Of a stretch of DNA of 64,000 nt, positions 1 to 64,000 are shown piece after piece (the first letter of the stretch is position 1; each line of letters begins with the position of its first letter). The stretch comes from Deltaproteobacteria bacterium (lineage in GTDB: Bacteria > Desulfobacterota > Desulfobulbia > Desulfobulbales > Desulfobulbaceae): contig JAJRQC010000062.1 of assembly GCA_024280455.1 (NCBI GenBank), forward strand, positions 1 to 64,000, written 5' to 3'. The position numbers and the translations under genes are program-made. A model generated the notes under the pieces. That model did no database searches and had not been told where the DNA came from. It saw only the letters and a program-made list of their open reading frames with translations.

Positions 1-159
1 CCTACTGTGTCAACTCCTGACGATAACATTTGTATTCTCCTATCGTTGTGTTTATACTGGAGAACATAAAGGCACGGCCTGCGCTTAACGTCAGAAATTC
101 ACCCTCACTTTCTGATGAAGAATTATAGTCTATGACATCTACAGGTAACGGATTTTTTC

Positions 160-2153
160 ATGCACACAAAGGACATACAAAAAAATCAGACTTCAGTTAA
201 TCGAAATATTGATATCTCACGCCTGGAAATGATGAGGACCTACCTTGTCAGCCTGATGGACGAGGCCAACTGTCAGAAACTGATGTACTGCAGTCCGAAG
301 GTTATAGAACCTATCTATAATGGATCGACCCGAATGAGCCCGGCCTCTATTTTTATCAATACCGGCTCTGCCGAGGACATGGCCTATATCCGGCAGCAGG
401 CCCTGCAGACCGGCGAAGAGTTTACCCTGAATATAGAAAATCATACCTGTCATTTCGACGGCCCGAATGATCAGGGCAGAGACACCGCCAACACCAAATA
501 CCTGGCCTATGCCGATACTGAAATCTCCTCGTTGCAGAAGAAGCAGGAGCACCGGTCCGGGGTTGTTGAAGCACGTACGATTATTACCGATATCATGGAG
601 GAAAAAGAGATGATTGTCTCTTTTATCTCCCGTGGGCCCATCGGCAGCCCGGTTTCCGATCCAACCCTGCAGGTTACCGATTCCTACTATGTTACCCACA
701 GTGAGTTTCTTTTATACCGGATGATGACTCCCAAGGAGTTTTCCAGAGATGTCGCCGACAAGGGGGATATGTTTATCAACTACCACAGTGCCGGTAAGTT
801 GACGAAAACAAAGGTCTCAGCCAATCTCAATGAGCGCCGCATCTTTATGGATGTGGAGCGGTTTCGTTCCTACAGCTGCAACAACCAGTACGCCGGCAAC
901 TCCATTGCCCCTAAAAAAATCAACCACCGGTTTGCCAATATGAACAATATCCGCAATCATTTTGGTGAACGGCTGGACGAGCACATGTTTATCGCCGGCT
1001 TTGAAATGGAGCTCGAAACTGTTTATTTCGGTGGCGCCTACCCGTCCGGCTGTGGAAAACCGGGACTGCCATGACCGGAACCCATCTGATCGGCGACGAT
1101 CTGGCCAAGATTTTTATTGACCGGGAGAGTGGTGAAGTACGGGCGGTAAACCCGGAAAGGGGAATGTTCGGCATCATTGAAGGGGTCAACCTGGAAGATG
1201 ATCCGGAAACCATGCAGGTTCTGACCGGTGAGGAGCATGAAGTCATTTTTTCCAACCTGCTGGTCTCCGAGGGTAAACCGTACTGGTCAGGGATGGGGGA
1301 ACGCCTGCCGGAGAGGGGCCGCAACTATGCAGGTGACTGGCTGGCAAAATTCGGCAAGCCCCCTTCTCATAAAAATGCCCGGTTCACTATTGCACTTGAT
1401 GCCCTTAAAAATTATGCCGCAGCCACTGACAATCCGGAAGGGGTGAAGTTAAGCGCTCTTCTGTTCGGTGGTCGTGATTATACGACCATGCCCACCATCG
1501 TCATGGCCCATGACTGGATGAACACTGTTGTTCATGGCGCCATCATTCGCTCTGCGACCACGGCTACCGAAATCGGTGCCGACGGTAGTGAAAAACGATC
1601 GCCGTTTGCCAATGAAGCCTTTTTTCCGGCCCCATTGGCCCAGTATATCAGTCATTATAAGGCCTTTGGCGAAAACCCGGACATTGCCAAAGGAAATCTT
1701 CCCTCAGGTTTCCAGGTCAACTACTGGCTTCATAAGAGCGGCCGCGGAATTCTTTTGCCGGGAGAAGTTGACGGCCTCATCGGTGAAAAGCGCGACACTA
1801 AGGTGTGGATGCGGATCATGGCCCTGATGCATCAGGGCAGGGTGGAGACCATCTGGACTCCGATCGGCCGTATTCCCAAGTACCAGGATTTGAAAAAACT
1901 TTTCAAAGAGGTTCTGGACAAGGAGTACGAAAAAGAGCTGTACTCGAAACAGTTTTCCCTCTATACCGAAAATCTGATCAAACGGGTTGACATGTCCATT
2001 ATCGAATTTGCCGGAGAAAAAGGGATGCCCGATTCATTTTTTCATGTCCTGGATACCTGGCGCCGGGATCTGGCCGCCCTCAAGGCGACCATCGGTCTGA
2101 TCGTAACCCCGGATCAGATGATTGAGTATGTGGCCGCCAACCAGCCGGATTGA
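160..2153 (+). CDS. GTP-type phosphoenolpyruvate carboxykinase family protein, frame broken at the P-loop
   Basis: Relative of GTP-dependent PEP carboxykinase, which interconverts oxaloacetate and PEP in gluconeogenesis. The coding sequence is in two frames: 160..1074 and 1071..2153. The first part carries the family pattern GPIGSP followed by LQVTDSYYV and ends in YPSGCGK, the start of the kinase P-loop. The second frame continues it exactly as KTGTAMTG, then GGRDYTTMP, HGAIIRSATTATE and WTPIGRIPK, all matching the GTP-type family order. Adding one A to the A4 run at 1056-1059 gives TGT GGA AAA ACC and one protein of about 664 residues, slightly longer than usual (about 600-620). The first 140 residues are not like classical enzymes, so this may be a divergent subfamily. 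The shadow ATG at 1071 lies inside the P-loop and is not a credible independent start. Malate dehydrogenase lies 2 kb downstream. Confidence 0.8.
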
Positions 2154-2176
2154 TGGTCGAGGCTGTGCCCCTAACG

Positions 2177-2980
2177 TCAGGGCGCAAGTGAACGGTTCAG
2201 GTACACATCAAACCGGATAGTCTTGCCTTCCAGGGAGTAGGCCGGGCGAATATCATTTAACCAGTGGCCTTTTTTGGGTCGCTTAACCACGACCCGCTCA
2301 CCGGCTGCCTGCAGGGCGAGGGCAAAGAGTGTATCAATGTCCTGATCTTCACCCGTCACATGCTGGATCATCTGCAATTCTTTTTTGACCTTGGCGGTTG
2401 ATGTCGTCTTCGGAAACATGGGATCCAGATAGATAATCTCTGCAGTCGCCTCACCTGTGCCTAAGAAGTCAATCGCATTGCCGGGGGTAAAGTGGATGCG
2501 GCCGCATATTTCCCTTGTTGCCGTCTGCAAAGAGGCCCGGCGCAGACCATCGGTAAGCAGGGCCGCCAAAACCGGGTTCCGTTCAAAGGTCCGGACCGAA
2601 AATCCGGCTGCGGCCAGCAGAAAGCTGTCCCGGCCGAGCCCGCCGGTTAGGTCGATTATTCCAGCGCTTTTGAGTGTTTTTTTCCCCATAGCCTTGACCA
2701 GCCGTTCCTCTCTGACCCATTTAATTCTCCTTTTCCAGGCTCCTTTCGAAAAATCAACCTGCACCGTTCCCGTCATTTTCAAATCATTGGGTCGGGCCAG
2801 TGAAAGCCCGCTGTGGCTGAGAATAAGAGCTGTTTCAACGTGTGATTTGTTCCGGATAATCGGCAGGTCGGTCTGGGCGGCAAGGGTTTTAGCTTCATGA
2901 TCCAGGTCCGGATCGGCAGTGTAAATGCCGATGCTGTGAAGTGGTCTGGTACCGGGCTCAAGAGTGGATTGTCTGCGCAT
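2177..2980 (-). CDS. rsmJ: 16S rRNA (guanine(1516)-N(2))-methyltransferase RsmJ
   Basis: SAM-dependent methyltransferase that modifies a guanine of 16S rRNA in the small ribosomal subunit. The SAM-binding loop IIDLTGGLGRDSF sits near residues 108-120, followed by an acidic residue at the end of beta 2 (TFERNP), and the family motif YLDPMFP is near residue 184. The length of 267 residues is close to the usual 240-260. The start MRRQSTLEPG precedes a short poorly conserved N-terminus, so the exact start is uncertain. It is convergent with the PEPCK gene (23 bases between stops) and divergent from kdsB. Confidence 0.9.
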   Translation of the reverse strand: MRRQSTLEPGTRPLHSIGIYTADPDLDHEAKTLAAQTDLPIIRNKSHVETALILSHSGLSLARPNDLKMTGTVQVDFSKGAWKRRIKWVREERLVKAMGKKTLKSAGIIDLTGGLGRDSFLLAAAGFSVRTFERNPVLAALLTDGLRRASLQTATREICGRIHFTPGNAIDFLGTGEATAEIIYLDPMFPKTTSTAKVKKELQMIQHVTGEDQDIDTLFALALQAAGERVVVKRPKKGHWLNDIRPAYSLEGKTIRFDVYLNRSLAP

Positions 2981-3131
2981 AACGAAGTTTGTTCATTGCC
3001 TTTTTTTTTTTTGCAATGTATCCTCTTTACACAAGAAACCAACCTTTTTCAGTGAATTTTTCAAACAACGGTGCCGTCCGGTTTACCGAAACGGGAACCT
3101 ATGTCTGAACTGTGAGATTTTAAACAATACT

Positions 3132-3890
3132 ATGAGTGAAGCAGATGCCAAGGTGGTAGCGGTTATTCCCGCCCGCTACCACTCCAACAGGTTTGAGGGC
3201 AAGCCCCTGGCCTTGATTAACGGGAAACCCATGATCCAGCATGTAGTTGAGCGCGCCATGGAGGTGGAGTTACTCTCCATGGTGGTTGTCGCCACCGATG
3301 ATAAACGAATTGCCGAGGCGGTTGAAGACTTCGGCGGTAAGGTGGTCATGACCGGCAGGGATCATGCCTCCGGCACTGATCGTCTTGCCGAGGCGGCTGA
3401 GTTACTCGGCATTGCCGAACATGACGTGGTGGTGAATATTCAGGGCGATCAACCACTCTTTCCACCCGAGGTGGTCGAGCAGGTGGCCCGCCCGCTCCTT
3501 GCTGATCCGGCCCTCCATATGTCGACCCTGATCTACAAGATCATCCGGCCCGAAGAGATAGACGATCCAAATCATGTGAAAACCGTTTTTGACTGTCACT
3601 CCAACGCCCTGTATTTTTCCAGATCACCGATACCCTTCCAGCGTAACCCTGAAGAACCGGTTAAGCCGACCTATTATAAGCATCTGGGTTTTTATGCCTA
3701 TCGCAAGGGATTCCTGCTGACTTTTGTCGGCCTGCCCGAAGGGGAGTGGGAACGATTTGAAAAACTTGAACAGTTGCGCGCCCTTGAATATGGTTATACT
3801 ATCCGGGTCGTTGAAACCCAGCATGATTCCATCGAAGTCGATACGCCTGAGGATGCCCTCAGAGTCGAAATAATGCTACAAAATCCCTGA
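3132..3890 (+). CDS. kdsB: 3-deoxy-manno-octulosonate cytidylyltransferase (CMP-KDO synthetase)
   Basis: Activates KDO as CMP-KDO for lipopolysaccharide inner-core synthesis in the cytoplasm, which implies a Gram-negative envelope. The nucleotidyltransferase signature VVAVIPARYHSNRFEGKPL opens the protein and VVNIQGDQPLFPPE carries the conserved QGDQP. The frame is open upstream to 2964, but the ATG at 3132 (MSEADAKVVAV) gives 252 residues, the normal family size, and the upstream 56 codons are unlike any KdsB N-terminus. No obvious partner gene of KDO synthesis is adjacent. It is followed by a palindromic repeat and then mdh. Confidence 0.94.
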   Translation: MSEADAKVVAVIPARYHSNRFEGKPLALINGKPMIQHVVERAMEVELLSMVVVATDDKRIAEAVEDFGGKVVMTGRDHASGTDRLAEAAELLGIAEHDVVVNIQGDQPLFPPEVVEQVARPLLADPALHMSTLIYKIIRPEEIDDPNHVKTVFDCHSNALYFSRSPIPFQRNPEEPVKPTYYKHLGFYAYRKGFLLTFVGLPEGEWERFEKLEQLRALEYGYTIRVVETQHDSIEVDTPEDALRVEIMLQNP

Positions 3891-3964
3891 TTTTTATAAA
3901 GAGACGGTTTTTGGGGTTGAGCTGTCGGCATGGTTCAGGCATGCAGAATTATCTTTGTTATGTT

Positions 3965-4040
3965 TCGTAAAAAGTCTTTTCGACCGTCATTCTCGCCTTC
4001 GCGGGAATGACGCAATAATAAAAATTTTAGCTTTTTACGA
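3965..4040. repeat. Small palindromic intergenic repeat (MITE-like)
   Basis: A perfect 10-base terminal inverted repeat, TCGTAAAAAG at 3965-3974 and CTTTTTACGA at 4031-4040, encloses a hairpin: CGTCATTCTCGC (3985-3996), loop CTTC, GCGGGAATGACG (4001-4012), with one G-T pair. The ends resemble the CTCGTAAAAAG end of the larger repeats at 21207-21368 and 25005-25125, so all three may belong to one family. It lies between kdsB and mdh, where it could also act as a transcript-end hairpin. Confidence 0.7.
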
Positions 4041-4082
4041 GGCCATCATCTTTAAACAGTTTAGAAAAAGAGGAGTTATATA

Positions 4083-5009
4083 ATGGAGAAAAAAATAACC
4101 ATCATCGGTGCCGGCAATGTGGGTGCTACAGCTGCTCACTGGGCACTTGTCCGCCGGCTTGGTGATGTGGTTTTACTTGATGTCATGGAGGGGATTCCCC
4201 AGGGCAAGGCTCTCGATCTCTGGCAGTCCGGACCGCTGGACGGGTATCCCGGGAAAATGCTGGGATCAAACGATTACGCAGACTCCAAGGATTCGGACGT
4301 GGTCATTATCAGCGCCGGGCTGGCCCGCAAACCCGGGATGTCCCGTGATGACCTGCTGGCCAAGAACGTTGCCATCGTTAAATCCTGTGCCGAGGAGGCG
4401 GTTAAGTATTCACCTGACTGCGTGATGATCGTGGTCACCAATCCCATTGATGCCATGGTCCATACCGCCTTCAAGGTCAGCGGCCTGCCCAAGGAGCGGA
4501 TTATCGGCATGGCCGGAGTGCTGGATTCTGCCCGGTATCGCACGTTCCTGGCCGAGGCCCTTGGCGTTGCGGCCAGAGATGTCAATGCCCTGGTCATGGG
4601 AATCCACGGCGACAACATGCTGCCCCTTGTCCGTTTGGCTAACGTGAGCGGTGTACCAGTGACCGACCTGTTGTCTGCTGAGGAACTTGAGCAGATCGTC
4701 CATCGCACCCAGACCGGAGGTATTGAGATTGTCAATCATTTGAAAACCGGGAGTGCTTTTTATACCCCCGGGCTGGCCGCCATTGAGATGGCAGAGGCGG
4801 TTTTGACCGACAGCAGGCGGGTCATGGCCTGCGCCGCCTACCTGGAAGGAGAATACGGTATCTCCGGCTACTTCCTCGGGGTTCCCGTAGTGCTTGGGAA
4901 AAACGGGGTTGAAAAGGTACTTCAATTTGAATTGACAGAGGACGAAAAATCCGCTCTGCAGGATTCGGTTGATTCCGTTTCCAAACAGATGGCGGCCACC
5001 GGTCTGTAG
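4083..5009 (+). CDS. mdh: Malate dehydrogenase (NAD), LDH-like type
   Basis: Interconverts malate and oxaloacetate with NAD. The Rossmann motif ITIIGAGNVGATAA starts at residue 5 and an Asp follows beta 2 (LLDVMEG), as expected for NAD use. The mobile loop reads GLARKPGMSRDDL, with Arg at the substrate-discriminating position of malate rather than lactate dehydrogenases. TNPIDAMV and the catalytic histidine in MGIHGDNM are present. The 308-residue length is typical of the tetrameric LDH-like bacterial type. An AGAGGAG ribosome site lies 8-10 bases before the ATG. The YvcK-like gene starts 20 bases after the stop and may be cotranscribed. Confidence 0.95.
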   Translation: MEKKITIIGAGNVGATAAHWALVRRLGDVVLLDVMEGIPQGKALDLWQSGPLDGYPGKMLGSNDYADSKDSDVVIISAGLARKPGMSRDDLLAKNVAIVKSCAEEAVKYSPDCVMIVVTNPIDAMVHTAFKVSGLPKERIIGMAGVLDSARYRTFLAEALGVAARDVNALVMGIHGDNMLPLVRLANVSGVPVTDLLSAEELEQIVHRTQTGGIEIVNHLKTGSAFYTPGLAAIEMAEAVLTDSRRVMACAAYLEGEYGISGYFLGVPVVLGKNGVEKVLQFELTEDEKSALQDSVDSVSKQMAATGL

Positions 5010-5029
5010 TCGGCTTTTTTAAATCCGTT

Positions 5030-7375
5030 ATGGAATCTGCCGAAAAATTACGCCTGCGTCTGCAGGAACTGGGGGAGCAGAAGTTAACTCCGCTTGACAT
5101 GCTGCCGGAGGGCAACCTGCCCGAACGGGTTATCTCCCTGCTAATTGACGGCATTCCGGAAAATGTTTCTCCAACCATAGCGGCACAGTTTTCAGATATT
5201 GTCCGGCAGGTGAATGAACTTGAAACACGAGAGCTCAAGATTGTTGTTTTCGGCGGCGGCACCGGACTCTCTAACATAGTCGGCGGCGATTCGCGCCGTA
5301 AGGACTGGCAACAGGACCCATTTACCGGACTCAAAGAGATCTTTCCACGCTGTCACTCCGTTGTCTGCATTACAGACGACGGAGGGTCAACCGGGGAGCT
5401 TCTCAAAGACCTGCCCCTGGTTGCCCTTGGTGACCTCCGTCATGTCCTGCTCTCTTCGGTTCAAAGATCCAGCTTTGAAAACAGGTTCGGCCTCAACCCC
5501 GGAGCATCGGAAAAACTCGCGGTTGCCCTCCATCAAATTTTTAATTATCGATTTATATCCTGTCCGGTCTGTGCACGTCAGATTCTGCAGGACACCGGTG
5601 CTGATCTGGATACTATTCCGGAATCGTTACTGTTGTTTTTACAGTCCCTGGCCGAAGCCCTGTTTGCGGATCAGCGGTTATCGGCAACCCTGCACAGGCC
5701 GCAATGTCTTGGCAATCTGCTGCTTGCGGCATCCATCTATCGCCAGCTTGACCCGTCCATAGACAGCGCCGAACTGGCCGCATCCTATCATGTCGTCCGT
5801 ACGGCCACCATCCGTGGACTTGCTGATCTCTGTCAGGCGTTGGGCATGCATTCCTCCGCCGTGCTGCCCTGCACAATCACCAACTCCCAGCTCCAGGTGC
5901 TCTACGGCAACGGCGTCCAGGTGACCGGCGAGCATAAATCAAGCTATTGTCGCCGCGGTTATCCGGTGGATCGGGTCTTTGTCAAATTTTGCCGAAAACC
6001 TTTTGTTCAGCCCGAAGTTATAGGGCTGATTAACGAGGCGGATATTCTGCTCTTTGCCCCGGGCAGCCTGTACACCTCCATAATCCCAATTATGCAGGTT
6101 CCCGGAATCGCCGATGCCATTCGCAACAACTCCGAGGCCATGAAACTCCTTATCACCAACATATGGGTGCAGAAGGGAGAAACAGATGCCGCAAGAGATG
6201 CACCTGATCGAAAATTTCATGTCTCCGATTTGATTGCGGCCTATCATCGAAACATTCCCGGAGGTGTGCAGGACCTTTTTTCCCATGTTCTGGCCCTGGA
6301 TCTGACCGACATTCCCGGATCCATCCTGCAACGATATGCCCTTGAGGACAAGGAACCTATCTATCTCGATCGAAAACGGGTCCGCCAGCTGGGCTTTACA
6401 ACTGTTGCTGTGCCTGTTTTTTCCCGGGAACAACTGCAGAACAGGCGGGTTATCCAGCACGACGCCGATGCCCTTGCCCTTGCCGTTCAAGTCCTGTATG
6501 GAATCAAGTCCGCCGGTCTGCTCACCACAGGGAACACCGGTGAAAACCTGGGCAGCGACACTTTACCTTCGACCCTCCATTCGGACTATCAACTGCCCTG
6601 TCTCCGTCACGAGGAGATTGTCAGCCTGTGTAGTTATCTCAGTGCCGAGCAGATAACCCTGTCCTCCGGGTTTGATGAAAAACTGACCGGCAGGGATAGA
6701 AAATGGCTCATGAGTCGGGTCATAGAGATCATCTGGAATCATTCGGATATCCGTCTTGATCATCTGCAGTACGTACGAGGTGTCAGCCTGGTTGAACCCG
6801 CATGCTGGAAGCGCTGCCAGCAGTGGGACAATGTTTTTTCTTTTTATGATCCCCTGGATCAGCGAATTAAAATCCGTCAGGATCAGACGGAAGATCTCGG
6901 TCGTTTTGAAATGGCCTTTCTGGTTGCCCTTGGTCAATCTCTGCTGGGTAATTATGCCAAGAATAAAGAGATGATTGAAATTATCGACGCCGGAGAGCAG
7001 GTCGGGCACACCTACCGCCTGACCGTACTTGAATCCGAAGAGCTGCAGAGTTTTTTCAACTATCCCACTTTGAAAACCTATCTGCAGCTGGCTCGCATGT
7101 GCCCGTCCGCCAAAACCGAGCGGCTGTACACCCGTGTTGTCAATGTCAACGAGGGCTTTACACCACCCGGGCTTCTTTTCGGCCTTTTTTATGCCTGGTA
7201 TCTGGACAATCGCTTTGCGCCTAATATAGAATACAAGATGTCCATAATGAAAAACGAGATGAGTGATCTCATTCCCGAGCAGGTCCGGATTGTCGATCGC
7301 CGCCTCCGACTGATTCAATTCTTCCGGGACAATGTTTTTCAGCATCAGACAATTTCTTCAAGTAACGGGATGTAA
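5030..7375 (+). CDS. YvcK/CofD-like protein with long C-terminal extension
   Basis: Member of the CofD/YvcK superfamily. The characteristic motifs are KIVVFGGGTGLSNIVGG near residue 69, TDDGGSTGELLKDLP near residue 115 and LGDLRHVLLSS just after, with FAPGSLYTSIIP near residue 345. YvcK proteins bind UDP-sugars and affect gluconeogenic growth and envelope synthesis in Bacillus; CofD transfers phospholactate to make F420. The spacing and lack of other F420 genes nearby fit YvcK better. At 781 residues it is roughly twice the size of YvcK, with an N-terminal stretch of about 65 residues and some 300 C-terminal residues that I do not recognise. It shares one base (TAATG) with the sensor kinase that follows, implying coupled translation. 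Confidence 0.78.
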   Translation: MESAEKLRLRLQELGEQKLTPLDMLPEGNLPERVISLLIDGIPENVSPTIAAQFSDIVRQVNELETRELKIVVFGGGTGLSNIVGGDSRRKDWQQDPFTGLKEIFPRCHSVVCITDDGGSTGELLKDLPLVALGDLRHVLLSSVQRSSFENRFGLNPGASEKLAVALHQIFNYRFISCPVCARQILQDTGADLDTIPESLLLFLQSLAEALFADQRLSATLHRPQCLGNLLLAASIYRQLDPSIDSAELAASYHVVRTATIRGLADLCQALGMHSSAVLPCTITNSQLQVLYGNGVQVTGEHKSSYCRRGYPVDRVFVKFCRKPFVQPEVIGLINEADILLFAPGSLYTSIIPIMQVPGIADAIRNNSEAMKLLITNIWVQKGETDAARDAPDRKFHVSDLIAAYHRNIPGGVQDLFSHVLALDLTDIPGSILQRYALEDKEPIYLDRKRVRQLGFTTVAVPVFSREQLQNRRVIQHDADALALAVQVLYGIKSAGLLTTGNTGENLGSDTLPSTLHSDYQLPCLRHEEIVSLCSYLSAEQITLSSGFDEKLTGRDRKWLMSRVIEIIWNHSDIRLDHLQYVRGVSLVEPACWKRCQQWDNVFSFYDPLDQRIKIRQDQTEDLGRFEMAFLVALGQSLLGNYAKNKEMIEIIDAGEQVGHTYRLTVLESEELQSFFNYPTLKTYLQLARMCPSAKTERLYTRVVNVNEGFTPPGLLFGLFYAWYLDNRFAPNIEYKMSIMKNEMSDLIPEQVRIVDRRLRLIQFFRDNVFQHQTISSSNGM

Positions 7376-10044
7376 TGCGTAAAATTCGAACAACATCCAT
7401 TCTTATCCTGCTTGTTGTACTCATTCTTCTTGCCGCCTGCTATGTCATGCTGCTGATCCAGCAGCAAGTGCAGCACCGGCAGGACCTGCTTCGCTGTGAG
7501 AAAAAATCCGCCGCCGTTCTTCTGCAGAATTTTGTCAAGGAACTGAACCTGCAGTATCTTGGCCGCATGGATAGCCTGGTTGCCCGTAACCAGGAGATGG
7601 TCAACGCATTTGGAACGTGGAATCGTGAACAGCTCTTTACTGCAGCCAAACCTGTGTATACCCTGCTCAGACAGGAGAATCCATGGCTGACCCAAATGGC
7701 CTTTTTCCTGCCCGATAACACCGTTTTTCTCAGAATGCACGAACCAGAGCAGTTTGGGGATACTCCCTCTGATATCAATTCTATTCTCATGAAATGCGGC
7801 AAAATCCGGAAAACCGTTTCCGGTTTTGAAGGCGGGCCCAAGGGCTTGTTCTTTCATGTCGCCCAGCCTGTTTTTTTTGAAGGTCGTTTTGTCGGTAACC
7901 TGGTGCTGGGCGTACAGGTCGAACAGTTTCTGGCTGAAATTTATCAGAAAGTACAATTAAACAGCGCTATTGTTCTGAAAAAAAACAACAAAGAAAACTC
8001 TTCTCTGGATAAACAAAAGACCTTTGATCTAGGCTCAGCTGTACTGTATCCTGGAGAAGATACATTTTTTCGGCAATATGGTGATCGGATAGTCCCGGGC
8101 AAAGAAGAACAGCTTATCCGGGCCGATGATCAGGTCTCGCTGGTTTTTCCCGCCTTTGTCCTTGAGGATATCAAACAGCAGCCATTTGGTTCAATTCTTC
8201 TCTCCGTTGATATCACCAAAACTCTGCAGGCTCATAAACGTACCCTCATAAAGGTTATCCTGCTGACTCTGCTCGCACTCATCATTAGTGGAATGGTTCT
8301 GTATTTTGGTTTTACCAGTCTGCTCAACAGAATCATCAGGCTGAACAGTTCCCTTGAGAAAAAAAATCAGGAGTTGCAACTGGCCGGTGAGCAGATGGAA
8401 GTAAAAGTCCGGGAGCAAACTCGAGAATTGACGGTAACCAATGAGAATCTGCGCCAGGAAATGGACCGGCGCATGAGTAGTGAGGCGTCGCTGCGTATTT
8501 CCAATGAAGAATGGCGACGGACCTTTGACGCAATCAAGAATCCGGTCCTTATCCTTGATGCCGATCTGTCGATAATCAAAGGTAATGCCGCCGCCCAGGA
8601 ATTACTCGGCAATGGAACTGCAGATGAAATAGCAGGGCGAAGGTGTCATGAACTTTTTGCCGGCAGTGACCAGTTGTGCAGAGTTTGTCCGGCCAAAATA
8701 GCCCTTGAAAACGGAGAGGCACAGGATCTGGTTGTTGAGCATTCCTTTCTCGGCAAGGTTTTTCAGGTCAGCTGCGTGCCGATTCTTGAAAATGACGAGC
8801 TGCTCGGCTATGTCCACACTGCAAGAGATATCACCATTCAGCGTACTCTTGAACAGAAACTGGTCCAGGCCCAGAAGATGGAGGCTATCGCTACTCTAGC
8901 AGGTGGAATAGCCCATGATTTCAACAATATTCTCGGGGCAATCCTTGGCAATGCCGATCTGCTCCTCTACAGATTCCCTGAATCGGATGCAGACGATTCA
9001 CCCATGCAGGGAGAACCACCGACGGTCGAAGAAATTACCGAACATGTTATTGCCATCAAACGGGCAGGTATACGTGCCAAAGATCTGGTCAGCCAGATTC
9101 TTGCCTTCAGCCGACAGAATATAAGCAGCAAAAAGCGGATTGTTATAACCCCGGTCATTAAAGAAGTTATCAAACTGCTCCGGTCATCGCTGCCGACCAC
9201 CATTGATATTCAAACGGAAATCGGCCCGGAAATCGGCCCGATTGACATTGATCCGACCCAGATTCATCAGGTTTTGATGAATCTGGCAACCAATGCCGCC
9301 CAGGCGTTGGGTAACACTCCCGGACGTATCACCATCAGTCTGCAGGAACTAGAGGCCGGTCCTGAAGAATGCAGCCGCTATCATGATCTTGCCCCTGGAA
9401 AATATGTTGTCCTCTCGGTATCCGATACCGGCCATGGTATACCGGATCATTTATTCAAACGTATTTTTGACCCCTTTTTCACCACCCGTGAGGTCGGTGA
9501 AGGCACCGGCATGGGTCTTGCAGTTATTCATGGAATCGTGGTCTCCCATGGCGGGACAATTGATGTCTCCTCCAGTGATGGAGAGGGCACGGTGTTCACG
9601 CTCTTCTTTCCACGGGCCGACAGGGAAGAAGAGGGCTCTGTCGATGCAGTAACCAACATGCCCCGGGGAAGTGAAACCATATTGTTTGTCGATGATGAGG
9701 AAGATATTGTTAAAATGCGGAGCAGGATGTTGGAATATCTAGGGTACAGGGTTTTTTCCGCCGCCAGCGGACAGGAGGCTCTTGAAATCTTTCGCCGGGA
9801 GAAAGGTGTAATTGATCTGGTCATCACCGATCAGACCATGCCGAAGATGACCGGCCTTATGCTGGCCGAAGAAATTGGAAAAATCGACAACAGAATTCCC
9901 ATTGTTCTGTGTTCGGGATATTCCGAGGCGGTCACCACCGATGAGGCAAATAGAGTCGGTATTCGTCGATTCCTTGCCAAGCCCCTGGATATGCACCAAC
10001 TTTCCGTCTCAATTCGTGAACTTTTACCGACAAGAGGTTCCTGA
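7375..10044 (+). CDS. Membrane-bound hybrid sensor histidine kinase (sensor-PAS-kinase-receiver)
   Basis: Signal-transducing kinase of 889 residues. In order: a transmembrane helix near residues 7-27, a Cache-like extracytoplasmic sensor of about 260 residues, a second helix (LLTLLALIISGMVLYFGF) near 297-314, a coiled coil to about 370, a PAS domain near 380-490 containing CHELFAGSDQLCRVCPAK, a HisKA domain with phospho-accepting His in GGIAHDFNN, an ATPase domain (N box NLATNAAQAL, G box SDTGHGIPD and GEGTGMGL), and a receiver with phospho-accepting Asp in VITDQTMP. The two Cys-x-x-Cys-like cysteines in the PAS domain are of the type seen in redox or metal-sensing PAS domains, but that is inference. 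A receiver gene follows by one-base overlap, a likely phosphotransfer partner. Confidence 0.9.
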   Translation: MRKIRTTSILILLVVLILLAACYVMLLIQQQVQHRQDLLRCEKKSAAVLLQNFVKELNLQYLGRMDSLVARNQEMVNAFGTWNREQLFTAAKPVYTLLRQENPWLTQMAFFLPDNTVFLRMHEPEQFGDTPSDINSILMKCGKIRKTVSGFEGGPKGLFFHVAQPVFFEGRFVGNLVLGVQVEQFLAEIYQKVQLNSAIVLKKNNKENSSLDKQKTFDLGSAVLYPGEDTFFRQYGDRIVPGKEEQLIRADDQVSLVFPAFVLEDIKQQPFGSILLSVDITKTLQAHKRTLIKVILLTLLALIISGMVLYFGFTSLLNRIIRLNSSLEKKNQELQLAGEQMEVKVREQTRELTVTNENLRQEMDRRMSSEASLRISNEEWRRTFDAIKNPVLILDADLSIIKGNAAAQELLGNGTADEIAGRRCHELFAGSDQLCRVCPAKIALENGEAQDLVVEHSFLGKVFQVSCVPILENDELLGYVHTARDITIQRTLEQKLVQAQKMEAIATLAGGIAHDFNNILGAILGNADLLLYRFPESDADDSPMQGEPPTVEEITEHVIAIKRAGIRAKDLVSQILAFSRQNISSKKRIVITPVIKEVIKLLRSSLPTTIDIQTEIGPEIGPIDIDPTQIHQVLMNLATNAAQALGNTPGRITISLQELEAGPEECSRYHDLAPGKYVVLSVSDTGHGIPDHLFKRIFDPFFTTREVGEGTGMGLAVIHGIVVSHGGTIDVSSSDGEGTVFTLFFPRADREEEGSVDAVTNMPRGSETILFVDDEEDIVKMRSRMLEYLGYRVFSAASGQEALEIFRREKGVIDLVITDQTMPKMTGLMLAEEIGKIDNRIPIVLCSGYSEAVTTDEANRVGIRRFLAKPLDMHQLSVSIRELLPTRGS

Positions 10045-10412
10045 TGCGAATACTGGTCATAGATGACGATGAACAGATGCGTGTTCTCCTTCGTCAGGTT
10101 ATGGAATGGATCGGGTACACGGTTATAGATGCTGAAAACGGCCGTAAGGGTATGCAGAAACAGCGTGAGGAACCTGTTGACCTTGTGATAACTGATTTGA
10201 TTATGCCTGAGCAGGAGGGGCTTGAGACAATCACCTCCTTGAAGCGGGAATTTCCCGAGGTGAAAATTGTCGCTATTTCCGGTGGGGGAAGAATCGGTCC
10301 TGAAGCGTATCTTCCTGCAGCCCTTGAGCTTGGAGCTGATTTAGTTTTCAGTAAACCTTTTGATGTTAAAGAATTTGTGACAGCTGTACGGGAGCTACTT
10401 GATCATGACTAA
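10044..10412 (+). CDS. Single-domain response regulator (receiver)
   Basis: A 122-residue CheY-like receiver with no output domain. Acidic pocket MRILVIDDDEQM, phospho-accepting Asp in VITDLIMPE, the switch Ser in VAISGGG and the conserved Lys in VFSKPFD are all present. It begins in the stop of the preceding hybrid kinase (TGATG) and its last bases overlap the next kinase, so the three are one translational unit. It probably shuttles phosphate between the two kinases or acts by protein contact. Confidence 0.93.
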   Translation: MRILVIDDDEQMRVLLRQVMEWIGYTVIDAENGRKGMQKQREEPVDLVITDLIMPEQEGLETITSLKREFPEVKIVAISGGGRIGPEAYLPAALELGADLVFSKPFDVKEFVTAVRELLDHD

Positions 10413-12381
10413 ACATAAAGTCCTTGTTGTTGATAACAGCCCTGTAATACTCAAAATTGTCTCTTCTATTCTTGAAAAATACGGATGCGATGTTCAGACT
10501 GCAGGTGATGGTCTTGAGGCGCTGGATCTACTCACATTGTACACCCCGGATATTATTTTTACTGATCTGGTCATGCCCAAGATAGACGGGGCAAAGTTCT
10601 GCCGTATTGTACGCAACACCCCATCCTATAAGGATTTATTTCTAGTCGTCCTCTCAGGTATTGCCCTTGAGGACGACATGAACATCCTGGAGCTCGGAGC
10701 AGATATCTGCATTGCCAAGGGGCCTGCCTCTACCATGAAGGAGCATATTCATAATGCCTTGCATTATTTTGAATCAGGCACACTACCCAACGCAGATGTT
10801 GAAGGCTTGCAGGGTCTGTACCCCCGGGAAGTGACCCGGGAATTATTGGTCAATAAACGGCATAACGGGGTTGTGTTCAGACGAATGACCGAAGGTGCGC
10901 TTGAACTGGACAACGGGGGAAGGATTGTTCGTGCCAATCCTACATGCTGCACCCTGTTTAGACGGCCGGACACGGAAATGCTCGGAACTCGTTTTGTTGA
11001 TCTGCTTCCCGAGGAAAATCGAGAAGTCTACAATGAGTGGATTGAGAACCTCACTGCAACCGATGAAGCCCTGCCGCTTGTTTTTGATTACAGTACACCG
11101 GTTTTTCTCCATGGCCGCCAGGTAACCTTTAACCTGGTGCCGGTCTTTGAGGAAGAACAGCTGTTTATTATCGGTATACTCCAGGATGTGACACCCTGTA
11201 AACTCATGGAGGAGCAGCAGCGAACCCTGGAAAAAGAACTGGAAAAGGTTCGGAAACTTGATGCGATGGCTACCATGGCAAGCGGCATTGCCCATGATTT
11301 CAACAACCTGCTCACCATTATAAACGGCAATGTCGAGATGGCGCGGGTGTTATCGGATGATGATGAAGTCGATCTACTCCTTGCTGAAACCAGCAAGGCT
11401 CTGCAGCTCACCACCGGGCTTATCCGTCAGTTCACCACCTTTTCAGACAATTACCTGCCCTCGAAAACCCGGGTCTGTGTTGACGAGTTGCTGGCCGGGC
11501 TGCTTGAAAATGAACTGGCAGGTACGACGGTTAATTTTCAACTTACTGCTGATGATAATTTGCACTGCGTGAATCTCGATTCCGATTTAATAATCCAGGT
11601 TTTCCAGAATATTATCTTCAACGCGGTTGAGGCCATGGATGGTCGGGGCCTGTTGTCGGTCAACCTGACCAGGGTTGATGGAAAAGATGAGGCAGACCAC
11701 ACCGGGCACCCCATGCCGGACGGAGACTTTATACGGGTCAGCATCAGAGATACCGGATCCGGGATAGATCCGCACATTCTTGAACAGGTTTTTGATCCCT
11801 ATTTTTCAACCAAACAGAAGGGGACCCAGAAAGGCATGGGCCTGGGCCTGACCATCGCCCATGCCATTGTCAAGAAACACGGTGGGGTGGTGCGGCTTGA
11901 GGCAAATTCAGATGCCGGCTGTACTGCCTGCATTTACCTGCCTGTCGAGCGACGGGAGCAAAACACCGGTAATGAAATTCAGGGTGGAACCGATCGCTTT
12001 CAGATCCTGATCATGGATGACGAAGAGCTGATGCTGACAATTGCCACTAAAATGTTTGAATATTTCAACTGCCGGGTAACTGCGGTTGAAGAGGGGTTGC
12101 AGGCGGTCAGGGCATTTAAAGAGGGACAGGATGGTGGCGCCTCCTATGATCTGGTCTTGCTTGATTTACAGATTGATGATGGTATGAATGGCGTAGATGC
12201 GGCAGAGAAAATACATACTCTTGATTCTCAGGCGACACTGGTTGCCATGAGTGGAAATGATCGGGATGAGGTGATGATCCATGTTAATGACTATCATTTT
12301 GTGGCAGCGGTTGCCAAACCGTCTTCCATTGACAAGGTTGAATCTTTGATGAATACCTATGCCCAGCGCAATACCGGTTGA
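10405..12381 (+). CDS. Cytoplasmic hybrid histidine kinase with receivers at both ends
   Basis: About 658 residues from the ATG at 10405; an in-frame TTG at 10399 is possible but the GGAG at 10391-10394 is better placed for the ATG. Domains in order: receiver (VLVVDNSPVI, phosphosite FTDLVMP) to about residue 120, PAS near 150-265, HisKA with His in SGIAHDFNN, ATPase domain with SIRDTGSGIDP and KGMGLGLTIAH, and a second receiver near 540-655 with phosphosite LLDLQIDD. No transmembrane helix, so it is expected in the cytoplasm, driven by its N-terminal receiver. The separate receiver encoded just upstream, and overlapping by eight bases, is a natural partner. Confidence 0.88.
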   Translation: MTKHKVLVVDNSPVILKIVSSILEKYGCDVQTAGDGLEALDLLTLYTPDIIFTDLVMPKIDGAKFCRIVRNTPSYKDLFLVVLSGIALEDDMNILELGADICIAKGPASTMKEHIHNALHYFESGTLPNADVEGLQGLYPREVTRELLVNKRHNGVVFRRMTEGALELDNGGRIVRANPTCCTLFRRPDTEMLGTRFVDLLPEENREVYNEWIENLTATDEALPLVFDYSTPVFLHGRQVTFNLVPVFEEEQLFIIGILQDVTPCKLMEEQQRTLEKELEKVRKLDAMATMASGIAHDFNNLLTIINGNVEMARVLSDDDEVDLLLAETSKALQLTTGLIRQFTTFSDNYLPSKTRVCVDELLAGLLENELAGTTVNFQLTADDNLHCVNLDSDLIIQVFQNIIFNAVEAMDGRGLLSVNLTRVDGKDEADHTGHPMPDGDFIRVSIRDTGSGIDPHILEQVFDPYFSTKQKGTQKGMGLGLTIAHAIVKKHGGVVRLEANSDAGCTACIYLPVERREQNTGNEIQGGTDRFQILIMDDEELMLTIATKMFEYFNCRVTAVEEGLQAVRAFKEGQDGGASYDLVLLDLQIDDGMNGVDAAEKIHTLDSQATLVAMSGNDRDEVMIHVNDYHFVAAVAKPSSIDKVESLMNTYAQRNTG

Positions 12382-12525
12382 GATTCCGGTTTACAATGGC
12401 CTCAAGCAGCAATCGTCAGCCGTAGACAGACTGGAAACCTGTTCAGGACAAGAAAGGGGCAACCCTGTAAAATTCAAACAAAAACGAACAACTCTGAACC
12501 TTGAGTTCTTTATAAGCAGGCCCTC

Positions 12526-13530
12526 ATGTATATCTCCCGCAGGTTCATAGATAATCACCTGCAGTACACACTGTGCGAGTCCTATAACAACGGAACCTGC
12601 CTGACCAATCGCGAGCTTGTATCCCTCGGCGCTCATCCCGACAGGTTTATCAAATATCCGGGCGGTTCTTCGTTCTATATTGATGACGTCCTTTTTGAAC
12701 TCTTACGGGTAAAAGGTGTTACCCCATCCTATGACGAGGTTGAGGAGTTCTTCTTTCCATTTCTTGACCCCTATATCCGTTCAAAAATAGAGCCTTTTCT
12801 CAATCGTCATCACCACCGGAACTGGAAACCCATGTCCAGGCAGGATCGGATAAGGGTTATGGAAGAAACCCATGTTTTTGACCGCAGGCGCATGCATTTC
12901 CTCCGCTTCGGCCAGGTCGATCAGCGCAGGCTTGATAAATCAGCGACCCTGTTTAAGAAACTCCTCAGCAAGTCCAGGGATGAGATCGAGCAATATCTGA
13001 TTGAGCAGGAACAGGCCCTGTCGCCGGGAGAATATAAACGCTACGTTTTTACCATTTTTGATCTCCAGCGTTTTTTTACGGAGAGTTATACTCGAACCAT
13101 GCCCCACGCCCTTGAAGGGGATAAACTCGACGACCTCTTTGTCAAGGAGGTCTGCCGGCTTGACCAGGACTCTTTGTTCTGGCAGGGATTTGAGCGGCCC
13201 GAGCATCTGCCGCCCTATCTGATCCGATATGTGGTCATGTACTTTGATTTTGATTTTCCCGGGGGGCGCTCCTGGGAAGAATATATTCGTTCTTTTGCAG
13301 GTTCCAGGCGTCGTGCCCGGGCCGTAAAGGGATCCCGCCGGATGTCCATGAATGAGGCGAGCACGGTTTTTGGAGTCAGCCGGGCCAAACTTGCCGGTAT
13401 GGATAAAAAAGAACTGACAAAGGCATATCGGAAAAAGGCCCATGAACTGCATCCGGATAAAGGCGGGGATCATGACCGTTTTGTTGAATTGACCGCGGCC
13501 TATAACGAACTGCTGCGCACAAGGGTGTGA
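12526..13530 (+). CDS. C-terminal J-domain protein
   Basis: A 334-residue protein whose last 65 residues form a J domain (MSMNEASTVFGVSRAKL, then AYRKKAHELHPDKGGDHDRF). HPD is the DnaK-stimulating motif, so the protein probably recruits Hsp70 to a specific client. The first 260 residues carry no domain I recognise; they are rich in Arg, Phe and Tyr and contain several predicted helices but no membrane segment. It lacks the Gly/Phe and zinc regions of DnaJ. The gene is 144 bases after the kinase cluster, and its TGA overlaps the GTG start of the exporter (GTGA), which couples it to the ABC transporter. Confidence 0.8.
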   Translation: MYISRRFIDNHLQYTLCESYNNGTCLTNRELVSLGAHPDRFIKYPGGSSFYIDDVLFELLRVKGVTPSYDEVEEFFFPFLDPYIRSKIEPFLNRHHHRNWKPMSRQDRIRVMEETHVFDRRRMHFLRFGQVDQRRLDKSATLFKKLLSKSRDEIEQYLIEQEQALSPGEYKRYVFTIFDLQRFFTESYTRTMPHALEGDKLDDLFVKEVCRLDQDSLFWQGFERPEHLPPYLIRYVVMYFDFDFPGGRSWEEYIRSFAGSRRRARAVKGSRRMSMNEASTVFGVSRAKLAGMDKKELTKAYRKKAHELHPDKGGDHDRFVELTAAYNELLRTRV

Positions 13531-15284
13531 CAAAGTTGAAGTTTTTTCACCGGAGTCGTGCTCCATTTGGGCTTCTGGTACCCATCTTTGCCCGTCATCG
13601 TCTTCGCCTGCTCTTTGGACTTGTTGCCCTGCTCGGAGTTGATTTCCTCCAGCTCCTGATCCCCATGCTGTTAAAAAGCGGCATTGACGGCCTCAGCCGG
13701 AAGACCGCAAATGAAACATCTCTACTGAATCTTGCCCTGCTTATTCTACTGATAGCCGTGACCGTTGCCGTGCTTCGATTTATCTGGAGGACGCTGATCA
13801 TCGGTTTTTCCCGTCTGCTTGAGCAAACCCTCAGGGATCGGATTTTTTCCCATCTGCTCAGGATGGATCGTCAATTCTACGGCCGATGGTCCACCGGAGG
13901 GTTGATGGCTCACGCCGGTAATGATCTCTCCGCCATTCAGATGGCATGTGGCATGGGCATGGTGGCAGCGGTAGACGCTCTGGTTATGTCGACAGCAGCA
14001 ATCTGTTTCATGCTGGCCATTGATGTTAAATTGACCTTGATCGCACTACTCCCCATGCCCCTGCTTGCGATCTGTACCAAAATTCTGGCCGGACGGATGC
14101 ATAATCGTTTTAACCTGGTGCAGGAACAGTTCGGCCTGATGACCGAATTCGTCCGCAATGCCCTGGTTTCTATTCGTCTGCTCAAAGTCTATTCTCTGGA
14201 GAGTCAGCAGGGGGAAGAGTTTGCACGCCTGGGTACACAGTATGTACACTCCAATTTGAAGGTCGCGGTTATCCAGGGCCTTCTTCATCCCCTGGCAACG
14301 CTCACCGGAAATGCCGGCATGTTGCTGATCCTCTACTTTGGCGGCCTGCTGGTTATTGAGGGAAAAATTACCCTTGGTTCCTTTGTTGCCTTTGTTACCT
14401 ATCTGGCCATGCTGGTCTGGCCGATGATGGCTATTGGCTGGGTCGCAAATCTGGTTCAGCGCGGCCTGACTTCACTGCGTCGCGTTGCAGCACTTCTTGA
14501 AGAACAATCTACCATCAGGGGCGGTAAGGGTCTGTTGAGTCAGGCCGAGGCAATTCCTGCAATCTGCTGCCGAAATCTAAATTTTACCTACCCTGACATG
14601 AAGAATCCAGCTCTGGAGCGGATAAACCTTGATCTTACCCAGGGTATTTACGGGATTACCGGACGGACAGGTTCCGGGAAATCAACGCTTTGCAGGTTGG
14701 CGGCCAGGCTCTATCCGGTAGAAGACGGTATGCTCTTTATCGGCGGTCGGGATGTCAATACGGTCTCGGTACCCTCCGTTCGTGAACAAATCGGCTATGT
14801 CGGGCAGCAGGTTTTTCTCTTCAGCGAGACCATTTTTAATAATATCTGTTTTGGGCGGCCCGATGCTGATCGTGATCAGGTTGAGGCGGTAGCAAGGGCC
14901 GCCTCAATTCATAATGACATTGTCGGCTTTGCCGATGGGTATGCAACCCTTGTCGGCGAACGCGGAGTGAGGCTTTCCGGAGGGCAGAAACAACGGATTG
15001 CCCTGGCCAGGGCACTGCTCTGTGACCGGCCGATCCTGATTATTGATGACGGCCTGTCCGCCCTTGATGTTGAAACCGAACAGGAGGTGTTTGCCAACAT
15101 TTGCCGGCAGTATAAGGGCCGCCTGGTTTTGCTTGTTTCACACCGGGTCAACCTTTTACGGAAAACAGACCGAATCTTTCTGATTGACCATGGAAAAATT
15201 CTTGCCTCCGGCAACCACGAGCAGATGCGCATGGCCAGTTCCCTGTATACAATCATGACCGATAAACAACAGGATAATGCGTAA
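13527..15284 (+). CDS. ABC exporter half-transporter, MdlA-like (degenerate Walker B)
   Basis: Type I ABC exporter half with about six membrane helices in residues 20-300 and a nucleotide-binding domain after residue 345. Walker A is GRTGSGKST, the signature is LSGGQKQR, the H-loop is LLVSHR. Walker B reads ILIIDDGLSALD: the catalytic Glu is replaced by Asp. The start is a GTG at 13527 that overlaps the preceding stop. The following gene begins eight bases before this stop and encodes the complementary half. The exported substrate is not evident from sequence. Confidence 0.88.
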   Translation: MTKLKFFHRSRAPFGLLVPIFARHRLRLLFGLVALLGVDFLQLLIPMLLKSGIDGLSRKTANETSLLNLALLILLIAVTVAVLRFIWRTLIIGFSRLLEQTLRDRIFSHLLRMDRQFYGRWSTGGLMAHAGNDLSAIQMACGMGMVAAVDALVMSTAAICFMLAIDVKLTLIALLPMPLLAICTKILAGRMHNRFNLVQEQFGLMTEFVRNALVSIRLLKVYSLESQQGEEFARLGTQYVHSNLKVAVIQGLLHPLATLTGNAGMLLILYFGGLLVIEGKITLGSFVAFVTYLAMLVWPMMAIGWVANLVQRGLTSLRRVAALLEEQSTIRGGKGLLSQAEAIPAICCRNLNFTYPDMKNPALERINLDLTQGIYGITGRTGSGKSTLCRLAARLYPVEDGMLFIGGRDVNTVSVPSVREQIGYVGQQVFLFSETIFNNICFGRPDADRDQVEAVARAASIHNDIVGFADGYATLVGERGVRLSGGQKQRIALARALLCDRPILIIDDGLSALDVETEQEVFANICRQYKGRLVLLVSHRVNLLRKTDRIFLIDHGKILASGNHEQMRMASSLYTIMTDKQQDNA

Positions 15285-17070
15285 TTACGGCTACACGGAA
15301 GATGGCCGGGTAGGTTCTCTGCTTGACCTGCATATCTGGAAACGGATTCTCGGGTACTGCAGGCGGTATTGGCCTGGTCTTGTACTCGCCGTTGTGCTTT
15401 CCCTGCTGGTTACAGGGGCTACTCTTGGTTTGCCCAGACTGATGCAGGTCGGCATTGACGGCTTTATCAGCCGGGCCGATTTAGGCCTGCAGCAGCAGAT
15501 CAGCGGCCTTGGCCGGGTGGGAGTCAAGTACGGCTTGCTGGTCGGGTTGATATTTTTAAGTGGTTTTTTTCAGGTGGTTGTCCTTGAGTGGATCGGGCAG
15601 ATGGTCATGCACAGATTGCGGCAGGAACTTTTTGTTCACATGCTTACCCTGGAGGTCGGTTTTTTTCAGCAGCAGCCAACCGGCAAACTTGTGACTCGCC
15701 TGACTAATGATATTCAGAACATGCATGAAATGTTCACCTCGGTGATGGTGACCCTGTTCAATGATTTGCTTAAATTATCCGGCATTCTGATTATCCTCTA
15801 TCTGATGAATGTGCGCCTGGCACTGATCATGACTCTTTTTCTGCCGGCGTCTCTGGCCTTGACCGTCTGGTTTTCGAAGATGGCTCGAGAACGGTTTCGG
15901 GCTATTCGCAGTCAACTGGCCAGGTTGAACAGTTTCTTGCAGGAGGCGGTGTCGAACATGTCCATCGTCCAACTCTACGGCAGGGAGAAGAAGCTGGCGG
16001 CGGAATATTCCGGATTAACTCAAGGGTATCTGCAGCGCACCTTTGCCCAGATCCGCCTGTTCGGCACCTTTCTTCCCCTGACCGAATTCATGGGAACAAC
16101 GGCAGTCGCCCTGATCCTCTGGTACGGTGGTGGTGAAGTCATCAGGAAGACATTGACCATGGGCGAGCTGGTTGCCTTTTTTTTCTACATGCGTCTTTTC
16201 TTTCAGCCCATGCGTGAGCTGTCCCAGAAGTATTCCATCGTCCAGTCCGCCATGGCCTCGGCTGAGCGTATTTTTCAACTCATGGACACCAGACAAACCA
16301 TGGAGGTGATTGAGCCCCACTATGTCCCACAATCGATAACCGGTGCGGTCAGGTTTGAACAGGTGAGTTTTGGCTATGATCAGGAACAACCAATTTTGCA
16401 CGATTTCTGTCTTGAACTTCCTGCTGGTAAGGTAACCGCCCTTATCGGACCGACAGGGGGCGGAAAGTCTACCCTTGCCGGAATGCTGGTCAGATTTTAC
16501 GATCCGCTGGCCGGGACTGTATTTCTTGATGATGTCGACCTCCGCAGGTATCCACTGGAGATATTGCGTAGCGTTGTCGGTATAATAATGCAGGATGTTT
16601 TTATTCTGCCCGCTACGGTCAGGGCCAATATCACTGCCGGCAGTGTGCTGGCCGCTGAAGATGTGCAGTCTCTTGTCGAGCAGACCGGCCTGAAACCGCT
16701 TATTGATCGTTTGCCCGAAGGTCTTGAAACCGTTATCGGCGAGGGCGGACTTGAACTTTCTGCAGGTGAAAAACAATTGCTTTCCTTTGTCAGGGTGCTG
16801 GCAAGAAATCCGGCTCTGTTGATATTTGATGAGGCAACGGCAGCCATTGATACGGAGAGCGAGAATATTCTGGAAAAAGCGGTTGAGAAGGGGTTTTCCG
16901 ACCGAACCGTTCTGGTGATAGCCCATAGACTCTCCACTATACGTCGGGCGGATCTGATTCTGGTCATGGAAGAGGGGAGGATTGTAGAGCAGGGAAGTCA
17001 TGACTTTCTGATGGGAAAAAACGGGGTGTATAAAAAACTGGTGGAAATAGATCTGCTCGGCAGTCGCTAA
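15277..17070 (+). CDS. ABC exporter half-transporter, MdlB-like (degenerate signature)
   Basis: Partner of the preceding half-transporter, 597 residues, with membrane region in residues 30-320 and nucleotide-binding domain after 355. Walker A GPTGGGKST and Walker B ALLIFDEATAAID with the catalytic Glu are canonical, and the H-loop is VIAHRLST. The signature is LSAGEKQ, not LSGGQ. In a heterodimer this Walker B pairs with the partner's LSGGQ to form one full site, while the partner's DD and this LSAGE form the degenerate site, as in other asymmetric exporters. A bidirectional hairpin terminator follows the stop. Confidence 0.88.
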   Translation: MRNYGYTEDGRVGSLLDLHIWKRILGYCRRYWPGLVLAVVLSLLVTGATLGLPRLMQVGIDGFISRADLGLQQQISGLGRVGVKYGLLVGLIFLSGFFQVVVLEWIGQMVMHRLRQELFVHMLTLEVGFFQQQPTGKLVTRLTNDIQNMHEMFTSVMVTLFNDLLKLSGILIILYLMNVRLALIMTLFLPASLALTVWFSKMARERFRAIRSQLARLNSFLQEAVSNMSIVQLYGREKKLAAEYSGLTQGYLQRTFAQIRLFGTFLPLTEFMGTTAVALILWYGGGEVIRKTLTMGELVAFFFYMRLFFQPMRELSQKYSIVQSAMASAERIFQLMDTRQTMEVIEPHYVPQSITGAVRFEQVSFGYDQEQPILHDFCLELPAGKVTALIGPTGGGKSTLAGMLVRFYDPLAGTVFLDDVDLRRYPLEILRSVVGIIMQDVFILPATVRANITAGSVLAAEDVQSLVEQTGLKPLIDRLPEGLETVIGEGGLELSAGEKQLLSFVRVLARNPALLIFDEATAAIDTESENILEKAVEKGFSDRTVLVIAHRLSTIRRADLILVMEEGRIVEQGSHDFLMGKNGVYKKLVEIDLLGSR

Positions 17071-17115
17071 CCGTGTACTCATACATCCGGCCGGACCGGC
17101 CTACTTAATACGTCT

Positions 17116-17149
17116 GCCTGAAGAACCATCACTGGCTGGTTCTTCAGGC
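17116..17149. terminator. Bidirectional hairpin terminator
   Basis: A perfect 13-base stem, GCCTGAAGAACCA at 17116-17128 and TGGTTCTTCAGGC at 17137-17149, with an 8-base loop. On the plus strand a C/T-rich stretch ending in TTTTTT follows about 10 bases later. It sits between the convergent exporter and Cache-AlbA_2 genes and overlaps the stop of the latter (17144-17146). Confidence 0.75.
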
Positions 17150-18718
17150 CGGCTTCCTCTTTTTTCCCATCCTGTTCTGCAGGACATAACTGATCATCTG
17201 GCTGGGGCTGAGCTTGACCGAGGATGGCCCGGAACGGATATAAAATTCTTCATTTTTCCCGATCTTAAGGAAAACCGGCTGACCGGCGCGGCGGACATCG
17301 ACCATCACCAGTTCTTTATCCTCACTTGTCAGCAGGTTGATATTGATAAATCCTGAGAATTCTGCCCCGATATGCTGGTTAATCAGGTTTTTAACATGGA
17401 GCAGGCAACGATCACTGTTTTCAAATTCGTCAACCTCCAGCCCACCGATTCGGCCGCTGTCCTCAACGCCAAGGAGCAGAACGCCACCGTCGGCGTTTAA
17501 GAAGGCAACAATGGCCTTCACCCAGGCAAGTTCAATTTCCTTCCCCTTTTTGCCGCTTTTCAGGTTGGTCCGGATTGTCGATTTGAATTCCACCTTTGCC
17601 CCTTCGCCCTGATTGATCAGCCGGTGCAGTCGAATGAGCGGGTCAACCACCTGACGCCGTGGCCGGAATCCTCCGTTTTTCCAGATAAAAAAGAGCAAAA
17701 GCATGCCCCCGGCCGTGGCAACCAGGACGTCGGTAAGGTCGAGTCTGAGCAGGGTCTGGTTGAGCTGGGCAAGCAGTTCCCTTTCCGGCGCAGCTACCCC
17801 GATCCAGAAAACGGAGTTGTTCCGGACCAGCGGCTGCAAAGAGCCGAGCCATTGCCGGTTGTCATAGGTGAATTTAATGGTTTCTTCAGCAGGATGTTCA
17901 GAGACTATCCACTGTTCGACAAGTATCGACAGGACTTTATTGTAATCAGTGGCGCTGTCGTCTGCGGTTAAGCCGGGAAGAATGACGTTGCCGGTCGGAT
18001 TGACCAGAAACATGATCCCGGTCGTATCCTTCTTTTTCAGGCTCATTAACTTCTGTATACCCTTGAGCGAGATATCTATCCCGAAAACAAAGAAATCCTT
18101 TTGCCTGTCGGGAGCATCCCAGGAAACCGAGGCAGTCATCCCCTTTTCCCGACTTTCAAAAAAGGTGTATAAAGAGGTCCAGTAGACCTCTCCGGTTTCC
18201 TGAGAACGATGGAACCAGGGCCGATTCCTCGGGTCGTAGTCGGTTTGAACTTCCCGAACATCACGCCCCTGTTCAGGACTTTTCCAAATTTTATACACGG
18301 CCCTGCCGACTTTCGGACCCGGCAGCGTGACCCTGGTCAGCCAGCCGTTCTCTTCCTGCATCAGAAAGTATTCCCGGCCGGAATTATCCGCCAGCAGAAC
18401 TCCGCTGACCTGTTCCTGGTGGTCTATCAGGGGGAAAAGTTTTTTATTTAAGGAGACGATATCGTCAGACTCAATGACACCGTTTTTTCCCCAGTCTCTG
18501 ACAATATTGAGTTTATCTCCAATATTGTTTAAGAAACTGCGCAATTCACCCAGTTCCTTTTCGTTGATGCTCTGCAGCAATGTGGAGGCTATATCGGATT
18601 TCACCCGGAAATATTGATAGATATTCAGGCTGAAGAGGATGAGAAGGAAACCGACCAGGGAAAGGGCCAGCGACCAGAGCAGTGAATACTTTTTTTCAGT
18701 TTTATTTTCAGGCGGCAT
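17144..18718 (-). CDS. Membrane Cache sensor fused to Schlafen-type AlbA_2 domain
   Basis: A 524-residue protein with a transmembrane helix near residues 12-34, a Cache-like extracytoplasmic domain to about residue 320 (includes YDPRNRPWFHRSQ and YWTSLYTFF, typical of double Cache sensors), a second helix near 335-355 and a cytoplasmic AlbA_2 domain near 385-515 (KVEFKST, VKAIVAFLNADGGVLLLGV, FYIRSG). AlbA_2 domains are usually found in cytoplasmic Schlafen-like or DNA-associated proteins; here one takes the place of a kinase or cyclase output. The ATG at 18718 was chosen because the helix starts soon after; the open frame extends to 18871 inside the upstream antiporter gene. It overlaps that gene's stop by 11 bases, so the two are cotranscribed. 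Function unknown; stimulus-dependent nucleic-acid or nucleotide binding is a guess. Confidence 0.8.
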   Translation of the reverse strand: MPPENKTEKKYSLLWSLALSLVGFLLILFSLNIYQYFRVKSDIASTLLQSINEKELGELRSFLNNIGDKLNIVRDWGKNGVIESDDIVSLNKKLFPLIDHQEQVSGVLLADNSGREYFLMQEENGWLTRVTLPGPKVGRAVYKIWKSPEQGRDVREVQTDYDPRNRPWFHRSQETGEVYWTSLYTFFESREKGMTASVSWDAPDRQKDFFVFGIDISLKGIQKLMSLKKKDTTGIMFLVNPTGNVILPGLTADDSATDYNKVLSILVEQWIVSEHPAEETIKFTYDNRQWLGSLQPLVRNNSVFWIGVAAPERELLAQLNQTLLRLDLTDVLVATAGGMLLLFFIWKNGGFRPRRQVVDPLIRLHRLINQGEGAKVEFKSTIRTNLKSGKKGKEIELAWVKAIVAFLNADGGVLLLGVEDSGRIGGLEVDEFENSDRCLLHVKNLINQHIGAEFSGFININLLTSEDKELVMVDVRRAGQPVFLKIGKNEEFYIRSGPSSVKLSPSQMISYVLQNRMGKKRKPA

Positions 18719-20345
18719 TTTTCGTTGTAATGATTTCGGAATGTGTATCAACAGCGCCAAGAGCTGCAAGCTGCTGCCGGACATATTGTCCATAGGCCTC
18801 TCCGACATTGGCAAAAATGTTATAAACGATATGGGCACCGGCCTCTTCAAGCGCCCGGGCATCATCGGCATAACGGGCCGTTGCTGTTATATAGCCGGTA
18901 AAGCCGCTTTGCTGCAGCTGGTCAACCGCCGTCATGTTGGCGGCGTGATTCGGCATGCACAGGGAAACAATGGCAATCTGGCCGGGATTTATTTTCTCCC
19001 AGAAATCGATATCAGAGGCATCGCCAAGGTAGACTTTCATCCCGTCTTTGCGAAGACGGGCAACGGTTTCTCTATTGTTGTCGACTCCGGCGACCCGGCC
19101 GGAAAATTTTTTACAGGCTTCAACATAGGCCCCGGTCCCTATGCGGCCCATACCGAAAATCAGGACATCTGCATCAATATCCAGAGGCGTATCCGCCGGA
19201 TGCCGGCGTGAAGTTTCAAAACGTTTGAGAATGGTTTTGTAACGGGCATACAGGGTATAGGCCGAGCCGTTTAACGGCGCGCCGACAACAAAAGAAAAAG
19301 TGAGTGCCAGGGCGGTGAGAACCAGCCATTGCGGCTCAAGCCAGCCGTTTTTTACGCCGACGGCAGCAACGATCAAGCCGAATTCGCTGTAATTGGCCAG
19401 TGGAAATCCGGTAAACAATGCAGTGCGGGCACGACAATCAAACCGGCTCATCAGCAGAAAAAACAGCCCCCCTTTAAAAGGGATAAATAAACCGAGCAAC
19501 AGGCTGACAATTATTATTTTGATATCGGGTAGACCGGACAGGCCGATACTGAGAAAGAAAGCGACCAGGAAGAGGTTTTTAAATCCCATCAGGTTGTAGC
19601 CCAGTTCTTTTGCTCTTGGGTGACTGCCGATAAGAATACCGGCAATAAGCGCCCCGAGATCAGGTTTCAGACCAACGATCTCAAAGGAGAAAGAACCGAC
19701 GACCATAGCCATGAACAGGCCGAAAAGAGCTAAAAGCTCGCCGTGGTCCGTGAGGTCGAGCAGCTTAAAGAAGAGCGGCCGGAGAAAATATAACAGCGGC
19801 AGACAGAGTGCCCATATTGAAGGAACTTTACCGGCTGAAATGGTCAGGAAAACAACAGCAATAATATCCTGCATGACCAGTATGCCGACGGCGGTGATCC
19901 CGTGCAGTGAGCTCATCTCACCCCGTTCTTCAAGGATCTTGATCGCATACACCGTACTTGAAAAAGAGAGGGCAAAGCCAAACAGAAGGGCGGTTGAAGG
20001 GGCAATGGTGGTCAGCAGGGGGCTCAAACTCAACAGATAGACAAAGGTTGAAAAAACCATCATGCTTGCCAGCATATGGATAGTCGTGCCCAGCCAGATT
20101 TCCCTGCGAAGCAGGGTTTTGATGTCAAGTTTGAGGCCGATGGTAAACAGCAGCAGAGTCACGCCGAGATCGGCAAGTTCCTGCAGGGCTTCACCACCCT
20201 GGCGGATGCCGAGGCCATTGAGGATAAAACCGGCGGCCAGAAAACCGATCAGGGGCGGCAGTTTGATCAGGCGGACGATAAATCCGCAGATAAAGGCAAA
20301 GCTGAGCCAGGATGCATCGATCAGCCACAGAGGTGTTGCTTCCAT
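18708..20345 (-). CDS. KefB/KefC-like cation:proton antiporter with RCK (TrkA-N) domain
   Basis: CPA2-family transporter of 545 residues. About 12 membrane helices occupy residues 8-375, with family features PPLIGFLAAGFILNGLG and ALSFSSTVYAIKILEE. A TrkA-N/RCK domain follows (LIFGMGRIGTGAYVEA, a dinucleotide-binding GxGxxG near 396-400), which in relatives gates transport by NAD(H) or other nucleotides. Probably exports K+ or Na+ in exchange for protons. It lies 11 bases downstream of a solute-binding lipoprotein gene and overlaps the Cache-AlbA_2 gene, forming a three-gene operon. Confidence 0.88.
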   Translation of the reverse strand: MEATPLWLIDASWLSFAFICGFIVRLIKLPPLIGFLAAGFILNGLGIRQGGEALQELADLGVTLLLFTIGLKLDIKTLLRREIWLGTTIHMLASMMVFSTFVYLLSLSPLLTTIAPSTALLFGFALSFSSTVYAIKILEERGEMSSLHGITAVGILVMQDIIAVVFLTISAGKVPSIWALCLPLLYFLRPLFFKLLDLTDHGELLALFGLFMAMVVGSFSFEIVGLKPDLGALIAGILIGSHPRAKELGYNLMGFKNLFLVAFFLSIGLSGLPDIKIIIVSLLLGLFIPFKGGLFFLLMSRFDCRARTALFTGFPLANYSEFGLIVAAVGVKNGWLEPQWLVLTALALTFSFVVGAPLNGSAYTLYARYKTILKRFETSRRHPADTPLDIDADVLIFGMGRIGTGAYVEACKKFSGRVAGVDNNRETVARLRKDGMKVYLGDASDIDFWEKINPGQIAIVSLCMPNHAANMTAVDQLQQSGFTGYITATARYADDARALEEAGAHIVYNIFANVGEAYGQYVRQQLAALGAVDTHSEIITTKNAA

Positions 20346-20356
20346 AATGGATTCCG

Positions 20357-21157
20357 TTATTTGTTGAATAATCTTTCGTAAAAGGGAATCCAGCGAATAA
20401 TCATCTGCTGCAGCTTGCCGGAGGATTTTATTTCCTGTAAATACCCGTTTGCCAAGGCAAGGAGTTTGGTATCATCTTTTCGTATGCCCCAGGCAATAAA
20501 CTCCTTGGTCATGGGCACTGTGACCGCAGTCAATCCCTGGTCGGTATATTTGGCGGCCATGTAGAAGTTCATGGGCAGGTCGTAGACAAAGGCATCTATC
20601 TTTTTGTCGAGCAGGCCCTGTACGCCCTGGGCGACACTGTCATAATGGATAATCAATCCTTTTGATTTATCCCTGGTGACCAGGAAATCACCGGTCGTTG
20701 CCTTAACCGTTCCGATCCGTACCGTCGGGGTCAGCAGGTCGGTAAAGCCGCTGCTGAATCTGTTGTATTCAGAAAGGCGTACCAGAGAAACCTGGTCGGT
20801 CACCATGTACGGATCGGCAAAGGCTATCTGGTATCTGCGGGCATCGGTCACGGTCATGGCCGACATGATAATATTGATTTTTCCTGAAAGCAGGGCCGGG
20901 ATCTGTTCTTTCCATTTGAGTTCAACAAAACGGAGTTTACGGCCGCTGTACTCGGCAAGTCCCTTGGCAAATTCAGTCTCAAGGCCGGTGATTTTGCCGT
21001 TTTCCCTGTAGGCCATGGGCGGGGCATTGGTGGTGATCCCGACTTTGAGAAGTTGCTCCCCGGGAAGATCAGAAGATACGGCCGACTGATGAGAGGCAAC
21101 GCAGCCGCTGCAGAGGATGCCGGCAATAGATAAAGAAAAGAAGAGGTTTCGTAACAT
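20357..21157 (-). CDS. Family 3 extracellular solute-binding lipoprotein
   Basis: Periplasmic binding protein of the amino-acid-binding (SBP_bac_3) family, 266 residues. A lipoprotein signal peptide ends in the lipobox ILCSGC (Cys19). The fold signature LKVGITTNAPPMAY, then GLETEFAKGLAEYSG, is at the usual distance, and residues AMTVTDARRYQIAF follow the ligand-hinge pattern. No ABC permease or ATPase is nearby; instead it precedes a KefC-like antiporter and a Cache-AlbA_2 sensor. It could be a ligand-sensing component rather than a transporter part, though it may also use an ABC system elsewhere. GGA-type ribosome site CAGGAAATAACC precedes the ATG. Confidence 0.88.
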   Translation of the reverse strand: MLRNLFFSLSIAGILCSGCVASHQSAVSSDLPGEQLLKVGITTNAPPMAYRENGKITGLETEFAKGLAEYSGRKLRFVELKWKEQIPALLSGKINIIMSAMTVTDARRYQIAFADPYMVTDQVSLVRLSEYNRFSSGFTDLLTPTVRIGTVKATTGDFLVTRDKSKGLIIHYDSVAQGVQGLLDKKIDAFVYDLPMNFYMAAKYTDQGLTAVTVPMTKEFIAWGIRKDDTKLLALANGYLQEIKSSGKLQQMIIRWIPFYERLFNK

Positions 21158-21206
21158 GGTTATTTCCTGGTCATATTGAAAACGTAGTTTTCATTGTATT
21201 TCAACT

Positions 21207-21368
21207 CTTGTCGGTGTCGTAGATAGCGGAGACTTCCGGTAGTGATGTGGCAATGTCCATATGACGAGCGAACTCGTGAGACTCCGAGAAGCCTCGCCAC
21301 CGACGGCGGAGAGGTCGTTCCTCTTGTAATTCCGTACAGGGCAAATGGCGTTTTTGCCTTTTTACGAG
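21207..21368. repeat. Dispersed intergenic repeat, copy A
   Basis: About 162 bases that reappear, in reverse orientation and diverged, at 25005-25125. Both copies share the end GGC(A)AAAAACG/ACC next to CTCGTAAAAAGG, a middle GTACGGAA-T-ACAAGA and a GCCG-GGTGG-GAGGCTT block, and the far end GTCGTAGA-AGCG. Copy A has roughly 40 extra bases internally. No coding sequence is credible here. Confidence 0.65.
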
Positions 21369-21453
21369 CCCATTAATTCCGGCAGTACTTTTTTTGTTCA
21401 TTCAACAAATCAACTTGCAGTATATGCAGCAGTTGAGGCAAAAAAATATTGAC

Positions 21454-21960
21454 TCAATCGGCGGATTCCCCGGCGATAACCCTGCCGCGAGAGAGAAAGG
21501 AGATCCCCTGCTGCAATTTGGTGCCGATCATGACTGACTCGATGATCGGTTCAACCACTGGTTTTGCTGCCGTCCAGATAACTATAAATTTAGCCCCGGA
21601 GCCGCCTTTGCTTTCCGATTCCTGGACAATAAAGCGAGTGGAGGCAAGAGGGGCAATAGTGACCGGCTTGCCCAGGTATTTTTTAAGGAGCTTACCTTCT
21701 GAATCATAATAATCCACATTCTGCAGGATCAGGCCGTTTTCAGGATCGGTATTACGGATGGAAAGGGTGGCCGTCAGGTTAAACGGTTTATTTCGATACC
21801 GTTCATCAGCATAAATATGCGAGTACAGAGGCACGTAGACGGTTTGCGTCAGCCATCGTGTTATTCCACTGGCCCGCACCTGCGGTGAGAGGAGCAACAT
21901 GAGGAAAGTGAAAGCCAATGCCGTGGAGCAGGAAATTCTGCGAGTTAACTGTCGGCTCAT
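21454..21960 (-). CDS. DUF3124 family exported protein
   Basis: A 168-residue protein with an N-terminal signal peptide (hydrophobic ALAFTFLMLLLSP, likely cut after QVRA) and a beta-rich domain matching DUF3124: TVYVPLYSHIYAD near residue 39, TLSIRNTDP near 65 and a C-terminal IVIWTAAKPVVEPIIESVM. Function is unknown for the family. Probably periplasmic. It is the last gene of the minus-strand run that starts with the CBS protein and permease, separated from the permease by about 280 bases. Confidence 0.82.
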   Translation of the reverse strand: MSRQLTRRISCSTALAFTFLMLLLSPQVRASGITRWLTQTVYVPLYSHIYADERYRNKPFNLTATLSIRNTDPENGLILQNVDYYDSEGKLLKKYLGKPVTIAPLASTRFIVQESESKGGSGAKFIVIWTAAKPVVEPIIESVMIGTKLQQGISFLSRGRVIAGESAD

Positions 21961-22241
21961 GGTGTCTCCCGGATCTTTTGCAGAGAAGAACTGATTTGTT
22001 TACTTAACTGAGAAATTGCAGTTGATGCAGCCGTAACATATCCTGTAAACCCGTCACTGTCCACAGGAACGCTTGATCGGCCCGGGCCTGTGGAGGTGAA
22101 AACGTGTATGGCGGAAGGAGTCACGGGCGAAGAAGGAAGTGAAGACAAGCTGCAGGATACAATACATCTCGGGACAGGCGCCGTGAATTCCACCGCTGCG
22201 GTGGAGAACACGACGCCGTTTGCAGAGCCTGATGAAAGCTG
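21961..22241. other. Gap between permease and DUF3124; possible small ORF
   Basis: A GTG-started frame on the minus strand (22211..21957, 84 codons) would overlap the DUF3124 start by four bases, which is operon-like. Its product is rich in Ser, Thr and Pro, has no recognisable domain and no clear ribosome site, so I do not call it. A weak six-base hairpin (GCCTGA/TCAGGC, 22230-22250) follows the permease stop. Confidence 0.35.
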
Positions 22242-23612
22242 TCAGGCAAAGACATAATACCTGAGCCAGACGTAGACCATGGAGATGAAAACCGTTATAA
22301 ACATGATCGGAACGCCATAGGCGACGAATTTCATAAAGCTGATCCGGTGTCCTGCCTTTTCAGCCATGCCGACAACAATAACATTTGCCGAGGCCCCGAT
22401 GGGGGAACCGTTTCCACCCAGGCAGGCACCAAGGGCCAGGGACCACCAGATGGGCATGAGGTCGGCGTGTTGGAGTAAATCCTTGCCGGACAGTTCAGGC
22501 CACATCTCTCTTGCCATATCAATGACCAGTGGATTCATGGTTGCAACATAGGGAATGTTATCGACCACGGCCGAGGCAATGGCGGAAAACCACATGATCA
22601 CCATCGAGGTGGCAAAGAGATTTCCCTGGGTAAGGGCCAGCATTTTTTGCGACATCAGGCCGATGGCGCCGACTTTCACCATGCCGCCGACCATAATGAA
22701 CAGGCCGATGAAAAAGAAAATGACCGTCCACTCCACCTCGGCCAGCACGTGGTGCGGTTCACGGGTTCCTGACAGCAGCAGCAGGAGACCGGCGCCGAAA
22801 AGGGCTACGGTTGCCGGCTCGTAGTGAAAGACGCCGTGGAGGACAAAACCGATCAGAACGATACCAAGCACCACAAGTGATTTGGTCAGCATGACCGGGT
22901 CCTTGATTGCCTCGCGCTCATCCATCATCATGATACGTTCTTTGAGCTCATCCCGGGTCTTCAACCTCTTGCCGAAAACAACTTTGATGATGACGACAAA
23001 GACAACCATCATAACGATAACGATCGGGGCCAGATTGACGATGAAATCCATAAAGTTGAGTTTGGCCTTGGAGGCGATCATGATGTTGGGCGGATCGCCG
23101 ATAAGGGTTGCCGTGCCGCCGATGTTCGAAGCCAGAGCCTCGACAATTAAAAAGGGGATCGGGTCGACTTCAAGGGCATCGGCTATCAGCAGGGTGACGG
23201 GAGCCAGCAGCAGGACGGTGGTGACATTGTCGAGCAGGGCGGAAAGAATCGCAGTAATGACGGCGAAGATGACCATGATCCGTATGGGTTCGCCTTTGCC
23301 CAGCTTGGCGCTGCGGATGGCAATATACTCAAACAGGCCGGTGGGACGCATCAGGTTGATGATGATCATCATGCCGATCAGAAGAAAAATAACGTTCCAG
23401 TCAACCCCGAACTCTTCCAAGTGAAAGGCCTCTTGCTGTTCCAGAATTTTCAGGACCAGGACCAGTGATGCACCAAAGAGGGCGACAACGGTTTTATGGA
23501 TTTTTTCTGAGATGATAATTGCCAGCGCAATAAAAAATATTCCACAGGCAATGTAAAAACCGGAATCCATTACCAGGGTCTGGGCCGCTTGCGCGGATTC
23601 AACAGGTGCCAT
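22242..23612 (-). CDS. ArsB/NhaD-type permease (SLC13/IT superfamily)
   Basis: A 456-residue membrane protein with about 11-12 helices. Typical ArsB/NhaD/P-protein motifs are present: DNVTTVLLLAPVTLLIADAL near residue 125, NIGGTATLIGDPPNIMIAS near 160, and the inverted-repeat counterpart VVDNIPYVATMNPLV plus GGNGSPIGASANVIVVGMA near the C-terminus. Such permeases carry Na+/H+, arsenite or dicarboxylates; the motifs do not decide between them. The gene overlaps the upstream CBS-domain gene by 14 bases, so the CBS protein may be its regulatory partner. Confidence 0.88.
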   Translation of the reverse strand: MAPVESAQAAQTLVMDSGFYIACGIFFIALAIIISEKIHKTVVALFGASLVLVLKILEQQEAFHLEEFGVDWNVIFLLIGMMIIINLMRPTGLFEYIAIRSAKLGKGEPIRIMVIFAVITAILSALLDNVTTVLLLAPVTLLIADALEVDPIPFLIVEALASNIGGTATLIGDPPNIMIASKAKLNFMDFIVNLAPIVIVMMVVFVVIIKVVFGKRLKTRDELKERIMMMDEREAIKDPVMLTKSLVVLGIVLIGFVLHGVFHYEPATVALFGAGLLLLLSGTREPHHVLAEVEWTVIFFFIGLFIMVGGMVKVGAIGLMSQKMLALTQGNLFATSMVIMWFSAIASAVVDNIPYVATMNPLVIDMAREMWPELSGKDLLQHADLMPIWWSLALGACLGGNGSPIGASANVIVVGMAEKAGHRISFMKFVAYGVPIMFITVFISMVYVWLRYYVFA

Positions 23613-24084
23613 TAGCCTTTTCCCCCTTGGTCAGGATGTCTGCAATAAAATTATAAATATCACGCATGTATACCATTCCTATAATGGTGCCGTTTTCGTC
23701 GGTTACCGGGAGGCGCTGCAGTCCTTTTTTGATCATCAGGTCGGCACAGACCATGAGCGGAGCATCACCGTCAATGGTGATGACATCTTGAACCATGATA
23801 TCTCCGACCACCTTGTCTTTTGCCCGATCAGTCATCTGCTCAAGCATGTGTTCCCAGGAGAACATACTGAGATCCGGCGAGAGGTATGAGGGAATAACCG
23901 CCCGCATTATATCTTTTATAGACAATATCCCGACTACTTTGCCTTTCTCGTTTTTTACAGGCATGCCCTTGATGGGCAGGCCATGGTGGCGTTTTATGTT
24001 GCGCATGCGAATGACTGCCTCGCAAATAGGCATGTCCGGGGCAAGATAGTCCTCAATAGGTGACATCACATCTCGTGCTTTCAT
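23599..24084 (-). CDS. CBS-domain pair protein
   Basis: A 161-residue cytoplasmic protein made of two CBS motifs, MKARDVMSPIEDYLAPDMPI and VGDIMVQDVITIDGDAP, each followed by the VVGIL(S)/IIGMVY-RDI strand pattern. Such pairs (Bateman modules) bind adenine nucleotides and regulate attached or partner proteins. The frame is open to a TTG at 24096, but the ATG at 24084 has GAGGA five bases upstream and starts exactly at the motif. Translationally overlapped with the ArsB/NhaD permease. Confidence 0.9.
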   Translation of the reverse strand: MKARDVMSPIEDYLAPDMPICEAVIRMRNIKRHHGLPIKGMPVKNEKGKVVGILSIKDIMRAVIPSYLSPDLSMFSWEHMLEQMTDRAKDKVVGDIMVQDVITIDGDAPLMVCADLMIKKGLQRLPVTDENGTIIGMVYMRDIYNFIADILTKGEKANGTC

Positions 24085-24121
24085 TGGTTTCCTCAAAAAA
24101 AAATGAACAGGTGACGGATCC

Positions 24122-24153
24122 GTCTGCTGCCTGCTGCAGAGCGGGCAGCAGAC
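24122..24153 (-). terminator. Hairpin after the SYLF gene
   Basis: Perfect 10-base stem GTCTGCTGCC (24122-24131) and GGCAGCAGAC (24144-24153) with a 12-base loop, just beyond the stop of the SYLF gene on the minus strand. No strong T run follows, so it may be an attenuating or stabilising hairpin. Confidence 0.5.
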
Positions 24154-24162
24154 AGGGAAGGG

Positions 24163-24870
24163 TCAGCTCCCCAGAGGCTTGGTCCTGGATCCCTGTTTTT
24201 TAGGCAGGGCGGCTCGTAACTCGTCTGCCTGATGATTTTTCATGGTTTTTTTGATCAGGATATCGACCGGGCTGGCTGGAGTGTTGTAATAGCTGTTGTT
24301 CCATTCATAGCGTGGGGCAACAACGGCGCCTTCAATACTGATGCCGCCGAACAGGCCTTTTGAGCGGCCAAAGGCAAGGATGTCGGCAGTCTGGGCCTTG
24401 GCGGAGGCTCCAACCGGTCCGGCGGCAACGGCAACGTCACCGCCAAGTTTGAATTCCGTGGAGAGCATGGCATTGATTCCCTTTTCGGTCATGACCATGA
24501 GGATAATTTCAGAGGCATCGGCACCAATCTGTAATCCAAGAGAAACGGCTCCCATGGTGTAGAAGGCCGGGTAGCTCCACTCCCCTGTTTTCTGATCTTG
24601 TGCCACCAGCAATCCTGAGCCGCCTGAGCCGCCAATGATAAAACCGCCCCGAAGCATTTGCGGGACGATAAAAATTCCTTTGGCATTGTGAACATTATTT
24701 CTGAACCATTCCATATTCGGGTCCTGCATAAAACTCTTAAAAACGGCTGTGCCTTTGGCAACAAGCTCCTGAGGTTTACTGTAATCTCCGGCCTGTCCAG
24801 CTGTAGCTGTGAAAAGAGTGACGCAGGTGAGTGTTAACATAGATAAAAATCTTGTCAGTGTGTGTTTCAT
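24163..24870 (-). CDS. SYLF (Ysc84-like) lipid-binding domain exported protein
   Basis: A 235-residue protein with signal peptide (LSMLTLTCVTLFTATAGQAG) and a SYLF domain: AKGIFIVPQMLRGGFIIGG near residue 63, then YTMGAVSLGLQIGADASEI and FKLGGDVAVAAGPVGASA. SYLF domains bind phosphoinositides in eukaryotes; bacterial members are secreted or periplasmic with unknown roles. The ATG at 24870 was preferred over an in-frame upstream ATG at 24948 because CAGGAGC lies eight bases before it and the signal peptide begins there. Confidence 0.88.
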   Translation of the reverse strand: MKHTLTRFLSMLTLTCVTLFTATAGQAGDYSKPQELVAKGTAVFKSFMQDPNMEWFRNNVHNAKGIFIVPQMLRGGFIIGGSGGSGLLVAQDQKTGEWSYPAFYTMGAVSLGLQIGADASEIILMVMTEKGINAMLSTEFKLGGDVAVAAGPVGASAKAQTADILAFGRSKGLFGGISIEGAVVAPRYEWNNSYYNTPASPVDILIKKTMKNHQADELRAALPKKQGSRTKPLGS

Positions 24871-25004
24871 TTGTCGTGCTCCTGGTAGAAGAATATGGTC
24901 GTGGGGTTGAGTCGATCTGAATCCGAATATGTGAAAAAAGTTTGTCATAGCAAGAAGAGATCACTTTTGTACAGTTCATGAAACTGACAGCTGATTGTGG
25001 TAGA

Positions 25005-25125
25005 CTCGTAAAAAGGCAAAAACACCATTTTGCACTGTACGGAAATACAAGAAGTTATAACCGTTCCTCCGCCGGTGGTGAGGCTTTTCGAAGTCTCGTT
25101 ACACTCGCTGTCTACGATACCAACA
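25005..25125. repeat. Dispersed intergenic repeat, copy B (inverted relative to copy A)
   Basis: Begins CTCGTAAAAAGGCAAAAACA and ends GCTGTCTACGATACCAAC. Its reverse complement aligns over its whole length with 21207-21368, lacking about 40 internal bases. The pair flank the SYLF, CBS, permease and DUF3124 genes in opposite orientation. Confidence 0.65.
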
Positions 25126-25565
25126 AATGTAATAAATAAGAACGGTTTATACAAACATAAAAAAGGTGTTATCATTTAAGAACTTATCCCGGGGCGACGA
25201 GGATTTTTCAGGCAGCGAGCAGGTCCGACGTGAAGGTTAATCGGTGATTGAAAATTTATCACTGCCGGCGGCAAGCTGATATCTTTTTTCTGATTACCAT
25301 TAACACTCCGCTTTGTTACGTTATTATACTTGCTGCTGACTGTCTGTCATTCCTGTCATTATTCCTCTCCGGTCGTTCCCGGCTATTTTTATCCCTGGTT
25401 GTGGCTGTGACGTTAATCAATAAGCTGAGAATGAAATATTGCCTTATGTTCAATAATGTGCGAAGCCGGGCTTTTTTGCCTTGCATTTTTTCATGAGTTA
25501 TTGTTTATTCAAATGTTTCGTATAACTTTTGACATGAAATTATTCTAATATAGAGGAGGATTCGC
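25126..25565. other. Non-coding leader region upstream of rplU
   Basis: About 440 A/T-rich bases. An 82-codon plus-strand frame (25248..25496) has no ribosome site and an unlikely composition. A strong GAGGAGG site (25553-25559) precedes rplU. A TTGACA at 25528 or so is too close to TAATAT to form a standard promoter, so I call no promoter. Confidence 0.4.
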
Positions 25566-25877
25566 ATGTATGCTATTATTCGTACCGGCGGCAAGCAGTA
25601 TCAGGTCGCAGCCGGGGATACAGTGCGGGTGGAAAAACTTAAAGGCGAAGTCGGGGATACCGTTGAGATCAACGATGTTCTGCTGGTAACTAATGGGGAC
25701 GTTGTTCAGGTCGGACAGCCTCTGGTTGACGGAGCCAAGGTGATTGCCAAGATTGCCGAACAGGGCAGGGAAAAGAAAATCCTGGTCTTTAAGAAGAAAA
25801 AACGTAAAGGCTATCAGGTCAAAAATGGTCACAGGCAGCAGTACACAGCTCTGACCATTGAAGAGATAGCTGCGTAA
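25566..25877 (+). CDS. rplU: 50S ribosomal protein L21
   Basis: Large-subunit protein that contacts 23S rRNA. The 103-residue sequence starts MYAIIRTGGKQYQVAAGD and has the C-terminal signature KKRKGYQVKNGHRQQYT. The GAGGAGG ribosome site is ideally spaced. Followed by rpmA after 50 bases and obgE, the usual rplU-rpmA-obg order. Confidence 0.98.
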   Translation: MYAIIRTGGKQYQVAAGDTVRVEKLKGEVGDTVEINDVLLVTNGDVVQVGQPLVDGAKVIAKIAEQGREKKILVFKKKKRKGYQVKNGHRQQYTALTIEEIAA

Positions 25878-25927
25878 AGTAAGCCACCGGCAACCATCCG
25901 GGAAGGAACAGTAACGGAGAATATAAA

Positions 25928-26182
25928 ATGGCACATAAAAAAGCAGGCGGCAGTTCACGAAACGGCCGTGACAGTGCAGGGCAGAGAAGGGGTGTGAAAC
26001 GATTCGGCGGACAAATTGTCAGGGCCGGAAATATCCTGGTTCGGCAGCTTGGTACCAGGATACATCCTGGTGAGAATGTCGGTTGTGGTCGGGATTACAC
26101 CCTGTTTGCCAAAGTTGATGGTGTTGTCACGTTTGAAAATTTCGGCAAGAATCGTAAGCGGGTATCCGTCTATCCTGCCTGA
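25928..26182 (+). CDS. rpmA: 50S ribosomal protein L27
   Basis: An 84-residue protein starting [19 protein letters not shown], the L27 signature, with the N-terminal tail that reaches the peptidyl-transferase centre. There is no N-terminal leader to be cleaved as in Firmicutes. A rho-independent terminator lies 60 bases downstream, so obgE is probably transcribed partly by readthrough or from its own promoter. Confidence 0.98.
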
Positions 26183-26241
26183 CGGTATATCGGACAAGGC
26201 GATTTCCGGCTTCTGCCTTAAACAGCCGGACTCGGGAAACA

Positions 26242-26285
26242 CAAAAAAAACTCGACATCAAGATAATTGGTGTCGAGTTTTTTTA
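26242..26285 (+). terminator. Rho-independent terminator after rpmA
   Basis: Stem ACTCGACATC (26250-26259) and GGTGTCGAGT (26269-26278) with one G-T pair and a 9-base loop, preceded by an A8 run and followed by TTTTTTT. It can work on both strands. Confidence 0.88.
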
Positions 26286-26472
26286 TGGGAACATTGAAAA
26301 GTGTAGTTACGGCCGGTTGAACGACTCGAAGTCTTCGCGATCTGATTGCTCGTTGACTTCTGCGTTATGCTCAAATTTATACTGGGAATATTCTGCCTGT
26401 AGTATTTTTTCAAGGCACCTTTTTGTTTTGATCGGGCGTGAAGGAACAGCGTCATTGCGGGGTACGCTTTAG

Positions 26473-27477
<1,005 letters not shown>

Positions 27478-27495
27478 ACATGACTTAAATTCTGC

Positions 27496-27593
27496 AATTG
27501 ACAAGTTCGCCGGAGATGCGAGGCATCAATGGCACAGACGTATAGCATACTTCAAGCCATTGATAACGAAGTAGATTCGGTGAAATTGTCAAT
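27496..27593. repeat. Nested palindromic intergenic repeat (MITE-like)
   Basis: About 98 bases that fold back on themselves: outer arms CAATTGACAAGTTCGCCG and CGGTGAAATTGTCAAT (imperfect), and inner arms ATCAATGGC (27525-27533) and GCCATTGAT (27556-27564), perfect. It lies in the obgE-proB gap. No second copy is present in this window. Confidence 0.6.
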
Positions 27594-27727
27594 CCCGCAG
27601 GGTAAAGAAAATGAAAAAATCCGTACTCACCAAGACAGTGAGTAAATATGAGTGGACAATATAACGAAAAATATTGATTTAAAATGAGAAAATCATTTTT
27701 TCATTTTCTGAAGTGCAGGATTTAGGT

Positions 27728-28906
27728 ATGACCTTTCAGGTAAGTAAAGAAGACGGCCTTTTCTACAGGCAGACCTTGTTTGATCAGGCCAAAAGAGTGG
27801 TCATCAAGGTCGGCAGTGCGGTGTTGACCGATCATCAAGGCCTGAATCAGCCGGTGATAGAGAGTCTGGCCCGGCAGATTTCCTTTCTCTGCTCCACCGG
27901 CCGCGAGGTGATACTTGTCAGCTCCGGCTCAGTTGCAGCCGGTAGGCAGAGGCTTGGTGTGTCCAGAGAGCGCCGGGGAGGGCTTAAGGTCAAACAGGCG
28001 CTGGCGGCAATTGGCCAGGGATTGTTGATGCAGGCCTATGAGCAGGCTTTTGCCGAACATCAGCAACAGGTTGCCCAGGTGCTCCTGACCCACAGTGATC
28101 TTTCCCATCGGGACCGATACCTCAATGTCCGCAATACGATCAACACCCTTTTTGAATTCGGGGTGGTGCCGATCATCAACGAGAACGATACGGTTTCGGT
28201 TGAAGAGCTCCGTTTTGGAGACAACGATACCCTGGGCGCTCTGATCACCAACATGATCGGGGCCGATATGTTTATCATTTTGACCGACGTTGACAGTCTG
28301 TGTACCGCCAACCCTGCAGATGATACCTCGGCCCGGCCGGTGTATACCGTTGCCACCATTGATAAGCAGGTGGAAAAAATGGCCGGCAGTACCAGCTCGC
28401 TGCTTGGAACCGGCGGCATGCAGTCCAAAATCCGGGCCGCAAAAATGGTAGCATCCTGCGGCGGCTCTTCGTTCATCGGCCCGGGCAGAAATACAAACAT
28501 TCTCCAGGAGCTTTTCAGTGGTAATTTGGTGGGCACCTTTTTCCTGCCCATGTCCGAAAAGATGGGCGGCCGAAAGCACTGGATCGCCCATGTCCTGCGG
28601 CCTAAGGGATTTCTGGTCGTTGACGACGGCGCCTGCAAGGCCCTGGTTGAGCGGGGGAAAAGTCTGTTGCCTTCAGGGATAATTGAGGTCCGCGGCAGGT
28701 TTGGGGTTGGGGCGCCAGTGCACTGTTTGCGGGAAGATGGCGAGGCCGTGGCCGCCGGACTGAGTAATTACCGGTCTCGGGACATTGAAAAGATTAAGGG
28801 CTGCAAGAGTAGCCGGATCCAGGAAATTCTGGGATACAAGGATAGTGACGAGGTCATTCACCGGGACAATCTTGTGTTGCTGGATGACTTTCTGCGTGAG
28901 CTGTAG
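27728..28906 (+). CDS. proB: Glutamate 5-kinase
   Basis: First step of proline synthesis: phosphorylates glutamate with ATP. An amino-acid kinase domain (VVIKVGSAVLTDHQG, LVSSGSVAAGRQRLG, IINENDTVS, FGDNDTLGALIT) is followed by a PUA domain in the last 100 residues. The ATG at 27728 with an upstream AGGA is preferred to a GTG at 27713. About 392 residues, slightly longer than the E. coli enzyme. Separated from proA by 18 bases. Confidence 0.95.
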   Translation: MTFQVSKEDGLFYRQTLFDQAKRVVIKVGSAVLTDHQGLNQPVIESLARQISFLCSTGREVILVSSGSVAAGRQRLGVSRERRGGLKVKQALAAIGQGLLMQAYEQAFAEHQQQVAQVLLTHSDLSHRDRYLNVRNTINTLFEFGVVPIINENDTVSVEELRFGDNDTLGALITNMIGADMFIILTDVDSLCTANPADDTSARPVYTVATIDKQVEKMAGSTSSLLGTGGMQSKIRAAKMVASCGGSSFIGPGRNTNILQELFSGNLVGTFFLPMSEKMGGRKHWIAHVLRPKGFLVVDDGACKALVERGKSLLPSGIIEVRGRFGVGAPVHCLREDGEAVAAGLSNYRSRDIEKIKGCKSSRIQEILGYKDSDEVIHRDNLVLLDDFLREL

Positions 28907-28924
28907 ATATCAGGAGAGACAGAG

Positions 28925-30189
28925 ATGAGCGAAAAAACCATAAAGCAAATGGTCGTTGACATGGCAACCAGGACCAAGGAAGCCTCCCGTTCCCTTGCCG
29001 CTTTGCCCACAGCAGTCAAAAATAATGTTCTTTTAGAGACTGCTGAAATGTTGATGAAAGAGTGTCCCTATATCCAGAGTGAAAATGATAAGACCTTGTT
29101 GCCGGTAAGGAAAAGGGTCTTTCCGCAGCCATGCTTGATCGGCTTGAACTCGGTGACAAGGGCATATGCTCCATGGTTGCCGGCCTGCGCGAAGTGGCTG
29201 CGCTGCCTGATCCGGTTGGAGAGGTTGCCGACATGAAACGGCTGCCCAGCGGTATAACCGTCGGCCGTATGCGGATTCCGCTTGGGGTGGTGGGGATGAT
29301 TTACGAGTCCAGGCCCAATGTAACCATTGATGCTGCCGCCCTCTGTCTGAAGGCGGGCAACGGCGTATTCTTACGGGGCGGTTCCGAGGCCATTCATTCA
29401 AATCTTGCCCTGGCTAAGATTTTTCATATTGTCCTTGAATCGTTTGCTGTTGACCCGGCTGTGGTTCAGGTTATTCCGGTCACGGATCGGGAGGCGGTGA
29501 ATCATATGATCGCCCTTGAAGGGTTGTTGGATGTTATTATTCCCCGGGGCGGTGAAGGGTTGATTCGTTTTGTTGCTGAAAATTCCAGGGTTCCGGTCCT
29601 CAAGCACTACAAGGGCGTTTGTCATGCCTACGTGGACGAAGAGGTTGATATCGATATGGGCGTACGGATCGTGCTCAACGGTAAAACTCAGCGCCCCGGA
29701 GTCTGCAATGCCCTGGAAGGGCTGCTGGTACACCGGGAAATCGCCCCTGTATTTTTACCTGCAGTTGCCGAGCGGTTGATAGCCGAAGGGGTTGAACTGC
29801 GGGGATGCGGCCGCAGTTGTTCCCTGGTTCCTGCCATGGTTCCCGCCTCGGAAGAGGACTGGGGCACGGAGTTTCTTGATCTCATACTGGCCGTAAAGGT
29901 GGTCGACTCAATGGAGGAGGCCCAGGAGTACATTGCCAGATACGGCTCCCAGCACACGGAAACAATTCTCACCAAATCCTATAGCCGGAGCCAGCGGTTT
30001 TTAAGAGAGGTGGACGCCTCCGCCGTGATGGTCAATGCCTCGACCAGGTTTAATGACGGCGGGCAGTTCGGACTCGGCGCCGAGATCGGTATCTCAACAA
30101 CCAAACTGCATGCCTATGGTCCCATGGGGCTTGAAGAGCTGACAACCCGGAAATTTATTGTTTATGGGGACGGTGAGGTTCGGGAATAA
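28925..30189 (+). CDS. proA: Gamma-glutamyl phosphate reductase, with an apparent one-base deletion
   Basis: Second step of proline synthesis, NADPH-dependent reduction of glutamyl phosphate. The frame starting at 28925 encodes the N-terminus up to YIQSENDK; the continuation [18 protein letters not shown] is in another frame ending at 30189. One G is missing after the lone G at 29092 (AAGACC where AAGGACC restores the frame). The rest is normal: [27 protein letters not shown], the catalytic Cys in [11 protein letters not shown], and a conserved end with [19 protein letters not shown]. Restored length is about 421 residues, typical. The ATG at 29131 would drop the NADPH-side N-terminus and is unlikely to be a real start. 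Confidence 0.92.
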
Positions 30190-30194
30190 TCGGT

Positions 30195-30881
30195 TTGTCT
30201 TTATCGGGTCTCGAAAAATGTCGCAAGGTCGGAATCTTCGGCGGAACCTTTGATCCAGTGCATGAAGGACATATGCGTCTGGCTGCGTTTGTTCTTGCCG
30301 GGGAGCTTGTTGAGCATATTCTTTTTCTACCCGCTGCCCAGCCGCCGCATAAGATGGTGGCAACAGCCCCGTTCTCTCACCGGGTCAACATGCTTGAAAC
30401 CGTTGTTGCCGACCAGCCGGCCATGACGGTTTCTTTGCTTGAATCCAGACGTCATGGACCGTCCTATACCGTAGACAGTCTCAGGGCCCTGCAGGACGAA
30501 CTGCCCGATGCCCATCTTTTTTTCCTGCTTGGTGCGGACTCTCTGCTTGAGCTTCATCTGTGGTATCGTTTTACGGAACTCTTTAATCTTGCCGATTTAA
30601 TCGTTGTTGCCCGTTCCGGGCTGGATGATGAACTCTGTTATCAGGCTCTTCGAGAATTGCCAGGCCACTTCACCCCGGATTCCGAATGTCGAAAATGGAC
30701 CCGAAATGACGGGGCCGGGGTCTGGTACCTCACCGGGTTTTCCTCACCTGTCTCCTCCTCCGAAGTCCGGCGCCAACTGGCCTTGAACAAGCGTCCACGT
30801 GGGGTGGACCCGGAAGTGCTGGCCTACATCCAAACGCATAAACTCTATGGCGTGAAGGGGGATCATGCGCTACATAGCTGA
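30195..30881 (+). CDS. nadD: Nicotinate-nucleotide adenylyltransferase
   Basis: Adenylates nicotinate mononucleotide in NAD synthesis. The nucleotidyltransferase motif GIFGGTFDPVHEGHMRLA begins at residue 13; HLFFLLGADSLLELHLWY and the C-terminal SSSEVRRQL are conserved. No ATG lies before the motif, so the start is taken as TTG 30195, with GGGA about nine bases upstream. It overlaps the following endonuclease gene by 17 bases. Confidence 0.92.
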   Translation: MSLSGLEKCRKVGIFGGTFDPVHEGHMRLAAFVLAGELVEHILFLPAAQPPHKMVATAPFSHRVNMLETVVADQPAMTVSLLESRRHGPSYTVDSLRALQDELPDAHLFFLLGADSLLELHLWYRFTELFNLADLIVVARSGLDDELCYQALRELPGHFTPDSECRKWTRNDGAGVWYLTGFSSPVSSSEVRRQLALNKRPRGVDPEVLAYIQTHKLYGVKGDHALHS

Positions 30882-32286
30882 TCTTCATATTCATTCCTGC
30901 TTTTCCCGGGCAACAAGTAAGGCCAGCCGGCTTCCTGGGCTTGCAGCCTGGGCCGCCATCAAGGGCATTCAGGTGCTTGGGACCGGTGACTTTACCCATC
31001 CGGGCTGGGTGCAGCATTTAACCCAATACCTTGTCCCGGCGGAACCTGGTTTTTTTAAACTGGCAACCTGGAACAATGACGAAATAGCAGCGGTGATCCC
31101 GGAGGGGCTCAATCCTGATGATCTACCCATCGGCGATATTCGCTTTGTTCTCAGCTCCGAAATCAGTTCCATTTACAAGAAAGACGATAAAGTTCGGAAA
31201 ATTCACAACATCCTCTATGCTCCCGACTTTGAAACCGTTCGCCGGGTCAACAGGACCCTGGCGGGAATAGGGAATATTGAATCCGACGGCCGACCGATCC
31301 TTGGTCTTGATGCCCGCAACCTGCTGGAAATCCTCCTTGAGCACGGTCCGGACGGATTTCTGGTTCCGGCCCATATCTGGACCCCCTGGTTTTCCCTTTT
31401 TGGTTCAAAGTCGGGTTTCGATGTTCTTGAAGAGTGTTTTGGCGATTTGAGTCCCGAGATTTTTGCTCTTGAAACCGGGCTTTCTTCCGATCCGGCCATG
31501 AACCGCTGTATTTCAGCCCTGGATCGCTACACCCTGATCTCCAATTCAGACTGCCATTCTCCATCCAAGCTCGGGCGGGAAGCCAATGTTTTTACCACCA
31601 GTTTTGATTTTCCTTCGTTACAGACGGCCCTGCGCTCACCGGTTGACCGGCAGGGGCAGCAGGTTTTTTCGGCGACCATCGAATTTTACCCGGAAGAGGG
31701 CAAGTATCACTGTGACGGGCACCGGAAATGCCATGCCTGTCTTGAACCCCACGAGACAATAGAAAGCAAAGGTCTTTGCCCGGTCTGCGGCAGGCCGGTG
31801 ACTGTTGGTGTTCTGCACCGGGTTATGGAACTGGCCGATCGAAAATCGCCTCAGTATCCGGAAAACTCTCCAGCGGTTCATAGTCTGATTCCGCTTCCTG
31901 AAATCCTCAGTGAGTTGTTGGGGGTCGGGCCGGGATCAAAAAAAGTTATGCGAACGTATGGACGTTTAATCAACACCTTCACTTCTGAATTTAATCTATT
32001 ACTTAATGCCAAACTTGAGGATATATCCGACTTCGGCTCCCCCTTTCTTGCCGAGGCCATAAGGCGGGTCCGCAGTGGAAACGTTATCCGGCAGCCCGGC
32101 TATGATGGTGAGTTTGGTGTCATTCGGGTGTTTGCTGAGGATGAGTTGAGCAGACTCTCCGGTCAGTTGAACCTGTTTGGTGAGACTGCCAGGCCACCGA
32201 AAAAGAAAAGAAAGGCGCAACGGGTAGCGGCTGTAAAACCACGGGTTAAAAAAAAGAAACTGATTGCGCAAGTAAAAAAAAGCTGA
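30865..32286 (+). CDS. Endonuclease Q-like PHP-domain protein, probably the N-terminal half of an EndoQ-UvrD fusion
   Basis: Endonuclease Q nicks DNA 5' of deaminated bases such as uracil and hypoxanthine. The protein has an N-terminal PHP domain with metal ligands (ADLHIHSCFSRATSK, GTGDFTHPGW, SNSDCHSPSKLG), a zinc-binding module with two Cys pairs (CHACLEP and CPVCGRP, near residues 291-312) and a helix-hairpin-like region (LLGVGPGSKKV). Near its end is QLNLF, a bacterial sliding-clamp binding pentapeptide, then a Lys-rich linker. The stop follows an A8 run (32274-32281). One more A would continue the frame as KKKLNSAQQAAV into the helicase gene, the conserved start of a UvrD domain. Separate genes are possible, but a fused 1.1 kb-residue-scale enzyme is more likely. 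Confidence 0.85.
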   Translation: MRYIADLHIHSCFSRATSKASRLPGLAAWAAIKGIQVLGTGDFTHPGWVQHLTQYLVPAEPGFFKLATWNNDEIAAVIPEGLNPDDLPIGDIRFVLSSEISSIYKKDDKVRKIHNILYAPDFETVRRVNRTLAGIGNIESDGRPILGLDARNLLEILLEHGPDGFLVPAHIWTPWFSLFGSKSGFDVLEECFGDLSPEIFALETGLSSDPAMNRCISALDRYTLISNSDCHSPSKLGREANVFTTSFDFPSLQTALRSPVDRQGQQVFSATIEFYPEEGKYHCDGHRKCHACLEPHETIESKGLCPVCGRPVTVGVLHRVMELADRKSPQYPENSPAVHSLIPLPEILSELLGVGPGSKKVMRTYGRLINTFTSEFNLLLNAKLEDISDFGSPFLAEAIRRVRSGNVIRQPGYDGEFGVIRVFAEDELSRLSGQLNLFGETARPPKKKRKAQRVAAVKPRVKKKKLIAQVKKS

Positions 32287-32306
32287 ACAGCGCTCAGCAG
32301 GCGGCA

Positions 32307-34130
32307 GTGACCAGCACTGCCCGCCATATCCTGGTTCAGGCCGGGCCGGGAACCGGAAAAACCCATACCCTGGTTGCACGACTGCTCTATCAGCTCCGGC
32401 ATGATCCAGGACCGGCCACGGTTATCACCTTTACCAACAAGGCGGCAAATGAGGTTCGCGAGCGTCTCAACAGGACCGGAATTGCCAAAGAGGCCGTATT
32501 GGTCACAACGCTGCACAGCTACTGCCTGTATTTCCTGCGCCTGCAGGACCCATCACTTCGGGTTGCCGGACCTGAGATGCGAGCTCTTATGTTGCGGCGG
32601 CTCTTTCCTGGTCTTGGTTCTCAAGAGCTGTCCGCCGTCCTGGAACATGTTGAAAAATATGATTTTTCCGATGAGAGGGCGCAGGAATATTTTAATGCCC
32701 TTGCGGCTCGTCACCTGATCGACCTGACCGCTGTTATCCCTTCCGCTCTGGCCTTGCTGAACTCTGATAACCTCCAGGCTGCTCAGGCCATGCGCCTGGA
32801 TACCGGGGCGCTCTACATTGATGAATTCCAGGATTTGAATTCGGTTCAATATGCGCTTGTTAAAACACTTGCCGAGAGTTCCAGCGTTTTTGCCATCGGC
32901 GATCCTGATCAGGCAATCTACGGCTTTCGCGGTGCTGATCCACGATGGTTTTATCAGTTTGTGGAGGATGTTGCACCGGAGGTGCATCGTTTACAGCGCA
33001 ACTATCGATCGGATAAAAATATTGCCAGGGCAGCCTCGGCAGTCATTGCTGTAAACACTCTTACCGGGCAGGAGGCGGTACCGGAAAGCCGGGCCGACGG
33101 CGGAATTTTTGTACATAAATCAGCCAATCGGTTCACCGAAGCTGCCTTTGTCACCCGGATGATCGAGGAACTCATGGGTGGTACCTCCCACCGTGAAATC
33201 GACAGATTGACGAAGCGCGAGGGCACCGATCATTTTGCCCTCCAGGATATCGGTGTGCTTTATCGCACCACGAGACAGGCGGAAGTGATTGCCGAGGCCC
33301 TGCATAAACAGGGAATCCCATGCCAGCTGGTTGACCTCGACCCTTTTTATACCAAGGGTTCATTGAAAATCCTCTACCATTGGATCCTTGTTGCCGCCGG
33401 GCTGGCCGACCTTTCCCACCTGCTCTTTCTTCTTGGTCTGGAGCGGGGAATAGGCCCGGCAACCCTTCTTCGTATTGAGCAGGCAATGGAAGACGTCAGC
33501 AGCGAATCGGCATCCCTGCTGAGTCTACTTTCCAGGCAGCCCGGAGCAGTCGGCAAGGCGGCGGCATCCTTCAAGGTGCTTGCCCGGTCAGTTCAGATTC
33601 CGGCCCATGAACATGGTGTCACGGCAAGCCTGTTACCCATCCTTGAGCGCTATCACATTGCCGAAGATGATGTGGAAGTGCAGCGTTTTCTGCGTCTGGC
33701 CGGGGCCATTGCCGGTTCTTTACAATCATTTGCCGACTATCTTCTCCACAACGGCACTACCATACTTTTTGATGATCAGGCCGAAGCCGTAACCCTCATG
33801 ACGCTGCATGCTGCCAAAGGGATTGAATTCCCGGTTATTTTCCTGGTCGGCCTTGAAGATGACAGGCTGCCCCTGCAGCCCAGAGAAGAGTTGACCACGG
33901 CTGAGTATCTCGCCCATGTCGAGGAGGAGCGCAGGCTTTTTTTCGTTGGCCTGACCAGAGCGAAACATCAGCTCTACCTCAGCTGGTCACCACAGGGCCC
34001 GGAACTGGCCGGTTCAAAAAGACCATCACGGTTTATCGGTGAGATCCCGGCTGCACTGATAACACAATCTCTTGTCCGGAAAAAGAAACGTTCCAGACAT
34101 ACACAACTCTCCCTCTTTCCTTTGACATGA
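32307..34130 (+). CDS. UvrD/Rep-family superfamily 1 DNA helicase
   Basis: ATP-dependent 3'-5' helicase. Motifs in order: Walker A VQAGPGTGKTHTL, TFTNKAANEVRERL (Ia), IDEFQDLN (II), GDPDQAIYGFRG (III), QRNYRSD (IV), TLHAAKGIEFPVIF (V) and VGLTRAKHQLYL (VI). The first in-frame start is the GTG at 32307, but conserved LNSAQQAAV is encoded just before it with no start codon, which points to a missing base in the preceding A8 run and a fusion with the EndoQ gene. The C-terminus ends HTQLSLFPLT, a sliding-clamp binding motif. The stop overlaps the next start (ATGA at 34127). Confidence 0.9.
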   Translation: MTSTARHILVQAGPGTGKTHTLVARLLYQLRHDPGPATVITFTNKAANEVRERLNRTGIAKEAVLVTTLHSYCLYFLRLQDPSLRVAGPEMRALMLRRLFPGLGSQELSAVLEHVEKYDFSDERAQEYFNALAARHLIDLTAVIPSALALLNSDNLQAAQAMRLDTGALYIDEFQDLNSVQYALVKTLAESSSVFAIGDPDQAIYGFRGADPRWFYQFVEDVAPEVHRLQRNYRSDKNIARAASAVIAVNTLTGQEAVPESRADGGIFVHKSANRFTEAAFVTRMIEELMGGTSHREIDRLTKREGTDHFALQDIGVLYRTTRQAEVIAEALHKQGIPCQLVDLDPFYTKGSLKILYHWILVAAGLADLSHLLFLLGLERGIGPATLLRIEQAMEDVSSESASLLSLLSRQPGAVGKAAASFKVLARSVQIPAHEHGVTASLLPILERYHIAEDDVEVQRFLRLAGAIAGSLQSFADYLLHNGTTILFDDQAEAVTLMTLHAAKGIEFPVIFLVGLEDDRLPLQPREELTTAEYLAHVEEERRLFFVGLTRAKHQLYLSWSPQGPELAGSKRPSRFIGEIPAALITQSLVRKKKRSRHTQLSLFPLT

Positions 34131-35793
34131 CAGACAAGCATACCGAACAGGCCTATCAGGTTATCCAACTGCAGGCAACGATAGAACAGCTCCGCCAGGA
34201 AAATCGTCGACTGCAGGAAAAAGCACGACATGCCGACAGTGCCAACAAGGCAAAATCCGATTTTCTGGCTATGATCAGCCATGAGATTCGAACCCCGATG
34301 AACGGGGTTATCGGCTTGAGCGAACTGCTGCTTGGCACCGGACTTGAGGAGCGGCAGAAACACTTTGCCGAGTTGATTCTGGCCTCGGCCCGGAACCTCC
34401 TGACCCTGATCAACAGCCTGCTTGACTTCAGTAAGATAGAAGCCAGAAAAATGATCCTCGACATGGACCCCTTTGACCTCAGGGCATTGCTTACCGAGAT
34501 CATGGAACTGTTCATCCTGTCCGGCCGCCAGAAAAATCTTCAGGTTTCCGCTCAAATCGATCTAAACTGCGTTCTGTGTACATTGGAGACGGCTATCGTA
34601 TCCGCCAGATACTTGTCAATCTGCTCGGCAATGCCATCAAGTTTACTGAAAAGGGAGAGGTGCAACTCATCGTCAAGGTCATGAAGACGGAACACGGCAA
34701 GGATCTGCTGCGTTTTGAGGTTAAGGATACCGGGTTCGGCATTGTCCGGGAAAAACAGGGTCAGCTTTTTCAGCCGTTTACCCAGCTTGATGGGCCGTCA
34801 AGCCTGCGTCACAGCGGGACCGGACTTGGTCTCTCCATCTGCGCAAAGCTGATCGAGTTGATGAAAGGTGCGGTTGGCCTGACCTCCGAACCCGGGCAGG
34901 GAAGTACCTTCTGGTTTCAGGTCAGACTGCCCTGGGAGGTTGTCCGCGATACCTCTGATCCCTTGCTTAGCGGCCATGATTTGCAGGAAACGGCAGAGGT
35001 TGAACAACACAACAGATCCAAAGGAAAAATCCACATCCTGATTGTCGATGATGAGCCCACCAACAGAATGGTTTTACGGGAAAGCCTGCAAAAGACCGGG
35101 GTCCACGTCGCCGAGGCCCTTGATGGTCGCGAGGCCGTGCAGTTATGTGCGGAAACGGCTTTTAACCTCATATTCATGGACTGCCAGATGCCGGTCATGG
35201 ACGGCTTTGAGTCGACAATAAGGATCTTAGCCCAGGCCGATGAAAAAAAACAGGCACCTCCGCCGATTGTTGCTCTGACTGCTGATGCCACCCAGGACAC
35301 CCAACAGCGATGTCGTGATACCGGCATGGTGGATTACCTGCTCAAGCCTCTCGATTTTGACGAACTAAAGAAGGTTGTCGGCAGGTTTCTCCCGGGATTG
35401 AAGGCAAGGGTTCCCAGGCGGCATATAATCTTGCAGGAAGGTGAGGCAGATGTCCTTGAAAACGCAGTGGTCAACCCTCTGGTTATAGAGAAACTGCGTC
35501 AGAACATCGGCGACCTTGGTCCGGTAATAAAGGTATACCTCAAGACCATAGAGAGCAGGCTGCAGCAGATTGAGGCGGCGGTCAGGGAAAAGAACTCGGA
35601 ACATATAGCTCGCTCCGCCCATACACTCAAGGGAAGCAGCAGCCAGTTTGGGGCCGAAGAACTCGTCGGCCTCTGTCGCCGGATGGAAAATCTGGGACGG
35701 GAGAGATCTATTACAGGAACATCGACCCTCCTTACTGAAATTCAACAGGCATCGGAACGTCTACGGGAGGTTTTGAGTAAAGAGCTTGATTAA
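34127..35793 (+). CDS. Cytoplasmic hybrid histidine kinase with receiver and HPt, with an apparent one-base deletion
   Basis: Tripartite kinase resembling the output half of BarA/ArcB. A short coiled coil leads to HisKA with His in SHEIRTPMNGVIG; after an interruption the ATPase domain follows (LVNLLGNAIKFTEKG, VKDTGFGI, GTGLGLSI), then a receiver (HILIVDDEPTN, phosphosite FMDCQMPVMDG) and an HPt domain with His in AHTLKGSS. The frame starting at 34127 breaks near residue 145: after AQID, the expected PKLRSVYIGDGYRI is in the frame ending at 35793. Adding one C at 34562 (GATCT to GATCCT) restores about 555 residues. There is no membrane segment or sensor domain, so input is unknown. It shares ATGA with the helicase stop. 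Confidence 0.87.
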
Positions 35794-36006
35794 CATTCAT
35801 TTTTCCTGCATTATAGAGTGTATACAGGTAACTGTTGCCCGGCCCGCAGAGCGTCTGTGCTATGGCTGCTGCCACTGCATACCCCCTGGTTTATGCGCCG
35901 ACAATGGTTGAAAGTTCCGGGTCGCAACGGTTTTGCAAAATACCCGGGAATGGGTCCTATGGCCATCCCGATTCAGGTTCTATCAATTCGAACGAGCTTT
36001 AAGTCT

Positions 36007-37362
36007 ATGACCGCTTCTTTTTTTGCAGACACGACTCCTCTTGTTCTTGTCGTTGACGACGATGAGGTTATTCGTCTTCTCCTCAGGCAATTTCTGGAGG
36101 GGGAGGGGTACGACGTAGACGAAGCCGCCGACGGCAAAGAGGCCTTGCACAAACTCAGCGGCTGGACCTTTGATCTGGTCATTTTGGACATCGCAATGCC
36201 CGGGGCCGACGGCCCGGCTATCTGCCAGAGTATCGTGTCCTCAATCAAGACCCCCCCTCCCGTTTTGATGATCACGGCTCTGGATGACGAGGCCTTTGTT
36301 GATCGGTCATTCCAGGCCGGGGCCGTGGATTATATCCGTAAGCCCATTCACTGGTCGGTCTTGAAAAATCGTATTCGCTATATTCTGGGATCGCACCGGG
36401 CAAAGCTGGAGCTTGAACTGTTGTCCAGGCAGTACGAAATGATTCTGGATGCCGCCGGTAACGGAATCTGCGGGGTTGATGAAAATCAAAGTATCTCGTA
36501 CATCAACCCGGCCGGTCTTACCATGCTCGGCTATGAGAACGAATCATTGCAGGGGAGACCATATATTCAAATCTTCAAGCTCTCCATGCCCGGATCCGAT
36601 GATTTTGATCTTGACTGCTGCCCGTTCTTCCATGACGAGAGCATGGTGGGGTCCAGGCATTTTGATGAAGTTCGAATGTTGAGAAAAGACGAGACCAGTT
36701 TTCCGGCTGATTTCAGAGCGACCCCTATTCAGCGGAACGGCAAAGTTACCGGCGGGGTGATCGTCTTTCAGGATGTTACCGAACGCCAGCAGGCGGCCGA
36801 GCTTATTCGCTACATGGCCAATCATGACTCGCTGACCAGTCTACCCAATCGCAATTATCTTCGCAAGCGTCTGCCCCAGGCTATCTCTCTAGCCACTCGA
36901 CATAAGCGCTTGCTCTGCATGCTTTTTGTTGATCTTGACCGTTTCAAACCGATCAATGACACCTATGGTCACGGCATTGGTGACATTGTCCTGCGCAAGG
37001 TCGCCCGGCGCCTGACCAAAATACTCCGTTCCTCGGATTCGGTCTGTCGGCTGGGTGGAGACGAGTTTGTTATTCTGCTGGAAAGCTCAAATACTGTAGA
37101 GGGGGCTGAACATGTGGCGGCAAAGGCCATAGAAACCCTGAATGAACCGATAGAAGCCGATGATCATGTCTGCTATATCGGGGCCAGTGTCGGGATTTCC
37201 ATCTTTCCCGACGACTGCGCAGATGCGGAAACCATGCTTCGCCATGCAGATATTGCCATGTATGAGGCCAAGAAAAAGGGGCGGAACCGCTGGCAGCGCT
37301 TTTCCCAAAACGAACCTTCGGCGATAACGCCCCAAAAACAGATTAACCACCCTGGGCGATAG
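36007..37362 (+). CDS. Receiver-PAS-GGDEF diguanylate cyclase
   Basis: Likely synthesises cyclic di-GMP in response to phosphorylation. Receiver at residues 10-125 (LVLVVDDDEVI, phosphosite VILDIAMPG), PAS near 145-270, GGDEF near 285-440 with intact active site RLGGDEFVIL and an RSSD inhibitory site five residues before it, the classical I-site position. The frame is open back to GTG 35818, but the ATG at 36007 starts just before the receiver; the 63 upstream codons look non-coding. The hybrid kinase with HPt immediately upstream is a plausible phosphodonor. The stop overlaps the convergent CBS gene by 20 bases. Confidence 0.88.
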   Translation: MTASFFADTTPLVLVVDDDEVIRLLLRQFLEGEGYDVDEAADGKEALHKLSGWTFDLVILDIAMPGADGPAICQSIVSSIKTPPPVLMITALDDEAFVDRSFQAGAVDYIRKPIHWSVLKNRIRYILGSHRAKLELELLSRQYEMILDAAGNGICGVDENQSISYINPAGLTMLGYENESLQGRPYIQIFKLSMPGSDDFDLDCCPFFHDESMVGSRHFDEVRMLRKDETSFPADFRATPIQRNGKVTGGVIVFQDVTERQQAAELIRYMANHDSLTSLPNRNYLRKRLPQAISLATRHKRLLCMLFVDLDRFKPINDTYGHGIGDIVLRKVARRLTKILRSSDSVCRLGGDEFVILLESSNTVEGAEHVAAKAIETLNEPIEADDHVCYIGASVGISIFPDDCADAETMLRHADIAMYEAKKKGRNRWQRFSQNEPSAITPQKQINHPGR

Positions 37363-37798
37363 TACGGATAATATCCGATTTACCTATCACCCCGACCAGT
37401 TTATCATCATCCATAACCGGCAGGGTATGCACCTGCTGCTCGGCCATCAGGGTCGCCACTTCATCAAGCGGAGTATCCGGCTGCACGGAGACCAGTTCAC
37501 GAGAGCAGATATCGCCGACAATGGTTGCGGCCATTTTTTTGATGTCTTTTTCGAGTTTCTCCGGGCTTTCCAGAAAGATGAATGAATCAAGTATGGCCAC
37601 GACCGTGGGGATGTGTACTTTTTTATTCTGATCGATCAGGTCACTTTCGGTTACCACCCCGATGACTTTTTTATCATCATCATAAACCGGCATCCCGCCG
37701 ATATGGTGTTCAAAGAGGAGCTTGGCCAGCTCTTTGACGGGCATGGATGCATTTGCCGTGATCACTTCGGTTGTCATGATATCTTGTGCTTTTTTCAT
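37343..37798 (-). CDS. CBS-domain pair protein
   Basis: A 151-residue cytoplasmic protein of two CBS motifs: MKKAQDIMTTEVITANASMP with VYDDDKKVIGVVTESDLI, and VGDICSRELVSVQPDTPLDE with VMDDDKLVGVIGKSDII. Probably senses adenine nucleotides. The ATG at 37798 has AGGAG seven bases upstream. The open frame upstream to 37945 lies within nnrD and is not used. It follows nnrD closely and is probably cotranscribed. Confidence 0.9.
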   Translation of the reverse strand: MKKAQDIMTTEVITANASMPVKELAKLLFEHHIGGMPVYDDDKKVIGVVTESDLIDQNKKVHIPTVVAILDSFIFLESPEKLEKDIKKMAATIVGDICSRELVSVQPDTPLDEVATLMAEQQVHTLPVMDDDKLVGVIGKSDIIRTIAQGG

Positions 37799-39389
37799 AT
37801 ATTGTCTCCTGTTTATGTTGAATACATTCTTTGACAGCTTCCGGCAGCATGGCCGCAACTTCCGAGGCCGTATAGCCATAGGCCGTTTTCCGGGCAAGAA
37901 TATCTGCAGCAAGCCCATGCAGATATACTCCGGTGCAGGCGGCATCCCAGGAGGAAAGCCCCTGGGCGAGCAGACTGCCGATCAAACCCGCAAGCACATC
38001 ACCCATCCCACCGGTGGCCATGCCCTGGTTTCCGGTCGGATTTATCGCCCAGTTCCCATGATTATGGGCAATGATCGTCCCTGCACCTTTTAACACTGTA
38101 ACAACCTCTTCCCTGCAGTCCAGGCAGAGACTTCCGGCCGTTGCAATTCTACGGCGCTGGATATCCGGAGTCGTCTGTCCGGTCAGCCTGGCCATCTCAC
38201 CCGGATGTGGGGTTAATACCCTGGGCCCGCCTGGTTCGGCAAGAACATCTTTATGTTCGCTCAATATGTTCAGAGCGTCCGCATCCACCACCATGGGCAA
38301 GGGGACGTTTCGGTACAGATGGACAACCAGCTCCTTGGTTTCCTGCCCTGTTCCCAGGCCGGGACCGAGAACGACCGCGGTTTTCCCGGTCAGGGTGTCG
38401 AAAATAAGCGTGCTGTCTTTTATAGACAGGCAACCGACTGAGCAGGGCAGGGCAATGGTCATAGCCTCAATCAGGTTCTGTTCAAAGACGGTGTTTAAAT
38501 TATGGGGCACAGCGGCAGTGACCAGCCCGCAGCCGCTGTGGAGTGCGGCCCGGCTGCTTAAAATCGCAGCCCCGGTCTTGCCGGTTGAACCGCCAAGCAC
38601 AAGGAGGTGGCCATGGCTGCCTTTGTGTGAATCAATTGATCGTTTGGGCAGTCGTGTTGCGACAGCCGGGGTGAGCACCTCACCTCTAAGTTCTGATTGC
38701 TGCACAGCGGCATCCGGGATACCGATATCAACGATCTTTAGACTGCCGATGGCAGCTCCGCCATCCAGGTAATGGGCCGGTTTGGCCAGTCCATAGGTTG
38801 CGGTTAAGTCCGCCCGAACCGCTGTGCCGAGAACCTGACCGGTATCAGCTTCGAGCCCGGATGGGAGATCAACCGCCGCAACCGGCCAGTTGAACTCGTT
38901 GTGCAGGTCATTAATAAGAGCAATAACCCGGGCCAGATGACCGGTTATCTCACGGCCAAGCCCGGTACCAAACAGCGCATCGACCAGGCAGCCAACCGGA
39001 TGTTCCCCGTGTCGGCGGAGAATGGTCGTGGTGATTTCGGCCCTGTCAAAGGAATCACCCAGAACAATGGAATCGCATTTGAGGTTGTTTACGATCAAGG
39101 CGTTGATTGCAGCATCACCTTTAAGCCGTTCAGGCGGCAGGGCAAAGAGAAGAAACGGATGCCCTCCTCCCTGTTGAATGCGGCGGGCAATAACCAGGCC
39201 GTCATCACCGTTATTGCCGGGCCCTATAAAAAGAACCACGGTTTTTCCGGCACAGGAGCCCAGTTCCCTTTCCATGAATGCAACGGTTCCCTGGCCGGCA
39301 TTTTCCATCAGGACAATGCCGGGGATCCCATATTCATCAATAGTCAGTCGATCGAGTTGCTGCATTTCGGCAGCCATGGCAATGTTCAT
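37710..39389 (-). CDS. nnrD: Bifunctional NAD(P)H-hydrate epimerase/dehydratase
   Basis: Repairs hydrated NADH and NADPH. N-terminal epimerase domain: GIPGIVLMENAG, FIGPGNNGDDGLVIAR, DALFGTGLGREI, DLPSGLEADTG. C-terminal dehydratase (carbohydrate-kinase fold): HLLVLGGSTGKTGAA, VLGPGLG, VVDADALN, LTPHPGEMARL and NQGMATGGMGDVLAG. The ATG at 39389 with AGGAAGAG upstream was chosen over the open frame to 39533. As read, the 3' end overlaps the CBS gene by 89 bases with a tail unlike the family; a missing A near 37836 would end the gene before the CBS ribosome site. Confidence 0.93.
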   Translation of the reverse strand: MNIAMAAEMQQLDRLTIDEYGIPGIVLMENAGQGTVAFMERELGSCAGKTVVLFIGPGNNGDDGLVIARRIQQGGGHPFLLFALPPERLKGDAAINALIVNNLKCDSIVLGDSFDRAEITTTILRRHGEHPVGCLVDALFGTGLGREITGHLARVIALINDLHNEFNWPVAAVDLPSGLEADTGQVLGTAVRADLTATYGLAKPAHYLDGGAAIGSLKIVDIGIPDAAVQQSELRGEVLTPAVATRLPKRSIDSHKGSHGHLLVLGGSTGKTGAAILSSRAALHSGCGLVTAAVPHNLNTVFEQNLIEAMTIALPCSVGCLSIKDSTLIFDTLTGKTAVVLGPGLGTGQETKELVVHLYRNVPLPMVVDADALNILSEHKDVLAEPGGPRVLTPHPGEMARLTGQTTPDIQRRRIATAGSLCLDCREEVVTVLKGAGTIIAHNHGNWAINPTGNQGMATGGMGDVLAGLIGSLLAQGLSSWDAACTGVYLHGLAADILARKTAYGYTASEVAAMLPEAVKECIQHKQETIYEKSTRYHDNRSDHGKCIHARQRAGQAPL

Positions 39390-39594
39390 GTGCTCTTCCT
39401 TCTGATGGTCTCTGTTACTTGCTCGGGGAAATTTTTTTCTATTGTAAAGAGTATACGCATTATTTTCGGGAACGGCAAACATCTCTGGTGCCGGTCGCCA
39501 AAATAGAGAGCTACCACAATTTATTCTGTACAAATGGCCGTTGTTGGATTAAAAGGAATTATTCTCGCGTGTTAATCCTGCCAGGAGGTTCACC

Positions 39595-40170
39595 ATGCTG
39601 CGTAGATCATGCCCATGTTTGTTCCTGATCCTTTTTTTAACCCTGTACGGTTGCAGTTCGATTCAGGTCAACACGGATTTTGACGACGAAGCCGATTTTT
39701 CGGCAATTCACACCTACAGCTGGAAAGCGGTTAATGTTTCCGGAGATGCCCTGGCCAACAACCCTTTACTGTATAAACGGATTGTCAAGTCCATTGACGG
39801 CTATCTACAGGACAGGGGCTATCAACAGGCGGATCCGGGCGTTGCAGACATCCTGGTTGCCATCCACGCTGTGACAAAAGAAAAAATGCGGGTGACGGAC
39901 TGGGGCGGACCGCGCGGCTACTACAGAGATCCCTGGTATGATCCCTGGTGGGGGGGCAGCGCCTACGGCGGCCGGGTCGACGTCAGTTACTATACCGAAG
40001 GAACCCTGGTGATCGACATTGTTGATCGCAGGCGGCACGAACTTATCTGGCGCGGCCTGGGAACCTCCATTGTCCACAAGTATTCCGATCCGGGAAAAAT
40101 GGAAAAAGCCGTTAATGAATATGTCGGCGAGATATTAGACCGGTTTCCGCCCGGGTATAAACCTGAGTAA
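39595..40170 (+). CDS. DUF4136 family lipoprotein
   Basis: A 191-residue envelope lipoprotein. Signal peptide with lipobox LTLYGCSS (Cys20), then the DUF4136 pattern: VNTDFDDEADFSAIHTYSW, LVAIHAVTKEK, and the C-terminal GTLVIDIVDRRRHELIWRG. A Trp/Tyr/Gly-rich stretch near residues 105-130 (YYRDPWYDPWWGG) is common in this family. Function unknown. AGGAGG precedes the ATG. Confidence 0.9.
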   Translation: MLRRSCPCLFLILFLTLYGCSSIQVNTDFDDEADFSAIHTYSWKAVNVSGDALANNPLLYKRIVKSIDGYLQDRGYQQADPGVADILVAIHAVTKEKMRVTDWGGPRGYYRDPWYDPWWGGSAYGGRVDVSYYTEGTLVIDIVDRRRHELIWRGLGTSIVHKYSDPGKMEKAVNEYVGEILDRFPPGYKPE

Positions 40171-40421
40171 GCGGTCCTTGAACAAGAATTTTTTTTCATG
40201 TGTCCGGATTTTGAACACGTAAATTTGAACTGATTACCTGCAAAGCTCAGCTTGTCACGAATCAGGGATAACATCGCCTGTTCAACTGGATTGTAACAGC
40301 CGATGAATTCATATTTAGGTATAAATTCATTGGGTTGGTAACGCCCTTTGATATTCAGCGATGGTATCCCTATATCAGGCTGAGGATTGTGGGTAATCAG
40401 ATATTTTCATGGAGCAACAGC

Positions 40422-42587
40422 ATGGCCGAACAACAGCAGGCACCGGAAAAAAAGGCTCGTCAATTTGATCTGACCTCGCCCGAGTGGTATCTCAATCGTG
40501 AGTTGACCTGGCTTGAATTTAACCGCAGGGTGCTGCACGAGGGCCAGGATGCCCGAACGCCGCTTCTTGAGCGCATCATGTTTTTGTCCATTGTCGGCTC
40601 AAACCTTGATGAGTTCTTCATGAAGCGGATCGGCGGCCTCAAGCAGCAGGTCGGCGCCGGTTTACGAAAACTCACCGTTGACGGGCGTACTCCGGGCCAG
40701 CAGATTACCGAATGTTACGAGGTTGTCCGTGACCTGCTGAGCCAGCAGCAGAAACTTGAAGGACAATTGCTCGGGCTGCTTGCCAAAAAAAGCATTCGTA
40801 TCGTCAACTATCATCAGTTGACCAAGGCACAGAAGCAGGAGGTAGAGGGCTATTTCCTTGAAAATATTTACCCTCTGCTTACTCCCCAGGGCATGGATCC
40901 TGCCCATCCCTTTCCGTTTATATCCAATCTCTCTCTGAATCTACTGGTTTCCACCCGATTCAAGGAGGATGATCATGTCTATCTTAATCGTATCAAAGTA
41001 CCAACCGGAATCGGGATTCCGCGCTTTATCCAGATAGGAAAAGGGCCTCTGTATGTGCGCTTTGAAGATGTCATTGCCAATAATCTGGCGGCGATTTTTC
41101 CGGACATGGTTATTGAAAGCTGTGAGCTGTTCCGGGTCACCCGAAATGCCATCACCGAAAAGACCCTGGATCAGGCCAACGACCTGCTGGCCATGATTGA
41201 ATCCGCCCTGCGGGATCGGAAATTTGCTGAAATCGTGCGGCTTGAGGTCGGTAGCTGCATGACCCCGAATCATCGCGGAATGCTGACGGCAGAGCTTGGT
41301 ATCGATAAGGATACCGATGTCTTTACCGTTGACGGTATCATGGGCAAATGCGACCTGTTTGAAATTGCCTCCATTGACCGGCCCGAGCTCCATTATCCGC
41401 CGCATCAACCTCTTGATCATTACCGTCTGGCAGGTGACTCGCCCAATCTTTTTCATGTTATCCGGGAAGAAGGGGCTATTCTGCTTCAGCATCCGTATGA
41501 GTCTTTCGAGTCTTCGGTGGAACGTTTTCTTAAAGAGGCCAGTGTTGATCCCAAGGTGCTTGCAATCAAGATGACCCTGTATCGAACCTCCTCGGATTCG
41601 CGTGTTATCCAGTACCTGCTTGATGCGGCCCAGAACGGCAAACAGGTTGCCGTGGTCGTCGAACTCAAGGCCCGCTTTGACGAATCGGCAAATATCCACT
41701 GGGCCGGATACCTTGAACAGGCCGGAGTCCATGTAACCTATGGCGTTGTCGGCCTGAAGACCCATTCCAAGGTTGTTTTTGTTGTTCGGCGGGATTACAA
41801 CGGCCTCAAGCGCTATGCCCATATCGGCACCGGCAACTATCATGCCGGAACTGCCCGTATGTATAGCGATCTAGGCCTGTTGACCTGTGACCAGGATATC
41901 GGCGACGACCTGACCGAACTGTTTAATTATCTGACCATGGGCTATGCCCCGGCCAGGAAATATAAAAAATTGCTGCCCTCACCCAAGATCCTCAAGAAAG
42001 GGCTCCTCAATCGCATTGAGCATGAGATTGAGTATCACAGAAAAGAAAAAAACGGCTTGATCCAGTTTAAAACCAATGCCCTGGAAGACAAGGACATCAC
42101 CAAGGCATTGTACAAGGCTTCTCAGGCCGGAGTTCATGTGGATCTTCTTGTCCGGGACACATGCAGACTGAGGCCGGGAATCGAAGGGCTGTCCGACAAT
42201 ATACGCGTTATTTCCACGGTCGGCCGGTTTCTCGAACACTGCCGGATATATTACTTCAAAAATAACGGCAATGAGGAATATTATATCGGCTCAGCCGACA
42301 TTATGAAACGCAACCTTGAGGAACGGGTTGAGGTCATGACTCCGGTGGAACCTAAGGTGTTGCAGGTCGAACTCCGCAAAATCCTTGATGTACAGCTTAA
42401 AGACCGGCGAGGTGCCTGGGAAATGCAGCCCGACGGCACCTATATCCAGCTGCAGCCCACCGCCCGTGGAGAACAGCGCAGTGCTCAGGAACAACTCATG
42501 GAAATGGCGGAGAAAAGGCTGGCCGAGGCCCGGCGTTTATTTAAGAAAAAGAGTAAGAAAAAGATCGCCAAACGTAAACGCAAATAA
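40422..42587 (+). CDS. ppk1: Polyphosphate kinase 1
   Basis: Makes polyphosphate from ATP reversibly. The 721-residue sequence shows YLNRELTWLEFNRRVLHE near residue 20, FLSIVGSNLDEFFMKR, VKTLYR-type ATP-binding IKMTLYRTSSDS, the phospho-histidine region YAHIGTGNYHAGTARMYSD and a C-terminal EEYYIGSADIMKRNLEERV. The ATG at 40422 has GGAG upstream and fits the family N-terminus; the frame is open to 40335. The C-terminus is Lys-rich. The 250 bases before it hold no gene; an AT-rich inverted repeat (ATGAATTC.. near 40302-40334) may be regulatory. Confidence 0.96.
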   Translation: MAEQQQAPEKKARQFDLTSPEWYLNRELTWLEFNRRVLHEGQDARTPLLERIMFLSIVGSNLDEFFMKRIGGLKQQVGAGLRKLTVDGRTPGQQITECYEVVRDLLSQQQKLEGQLLGLLAKKSIRIVNYHQLTKAQKQEVEGYFLENIYPLLTPQGMDPAHPFPFISNLSLNLLVSTRFKEDDHVYLNRIKVPTGIGIPRFIQIGKGPLYVRFEDVIANNLAAIFPDMVIESCELFRVTRNAITEKTLDQANDLLAMIESALRDRKFAEIVRLEVGSCMTPNHRGMLTAELGIDKDTDVFTVDGIMGKCDLFEIASIDRPELHYPPHQPLDHYRLAGDSPNLFHVIREEGAILLQHPYESFESSVERFLKEASVDPKVLAIKMTLYRTSSDSRVIQYLLDAAQNGKQVAVVVELKARFDESANIHWAGYLEQAGVHVTYGVVGLKTHSKVVFVVRRDYNGLKRYAHIGTGNYHAGTARMYSDLGLLTCDQDIGDDLTELFNYLTMGYAPARKYKKLLPSPKILKKGLLNRIEHEIEYHRKEKNGLIQFKTNALEDKDITKALYKASQAGVHVDLLVRDTCRLRPGIEGLSDNIRVISTVGRFLEHCRIYYFKNNGNEEYYIGSADIMKRNLEERVEVMTPVEPKVLQVELRKILDVQLKDRRGAWEMQPDGTYIQLQPTARGEQRSAQEQLMEMAEKRLAEARRLFKKKSKKKIAKRKRK

Positions 42588-42676
42588 GGTTTTTTTAGTA
42601 GATTTGGTTAAACGGATTTCCAGGATATTTTTTGTTATATTGGCCTGACTTCCCATTGATCCAATAAGGTTTTTTG

Positions 42677-42906
42677 ATGAGAAAGCGGGTTAAAATAGAC
42701 ATAGACTATCGAAAAGACTGTTGATGGGGCTTTAAAGACGTGCGGGCACGTCTGGAAAAGCAGGCGCCCGGAGAGCAGTTTCGCTTTCTCTGTGACCATA
42801 AAATGGCCAAACACTGATAAAATCATCATCAGGGTTCCTGGCGGCTATGCTGACGAAGTTGAAACCGTTCAATGCTGGGGATTGTAAAATAGGAGTACAA
42901 ATGTGA
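42677..42906 (+). CDS. Candidate TusA-like selenoprotein (in-frame TGA), with an apparent one-base deletion
   Basis: The ATG at 42677 (AAGG eight bases upstream) opens MRKRVKIDIDYRKDC, then TGA at 42722-42724, then WGFKDVRARLEKQAPGEQF in the same frame. With TGA read as selenocysteine, the residues after the Cys match E. coli TusA at the same offsets: V+7, R+8, P+16, G+17, E+18, D+25. TusA has Cys-Pro where this has Cys-Sec. As sequenced, the frame stops at 42815; restoring one A in the A4 run at 42800-42803 continues it as NGQTLIKSSSGFLAAMLTKL to a TGA at 42904 that overlaps the next gene's GTG by four bases. That gives about 76 residues, the normal TusA size. TusA proteins carry persulfide sulfur. 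The alternative is a decayed gene. Confidence 0.5.
42722..42752 (+). promoter_or_regulatory. Candidate bacterial SECIS element
   Basis: Directly after the in-frame TGA is a perfect stem GACGTG (42737-42742) and CACGTC (42747-42752) with loop CGGG. The loop begins 18 bases after the TGA and has a G in its first two positions, both within the known tolerance for bacterial SECIS hairpins. The stem is short, so chance remains possible. Confidence 0.45.
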
Positions 42907-43121
42907 ATCACCCAGGGGCAGGAATAGGCGGTTTTTTAATGCTAGCGGTATGGCTTTTCCTGATTGTCGCCGGGGTTATGGCAATCTTTGTACCGTTTTG
43001 GGTGTACCGGATCAGGAATGAAATCATTGGTACGAACAGGCGACTTGACAAGTTGATAGCTTTGTCAGAAAAAACCGGCCGCCGATCAAAAAAGTGTGGC
43101 GACATGGGGTCAAATCTTTAA
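42903..43121 (+). CDS. Small single-span membrane protein
   Basis: A 72-residue protein with one transmembrane helix (LMLAVWLFLIVAGVMAIFV) near residues 12-30 and a basic amphipathic tail (RIRNEIIGTNRRLDKLIAL). I do not recognise a named family, though small proteins of this pattern are frequent. The start is a GTG at 42903 with AGGAG eight bases upstream; the ATG two bases earlier is followed at once by TGA. The GTG overlaps the proposed end of the TusA-like gene (GTGA), suggesting coupling. Confidence 0.7.
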   Translation: MNHPGAGIGGFLMLAVWLFLIVAGVMAIFVPFWVYRIRNEIIGTNRRLDKLIALSEKTGRRSKKCGDMGSNL

Positions 43122-43173
43122 CCATGACAATATAAGCCTCCCTTACACTACCGTGCCTTACCTTATTGAAGGG

Positions 43174-43815
43174 CTAGCCGACCAACAACCTAACCGCCAT
43201 GCCAGCAAACACTGTCATCATGAGCCAGTTTCTGGCTTTTTCCAGGTGCAATCCGGTCCGCGTTCCCGGGCCTGATCCTGCCCATATCCGTTGCACCATT
43301 CCATCTGAAAGAAATACATAAAAAACATCAAAAACAATTCCCACACTGACCAGTATCACGCCAAGCCCAATAAACTGCGGCAGCAGGGCGCCACGTTCTG
43401 ATGATGTGAACTGGGGAAGCAGCAGGCTGCAGAACAGCAGCGCCTTGGGGTTGAGCAGATTGGTAAGAAAGCCGCGCAGCATATCCGAGCCTGCTGAGGA
43501 AAACGTTTGGCCAGGGTCAATGTCCACAGGTCCTGCGTGCATCATCTTCCAGGCCCAGAATAACAGATAACCGGCGCCTGTAAACTTGACGATTTCCAGA
43601 AAAGAAGGGTGGGCGGCAAAGAGAGCCGCCAGCCCCAGGCCTGAGCCAAGAACATGCAGAAAGCGGGCTGCTCCAATACCCGCCAAAGTGTGCAGACCTG
43701 CCCGTCTTCCCTGACCGGCAGAAACTGCCATGATGAGTGCCATGTCCGGGCCCGGTGACAGGTAGACTGCAACCAGTGCGCCAAGGTAGAGCGACAGCAG
43801 AGCCGGTTCAATCAT
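43174..43815 (-). CDS. LysE/RhtB family amino-acid exporter
   Basis: A 213-residue inner-membrane exporter with about six helices and the family signature YLSPGPDMALIMAVSAGQGRRAG near residue 18, plus FLTNLLNPKALLF. Members export amino acids or homoserine lactone. The ATG at 43815 has GGAGGGGG upstream. The open frame to 44187 runs into the divergent regulator gene and is not used. The adjacent divergent Lrp-type regulator probably controls it in response to an amino acid. Confidence 0.92.
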   Translation of the reverse strand: MIEPALLSLYLGALVAVYLSPGPDMALIMAVSAGQGRRAGLHTLAGIGAARFLHVLGSGLGLAALFAAHPSFLEIVKFTGAGYLLFWAWKMMHAGPVDIDPGQTFSSAGSDMLRGFLTNLLNPKALLFCSLLLPQFTSSERGALLPQFIGLGVILVSVGIVFDVFYVFLSDGMVQRIWAGSGPGTRTGLHLEKARNWLMMTVFAGMAVRLLVG

Positions 43816-43938
43816 ATCAATCCCCCTCCAGTAGAAAGCTGTATTGCAGGCAGTATATCGGACGTATCTTGAAATGAGCTTGCTTTGTTGCGTAAAACAT
43901 GGGATAAAAAGGCAAGAATATTCTAAAGAGAGGGTGTT

Positions 43939-44445
43939 ATGAGGGGGAATCCACCCCAACCAGGACTTGATGCCACAGACTATGCCCTGCTGGCCTTGGT
44001 GCAGGAAGACGGGCGTATATCCAACGTCAAAGTGGCCGAGGCGCTCCATTTGAGCGAGACCCCCTGCTGGCGCAGGCTTAAGCGCCTTGAGGCCGACGGC
44101 TACATTGACGGCTATCAGGCCAATCTCAATCGTCAGCGCCTGGGTTTTGGAGTTCTGGCCCTGGTCCAGATATGCTTTGCCAACCATACCGATGATGCGC
44201 CGTCACAGTTTGAAGAAGCAGTACTCGGCATTCCGGAGATACTCTCCTGCCATAATGTAACCGGCGCCGCCGACTATTTTCTGCAAATCCTGGTCCCGGA
44301 TCTCGTTGCCTACGAACGTTTTTTAAGCGGGGTACTGCGCAAGCTTCCGGGAGTCACATCCATTCAGTCAAGTCTTTCGCTCCGAGAGGTGAAAAATACA
44401 ACCCGGCTGCCGTTGGCGTGCCCTGATCCGGTATCAAAGGACTGA
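43939..44445 (+). CDS. Lrp/AsnC family transcriptional regulator
   Basis: A 168-residue regulator with an N-terminal winged helix-turn-helix (LDATDYALLALVQEDGR, VAEALHLSETPCWRRLKRL) and a C-terminal ligand-sensing RAM domain (ILSCHNVTGAADYFLQILVP). It is divergent from the LysE exporter with 123 bases between, the usual arrangement for an amino-acid-inducible exporter. Its stop overlaps the convergent dnaE2 gene by 12 bases. Confidence 0.93.
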   Translation: MRGNPPQPGLDATDYALLALVQEDGRISNVKVAEALHLSETPCWRRLKRLEADGYIDGYQANLNRQRLGFGVLALVQICFANHTDDAPSQFEEAVLGIPEILSCHNVTGAADYFLQILVPDLVAYERFLSGVLRKLPGVTSIQSSLSLREVKNTTRLPLACPDPVSKD

Positions 44446-47400
44446 GGGCACCTCTTCCCGTGATGCTTTGATGCCGGGAACAGGTTGTGCCTGTGCAACC
44501 GTCAGGGTAGAGGCCCCGAAGTCCTGCTCCACGATTCCTTCAAGAAGCAGCGGCCCCTTTGCGTGGAGCAGCCGGCAGAACCGGTGGTATGTCTCGGGAA
44601 AAAACGTACACTCCACCTGATCCGTTTCATCTTCAAAGGTCAGAAATTCCATGGGCCGGCCGCTCTTGGTGCCCACAACTTTTCCGGCGATCGGCCAGCC
44701 CAGGAACCGGATCCTTTTTCGTTTTCCGGCAAATTTTGGAAGGTCCCGGGCCTGAACGGTATTCAGTTCTTTTCTGTATTCATCAAAAAGGAGAATCGGA
44801 TGAATGCTGCAGAGAAACCCCAGTGATCGGTATTCGTTGCGCAGCCGCTCCTGAGGATCTTGCGGTGGAAATATTGGTACCTGGAGCCGGGGTGGAAATA
44901 ACCGCCCCCCCGCCGGGGAGCGGGTCTGTCGCCAGTGGGCCAGTTGGTAGAGCAGGCCGGGTCTTAAACTTTTTGTGTCCGTGTTCGTGTCCGTGGCCTG
45001 CGCAAGGCTGTCCAGCGCACCGGCATGAATAAGCGCCCTGGTCTCATCATCTGCCGGGCAAACCCTTTGCAGAAATTCCAGCATGGATGAGTATTTTTCC
45101 TTTGTCCGTTCTTGGATGATCCGCCTGCTGGCATGGGCCGAGAGGTGCCGAACCGCCATCAGCCCGACCCGGAGCTGTTGCCCGCTGCCGCTCCAGGAGA
45201 TGCGGCTGCCGTTGACATCCGGCGGCTGAATCTGCAAACCTATCCTCCTGGCCTCGGAGAGATAGGCAAAGGTGGAGTAGTAACCGCCCTGGTTTGAGAT
45301 GACGGCGGCCATGAACTCGGCCGGAAAGTGGGCCTTTAAATAGGCGGCCTGAAAGGAAACCCGGGCATAGCTTGCCGAATGCGGCTTGCAGAAGGAATAG
45401 CCGCTGAAACTCATCATCATCTCCCAGATTTTTTCAGCAATCTGCTGTTTCATCCCTTTGTCTGCGGCTGCGGCAAAAAAACGATCCCGAAAGTCGATCA
45501 GCTGCTTTTCTTTATCCTTTTTGGACATGATCTTACGTAATCGGTCGGCTTCCGCCGGAGAAAAACCCAGCTGAACCGCAACCCTGGAGACATCCTCCTG
45601 GTAGACCATAATACCAAAAGTTTCGTTCAAGGTCTCTGCGATCAGGGGGTGCAGAGGCTGCCAGCTGCCGCCGTGCAACCGGCGCAGGTATTCCCGGATA
45701 AACTCATTGGCCGCCGGCCGGATAATGGAGGAGTGGATAACCAGGGATTCAAAATCGCCACGATCCGCCTTTTTCTGCAGTAATCGCATGGCCGGGCTCT
45801 CGATGTAAAAGCAGCCCATGGTCCGGCCCGTCCGCACCATTTGTTGTGTTTTCGGATCATCTTCCGGCAGCCACCGGTCTTCATTAAACGGTGTTGCATT
45901 GTTCCGAACTTCGGCAACCGCGTCCCGGATAACACCCAGGCTGCGGTTGCCGAGCAGGTCGATCTTGATAAGTCCCGCCTTTTCGGCGCCATCCTTTTCC
46001 CACTGGATAACCGGGACCCCCTTGGCCGCATATTCTACCGGCACATAATCGGTCACCGGATCCGGGGTAATGATGACCCCGCCGGGATGGACGGACAGAT
46101 TCCTGGGCGCGCCGATAATCCGTTCGGCCTGGTGGAGAATTTCCGGCCAGGGTTTTTCAAAAGAATGTCCACGCAGGCTCTCCATTTTTTTTAACTGCGA
46201 CAACAGATCATTTTTCCCCTGGCCCGGGCCATGACGAAGGCCGGACAGCTGTTTTGTGACCCGGTTGATTTCATAGGCGGGCAGGCCGAAGACCTTGGCG
46301 GTCTCCCGGATCGCCATCCGGGGCTGCAGGGTGACGTGATTACAGACCATGGCCACCCGGCATCCGTACTTTTCAAACACGGATTGGAGAACCATGTCCC
46401 GTTCATCCCAGGCAAAATCAATGTCGATATCCGGCGCATCCGTGCGGCCCGGATTGAGAAAGCGTTCAAAGTAGAGATTATATTTAATTGGACAGACATT
46501 GGTGATTCGCAGGCAGTAGGCCACCAGCGAGGCCGCGCCTGAGCCGCGGCCGCAGGTACGGGCCACCGGCCGGACAATGTCGCGCACAACTAAAAAATAG
46601 CTGGAAAAACCCATGGCCGCAATAACCTGCAGCTCATGTTCCAACCGGTTGATCACCGCCTGCGGCAACTGGTCGCCGTAGCGCTTTTTTGCCCCGGAAA
46701 AGGCGGCTCGCCGCAGCAGGGCATCGGCCTCTGCCGGAGTTTTGTTATTAAACGGAGGTAGAACAAGCCCGAATTGCGGGCCCTGGAAAGAGCATCGTTC
46801 GGCAATGGCATGACTGTTGCGGATGACCTCGGGCCAGACCTGGAAACGACGTTTGTATTCCCCGGCAGTCGCCAGGTAGCTCTGCGGGGAAGCTGTTTTT
46901 GCTGCAGGCAATCGGGAAAGGGAGGTGTTGAGGGCTATGGCCCGCAGCAGTTTATGGGCCTGATACTCTTGTTTGTGTAAAAAAAAGACATCAGCAATGG
47001 CTGTGGCGGGAATACCCAGCCGGTGAGCAGCATTGCGCAGGGAGCTGCCTGCCTGGGTGGGCCGGTCCACGATCGCGGCCGCTATATCCAGCTCCTGCTC
47101 CCTCCACGTGGTCAGCAGGGCGGTATCGGCTGTGATCAGGATCAACCCCTGCAGTCGGTCCGCCGAAACTGCGGCCGGGGAAAAATCAGGCCGACAGTGC
47201 CGGTCCGTGACCAGGCGGCACAGGTTTTGGTAGCCGTCTTTATTTTTGACCAGACAGAAAACCCGCTGCCCGGCTGTGCGCAGTTCAGCGCCGATTATCG
47301 GCCGAATTGCGTGTTCCCTACAGGCATTAAGAAAGTTCCATAATCCATACAGATTGTTGATATCGGTCAGGCCGATGGTTGCATGGCCCAGTTTTCTTGC

Positions 47401-47475
47401 CTGTTCACACAGCTCCAAACAGGCAATGGTTGAATGCATCAGAGAGAAGTGGGAATGGACGGTCAGGGGGATCAT
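44434..47475 (-). CDS. dnaE2: Error-prone DNA polymerase DnaE2 (ImuC)
   Basis: C-family polymerase for SOS mutagenesis, 1013 residues. N-terminal PHP domain (IPLTVHSHFSLMHSTI, IGLTDINNLYG), polymerase core with active-site acids in DAPDIDIDFAWDERD near residue 345, ARVSFQAAYLKAHFPAEF in the fingers, and a C-terminal OB domain (FLGWPIAGKVVGTKSGRPM, EFLTFEDETDQVECTFFP). It lacks the tau-binding tail of replicative DnaE. Its ATG overlaps the imuB-like stop by four bases, and together they form the mutasome operon behind a LexA-like operator. Confidence 0.93.
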   Translation of the reverse strand: MIPLTVHSHFSLMHSTIACLELCEQARKLGHATIGLTDINNLYGLWNFLNACREHAIRPIIGAELRTAGQRVFCLVKNKDGYQNLCRLVTDRHCRPDFSPAAVSADRLQGLILITADTALLTTWREQELDIAAAIVDRPTQAGSSLRNAAHRLGIPATAIADVFFLHKQEYQAHKLLRAIALNTSLSRLPAAKTASPQSYLATAGEYKRRFQVWPEVIRNSHAIAERCSFQGPQFGLVLPPFNNKTPAEADALLRRAAFSGAKKRYGDQLPQAVINRLEHELQVIAAMGFSSYFLVVRDIVRPVARTCGRGSGAASLVAYCLRITNVCPIKYNLYFERFLNPGRTDAPDIDIDFAWDERDMVLQSVFEKYGCRVAMVCNHVTLQPRMAIRETAKVFGLPAYEINRVTKQLSGLRHGPGQGKNDLLSQLKKMESLRGHSFEKPWPEILHQAERIIGAPRNLSVHPGGVIITPDPVTDYVPVEYAAKGVPVIQWEKDGAEKAGLIKIDLLGNRSLGVIRDAVAEVRNNATPFNEDRWLPEDDPKTQQMVRTGRTMGCFYIESPAMRLLQKKADRGDFESLVIHSSIIRPAANEFIREYLRRLHGGSWQPLHPLIAETLNETFGIMVYQEDVSRVAVQLGFSPAEADRLRKIMSKKDKEKQLIDFRDRFFAAAADKGMKQQIAEKIWEMMMSFSGYSFCKPHSASYARVSFQAAYLKAHFPAEFMAAVISNQGGYYSTFAYLSEARRIGLQIQPPDVNGSRISWSGSGQQLRVGLMAVRHLSAHASRRIIQERTKEKYSSMLEFLQRVCPADDETRALIHAGALDSLAQATDTNTDTKSLRPGLLYQLAHWRQTRSPAGGRLFPPRLQVPIFPPQDPQERLRNEYRSLGFLCSIHPILLFDEYRKELNTVQARDLPKFAGKRKRIRFLGWPIAGKVVGTKSGRPMEFLTFEDETDQVECTFFPETYHRFCRLLHAKGPLLLEGIVEQDFGASTLTVAQAQPVPGIKASREEVPSVL

Positions 47476-48638
47476 TCTTTCGTCATTCCCCTGGTCAGGG
47501 CAGAGGTGCCAAATCTTTGATGAAGAACATCGATAGCGTCCTCTAACTCTTTCTGTTTCTGTTGTTTTTTGTTGATGTCCTGAAAGAGGGAAAGCTGTTG
47601 CACGTAGGGGCTGACACGCATGCAGACAAGCTCGAACGTCCGCACCCGCACCCGGCGGCGCCAGCAGCGAAAGAGCCCGGTCACGGCCAGCTGTTCCAGT
47701 TCACGGTCATTGGTGGCGGGATGTTTACAGACGACCTGACGCGTAACCTTGACCGTATCGCTGTAGGTCAGGGTCACACCAATGCGACAACAGCACATCC
47801 CGTGACGGCGCAGGCTACGGGCCGCCTGCCGGGCCAGGTCAAGCACTGCGGTTTGGATGATCTCCTCCCGGTTGCTGTCCGGGGAAAAGTAGTGCTGGAA
47901 AAAAAAATGTTTTCCCACCTCAGCCGGCGGATGGACCGGAGACAGGTCAATGCCTCGCAGGGCCTGATAGAGCGTCTCCACCCGGCGGCCACACAACAGG
48001 TACAGATCCTGCCTGGACAGGGCTGCGGCCTGGGCAATGCGGCGGATGCCGACTTCGCGCAGACAGTTTTCAATATCGTGGCCGACAGTCGGCAGCAGGG
48101 AAAGCGGCAGAGGGGCAAGAAAGCTCTGTTCTTCACCCTCGGCCACTATATATTCGCCTGCGGGCTTAACGACCCGGCTGGCCACTTTGGCTACCAACTT
48201 GCTGGGGCCGACCGACCAGATGGGATTAAGGCCCAGGTCGCGGCGCATGGTTTTGCGGATACGCCAGCCGATATCCGGGGCCGGACCAAAAAGTCGGTGG
48301 GTTCCGGTCACATCGAGATAGAGATGGCCCGACCCCGGAGCCCGCTCCACCTGCGGGGTAAAGGGCAGGGCGTGACGGAAACAGCAGCTGATGGCCTTTT
48401 CATAGCGTTCGGGGGTCGGCGGCAGGATAACGGCACGACGGCATCGGTTACGGGCCCGCGCAAGCGACATGCCCTTGCGGACCCCGTCCTGGTAGGCTTC
48501 TTCACTCATGTCGTAGACTCTGGCCCGGGCAACTTGCGGTGCAATAATCAACGGTCTGGTTATCAGGCTGCGATCCACCAGCCGTTCAACTGCAACGCTG
48601 AAGTCCGCAACATTGAGATGGATAATTTTACGTTCCAC
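47472..48638 (-). CDS. imuB: ImuB-like Y-family polymerase homologue lacking catalytic residues
   Basis: A 388-residue Y-family protein aligned with DinB. The catalytic acids are gone: DinB Asp8 in HVDMD corresponds to Asn in HLNVAD, and the Asp103-Glu104 pair in SLDEAYLDVT corresponds to Gly-His in GSGHLYLDVT. This is the state of ImuB, the non-catalytic scaffold that brings DnaE2 to the clamp. A clamp-binding motif QLSLF is present near residue 350. The N-terminal domain, thumb helix-hairpins and little-finger region are otherwise intact. Start GTG 48638 has no good ribosome site. Translationally coupled to dnaE2; no imuA is nearby. Confidence 0.85.
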   Translation of the reverse strand: MERKIIHLNVADFSVAVERLVDRSLITRPLIIAPQVARARVYDMSEEAYQDGVRKGMSLARARNRCRRAVILPPTPERYEKAISCCFRHALPFTPQVERAPGSGHLYLDVTGTHRLFGPAPDIGWRIRKTMRRDLGLNPIWSVGPSKLVAKVASRVVKPAGEYIVAEGEEQSFLAPLPLSLLPTVGHDIENCLREVGIRRIAQAAALSRQDLYLLCGRRVETLYQALRGIDLSPVHPPAEVGKHFFFQHYFSPDSNREEIIQTAVLDLARQAARSLRRHGMCCCRIGVTLTYSDTVKVTRQVVCKHPATNDRELEQLAVTGLFRCWRRRVRVRTFELVCMRVSPYVQQLSLFQDINKKQQKQKELEDAIDVLHQRFGTSALTRGMTKE

Positions 48639-48660
48639 AGATTTTGTTTTTTTTGTATTT

Positions 48661-48694
48661 TTTTTGTATCTTACAGGTTTTTGTATCTTACAGG
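48661..48694. repeat. Two exact tandem 17-base repeats at the imuB promoter
   Basis: TTTTTGTATCTTACAGG occurs at 48661-48677 and again at 48678-48694, directly followed by the LexA-like motif. On the coding (minus) strand each carries CCTGTA, so three CCTGTA half-sites run in the same direction. A degenerate third copy (TTTTTGTATT) lies just before. Confidence 0.75.
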
Positions 48695-48737
48695 TAAATG
48701 TACAGGTAATGTAAAGTTTAAGGGTAAAAAAAGTAAA
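48695..48737 (-). promoter_or_regulatory. imuB-dnaE2 promoter with LexA-like operator
   Basis: On the minus strand: -35 TTTACT (48732-48737), an 18-base spacer and -10 TACATT (48708-48713). The 20-base motif TTACATTACCTGTACATTTA (48695-48714) covers the -10 and matches the lexA promoter motif at 18 of 20 positions, in the same position relative to the -10. This supports LexA repression of the operon. Confidence 0.65.
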
Positions 48738-48753
48738 GAAAAAAATCAGATGC

Positions 48754-49581
48754 TCAGCCGGCCTGCCGTTCCAGGAGACGGATCATGCTGCGGCCGTTGT
48801 TCACGGCCTGGCCCGCCACATGGTTGTTGAACACAACAATTCCCCGGCGGCATTCACTGTTTATGGTCGTGGTATCTGTAATTTTCTTCACCCATTCACG
48901 TAATTCCTGCTCCGAATAACTGTAGTTAAACTGTTTCTGCATGGTGCCGGAATACCAGTCCCGCCCATTGCGTCCGTGCAGGCGAAGGTAGAACAGAGCC
49001 GGACTGGTGGCCACATCCAGGGGTGGAAAAAGCTCCGGCAGGGCAGGGGCATCAACGGTCACCATTGTCACGCCCCGGTCCCGCAGGCCGGAGTAGACCC
49101 GCTCATGCGCCCAGGAGCAATGCCGAAACTCCACGGCCAGCGGAAGTGACTGCAACCAGTCAAGGAGCCGGCCAAGATACTGCCTGTTTTCCGGGGTGCG
49201 ACGAAAGGACGGGGGAAACTGAATCAGCACGGTCAACAGGCGACCGGTTGACAACAGGGGCTTGATGCCCTGTTTGTACAATTCCGCCTGGGCACGCCAG
49301 TTGTCACTAATATCATGGGTCATGGTCCTGGTCAGTTTGGCGGTACAATAAAAATCATCGGGAACCCTGGTCAGCATCCGCTCCATGGCCTCGGCCCGGA
49401 CCATCTGGTACCAGGTATAATTGAGCTCAACCAGGGAGAAAGAGCGGCTGTACAGTTCGAGCATGTGGGCGGACTTTGTCTTTGGAGGATAAAAGCCGCT
49501 GTCGATCCATTCCTGGTAGGAGTAGCCACTGGTACCGATCAAAAAAGAGCGTCCGTTTATGTTGCAGGCGGCGGGGCACAT
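48754..49581 (-). CDS. DUF72 (YecE-like) family protein
   Basis: A 275-residue TIM-barrel-like protein of the DUF72 family: FLIGTSGYSYQEWIDSGFYP near residue 13, FSLVELNYTWYQ, FYCTAKLTRTMTHD, VLIQFPPSFRRTPENRQYL, LAVEFRHCSWAHERVY and LYLRLHGRNGRDWYSG. Biochemical function is not established. The ATG at 49581 is one base after the lexA stop, so the gene is cotranscribed with lexA and inferred to be damage-inducible. In other bacteria ImuA occupies a comparable position; nothing shows that DUF72 replaces it. Confidence 0.88.
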   Translation of the reverse strand: MCPAACNINGRSFLIGTSGYSYQEWIDSGFYPPKTKSAHMLELYSRSFSLVELNYTWYQMVRAEAMERMLTRVPDDFYCTAKLTRTMTHDISDNWRAQAELYKQGIKPLLSTGRLLTVLIQFPPSFRRTPENRQYLGRLLDWLQSLPLAVEFRHCSWAHERVYSGLRDRGVTMVTVDAPALPELFPPLDVATSPALFYLRLHGRNGRDWYSGTMQKQFNYSYSEQELREWVKKITDTTTINSECRRGIVVFNNHVAGQAVNNGRSMIRLLERQAG

Positions 49582-49582
49582 C

Positions 49583-50209
49583 TCAGGCAAGCGCCATCTG
49601 CTCCGGTCCGCGCTGGACACCGATAACCCGGCCCTGGATCAGGACTTGGCCCAGGCCATAGCGGATGGGTTTGTATTTTGTGTTTTCCGGTTGCAGTTTG
49701 ATATGGTCACCTTGATAGAAAAAACGTTTCACCGTTGCCTCCTCATTGTCAATCAGGGCAACGACAATCTCGCCGTTTTCGGCATACTGCCTGGGTTCGC
49801 AGATGGCAAGATCTCCATGGAGAATACCGGCATCCTGCATGGAATCGCCCTGTATCCGCAACCCGAACAGATTGTCGCCCCGGTACACCCGCTGATCGAC
49901 CAGAATGGTTCCCGCCCACTCCTGCTGGGCGTAGAGGGGCAGCCCGGCCGCAACCTGACCGACAATGGGAATTTCCCGGCCAAAAGAAACGGGTTCTTCA
50001 AACAGGCGGATAGTGCGGCTGTAGCGGCCGTCACGCTGCAGCCACCCTTTCTGCTCCAGGGTGTGCAGCAGGGAGGCCACAGCGGTATGGCTGATACCAA
50101 GCTCGGCGGCAGCCTGTCTGAGGCTCGGCGTGTAGCCCTTATCGGCAAGTTTTCCCTTGAGATAGGTGAAAAAATTCTTTTGTTTTTCCGTCAGTGGTGC
50201 CGGAGTCAT
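49583..50209 (-). CDS. lexA: LexA family SOS repressor
   Basis: A 208-residue self-cleaving repressor. N-terminal winged helix (TPSLRQAAAELGISHTAVAS, recognition helix at SHTAVASLLHTL), cleavage site Ala-Gly in GQVAAGLPLY, catalytic Ser in GDSMQDAGI and Lys in EATVKRFF. The ATG at 50209 follows GGGGAAT and begins at the HTH; the open frame upstream is in the promoter. The gene heads an operon with DUF72 and is autoregulated if the motif over its -10 is its operator. Confidence 0.95.
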   Translation of the reverse strand: MTPAPLTEKQKNFFTYLKGKLADKGYTPSLRQAAAELGISHTAVASLLHTLEQKGWLQRDGRYSRTIRLFEEPVSFGREIPIVGQVAAGLPLYAQQEWAGTILVDQRVYRGDNLFGLRIQGDSMQDAGILHGDLAICEPRQYAENGEIVVALIDNEEATVKRFFYQGDHIKLQPENTKYKPIRYGLGQVLIQGRVIGVQRGPEQMALA

Positions 50210-50241
50210 GGCCACATTCCCCAAAAGTATATAAAAAGTAT

Positions 50242-50284
50242 TAAATGTATAGGTATTGTAATATAGTGTGGGCAGCTCTGTCAA
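50242..50284 (-). promoter_or_regulatory. lexA promoter with candidate LexA operator
   Basis: On the minus strand: -35 TTGACA (50279-50284), 18-base spacer, -10 TACAAT (50255-50260). The motif TTACAATACCTATACATTTA (50242-50261) covers the -10 and is 18/20 identical to the imuB promoter motif. The position over RNA polymerase contacts fits autorepression. Confidence 0.7.
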
Positions 50285-50319
50285 GCGGCTTGCGGGGAAA
50301 AAAGGGGAGAAAAAAAGAC

Positions 50320-50348
50320 TTGATTGTACTGTGGCGCAGCGTTATGTA
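50320..50348 (+). promoter_or_regulatory. Candidate promoter of the ATP-grasp/KamA/M20 operon
   Basis: TTGATT (50320-50325), a 17-base spacer and TATGTA (50343-50348), ending 62 bases before the ATP-grasp start. Divergent from the lexA promoter, from which it is separated by about 35 bases. Confidence 0.4.
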
Positions 50349-50410
50349 GCGGACAGATAGATCAGGTAAAGGTCATGTTGATCCGATGATTATCTTTAGA
50401 GACCCTGCCC

Positions 50411-51790
50411 ATGGATGATGAACTGTTTTATTCAAACTTCAGCTACTCTCCCGACGTGTATTATTTTCTCTATGTCGGTGAACTGAAAAACCATGACCTG
50501 AATTATTACCTTCAGGATGTTCTTGCCCGCCGGCTGAACAGACCTGTTTCCTTTCTCTCTTTTATTCCTGATATCCTCAGCCGGTATAATTATCCAAATA
50601 TTGTTGCCCTCTCACCGCTGCTCAACACCCAAAGGGATACGTATGGTGACCATGTCAGTTTCCGAACCGACATCAAAAAGTTCATGGAGATGGTTTCCAA
50701 CCATCCTTTGATTCTGGACATCATTGAGAAGATACTTACCCATCAAAACGAACTTTTTATTTCCATGTTTGAATCCATGCCGGAAATGACCCTTGACCGG
50801 CTGCCCGGAGTCAGACTGCTCGGACCGGAGAAAATGCAGGCAAGGGAATTGAACAACAAGGCGGTTCAATTTAAGCTCCTGCAGAATGAAATTCCCGTGG
50901 TTGATTTCCGGCTCTGTTCATCCCTTGCCGAGCTGCTCGATGTCAGTGAACAGTTACGTGCCGCCTGGCAGGATGGAATCTTTGTCAGCAGGGTGTACAG
51001 TGCGGCCGGGGCTGCCAGCGCCATCACTTTTTCAAAAACCGAGATCATGGACAGGTTCGGCGACCAGGATTCCGCATTTCTTTTGAGCCGTTATATCCCC
51101 CACACCTATGATCCGACGGTCCTTGCCGTTGTTGCAGGTGAAGACGAGGTCTATATTGCCGGTGTTGCCGATCAATGCATAGAGGGTGGTAATCGTTTTG
51201 TCGGCTCAACCTGGCCGACTGTTCTGTCTGAAGAACTTGTCGACGATCTGCATCGTTATACCCGTCGTGTGGGCAGGGTGTTGGCCTGCCGGGGGTATCA
51301 CGGAATTTTTGGTTGTGACTATATTGTCGACCGGGATAATCAGGTCAAATTTATTGAAATTAATGCGCGCAAGCAGGGAACCACCCTGGAATTCTGTTAC
51401 GCCCTGGAGCAGATTCTGCCGACCGGTTCTCCTTCCCTGCTGGAACTTGAATATTGTGCCGTTCAAGAGGGCGGGTTTCCTGAAAACACGGTTGAACCGC
51501 CGTCCGTGCCCGGCTCCGCATTCTGCTGGGGAACCTATAATTACAAAATATCGGCCAAAGTCTTGACCACGGAACAACTGCCCCAGCATCGGCATGAACG
51601 GGAAATCTTCGCTAAGGTCGCCCGACACGAACTGGCCGGCGAGGCTGTTCTGCTTGAACATGTCGGGGCCGATCAAACGGTGCTGCCGGGTACCTTTCTT
51701 GCCCGTACCGTGTCGGTGGGTCAGGATATGCAGACAGTTCATACCGGGTTAATTCAGGCCAGAGAAAAAATCACACACACCATCAGCTGA
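50411..51790 (+). CDS. ATP-grasp domain ligase-like protein
   Basis: A 459-residue protein with an unrecognised N-terminal part to about residue 140 and an ATP-grasp fold after it: a nucleotide-binding GIFVSRVYSAAGAASAI segment near 194, then GYHGIFGCDYIVDRDNQVKF and the metal-binding FIEINARKQGTT near 312-323. ATP-grasp enzymes join a carboxylate to an amine or thiol through an acyl phosphate. The substrate cannot be read from sequence. It is 17 bases before the KamA-like gene, which is in turn joined to an M20 peptidase, so the ligase may use the aminomutase product. Confidence 0.82.
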   Translation: MDDELFYSNFSYSPDVYYFLYVGELKNHDLNYYLQDVLARRLNRPVSFLSFIPDILSRYNYPNIVALSPLLNTQRDTYGDHVSFRTDIKKFMEMVSNHPLILDIIEKILTHQNELFISMFESMPEMTLDRLPGVRLLGPEKMQARELNNKAVQFKLLQNEIPVVDFRLCSSLAELLDVSEQLRAAWQDGIFVSRVYSAAGAASAITFSKTEIMDRFGDQDSAFLLSRYIPHTYDPTVLAVVAGEDEVYIAGVADQCIEGGNRFVGSTWPTVLSEELVDDLHRYTRRVGRVLACRGYHGIFGCDYIVDRDNQVKFIEINARKQGTTLEFCYALEQILPTGSPSLLELEYCAVQEGGFPENTVEPPSVPGSAFCWGTYNYKISAKVLTTEQLPQHRHEREIFAKVARHELAGEAVLLEHVGADQTVLPGTFLARTVSVGQDMQTVHTGLIQAREKITHTIS

Positions 51791-51807
51791 GAGCTGAGGA
51801 GGAAAAT

Positions 51808-53373
51808 ATGGCAGCAGTCTTTGATCAATACACCATCGATTTACTCAATTTTCTCTGCAAGGAAGATGCGCAAAAGAATACAGGAGTTCCTGAAACATTG
51901 CAGCAGGAGGTGAGGCAGCTACTGATAAAGGCCGAGCAATCAGACCTGACCACCCCGATTATCGCTCTGTTTTCCCGTCTTAAAAATCTGCGCACCCGGG
52001 AAGGCTGGAGTGCAGAAGTCTTTAATATAAGTCGGGAGCAACTAGAAGAACTGGCCCGCAGGCATCAGGAGATCGATGAGCACATGGTGTCGGTCGGGGG
52101 CAGGGTAGGGCAGGCCCTTTCCATTGTCAGTGAGGCCAACAGCAGAGTGGAGGCATATCTCAAGGTAAAGGATATCGAGGCCCCGAGCGGGATCGAACTC
52201 TGGGATGAAATAACGGAAAACCGGCAGCGGATTCAGGAAAAGCTCGGTATGAGTGAGGAGGATTGGAACTCCTTTTCCGGCCAGATCCGTCATGCGGTCT
52301 CTTCCGTTGATCAGCTGGCCGATCTGATTGATCTGCCCCCGGAGGCGGCAACGGATATTGTTCGGGTAACCAAAAATTATCGTATGCGGCTGACCCCGTA
52401 TTATACAAGTCTGATCATGCCCGGAGGTGTCAATGATCCCATCATGCTCCAGTCCATTCCCACCGGGGAGATGATCGACAATGCCGGGGTCGAGATTCCG
52501 CCGGTTGCCGCTGATCATTCGCCGGCCCGTCTGGTTGATCAGTTTTACCCCAGGGTCGTGACCATCAAGTCGACCAACATGTGCGCCATGTATTGCACCC
52601 ATTGCCTGCGGATCGCCCATATCGGCAAAAAAGACAAGATGTTCTCCAAACAGGCCTACGGCGAGGCCCTTGATTATATCCGCAACAATACCCGGATCAG
52701 AGACGTACTGGTCACCGGCGGCGATGCCTTTGTCCTGCCCAACTCCATGCTCAAATGGCTGCTGGAACAGCTTGACGGAATTGAGCATGTCCGCCTCAAA
52801 CGCCTGGGAACCAGGGTTCCGGTCACGGTTCCCATGCGCATTGATGATGAGCTGCTCGATATCCTGGAGCAGTCCAATGACCGTAAACCCCTGCGGGTTG
52901 TAACCCAGATCAACACCGCCCGGGAGATAACTCCGGTCTCAAAAGAGGCCTTCAAACAGATTTCCAAACGGGTCTTTGCGGTGCTCAACCAGGCCGTTCT
53001 CCTACGCGGGATCAATGACTCGGAAGTCAAGATGTGGAAGCTCTGCGAGACCATCCAGGAGGCGTACGTCAGGCCCTATTACATCTTTAACTGTTCCTAC
53101 CGTAACCCTCAGTTTGTCCACTTCCGGGTCCCGGTTGAGCGGGGAAGAGATATTGTCGAATCCATGTACGGTAATATCGCCGGTGATGCGATTCCCCGTT
53201 ACATCGCCACGGCCGGGGGCAAGATTCCCATGCATCGCTCAAACGTAGTCGGCCGGGAAGGCAACGAGCTGATACTCAAAAAACCATGGAACGGGGAAGA
53301 GGTGCGCTATCCCGATGCCGACCCCGACCTGTACGGCGATGATCAGTTTTCTTTTTCCCGTTACAAGAGCTGA
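51808..53373 (+). CDS. KamA-family radical SAM aminomutase with altered substrate site
   Basis: Radical SAM and PLP enzyme related to lysine 2,3-aminomutase, 521 residues with about 120 extra N-terminal residues. The cluster motif CAMYCTHC binds [4Fe-4S]; VLVTGGDAFVLPN and LRVVTQINTAREITP follow the family. The PLP Lys is likely in AGGKIPM. The two lysine-binding aspartates of Clostridium lysine 2,3-aminomutase are absent: QCD reads NCS here, and the VVDAPGGGGK loop reads YIATAGGK. So the substrate is probably not lysine; a different alpha-amino acid converted to a beta-amino acid is the simplest view. A strong GAGGAGG precedes the ATG, and the stop overlaps the M20 peptidase start. Confidence 0.85.
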   Translation: MAAVFDQYTIDLLNFLCKEDAQKNTGVPETLQQEVRQLLIKAEQSDLTTPIIALFSRLKNLRTREGWSAEVFNISREQLEELARRHQEIDEHMVSVGGRVGQALSIVSEANSRVEAYLKVKDIEAPSGIELWDEITENRQRIQEKLGMSEEDWNSFSGQIRHAVSSVDQLADLIDLPPEAATDIVRVTKNYRMRLTPYYTSLIMPGGVNDPIMLQSIPTGEMIDNAGVEIPPVAADHSPARLVDQFYPRVVTIKSTNMCAMYCTHCLRIAHIGKKDKMFSKQAYGEALDYIRNNTRIRDVLVTGGDAFVLPNSMLKWLLEQLDGIEHVRLKRLGTRVPVTVPMRIDDELLDILEQSNDRKPLRVVTQINTAREITPVSKEAFKQISKRVFAVLNQAVLLRGINDSEVKMWKLCETIQEAYVRPYYIFNCSYRNPQFVHFRVPVERGRDIVESMYGNIAGDAIPRYIATAGGKIPMHRSNVVGREGNELILKKPWNGEEVRYPDADPDLYGDDQFSFSRYKS

Positions 53374-54566
53374 TGAGTTCCACATGGCAGCATTTCCTCA
53401 CTGAACATGAACCGGATATGTTCGACCTGCTCAGGGAACTGGTCTGCATTCAAAGCGGTACAGGCAATAAAACAGGGGTTGACCTGGTTGGTAAAGCAAT
53501 CGGCAAGGCCCTGGAGGGGTTACCGTTGACGTGGTCAACCATTGCCCAGGACCGGTACGGAGATCACCTTGTTTTCTCCACCCCGGCTGCAGAGTGTAAT
53601 AACGGTAAAAAAGGTAAACAGAACATCCTGATTACCGGCCACATGGACACGGTTTTCCCCGAAGATACCGATTTTAACGGGTACCATGAAGACAAACACA
53701 AAGTTTATGGTCCCGGCGTAATCGATATGAAAGGCGGGCTGGTGACCACAATTTTTGCGGTCAAGGCCCTGGCGGCATCCGGGCATCTTGCCGATCTGCC
53801 GGTAGTTCTATTTTTTAATTCCGATGAGGAAATCGGCTCTCCCTCGTCCATTCCAGTCTTGCAGAAACTGGCTGCCTGCAGCAAGGCCGCCCTGGTGACC
53901 GAGTGCGGCGGACTCCAGGGAGAAGTGGTCACCGGGCGCCGTGGCAAGTGCGGTTATCGACTAGAGGTCACCGGCAGGGCAGGGCATGCCGCCTTTGCCG
54001 GCCGGAGCAAGGCCAGCAGTATTCTGGAACTTGCCCATAAAACCATTGCTCTTGAAGCCCTCAATGATCTAAAGTCGGGGCTTGTGGTTAACGTGGGAAA
54101 GGTTGAGGGCGGTATCGGCCCCAACACGGTGGCGGAACATGCTGCCGCGTTGATCGACACCAGATACACCAGCGAGGCCGACGGCATCAGCCTGCGGCAA
54201 GAAATAGAACAGATTTGTAAAGAACCGGTTCAGGAAGGAACAGCAACTTCTCTGAGCATAACCAACGAGCGACCGGTCATGGTACCCTCAGGCCGGAACA
54301 AAAAACTCTACCGGATCTTCAAAGATCAAGCCGACCTGTTGAAGATTCCGGTGCTCGAAGAATTCCGCCCCGGGGTATCCGACGCCAACACCCTTGCCGG
54401 AACAGGGCTTGCCGTATTAGACGGACTAGGCCCTGTTGGCGAGCATGATCACAGCAGTAAAGAGTACATGATAAAGGACAGCCTTCCCCAGCGCTGCCGC
54501 CTGCTGGCAGCCTCCATTTTGGAACTTAGTGGTCCTGTTGTACTCTCTGAGAAAAAATTACCCTGA
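53373..54566 (+). CDS. M20 family zinc peptidase (carboxypeptidase G2-like)
   Basis: A 397-residue cytoplasmic metallopeptidase without a signal peptide. Two-metal ligands are all present: His in ITGHMDTV, bridging Asp in GPGVIDMKGG, Glu pair in FNSDEEIGS, Glu in VTECGG and His in GEHDHSSKEY. A dimerisation domain follows near residues 190-300 (GRAGHAAFAGRSKASSI). Relatives cleave acyl-amino acids, glutamyl folates or dipeptides. Its ATG overlaps the KamA-like stop (TGATG), so the operon encodes both a ligase and a hydrolase, as if a storage or osmolyte conjugate is made and broken down. Confidence 0.88.
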   Translation: MSSTWQHFLTEHEPDMFDLLRELVCIQSGTGNKTGVDLVGKAIGKALEGLPLTWSTIAQDRYGDHLVFSTPAAECNNGKKGKQNILITGHMDTVFPEDTDFNGYHEDKHKVYGPGVIDMKGGLVTTIFAVKALAASGHLADLPVVLFFNSDEEIGSPSSIPVLQKLAACSKAALVTECGGLQGEVVTGRRGKCGYRLEVTGRAGHAAFAGRSKASSILELAHKTIALEALNDLKSGLVVNVGKVEGGIGPNTVAEHAAALIDTRYTSEADGISLRQEIEQICKEPVQEGTATSLSITNERPVMVPSGRNKKLYRIFKDQADLLKIPVLEEFRPGVSDANTLAGTGLAVLDGLGPVGEHDHSSKEYMIKDSLPQRCRLLAASILELSGPVVLSEKKLP

Positions 54567-54690
54567 TTTTTCCGTACACCATTTCGAACGCCAACAAGGT
54601 CCAAGCCGACAAGTATCCTTCTTTTACATCTTTCTCATTTTAGTCGGAGCCGCCTCAAGGTCTGAATACGATCAAGACCTGTACTGCACA

Positions 54691-55191
54691 TCAGAGCTTG
54701 TCAGTAATACGCTTACGCAGTTTATCGGCAATGGATTCCTCACGATATGAAACGATGGTAATCGGTGAACGTCTGAAGAGTTTTTCAGCAACGGAACCGG
54801 TAAAGGCGTGGACAATATCACTTTTAGCCTTTACGCCCATGACGATCATATCCACGTTTTCCTGTACAGCATACTTGAGCAATTTATCTGCAGGTTTGCC
54901 AACGGTTATGATCAGCTTCATCTTCTCTTCAGGAAAACCAATCTCTTTCAGCATGTTATCAAGTTCGGCAACTCGCGTTTTCTTAATTTCCTGTACGTAA
55001 TGAACACCATCAACCTCATAGCCGAACGAGGTTATGGTTTCTACGGCGTCGACATCGCGCTGGTTGATAACGCTGACAAAGATCAACTGTTGCACGTTCA
55101 AGGAATTGGCAAGCATAACCGCATATTGAACAATTCCCTCTGAGTATGGGGAAAATGCCAGCGGCACCAGTATTTTTTCTATCTTTTTCAT
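54691..55191 (-). CDS. Universal stress protein (UspA family)
   Basis: A 166-residue protein with the Usp fold: KILVPLAFSPYSEGIVQYAV at the start and the ATP-binding pattern GVKAKSDIVHAFTGSVAEKL near residue 119-138, so it is of the nucleotide-binding class. It lies four bases downstream of the fused TRAP permease. Usp proteins are common partners of TRAP systems (for example TeaD with TeaABC), where they regulate uptake by ATP. The M20 gene ends 125 bases away on the other strand; those bases show no clear terminator. Confidence 0.9.
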   Translation of the reverse strand: MKKIEKILVPLAFSPYSEGIVQYAVMLANSLNVQQLIFVSVINQRDVDAVETITSFGYEVDGVHYVQEIKKTRVAELDNMLKEIGFPEEKMKLIITVGKPADKLLKYAVQENVDMIVMGVKAKSDIVHAFTGSVAEKLFRRSPITIVSYREESIADKLRKRITDKL

Positions 55192-55194
55192 GTA

Positions 55195-57282
55195 TCACAC
55201 CTGAATAAATGGAGAACCTATCGGCTTTCTGGCTTCCGGGCCACGCATCCTCTGGAAAATAAAAATCAGGCCGAAGAGGGCAAGACCGATGAGGTATGTC
55301 CAATAGCGCTGGTCATGGGGAAGCCCTATGAATTGAGCAATACGTTGGGGCTGCATGAGGATAAAGGTAACGGTCAAAAACAGTGGGATTTCCCAGATTT
55401 TATTCTTTGCAATAAACCAGCCCTGGGTAGCCGAAGCAAAGGCAAAGTTGCCCATGCAGGTCATGATAAAGATCAGAATACCCTGGCTCCAGGAATAGAT
55501 GTCATGGAGGATAAGTTCGGTGTTAAAAATGAACATAAACGGCAGGATTGCGGTCCTGATATCATACATGAATCCCTGCACGCCGGTGGCTATGGGCGGC
55601 GATTTGGCAATGGCTGCAGCGGCGTAGGCAGCCAGGCCCACCGGTGGAGTATCGTCGGCCAGGATACCGAAATAAAAGCAGAACAGATGGGCGGCCATCA
55701 GCGGGACCACAAATCCCTGCATGCCGCCGATGGTGACAATTGCCGGCGCTGTCAATGCAGCCATAACGATGTAAGTGGCGGTTGTCGGCAGGCCCATTCC
55801 AATGATCAGACTGGCCATGGCGGTAATTACAAGCATGAGAAACACATTGCCCATGGACAAAACGTCGATGATCTCTGAAATCAGATTACCCAGACCAAGA
55901 GCAACAACCCCGACAATGATCCCGGCAGCTGCCGTGGCCAGGGCAACGGACACCATATTACGGGCACCGGAGGCCAGGGAGGAAAAGATCAGGACGATGG
56001 ATTTTTTGAAGGCTTCGCCAAGAGGTTCTTTGTTTCGATAGGCTTTGATCGGTTCCTGGAACAGCATGATGACGGCCAGTACGCAGATGGCGTTAAAAGC
56101 GGCCAACTCGGGTGAATGACGGACAACGATCAATTCGTAGAGCAGCATGAACAATGGCACCAGAAAATGTAATCCAGTGACTAAGGTCTTGAAAAAGAGA
56201 GGAAGCTGGCTTTTGGGCAACCCCTTGATGCCGAGTTTTGAAGCTTCTATATGGGAAATGTAAAAGAGGGCGGCATAGGAGGCAAAGGCTGGAATGGCAG
56301 CGGCCTTGACCACTTCAATATACGGAACGTTGACATACTCGGCGATGATAAAGGCGGCCGCACCCATGATCGGCGGAGCCAGCTGGCCATCGGTGGAGGC
56401 GGCTACCTCGACCGCAGCGGCTTTAGTCGGCGGATAACCGACCTTTTTCATCATCGGGATGGTAAAAGTTCCAGTGGTGACGATATTGGCAATACTGGAC
56501 CCGGAGATCATGCCGGTCAAGCCGCTTCCCATAATCGCCGCCTTGGCCGGGCCGCCTTTATACTTGCCCAGCAGGCTCAGGGCCAGCTGTATAAAGTAGT
56601 AGCCGGCCCCGGCCTTATCCAGCATGGCCCCGAACAGGACAAAGAGAAAGACAATGGTCGCCGATACGTCGAGCGGGATTCCGTAAATCCCCTCGGTGGA
56701 CATGGTCATCTGGCCGACGAAACGATTGAGTGACGTCCCCTTGAATGCGATCAGATCCGGCATATAGGGGCCGAGAAAACAGTAGGCGATAAAAAAACCA
56801 CCGATAATGGGCAGCGCCGGACCGATGGTACGGCGGGCAGCTTCCAGGAGCATAACCGTCAGCAGGATACCGAATACGATATCCTGGGTTTCAGGTGATC
56901 CCTGGCGACTGTTGATGGCATCAAGAAAGATTAGGAGATACAGGGCGGCAAAGCAGGCAATGGCTGCCATGGCCATATCAAACAGCGGGATTGTTCTGTG
57001 GCGGGAAAAATATTTTATGCCGAAAACCGGTTTTTTAAAGAGTGGATAATTCAGGTACACCAGAGTCAGGGCAAAGGCCAGATGGATAGCTCGGATATAG
57101 GTCGTATCAAGAACAATAAATTTAGGCAGAGCCAGTTGATACAGACTCCAGGCAACGGCGATAGTGGGGATGATGTATTTCTGCCAGCCGATCGGTTTTC
57201 TGCCGACGCCTTCCTCTTCTTCGGCCATTTTTTTGGCCAATTCCATTCCATCGTCTTCAAATTGCACATCAATTTTGCTCAT
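55195..57282 (-). CDS. TRAP transporter fused permease (DctQM)
   Basis: A 695-residue inner-membrane protein in which the small 4-helix and large 12-helix TRAP subunits are fused, the normal partner of TAXI binding proteins. Signatures: FVGQMTMSTEGIYGIPLDVS, VLFGAMLDKAGAGYYFIQLA, GSGLTGMISGSSIANIVTTG and LAPPIMGAAAFIIAEY. An acidic cytoplasmic N-terminus (EDDGMELAKKMAEEEEG) precedes the first helix. Drives uptake of a carboxylate-like solute with Na+ or H+. Followed by uspA; the TAXI binding protein lies upstream with a DUF1566 gene between. Confidence 0.93.
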   Translation of the reverse strand: MSKIDVQFEDDGMELAKKMAEEEEGVGRKPIGWQKYIIPTIAVAWSLYQLALPKFIVLDTTYIRAIHLAFALTLVYLNYPLFKKPVFGIKYFSRHRTIPLFDMAMAAIACFAALYLLIFLDAINSRQGSPETQDIVFGILLTVMLLEAARRTIGPALPIIGGFFIAYCFLGPYMPDLIAFKGTSLNRFVGQMTMSTEGIYGIPLDVSATIVFLFVLFGAMLDKAGAGYYFIQLALSLLGKYKGGPAKAAIMGSGLTGMISGSSIANIVTTGTFTIPMMKKVGYPPTKAAAVEVAASTDGQLAPPIMGAAAFIIAEYVNVPYIEVVKAAAIPAFASYAALFYISHIEASKLGIKGLPKSQLPLFFKTLVTGLHFLVPLFMLLYELIVVRHSPELAAFNAICVLAVIMLFQEPIKAYRNKEPLGEAFKKSIVLIFSSLASGARNMVSVALATAAAGIIVGVVALGLGNLISEIIDVLSMGNVFLMLVITAMASLIIGMGLPTTATYIVMAALTAPAIVTIGGMQGFVVPLMAAHLFCFYFGILADDTPPVGLAAYAAAAIAKSPPIATGVQGFMYDIRTAILPFMFIFNTELILHDIYSWSQGILIFIMTCMGNFAFASATQGWFIAKNKIWEIPLFLTVTFILMQPQRIAQFIGLPHDQRYWTYLIGLALFGLIFIFQRMRGPEARKPIGSPFIQV

Positions 57283-57353
57283 GAATTCCTCTTACCCTGG
57301 ATTAATGTCAATTCCATTGTGTACAGCACGCGCGATGAGCTTGATCGCACAAA

Positions 57354-57842
57354 TTATTCCTTGAGATTTCGGACAGCAAGTACACGATATCCACGTTTAT
57401 GCACCAGTCGGTCACTGTAAAATGTACCGCGGTTAAAGTTAAAGACAGAGGCCGATATACCCCGCCGGTCACCGGTCCAGATGAAGCCGCAACTGAGCTG
57501 TATTTCCGGGATGATTTTCAGCTGCTGGCCGCAGGTTGACTCATAGCCTTGATAGTTTTTGTCCTTAACGTGCAGCGAGATGAGTTCTTTAAGAGTAGGG
57601 AGGCGCCAGTTCTCATATTGAACAGGCAAAGACAGAGGAAAGGTAAAGCGAACCCATTTTTCGGCCTGGTGCCAGTCGATATCACCAAGGTTGTCAGTGG
57701 CGGCCCACATCAGGCCGAGCTGATGGTCGGTAATGGAGCCGTTTTTATTATCGGTAAATCGTTCACCGGCAAGCGCCGGCAGGCAGAAGAGCAATGTAAC
57801 AATAAGGAATGCAAGAATAAAGAATGACGGGAATCTTCTCAT
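57354..57842 (-). CDS. DUF1566 (Lcl C-terminal) exported protein
   Basis: A 162-residue secreted or periplasmic protein. Signal peptide FFILAFLIVTLLFCLPALAG, then a DUF1566 domain: FTDNKNGSITDHQLGLMWAA near residue 30, WRLPTLKELISL near 85 and the C-terminal YRVLAVRN. In other proteins this domain is often adhesive. The ATG at 57842 is preferred to a TTG six codons earlier because of AAGGAG placement. It lies inside the TRAP cluster between the binding protein and the permease, and is separated from the former by a strong terminator. Confidence 0.85.
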   Translation of the reverse strand: MRRFPSFFILAFLIVTLLFCLPALAGERFTDNKNGSITDHQLGLMWAATDNLGDIDWHQAEKWVRFTFPLSLPVQYENWRLPTLKELISLHVKDKNYQGYESTCGQQLKIIPEIQLSCGFIWTGDRRGISASVFNFNRGTFYSDRLVHKRGYRVLAVRNLKE

Positions 57843-57967
57843 AAACCTGGTCTCCTTCAAAAAAAATGCTTTTCAAGCTGACTCTTCTATTGGCAAGATG
57901 TGCTGATTCCTCCTGTTTTTTCGATACTCCTTAGGGCTCATTGGTTTTAAACGCTGATGCTGCAGCT

Positions 57968-58027
57968 GAATTTCTTTTATCTGCTGCCGGCAGGTACAAA
58001 AGTGTCGGCAGCAGATAAAAGAAATTC
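57968..58027. repeat. Perfect 22-base inverted repeat
   Basis: GAATTTCTTTTATCTGCTGCCG at 57968-57989 is matched exactly by its reverse complement at 58006-58027, with a 16-base spacer. The second arm abuts the terminator at 58024-58053. It can form a long hairpin on either strand. Confidence 0.85.
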
Positions 58028-58053
58028 GGCGATGGCTCTTGCCATCGCCGAAT
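58024..58053 (-). terminator. Rho-independent terminator after the TAXI gene
   Basis: Perfect 13-base stem ATTCGGCGATGGC and GCCATCGCCGAAT with a four-base loop. On the minus strand it is followed by a T-rich TTTCTTTTA and lies 15 bases beyond the TAXI stop. Confidence 0.85.
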
Positions 58054-58067
58054 ACAAAATGCCTTTT

Positions 58068-59039
58068 TTATTTCATCAGGCCGACTTCCTTGTAATACTT
58101 CATGGCGCCCGGGTGGATGGGCGCGGAGAGTCCTTCAAGCATATTTTTCTTGGTCAGTGTTGCATACGCGGGATGCAGTTTTTTAAACTCGTCAAAATTG
58201 TCAAAGACTTCCTTGGTGATGGCATAGACCACCTCATCCGGCACTTTAGCAGAGGTAACTAAGGTTGCCTTCACACCAAAGGTCTCTATATCTTTGTCGT
58301 TCTGAGCTCCGGGATAGAGGCTTATTGGTATGGTGGCCTTGGCATAATAGGGGTATTTTGCCAACAGGGCATCAATCCCTGTAATTGTAGCCAGACGCAC
58401 TTTGCGTGCTCCGGAAGTTGCCTCTTTGATAGCTCCTGACGGATGACCAACCGTATAGAAGAAGGCGTCAATACGGCCATCCTGCAACAGACTGGCAGCC
58501 TCAGATGCCTTAATGGATTCAGCCTGCAGATCCTTGTCTATATTAATGCCCACGGCTTCCAACGCATCAATGGCATTCTGCCGCTGACCGGATCCGGGGT
58601 TACCGATATTGACTTTTTTGCCTTTCAGATCTTTAATATCTTTAATACCGGCATCAACGGCTGCAACCAGAGTGACGGCTTCCGGATGAATGGAGAATAC
58701 GGCACGCAGATCCTTTTGCGGGCCTTTATCTTTCCATTCCGCCAGACCATTAATAGCCTGATACTGGCGGTCGGACTGAACAATACCAAATTCAAGGTCG
58801 CCGTTCATAACAGCATTGACGTTAAAAACGGAACCACCGGTGGATTCAACAGTAGCCCGGATGCCGTATTCTTTTTTCTTCTTGTTGACCATCTTGGCAA
58901 TGGCACCGCCGGTCGGGTAATACACTCCGGTAATGCCACCGGTTCCTATGGTGACAAACTGGGTTTTAGCCTGGGCCATACCAAAGCTCATCAGCATGGA
59001 TGTTGCCAGAGCAACACCTAAAAACAGTCCTTTTTTCAT
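58068..59039 (-). CDS. TAXI family TRAP transporter substrate-binding protein
   Basis: A 323-residue periplasmic binding protein. Signal peptide GVALATSMLMSFGMAQAK; the TAXI motif TIGTGGITGVYYPTGGAIAK starts the mature protein. Other family features are FGIVQSDRQYQAINGLAEW, GKKVNIGNPGSGQRQNAIDAL and DGRIDAFFYTVGHPSG. The ATG at 59039 has AAGGAGGTCTTG upstream, a strong site, fitting high expression. Functions with the fused permease; a stop-hairpin between may set the binding protein in excess. The ligand is not evident; relatives bind glutamate or other carboxylates. Confidence 0.94.
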   Translation of the reverse strand: MKKGLFLGVALATSMLMSFGMAQAKTQFVTIGTGGITGVYYPTGGAIAKMVNKKKKEYGIRATVESTGGSVFNVNAVMNGDLEFGIVQSDRQYQAINGLAEWKDKGPQKDLRAVFSIHPEAVTLVAAVDAGIKDIKDLKGKKVNIGNPGSGQRQNAIDALEAVGINIDKDLQAESIKASEAASLLQDGRIDAFFYTVGHPSGAIKEATSGARKVRLATITGIDALLAKYPYYAKATIPISLYPGAQNDKDIETFGVKATLVTSAKVPDEVVYAITKEVFDNFDEFKKLHPAYATLTKKNMLEGLSAPIHPGAMKYYKEVGLMK

Positions 59040-59094
59040 CAAGACCTCCTTTTGATTTGATTGAGAAGAAACGGTTTATTCATGACAACTTTTT

Positions 59095-59146
59095 GTTATA
59101 TTCAACCGATCCTTTGTTGACAAGTAAATATTCCGGAGAGTAGATT
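59095..59146. promoter_or_regulatory. Overlapping divergent promoters for the TAXI and kor operons
   Basis: Minus strand: -35 TTGTCA (59118-59123), 17-base spacer, -10 TATAAC (59095-59100), serving the TAXI gene. Plus strand: -35 TTGACA (59117-59122), 18-base spacer, -10 TAGATT (59141-59146), serving korD. The two -35 boxes overlap almost completely, so one polymerase would exclude the other. Confidence 0.55.
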
Positions 59147-59279
59147 TTTTTTTATTACCTTCAGGAGATTGTCTTGCTTTTTACAGGTGAAGGATGTATG
59201 CGGAAGAAATAAATTAATTCATTACATCGGGCAGCTGATTCCTGGAAGAATCAGGTTTCGGAAAACCCGGAGGACGATC

Positions 59280-59570
59280 ATGGGCAAAGCAACAAAAAAG
59301 TCTGAACCTGTCACCGACACAAAAGATAAAACTCCGTCGAGTCGTAAGAAAAAATATTTTGATGTTTCCTTCTATCACGACTGGTGTAAATCCTGCGGCA
59401 TCTGCATGGCATTTTGTCCGCAGAAAATTATCGGCACCGACAGCAAAGGCAGGCCGGTAATAGAAGACGCCGATCGATGTGTTGGTTGCCGTTTTTGTGA
59501 GATCCATTGCCCGGATTTTGCCATAACCGTCTCCGACCGTAAACCCAAAAGGAGAATTAATGATGTCTGA
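59280..59570 (+). CDS. korD: 2-oxoacid:ferredoxin oxidoreductase delta subunit (ferredoxin)
   Basis: A 96-residue 2x[4Fe-4S] ferredoxin with CKSCGICMAFCP and CVGCRFCEIHCP motifs, preceded by a Lys-rich leader. It passes electrons from the catalytic subunits to free ferredoxin. ATG 59280 with GGAGGAC upstream was chosen over an open frame to 59169. Overlaps the alpha-subunit gene, first in korDABC. Confidence 0.92.
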   Translation: MGKATKKSEPVTDTKDKTPSSRKKKYFDVSFYHDWCKSCGICMAFCPQKIIGTDSKGRPVIEDADRCVGCRFCEIHCPDFAITVSDRKPKRRINDV

Positions 59571-60702
59571 GACCACAACGCCGCGTCGTCTCCTGCAGGG
59601 GAACGAGGCAATTGTTCACGGAGCCATGGCCGCCGGATGCCGTTTCTTTGCCGGATATCCGATCACTCCCGCCTCTGAAATCGCCGAACTGCTCTCCATT
59701 CTTTTACCGGCAGCTGACGGCACTTTTATTCAGATGGAAGACGAGATCGCCTCGATGGGAGCCGTCATAGGCGCGTCGCTGGCCGGCGTAAAGTCCATGA
59801 CCGCAACCTCCGGCCCGGGTTTTTCTCTGATGCAGGAGAATCTCGGTTTTGCCTGTGTTACCGAGACACCGCTGGTGATCGTCAACGTGATGCGCGGTGG
59901 TCCTTCAACAGGCCTGCCTACCAGTCCTGCCCAGGGCGATGTGCAGATGGCACGCTGGGGCACCCATGGAGATCATCCTGTCGTCGTCCTTGCGGCCTCT
60001 TCGGTTGAGGACTGCTTTTCGATTACGGTCAAGGCCTTTAACATTTCCGAAAAATACAGAGTACCTGTAATCCTGCTCTCTGATGAAGTCGTTGCCCACA
60101 CCAGGGAATGTGTCCGCCTGCCTGCGCAAACAGAAATTAAAGTCGTTGACCGGATCCGACCCAGTGTGCCTCCAGACTGGTATAAACCCTACGAGGGAGA
60201 CAGCCGGGGAGTTCCTCCTATGGCTGCACTTGGTGACGGATATCGGCACCATATTACCGGGCTGATCCATGATGAACACGGTTTTCCCACTCAGAACCGT
60301 CATGAAATTGAGCGTTTCCATAAACGGTTGACTAAAAAGATCACCAAAGGGTTTTCCGATATTCAGATGTCACGTGGCTTTCTTCTTGAGGATGCTGAAA
60401 TCGTTGTTATTGCCTACGGCTCTGTTGCCCGCCCCGCCTTGCGGGCGGTTGAGGATGCCCGCAGACAGGGTGTGAAGGCCGGACTGCTCCAGCTGATCAC
60501 CCTCTTCCCTTTTCCCAGAGGAACTGTTTCTACCCTGCTTAAACAGTGTCGGGCCGCATTGGTTCCGGAGATGAACATGGGCCAGATCAGTCGTGAGGTC
60601 CAGCGGGTGAACCAGTTCGACTGCGCGGTGGTAAAACATAACCGGGTCGACGGACAGTTCATTACCCCTCTGGAGATATTTAAACATCTCATTAAACTCT
60701 AA
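59560..60702 (+). CDS. korA: 2-oxoglutarate:ferredoxin oxidoreductase alpha subunit
   Basis: A 380-residue subunit of the CoA-acylating oxidoreductase that links 2-oxoglutarate and succinyl-CoA with ferredoxin. Starts LLQGNEAIVHGAMAAGCRFFAGYPITPASEIA; the conserved TATSGPGFSLMQENLGFA is near residue 83, and a transketolase-like C-terminal domain ends at residue 380. The substrate assignment (2-oxoglutarate rather than another 2-oxoacid) rests on overall similarity to Kor. Two ATGs (59560, 59563) are possible; the second is better spaced from GGAG at 59551. Confidence 0.9.
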   Translation: MMSETTTPRRLLQGNEAIVHGAMAAGCRFFAGYPITPASEIAELLSILLPAADGTFIQMEDEIASMGAVIGASLAGVKSMTATSGPGFSLMQENLGFACVTETPLVIVNVMRGGPSTGLPTSPAQGDVQMARWGTHGDHPVVVLAASSVEDCFSITVKAFNISEKYRVPVILLSDEVVAHTRECVRLPAQTEIKVVDRIRPSVPPDWYKPYEGDSRGVPPMAALGDGYRHHITGLIHDEHGFPTQNRHEIERFHKRLTKKITKGFSDIQMSRGFLLEDAEIVVIAYGSVARPALRAVEDARRQGVKAGLLQLITLFPFPRGTVSTLLKQCRAALVPEMNMGQISREVQRVNQFDCAVVKHNRVDGQFITPLEIFKHLIKL

Positions 60703-60715
60703 CAGGAATCACATC

Positions 60716-61558
60716 ATGCCCACTCCTGCACAGGCCATCCGACACGAATATCTGCGGCATAATAAAAAATTCCCCCATGTCTGGTGCCCCGGATGCGGCA
60801 ACGGTATCGTCATGGGGGCATTGCTGCGCGCCATCCATCATCTAGAACTCAGTAAAGACGAAGTCGTCCTCACCTCCGGCATCGGTTGTTCCGGACGGAT
60901 GCCGACCTATCTCGATTTCAACACCCTGCATACCACCCATGGTCGGGCGCTCACCTTTGCCACCGGGGTCAAGCTGGCAAATCCTGCCTTAAATGTGGTG
61001 GCAATAATGGGTGACGGAGATGCAACCGCAATCGGCGGTAACCATTTTATTCATGCCGCCCGCAGAAATCTGAACCTGACCGCTATTATTATCAACAACT
61101 CGATTTACGGTATGACCGGCGGTCAGTATTCACCCACCACTCCCTTTGGCGCCATATCCACCACTTCCGTTTACGGACATATTGAACACGCCTTTTCCAT
61201 AGCCGAACTGGCTGTCACCGCAGGAGCATCATTTGTGGCCAGATCCACGGTCTACCATGCAGACCTCATCGACCGACTTATTGAACAGGCCATGCAAAAA
61301 AGGGGATTTGCCGTGGTCGAGGTAATTTCGAATTGTCATGTGCAGTACGGGAGAAGGAATAAACTCGGTGGGGCCGTGGATATGTTAAAGCAGTTCAAGG
61401 AGCAGGCTGTTACGGTGAGCCGGGCGGAAAAGCTCAGCCCTGAAGAGCTTGAGGGTAAAACAACTATTGGTGTGCTTGTTGATCGCGAACTTCCGGTCTC
61501 CACCGAAGAGTATAAAAAGGTTCGCCGTCGTGCCCATGAATCCGGGGATAAAGTATGA
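60716..61558 (+). CDS. korB: 2-oxoglutarate:ferredoxin oxidoreductase beta subunit
   Basis: A 280-residue thiamin-diphosphate-binding subunit. Cluster cysteines in WCPGCGNGI and GIGCSGRM, the ThDP/Mg motif GDGDATAIGGNHFIHAARRN, and NNSIYGMTGGQYSPTTP are all present. A GGAA site lies 9-10 bases before the ATG. Ends four bases into the gamma-subunit gene. Confidence 0.93.
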   Translation: MPTPAQAIRHEYLRHNKKFPHVWCPGCGNGIVMGALLRAIHHLELSKDEVVLTSGIGCSGRMPTYLDFNTLHTTHGRALTFATGVKLANPALNVVAIMGDGDATAIGGNHFIHAARRNLNLTAIIINNSIYGMTGGQYSPTTPFGAISTTSVYGHIEHAFSIAELAVTAGASFVARSTVYHADLIDRLIEQAMQKRGFAVVEVISNCHVQYGRRNKLGGAVDMLKQFKEQAVTVSRAEKLSPEELEGKTTIGVLVDRELPVSTEEYKKVRRRAHESGDKV

Positions 61559-62157
61559 AGATCCAGAAAGAGAAACAAAATCGCTATGAAATTCGTTTCA
61601 GCGGCTCTGGCGGCCAGGGATTAATAACCGCCGCAGTTGTGTTTGCCGAAGCAGTAGGTGTATATGACGGTAAATATGTCTGCCAGACCCAGAGTTACGG
61701 GCCCGAAGCCAGGGGCGGCAAGTCCAAGGCCGAGGTGGTTATCAGTGACCAGCCCATCGATTATCCCAAGGCTCTGGAACTGGACCTGTTGCTGGCCATG
61801 AATCAGGCCGCCTGTGACGCCTATTTTTTTGATATCAAGGCAAACGGTCTCCTGGTGGTTGACTCATCTCTTGTTGAGCAGTATCCGACCAGCAGAATCA
61901 TAACCATTCCATTTACTCAGATAGCCAAGGAGGAAATCGGCCGTGAACTGGTTGCCAACATGGTGGCACTCGGCACCATTGGTTTTCTTTGCGGGCGGGT
62001 GGACCTTGCCAATCTCGAAAAAGCCCTGTTGGCCAGAGTGCCCAAGGGCACTGAAGAGATGAACAGTCGGGCCCTGCAGCGAGGAATTGAAGAGGCCCAA
62101 AAAATTGACGTACAGGGGCTGCCTCGTGCCGTGATGAGTGAAGATGATGATCTGTAA
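61555..62157 (+). CDS. korC: 2-oxoglutarate:ferredoxin oxidoreductase gamma subunit
   Basis: A 200-residue subunit of the 2-oxoacid oxidoreductase. Family motifs FSGSGGQGLITAAVVFAEA, TQSYGPEARGGKSKAEVVIS and NMVALGTIGFLCGR are present. Overlaps korB by four bases (ATGA). Completes a korDABC set that can run oxidatively for complete substrate oxidation or reductively for carbon assimilation. Confidence 0.93.
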   Translation: MKIQKEKQNRYEIRFSGSGGQGLITAAVVFAEAVGVYDGKYVCQTQSYGPEARGGKSKAEVVISDQPIDYPKALELDLLLAMNQAACDAYFFDIKANGLLVVDSSLVEQYPTSRIITIPFTQIAKEEIGRELVANMVALGTIGFLCGRVDLANLEKALLARVPKGTEEMNSRALQRGIEEAQKIDVQGLPRAVMSEDDDL

Positions 62158-62189
62158 ACTCCGATCAATACTATTAAAGTGGGGGGACA

Positions 62190-62765
62190 ATGAAAGTTGT
62201 AGCATTTAACGGTAGTGCACGCAAAGATGGTAACACCACAAAACTTGTCGAGTATGTTTTTGAAGAACTGGAAAAAGAGGGCATTTCGACTGAGCTTGTA
62301 CAGCTGGCCGGGAAACATCCACATGGCTGTATTGCCTGTTATCAATGTTTTAAAAGAAAAGACAGGAGGTGCGCCGTTGAAAGTGACTGTATCAATGAGT
62401 GCATTGAAAAGATGGAGGCGGCTGACGGCATCATCCTGGCTTCACCAACCTACTTTGCCGACCTGAGCACTGAACTCAAGGCCTTGATCGATCGAACCGG
62501 TATGGTTTCCAGGGCCAATGGCGACATGTACCGAAGAAAGGTCGGGGCAGCGGTGGTTGCCCGTCGACGCGGGGGCGCAATTCATGTTTTTGATTCCATC
62601 AATCATTTTTTTACCATCGGCCAGATGATCATTGTCGGATCTTCCTACTGGAACATAGGCGTCGGCCGTGACAAGGGCGATGTTGCCGGTGATGATGAAG
62701 GCGTGGAAACCATGCGTACACTTGGTAAAAATATGGCCTGGCTGTTAAAGAAGGTTCACGCCTAA
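62190..62765 (+). CDS. Iron-sulfur flavoprotein / NADPH-dependent FMN reductase family protein
   Basis: A 191-residue flavodoxin-fold protein. FMN-phosphate loop FNGSARKDGNTTKLVEY, cysteine cluster CIACYQCFKRKDRRC near residues 48-62 in the spacing of iron-sulfur flavoproteins, and SPTYFADLSTELKALIDRTG. Starts 33 bases after korC with GGGGGGA before the ATG and may be cotranscribed. It could accept electrons from reduced ferredoxin made by the kor complex; the physiological acceptor is unknown. Confidence 0.88.
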   Translation: MKVVAFNGSARKDGNTTKLVEYVFEELEKEGISTELVQLAGKHPHGCIACYQCFKRKDRRCAVESDCINECIEKMEAADGIILASPTYFADLSTELKALIDRTGMVSRANGDMYRRKVGAAVVARRRGGAIHVFDSINHFFTIGQMIIVGSSYWNIGVGRDKGDVAGDDEGVETMRTLGKNMAWLLKKVHA

Positions 62766-63196
62766 ATTGTGATCAAGGCATGGAAGTTGATAATCAGACA
62801 TTCCATACTTTGAATTGACGTGCCGGAAATACTTCACAAGTAATAATCAGTTACCCAGGGGCGGGTGTCGTCTCAATCCTCCCCTGGTCTCCATTTTTCG
62901 ATCTTTCTCCTTTCCTCTATTTCTGCAGACATGCTTTGCACGTTCGTATTTTTCAAAAAATCAGTGCATACCATGGAGCTCATCGATGCAGGCTTTCCAT
63001 TTAATCACAAAAAAAATTGACCTCGAATTTTTTTAAATATATAACAAGATATACGGTGAATTTTAGATTTGAATTTTCTTTCACAGATCCTCTCAAGTTA
63101 TTGTCAAAGTAAAAAGTTCATCTATATATAGTTTAATTTTTACGTAAAAGAGATGTTAAGGTAAGTACGCCTGTACACCGGATAAGGAGAAGGCTG
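62766..63196. other. Non-coding region with a weak terminator-like hairpin
   Basis: About 430 bases without a credible gene. CCAGGGG near 62855 and CCCCTGG near 62882 form a 7-base stem with a long loop, possibly ending the kor transcript. The second half is strongly A/T-rich (62990-63150), suggesting the promoter of the following gene; no clear -35/-10 pair is called. GGAGAAGG precedes the next ATG. Confidence 0.4.
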
Positions 63197-64000
63197 ATGC
63201 TGGTTATTTGTGAAGACTGTGCCAAAAAATATAACATTGACGAAGCAAAGATCAAGGGCGATCGGGCCCGGTTTTCCTGTCAGGAATGTGGACATATCAT
63301 TGTGGTAAAGAAGCCGGTTCAAAAACCGGTTGAACTACAGCCTGCCGCTCTTGATGAGGTGATTGGTGAGACAACCGGGACAACTGAAGAAACTGAAGAC
63401 CGCAGTTCGGTTGATAATGTTCTGGAAGTGAAACAGACATCAGAGAGCGAAGGGGCAACAGGGCGTAAAAAAGTAAAGAAAGGCAAGACGGCTTCTGTTA
63501 GTTTTTATCTCATTTTTGCCCTGACAATCGGTTTTATTTCCATTGCCGCAGCTTTTTCCTACCTGTACCTGAAATATATTCCTCAACTTATGAATGAGCA
63601 GATTGATCTGCGGACTTCAGCCATAACCACGGTGTTTGCAGGTGCTATCAAACAACCGCTTCTTGTACGTAACTATCTACAGGTCAACAAGGAGGCTGAA
63701 CGTGTCAGCAAGTTGCCGGGTGTGGCCTATACCGCCGTTGTCAATAAACGAGGAATCGTTGTTGCCGGTTTTTTCAGTGATCTCTCCCGATTTGATCAGG
63801 TTTTTTCCGCTCAGGTTAAAACCGAAGGCTTCCCCCTTTCCGTGATTGAAAAAAATACAATTAAGAAAGGAGCACTGGAACAATTTGCCCGATTCACTGT
63901 CGGTGGTCAGAAGATTCAGGATAAAGTTGTTATTCTTCCGGAGACCGGGGGGACTGTTCATGTCGGCATTTACATTTCGGAAGTTGAGCAGGCCATAAAA
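63197..64000 (+). CDS. Zinc-ribbon membrane sensor protein (3' end outside the window)
   Basis: Open to the end of the window (268 codons seen). An N-terminal zinc ribbon with pairs CEDC and CQEC (residues 5-8 and 28-31, MJ0042-like finger), an acidic linker of about 60 residues, a basic stretch RKKVKKGKT, a transmembrane helix (FYLIFALTIGFISIAAAFSY) near 104-123, then an extracytoplasmic domain that looks Cache-like (VAYTAVVNKRGIVVAGFF). Probably a chemoreceptor, kinase or cyclase whose output lies beyond 64000. Zinc ribbons of this type often open Deltaproteobacterial sensor proteins. Confidence 0.75.
   Translation, partial: MLVICEDCAKKYNIDEAKIKGDRARFSCQECGHIIVVKKPVQKPVELQPAALDEVIGETTGTTEETEDRSSVDNVLEVKQTSESEGATGRKKVKKGKTASVSFYLIFALTIGFISIAAAFSYLYLKYIPQLMNEQIDLRTSAITTVFAGAIKQPLLVRNYLQVNKEAERVSKLPGVAYTAVVNKRGIVVAGFFSDLSRFDQVFSAQVKTEGFPLSVIEKNTIKKGALEQFARFTVGGQKIQDKVVILPETGGTVHVGIYISEVEQAIK

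Follow-up and report, generated by a model that had tools for sequence, protein, structure and literature searches.

Does an in-frame TGA codon in a Desulfobulbaceae contig terminate a short gene or encode selenocysteine (Sec) and, if the latter, what might the protein do? The codon lies in the window, a 64,000-nucleotide stretch of contig JAJRQC010000062.1, for which the initial annotation had proposed a small TusA-like selenoprotein with a Cys-Sec pair. Direct reading of the sequence in frame with the ATG at 42677 finds the TGA at 42722-42724, the Cys codon TGT (42719-42721) just before it and, as had been claimed, coding sequence on both sides. The conceptual readthrough peptide is MRKRVKIDIDYRKDC-U-WGFKDVRARLEKQAPGEQFRFLCDHKMAKH, with the frame reaching ...FLCDHKMAKH at 42814. 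The layout of the locus is as follows:

40335..42587, plus strand: ORF 5′ of the selenoprotein gene, which we take to be polyphosphate kinase-like; the same gene precedes the selenoprotein gene in other genomes of the genus
42666..42669, plus strand: AAGG, a putative Shine-Dalgarno-like element 7 nt 5′ of the ATG, read directly from the sequence
42677..42814, plus strand: surviving 5′ part of the gene, 46 codons including the Sec codon, defined by alignment and by tblastn and HMM matches in relatives, each with one TGA
42719..42721, plus strand: TGT Cys codon, in 61 of 61 codon-tabulated copies
42722..42724, plus strand: TGA, the predicted Sec codon, with TGA in 60 of 61 tabulated copies and TAA in one, and 123 Cys-Sec copies in a later scan
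42736..42753, plus strand: predicted SECIS hairpin, stem AGACGTG/CACGTCT, loop CGGG, the second loop base being an invariant G in 57 sequences
42815..42902, no strand assigned: unrelated DNA where the C-terminal half of the family is expected, after a breakpoint at 42814/42815
42903..43118, plus strand: ORF of 72 aa 3′ of the break, single-copy, lying outside the selenoprotein gene and matching no family above cut-off

The gene is far from unique to the window. A protein search found it in 31 of 57 related genomes, nearly all matches having exactly one stop, a TGA, and six-frame reading of the related loci shows the position of that TGA to be constant, following the Cys. Of 258 Desulfobulbia genomes, 82 contain homologues, and a phylum-wide sample of 395 genomes gave matches in 34, a few of them weak; Desulfobacterota is the only phylum surveyed and the only one from which the family is so far known. 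When all fetched loci were scanned with a profile, 123 distinct Cys-Sec copies were separated from 13 others; the homologue search with TGA allowed, proposed at the outset as a check, thus returned TGA at the same codon, after Cys, in all 123. Among 45 diverse members, the Cys and the TGA are the only invariant columns. Family proteins are about 70–83 aa long and fall into sequence types. The window copy belongs to the W-type (DYRxDC-U-WG; pattern MRKR.RIDIDYR.DC-U-WG..DVR.RL...); the K-type, of which genome G012 carries a copy, follows DYRGDC-U-KG.KDVRLRL..., and there are more distant groups, including one with DSR.DC-U-K...GVGLRFR. One search for close relatives on viral contigs gave none. 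Judged from these sequences, this is a new small selenoprotein family, widespread in Desulfobacterota.

Homologues thus keep the TGA in frame and have coding sequence before and after it, as is expected of a selenoprotein gene. In the part of the gene after the hairpin, dN/dS is 0.14–0.59 in nine closely related pairs of the same type; only pairs with pN < 0.2 were used, cross-group values being saturated or misaligned and left out. The part downstream of the TGA is thus under purifying selection.

Bacterial SECIS elements follow rules of a loop of 3–9 nt, a stem of 4–16 bp and a spacing of 16–37 nt after the TGA, with a G in the first two loop bases and an MFE of −7.5 or lower (PMC13188914). 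The window hairpin, with its 7-bp stem, its four-base CGGG loop, a spacing of 18 nt after the TGA, its invariant G and an MFE of −14.7, fits these rules, as the initial annotation had said. The fold of the region has a z of −3.66, and none of 200 shuffles was equally stable. Across the family, seven pairs join columns 15–21 with columns 26–32, counted from the T of the TGA; the four-base loop between them has G as its second base in 57 of 57 sequences. The hairpin cells are paired in 97.5% of cases, against 23–60% in slid controls, and five of the seven pairs show compensatory change with both sides altered. Synonymous shuffles retain a mean of 4.46 of the seven pairs, against 6.82 observed (z 17.8, uncorrected for relatedness). 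Codon choice follows the same pattern: the Asp codon inside the hairpin is GAC in 52 of 54 sequences, against 28 of 59 and 34 of 57 for Asp outside it, and the hairpin Arg is written with CGT or CGC alone, while another invariant Arg outside the hairpin uses six codons. Protein coding alone does not account for the pairing. An Rfam scan returned no matching family at the hairpin site.

The host is equipped to decode such a codon. The source genome contains selA, selB, selD and tRNA-Sec, the genes whose presence the initial annotation had wished to see checked; two of its selD copies contain a TGA of their own. A third selD (G000:C33:5715-7233) has no TGA and is split into two pieces within a single frame; behind it comes a TusA-type domain, the match to which includes a TAA, and the two may be a broken SelD-YedF pair.

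Exceptions to the Cys-Sec pair are few. No Cys-Cys form was seen among the 123 Cys-Sec copies and the 13 others. A Cys homologue at the Sec position, customarily looked for in selenoprotein searches and not needed for Sec insertion, is therefore missing here, and the replacements are Thr-Leu, Ile-Leu, Thr-Sec and Ala-Sec. Of the 13, two are weak matches that probably arose by chance, and the remaining ones comprise fragments or frameshifted copies, a TAA copy, an Ala-Sec copy and the members from genus g29. The TAA copy, from the window's own genus (L008; G001:C24:17467-17682, minus strand), keeps seven of seven hairpin pairs, and its TAA is either a recent loss or a sequencing error. The Ala-Sec copy (L197, in G474) has lost the Cys and retained the TGA and the hairpin (6 of 7 pairs). 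Genus g29 (L190, L188, L189, L153, L191) displays a step-like loss of the pair, as Thr-Sec, Thr-Leu (ACA TTA) and Ile-Leu, in which the Leu codon TTA is one step from TGA; g29 copies without the Cys-Sec pair have hairpins reduced to three to five pairs. Two loci first taken for 5′-truncated copies, L192 and L194, are frameshifted copies. Since there is no Cys-Cys form and g29 replaced both residues, Cys and Sec appear to be mostly kept and lost together.

The 3′ half of the window copy is another matter. After ...MAKH/R, intact relatives read MPRVI..GGEIL..D.RSYGVVILVHKK. One relative, L035, is 98.8% identical to the window in DNA over 42731-42814 and then diverges abruptly: past the point matching 42814 it keeps the normal C-terminus, while the window runs into unrelated DNA. 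The matching segment of L035 (L035:132-215, 84 bp) is preceded by unrelated DNA on a contig assigned to a Bacteroidetes bin and is probably a misbinned or rearranged copy. The initial annotation had restored one missing A to obtain a protein of 76 residues ending at 42906. The tail that this creates in the +1 frame, IKSSSGFLAAMLTKLKPFNAGDCKIGVQM, has no similarity to the family, and the same holds for every frame of 42815-42906. Searched with the profile in six frames, the window yielded the N-terminal part only, with no C-terminal family match, and neither a second family match nor a C-terminal remnant was found in the assembly. Since no frame matches the family and the remainder of the gene is absent elsewhere in the assembly, the one-base repair is unsupported; the TGA, the frame, the TusA identities and the hairpin of the original observation stand. 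We rejected the idea that a mobile element or a repeat marks the break, since 42815-43170 is single-copy in the genome. L036 (Victivallaceae) is a chance match to the altered tail of the window. The source genome thus has no complete family reading frame, the C-terminal half being replaced after 42814, and the window copy is, as far as its sequence tells, a pseudogene or a mis-assembly. It is the only copy in the genome and has lost the two C-terminal strands, so that it is probably non-functional, unless the contig is chimaeric there; a protein without its last two strands would be unlikely to fold.

Two alternatives touch on the gene itself. That the TGA is an ordinary stop, with a short peptide or pseudogene upstream and a separate or decayed frame downstream, draws on the TAA of genus member G001 and on frameshifts in two other copies. 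We regard it as scarcely credible: the codon is TGA rather than TAA or TAG in all but one of the tabulated copies, the frame is maintained on both sides across families, the downstream part has low dN/dS in close pairs, and the hairpin covaries and is weakened where the Cys-Sec pair was lost. The TGA is therefore best read as encoding the Sec of a Cys-Sec pair in a TusA-like protein. That the broken 3′ end is a chimaera of metagenome assembly, the organism's true gene being intact, has a real chance of being correct, a little short of even. The break at 42814 is abrupt, the assembly comprises 173 contigs with 4.83% contamination, and other family copies in the genus are intact. Against this, no C-terminal remnant turned up elsewhere in the assembly, and copies are broken elsewhere too (the TAA in G001 and frameshifts in G609 and G610), which makes real decay plausible.

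The family alignment gives an AlphaFold model with a mean pLDDT of 91.7 and a predicted β-α-β-α-β-β fold in which helix 1 starts at the Cys, as in TusA. The best PDB matches by Foldseek are YeeE(TsuA)-YeeD(TsuB) chains, with about 75 columns aligned (8k1r, E 2.4e-4); E. coli TusA is close behind (TM 0.73). Alignment of profiles by hhalign to TusA covers the C-terminal 49 columns (E 8e-5, probability 61). Pfam TusA is the Pfam family touched by the largest number of members (5 of 33 match, best E 0.036), and none reaches the PF01206 gathering cut-off. The identities that the initial annotation counted from the Cys (V+7, R+8, P+16, G+17, E+18 and D+25) are correct against E. coli TusA. The CPxP motif is absent: the Cys is kept, the first Pro is replaced by Sec, and the second by Gly or Ala in nearly all members. 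The modelled fold is thus TusA-like, the protein lies outside the TusA family by Pfam cut-off or CPxP motif, and its homology to TusA is remote. With the conserved TGA, the covarying SECIS, the purifying selection and the Sec machinery, the predicted fold supports the candidate small selenoprotein with its Cys-Sec pair.

Gene neighbourhoods vary. In three genomes of one genus, selB is directly 5′ of the family gene; in seven loci from two other families, a LysR-type gene holds that position. The LysR regulators at L253 (G342), L252 and L254 pass the cut-off of NCBIfam NF040786 (LysR_Sec_metab); that at L097, a fragment, has NF040786 as its best match, below cut-off. In G342, SelD and YedF are encoded 2–4 kb downstream of the family gene. 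In the window's genus, the gene follows a polyphosphate kinase-like gene, and K-type genes often follow genes that we take, judging by their sequences, to be leuA- and creA-like. Third-group copies (L115-L120 and similar, e.g. family f91) lie just 5′ of what we likewise take to be a tRNA-dihydrouridine synthase-like gene, with presumed agmatinase- or ABC-ATPase-like genes upstream. Most lineages thus have ppk, leuA-creA, dusB or other contexts, and selenium genes are found in some alone. The proposed selenium role finds support in gene adjacency across separate lineages, although the association is not universal.

We propose that the window carries a broken copy of a new family of TusA-fold Cys-Sec selenoproteins decoded through a SECIS, most likely serving selenium supply or sensing; as a whole, we hold this to be likely. 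SelB, tRNA-Sec and the adjacent hairpin would insert Sec at TGA 42722, so that helix 1 would carry the invariant Cys-Sec pair at its N-terminus in place of the Cys-Pro of TusA. The Cys may, as in TusA, accept persulfide sulfur or selenium. With Sec next to it, the Cys would form part of a fast thiol/selenol redox couple (Cys-S-Se-Sec), which could take up, reduce and pass on selenium or sulfur. Selenium supply or sensing is the most likely setting since the gene adjoins selB, a selenium-specific LysR regulator or selD-yedF in different lineages. It is tempting to go further and suggest, tentatively, a selenium carrier or sensor of the TusA fold that occurs only as a Sec protein, taking up selenide or a selenium-persulfide on the Cys-Sec pair and either feeding SelD or reporting selenium status. 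If so, the poorly known in vivo donor step of selenophosphate synthesis would fall to a protein that is itself dependent on Sec. Selenium trafficking to SelD is incompletely elucidated (PMC13188914); with the selB, LysR_Sec_metab and SelD-YedF links, it can be tested directly on a protein of 75 residues. The replacement of Cys and Sec in genus g29, along with the decay of the hairpin, offers a natural experiment on losing the pair.

A real TusA-fold selenoprotein might instead face the sulfur side, as a Cys-Sec thiol oxidoreductase or a sulfur or polysulfide carrier whose selenium neighbours reflect Sec-dependent regulation only. The fold and Cys position match those of the sulfur carrier TusA and of TsuB, the hosts are Desulfobacterota, most loci are without selenium neighbours, and the joint loss in g29 suggests that the two residues act as a pair. 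Direct adjacency to selB and LysR_Sec_metab in unrelated lineages, with SelD-YedF close by in one, speaks against it, and we give this reading an appreciable chance, clearly below even. The initial annotation's redox version of the persulfide carrier holds as to the pair and the TusA-like fold; the carrier role stays hypothetical, given the sub-threshold Pfam TusA match, the missing CPxP and links to selenium as much as to sulfur. A metal site for mercury, copper or arsenic, in a small metal chaperone or sensor, is improbable. The Sec of SaoB, SaoC and UXX-star has been suggested to act as a metal ligand, and CU motifs are listed in SaoC, SaoL, HgcA and MbdU (PMC13188914); the fold, however, is that of a sulfur carrier, and no mercury- or metal-resistance genes were recognised among the recurrent neighbours inspected.

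How does the family compare with known systems? TusA (YhhP/SirA-like, PF01206), the E. coli sulfur carrier for tRNA thiolation, shares its fold, length and the Cys before helix 1; it has Cys-Pro and CPxP, whereas the new family has Cys-Sec, lacks CPxP, falls below the Pfam threshold and is Sec-dependent. TsuB (YeeD), the TusA-domain protein that partners TsuA (YeeE), a thiosulfate transporter, is the best PDB fold match; it is not known to contain Sec, and no YeeE-like transporter was recognised adjoining family genes in the inspected loci. YedF (TIGR03527), a TusA plus DsrE protein of selenium metabolism, shares the TusA-type domain and a genomic tie to selenium genes; it carries CPxP and a DsrE domain (PMC5322559), whereas the new family has Cys-Sec and one domain only. 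Selenoproteins with a CU motif, namely KCU-star/DUF466, SaoC, SaoL, HgcA, MbdU and CopZ-like form 2 (PMC13188914), likewise have adjacent Cys and Sec, but in other domains, and when 33 family members were compared with NCBIfam up to E 10, none of the models of these proteins was matched. Sec also sits in the sulfur- or selenium-transfer folds of DsrE-like, rhodanese and YeeE/YedE selenoproteins, which differ from the new family in fold and motif.

Searches of Pfam, NCBIfam and PDB sequences gave no significant match to the family, and NCBIfam has no model for it. A TusA/SirA selenoprotein is absent from the 2022 and 2026 inventories (PMC9312934, PMC13188914), the latter listing 119 selenoprotein families (PMC13188914). 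The deep-Sep method reported 22 candidates in Desulfolithobacter dissulfuricans GF1, all from known families, and its new families all had Cys homologues (PMC12013277), unlike the present one. Screens based on Sec/Cys pairs would miss this family because it has no Cys homologue. We thus add a previously unlisted selenoprotein family, found in about one third of the Desulfobulbia genomes searched, that would place Sec in a TusA fold. K-type genes (e.g. L022, L025-L029, L071-L074) usually end in ...(E/V)(K/R)T-TGA, so that within this short gene TGA apparently serves as Sec codon and as terminator alike.
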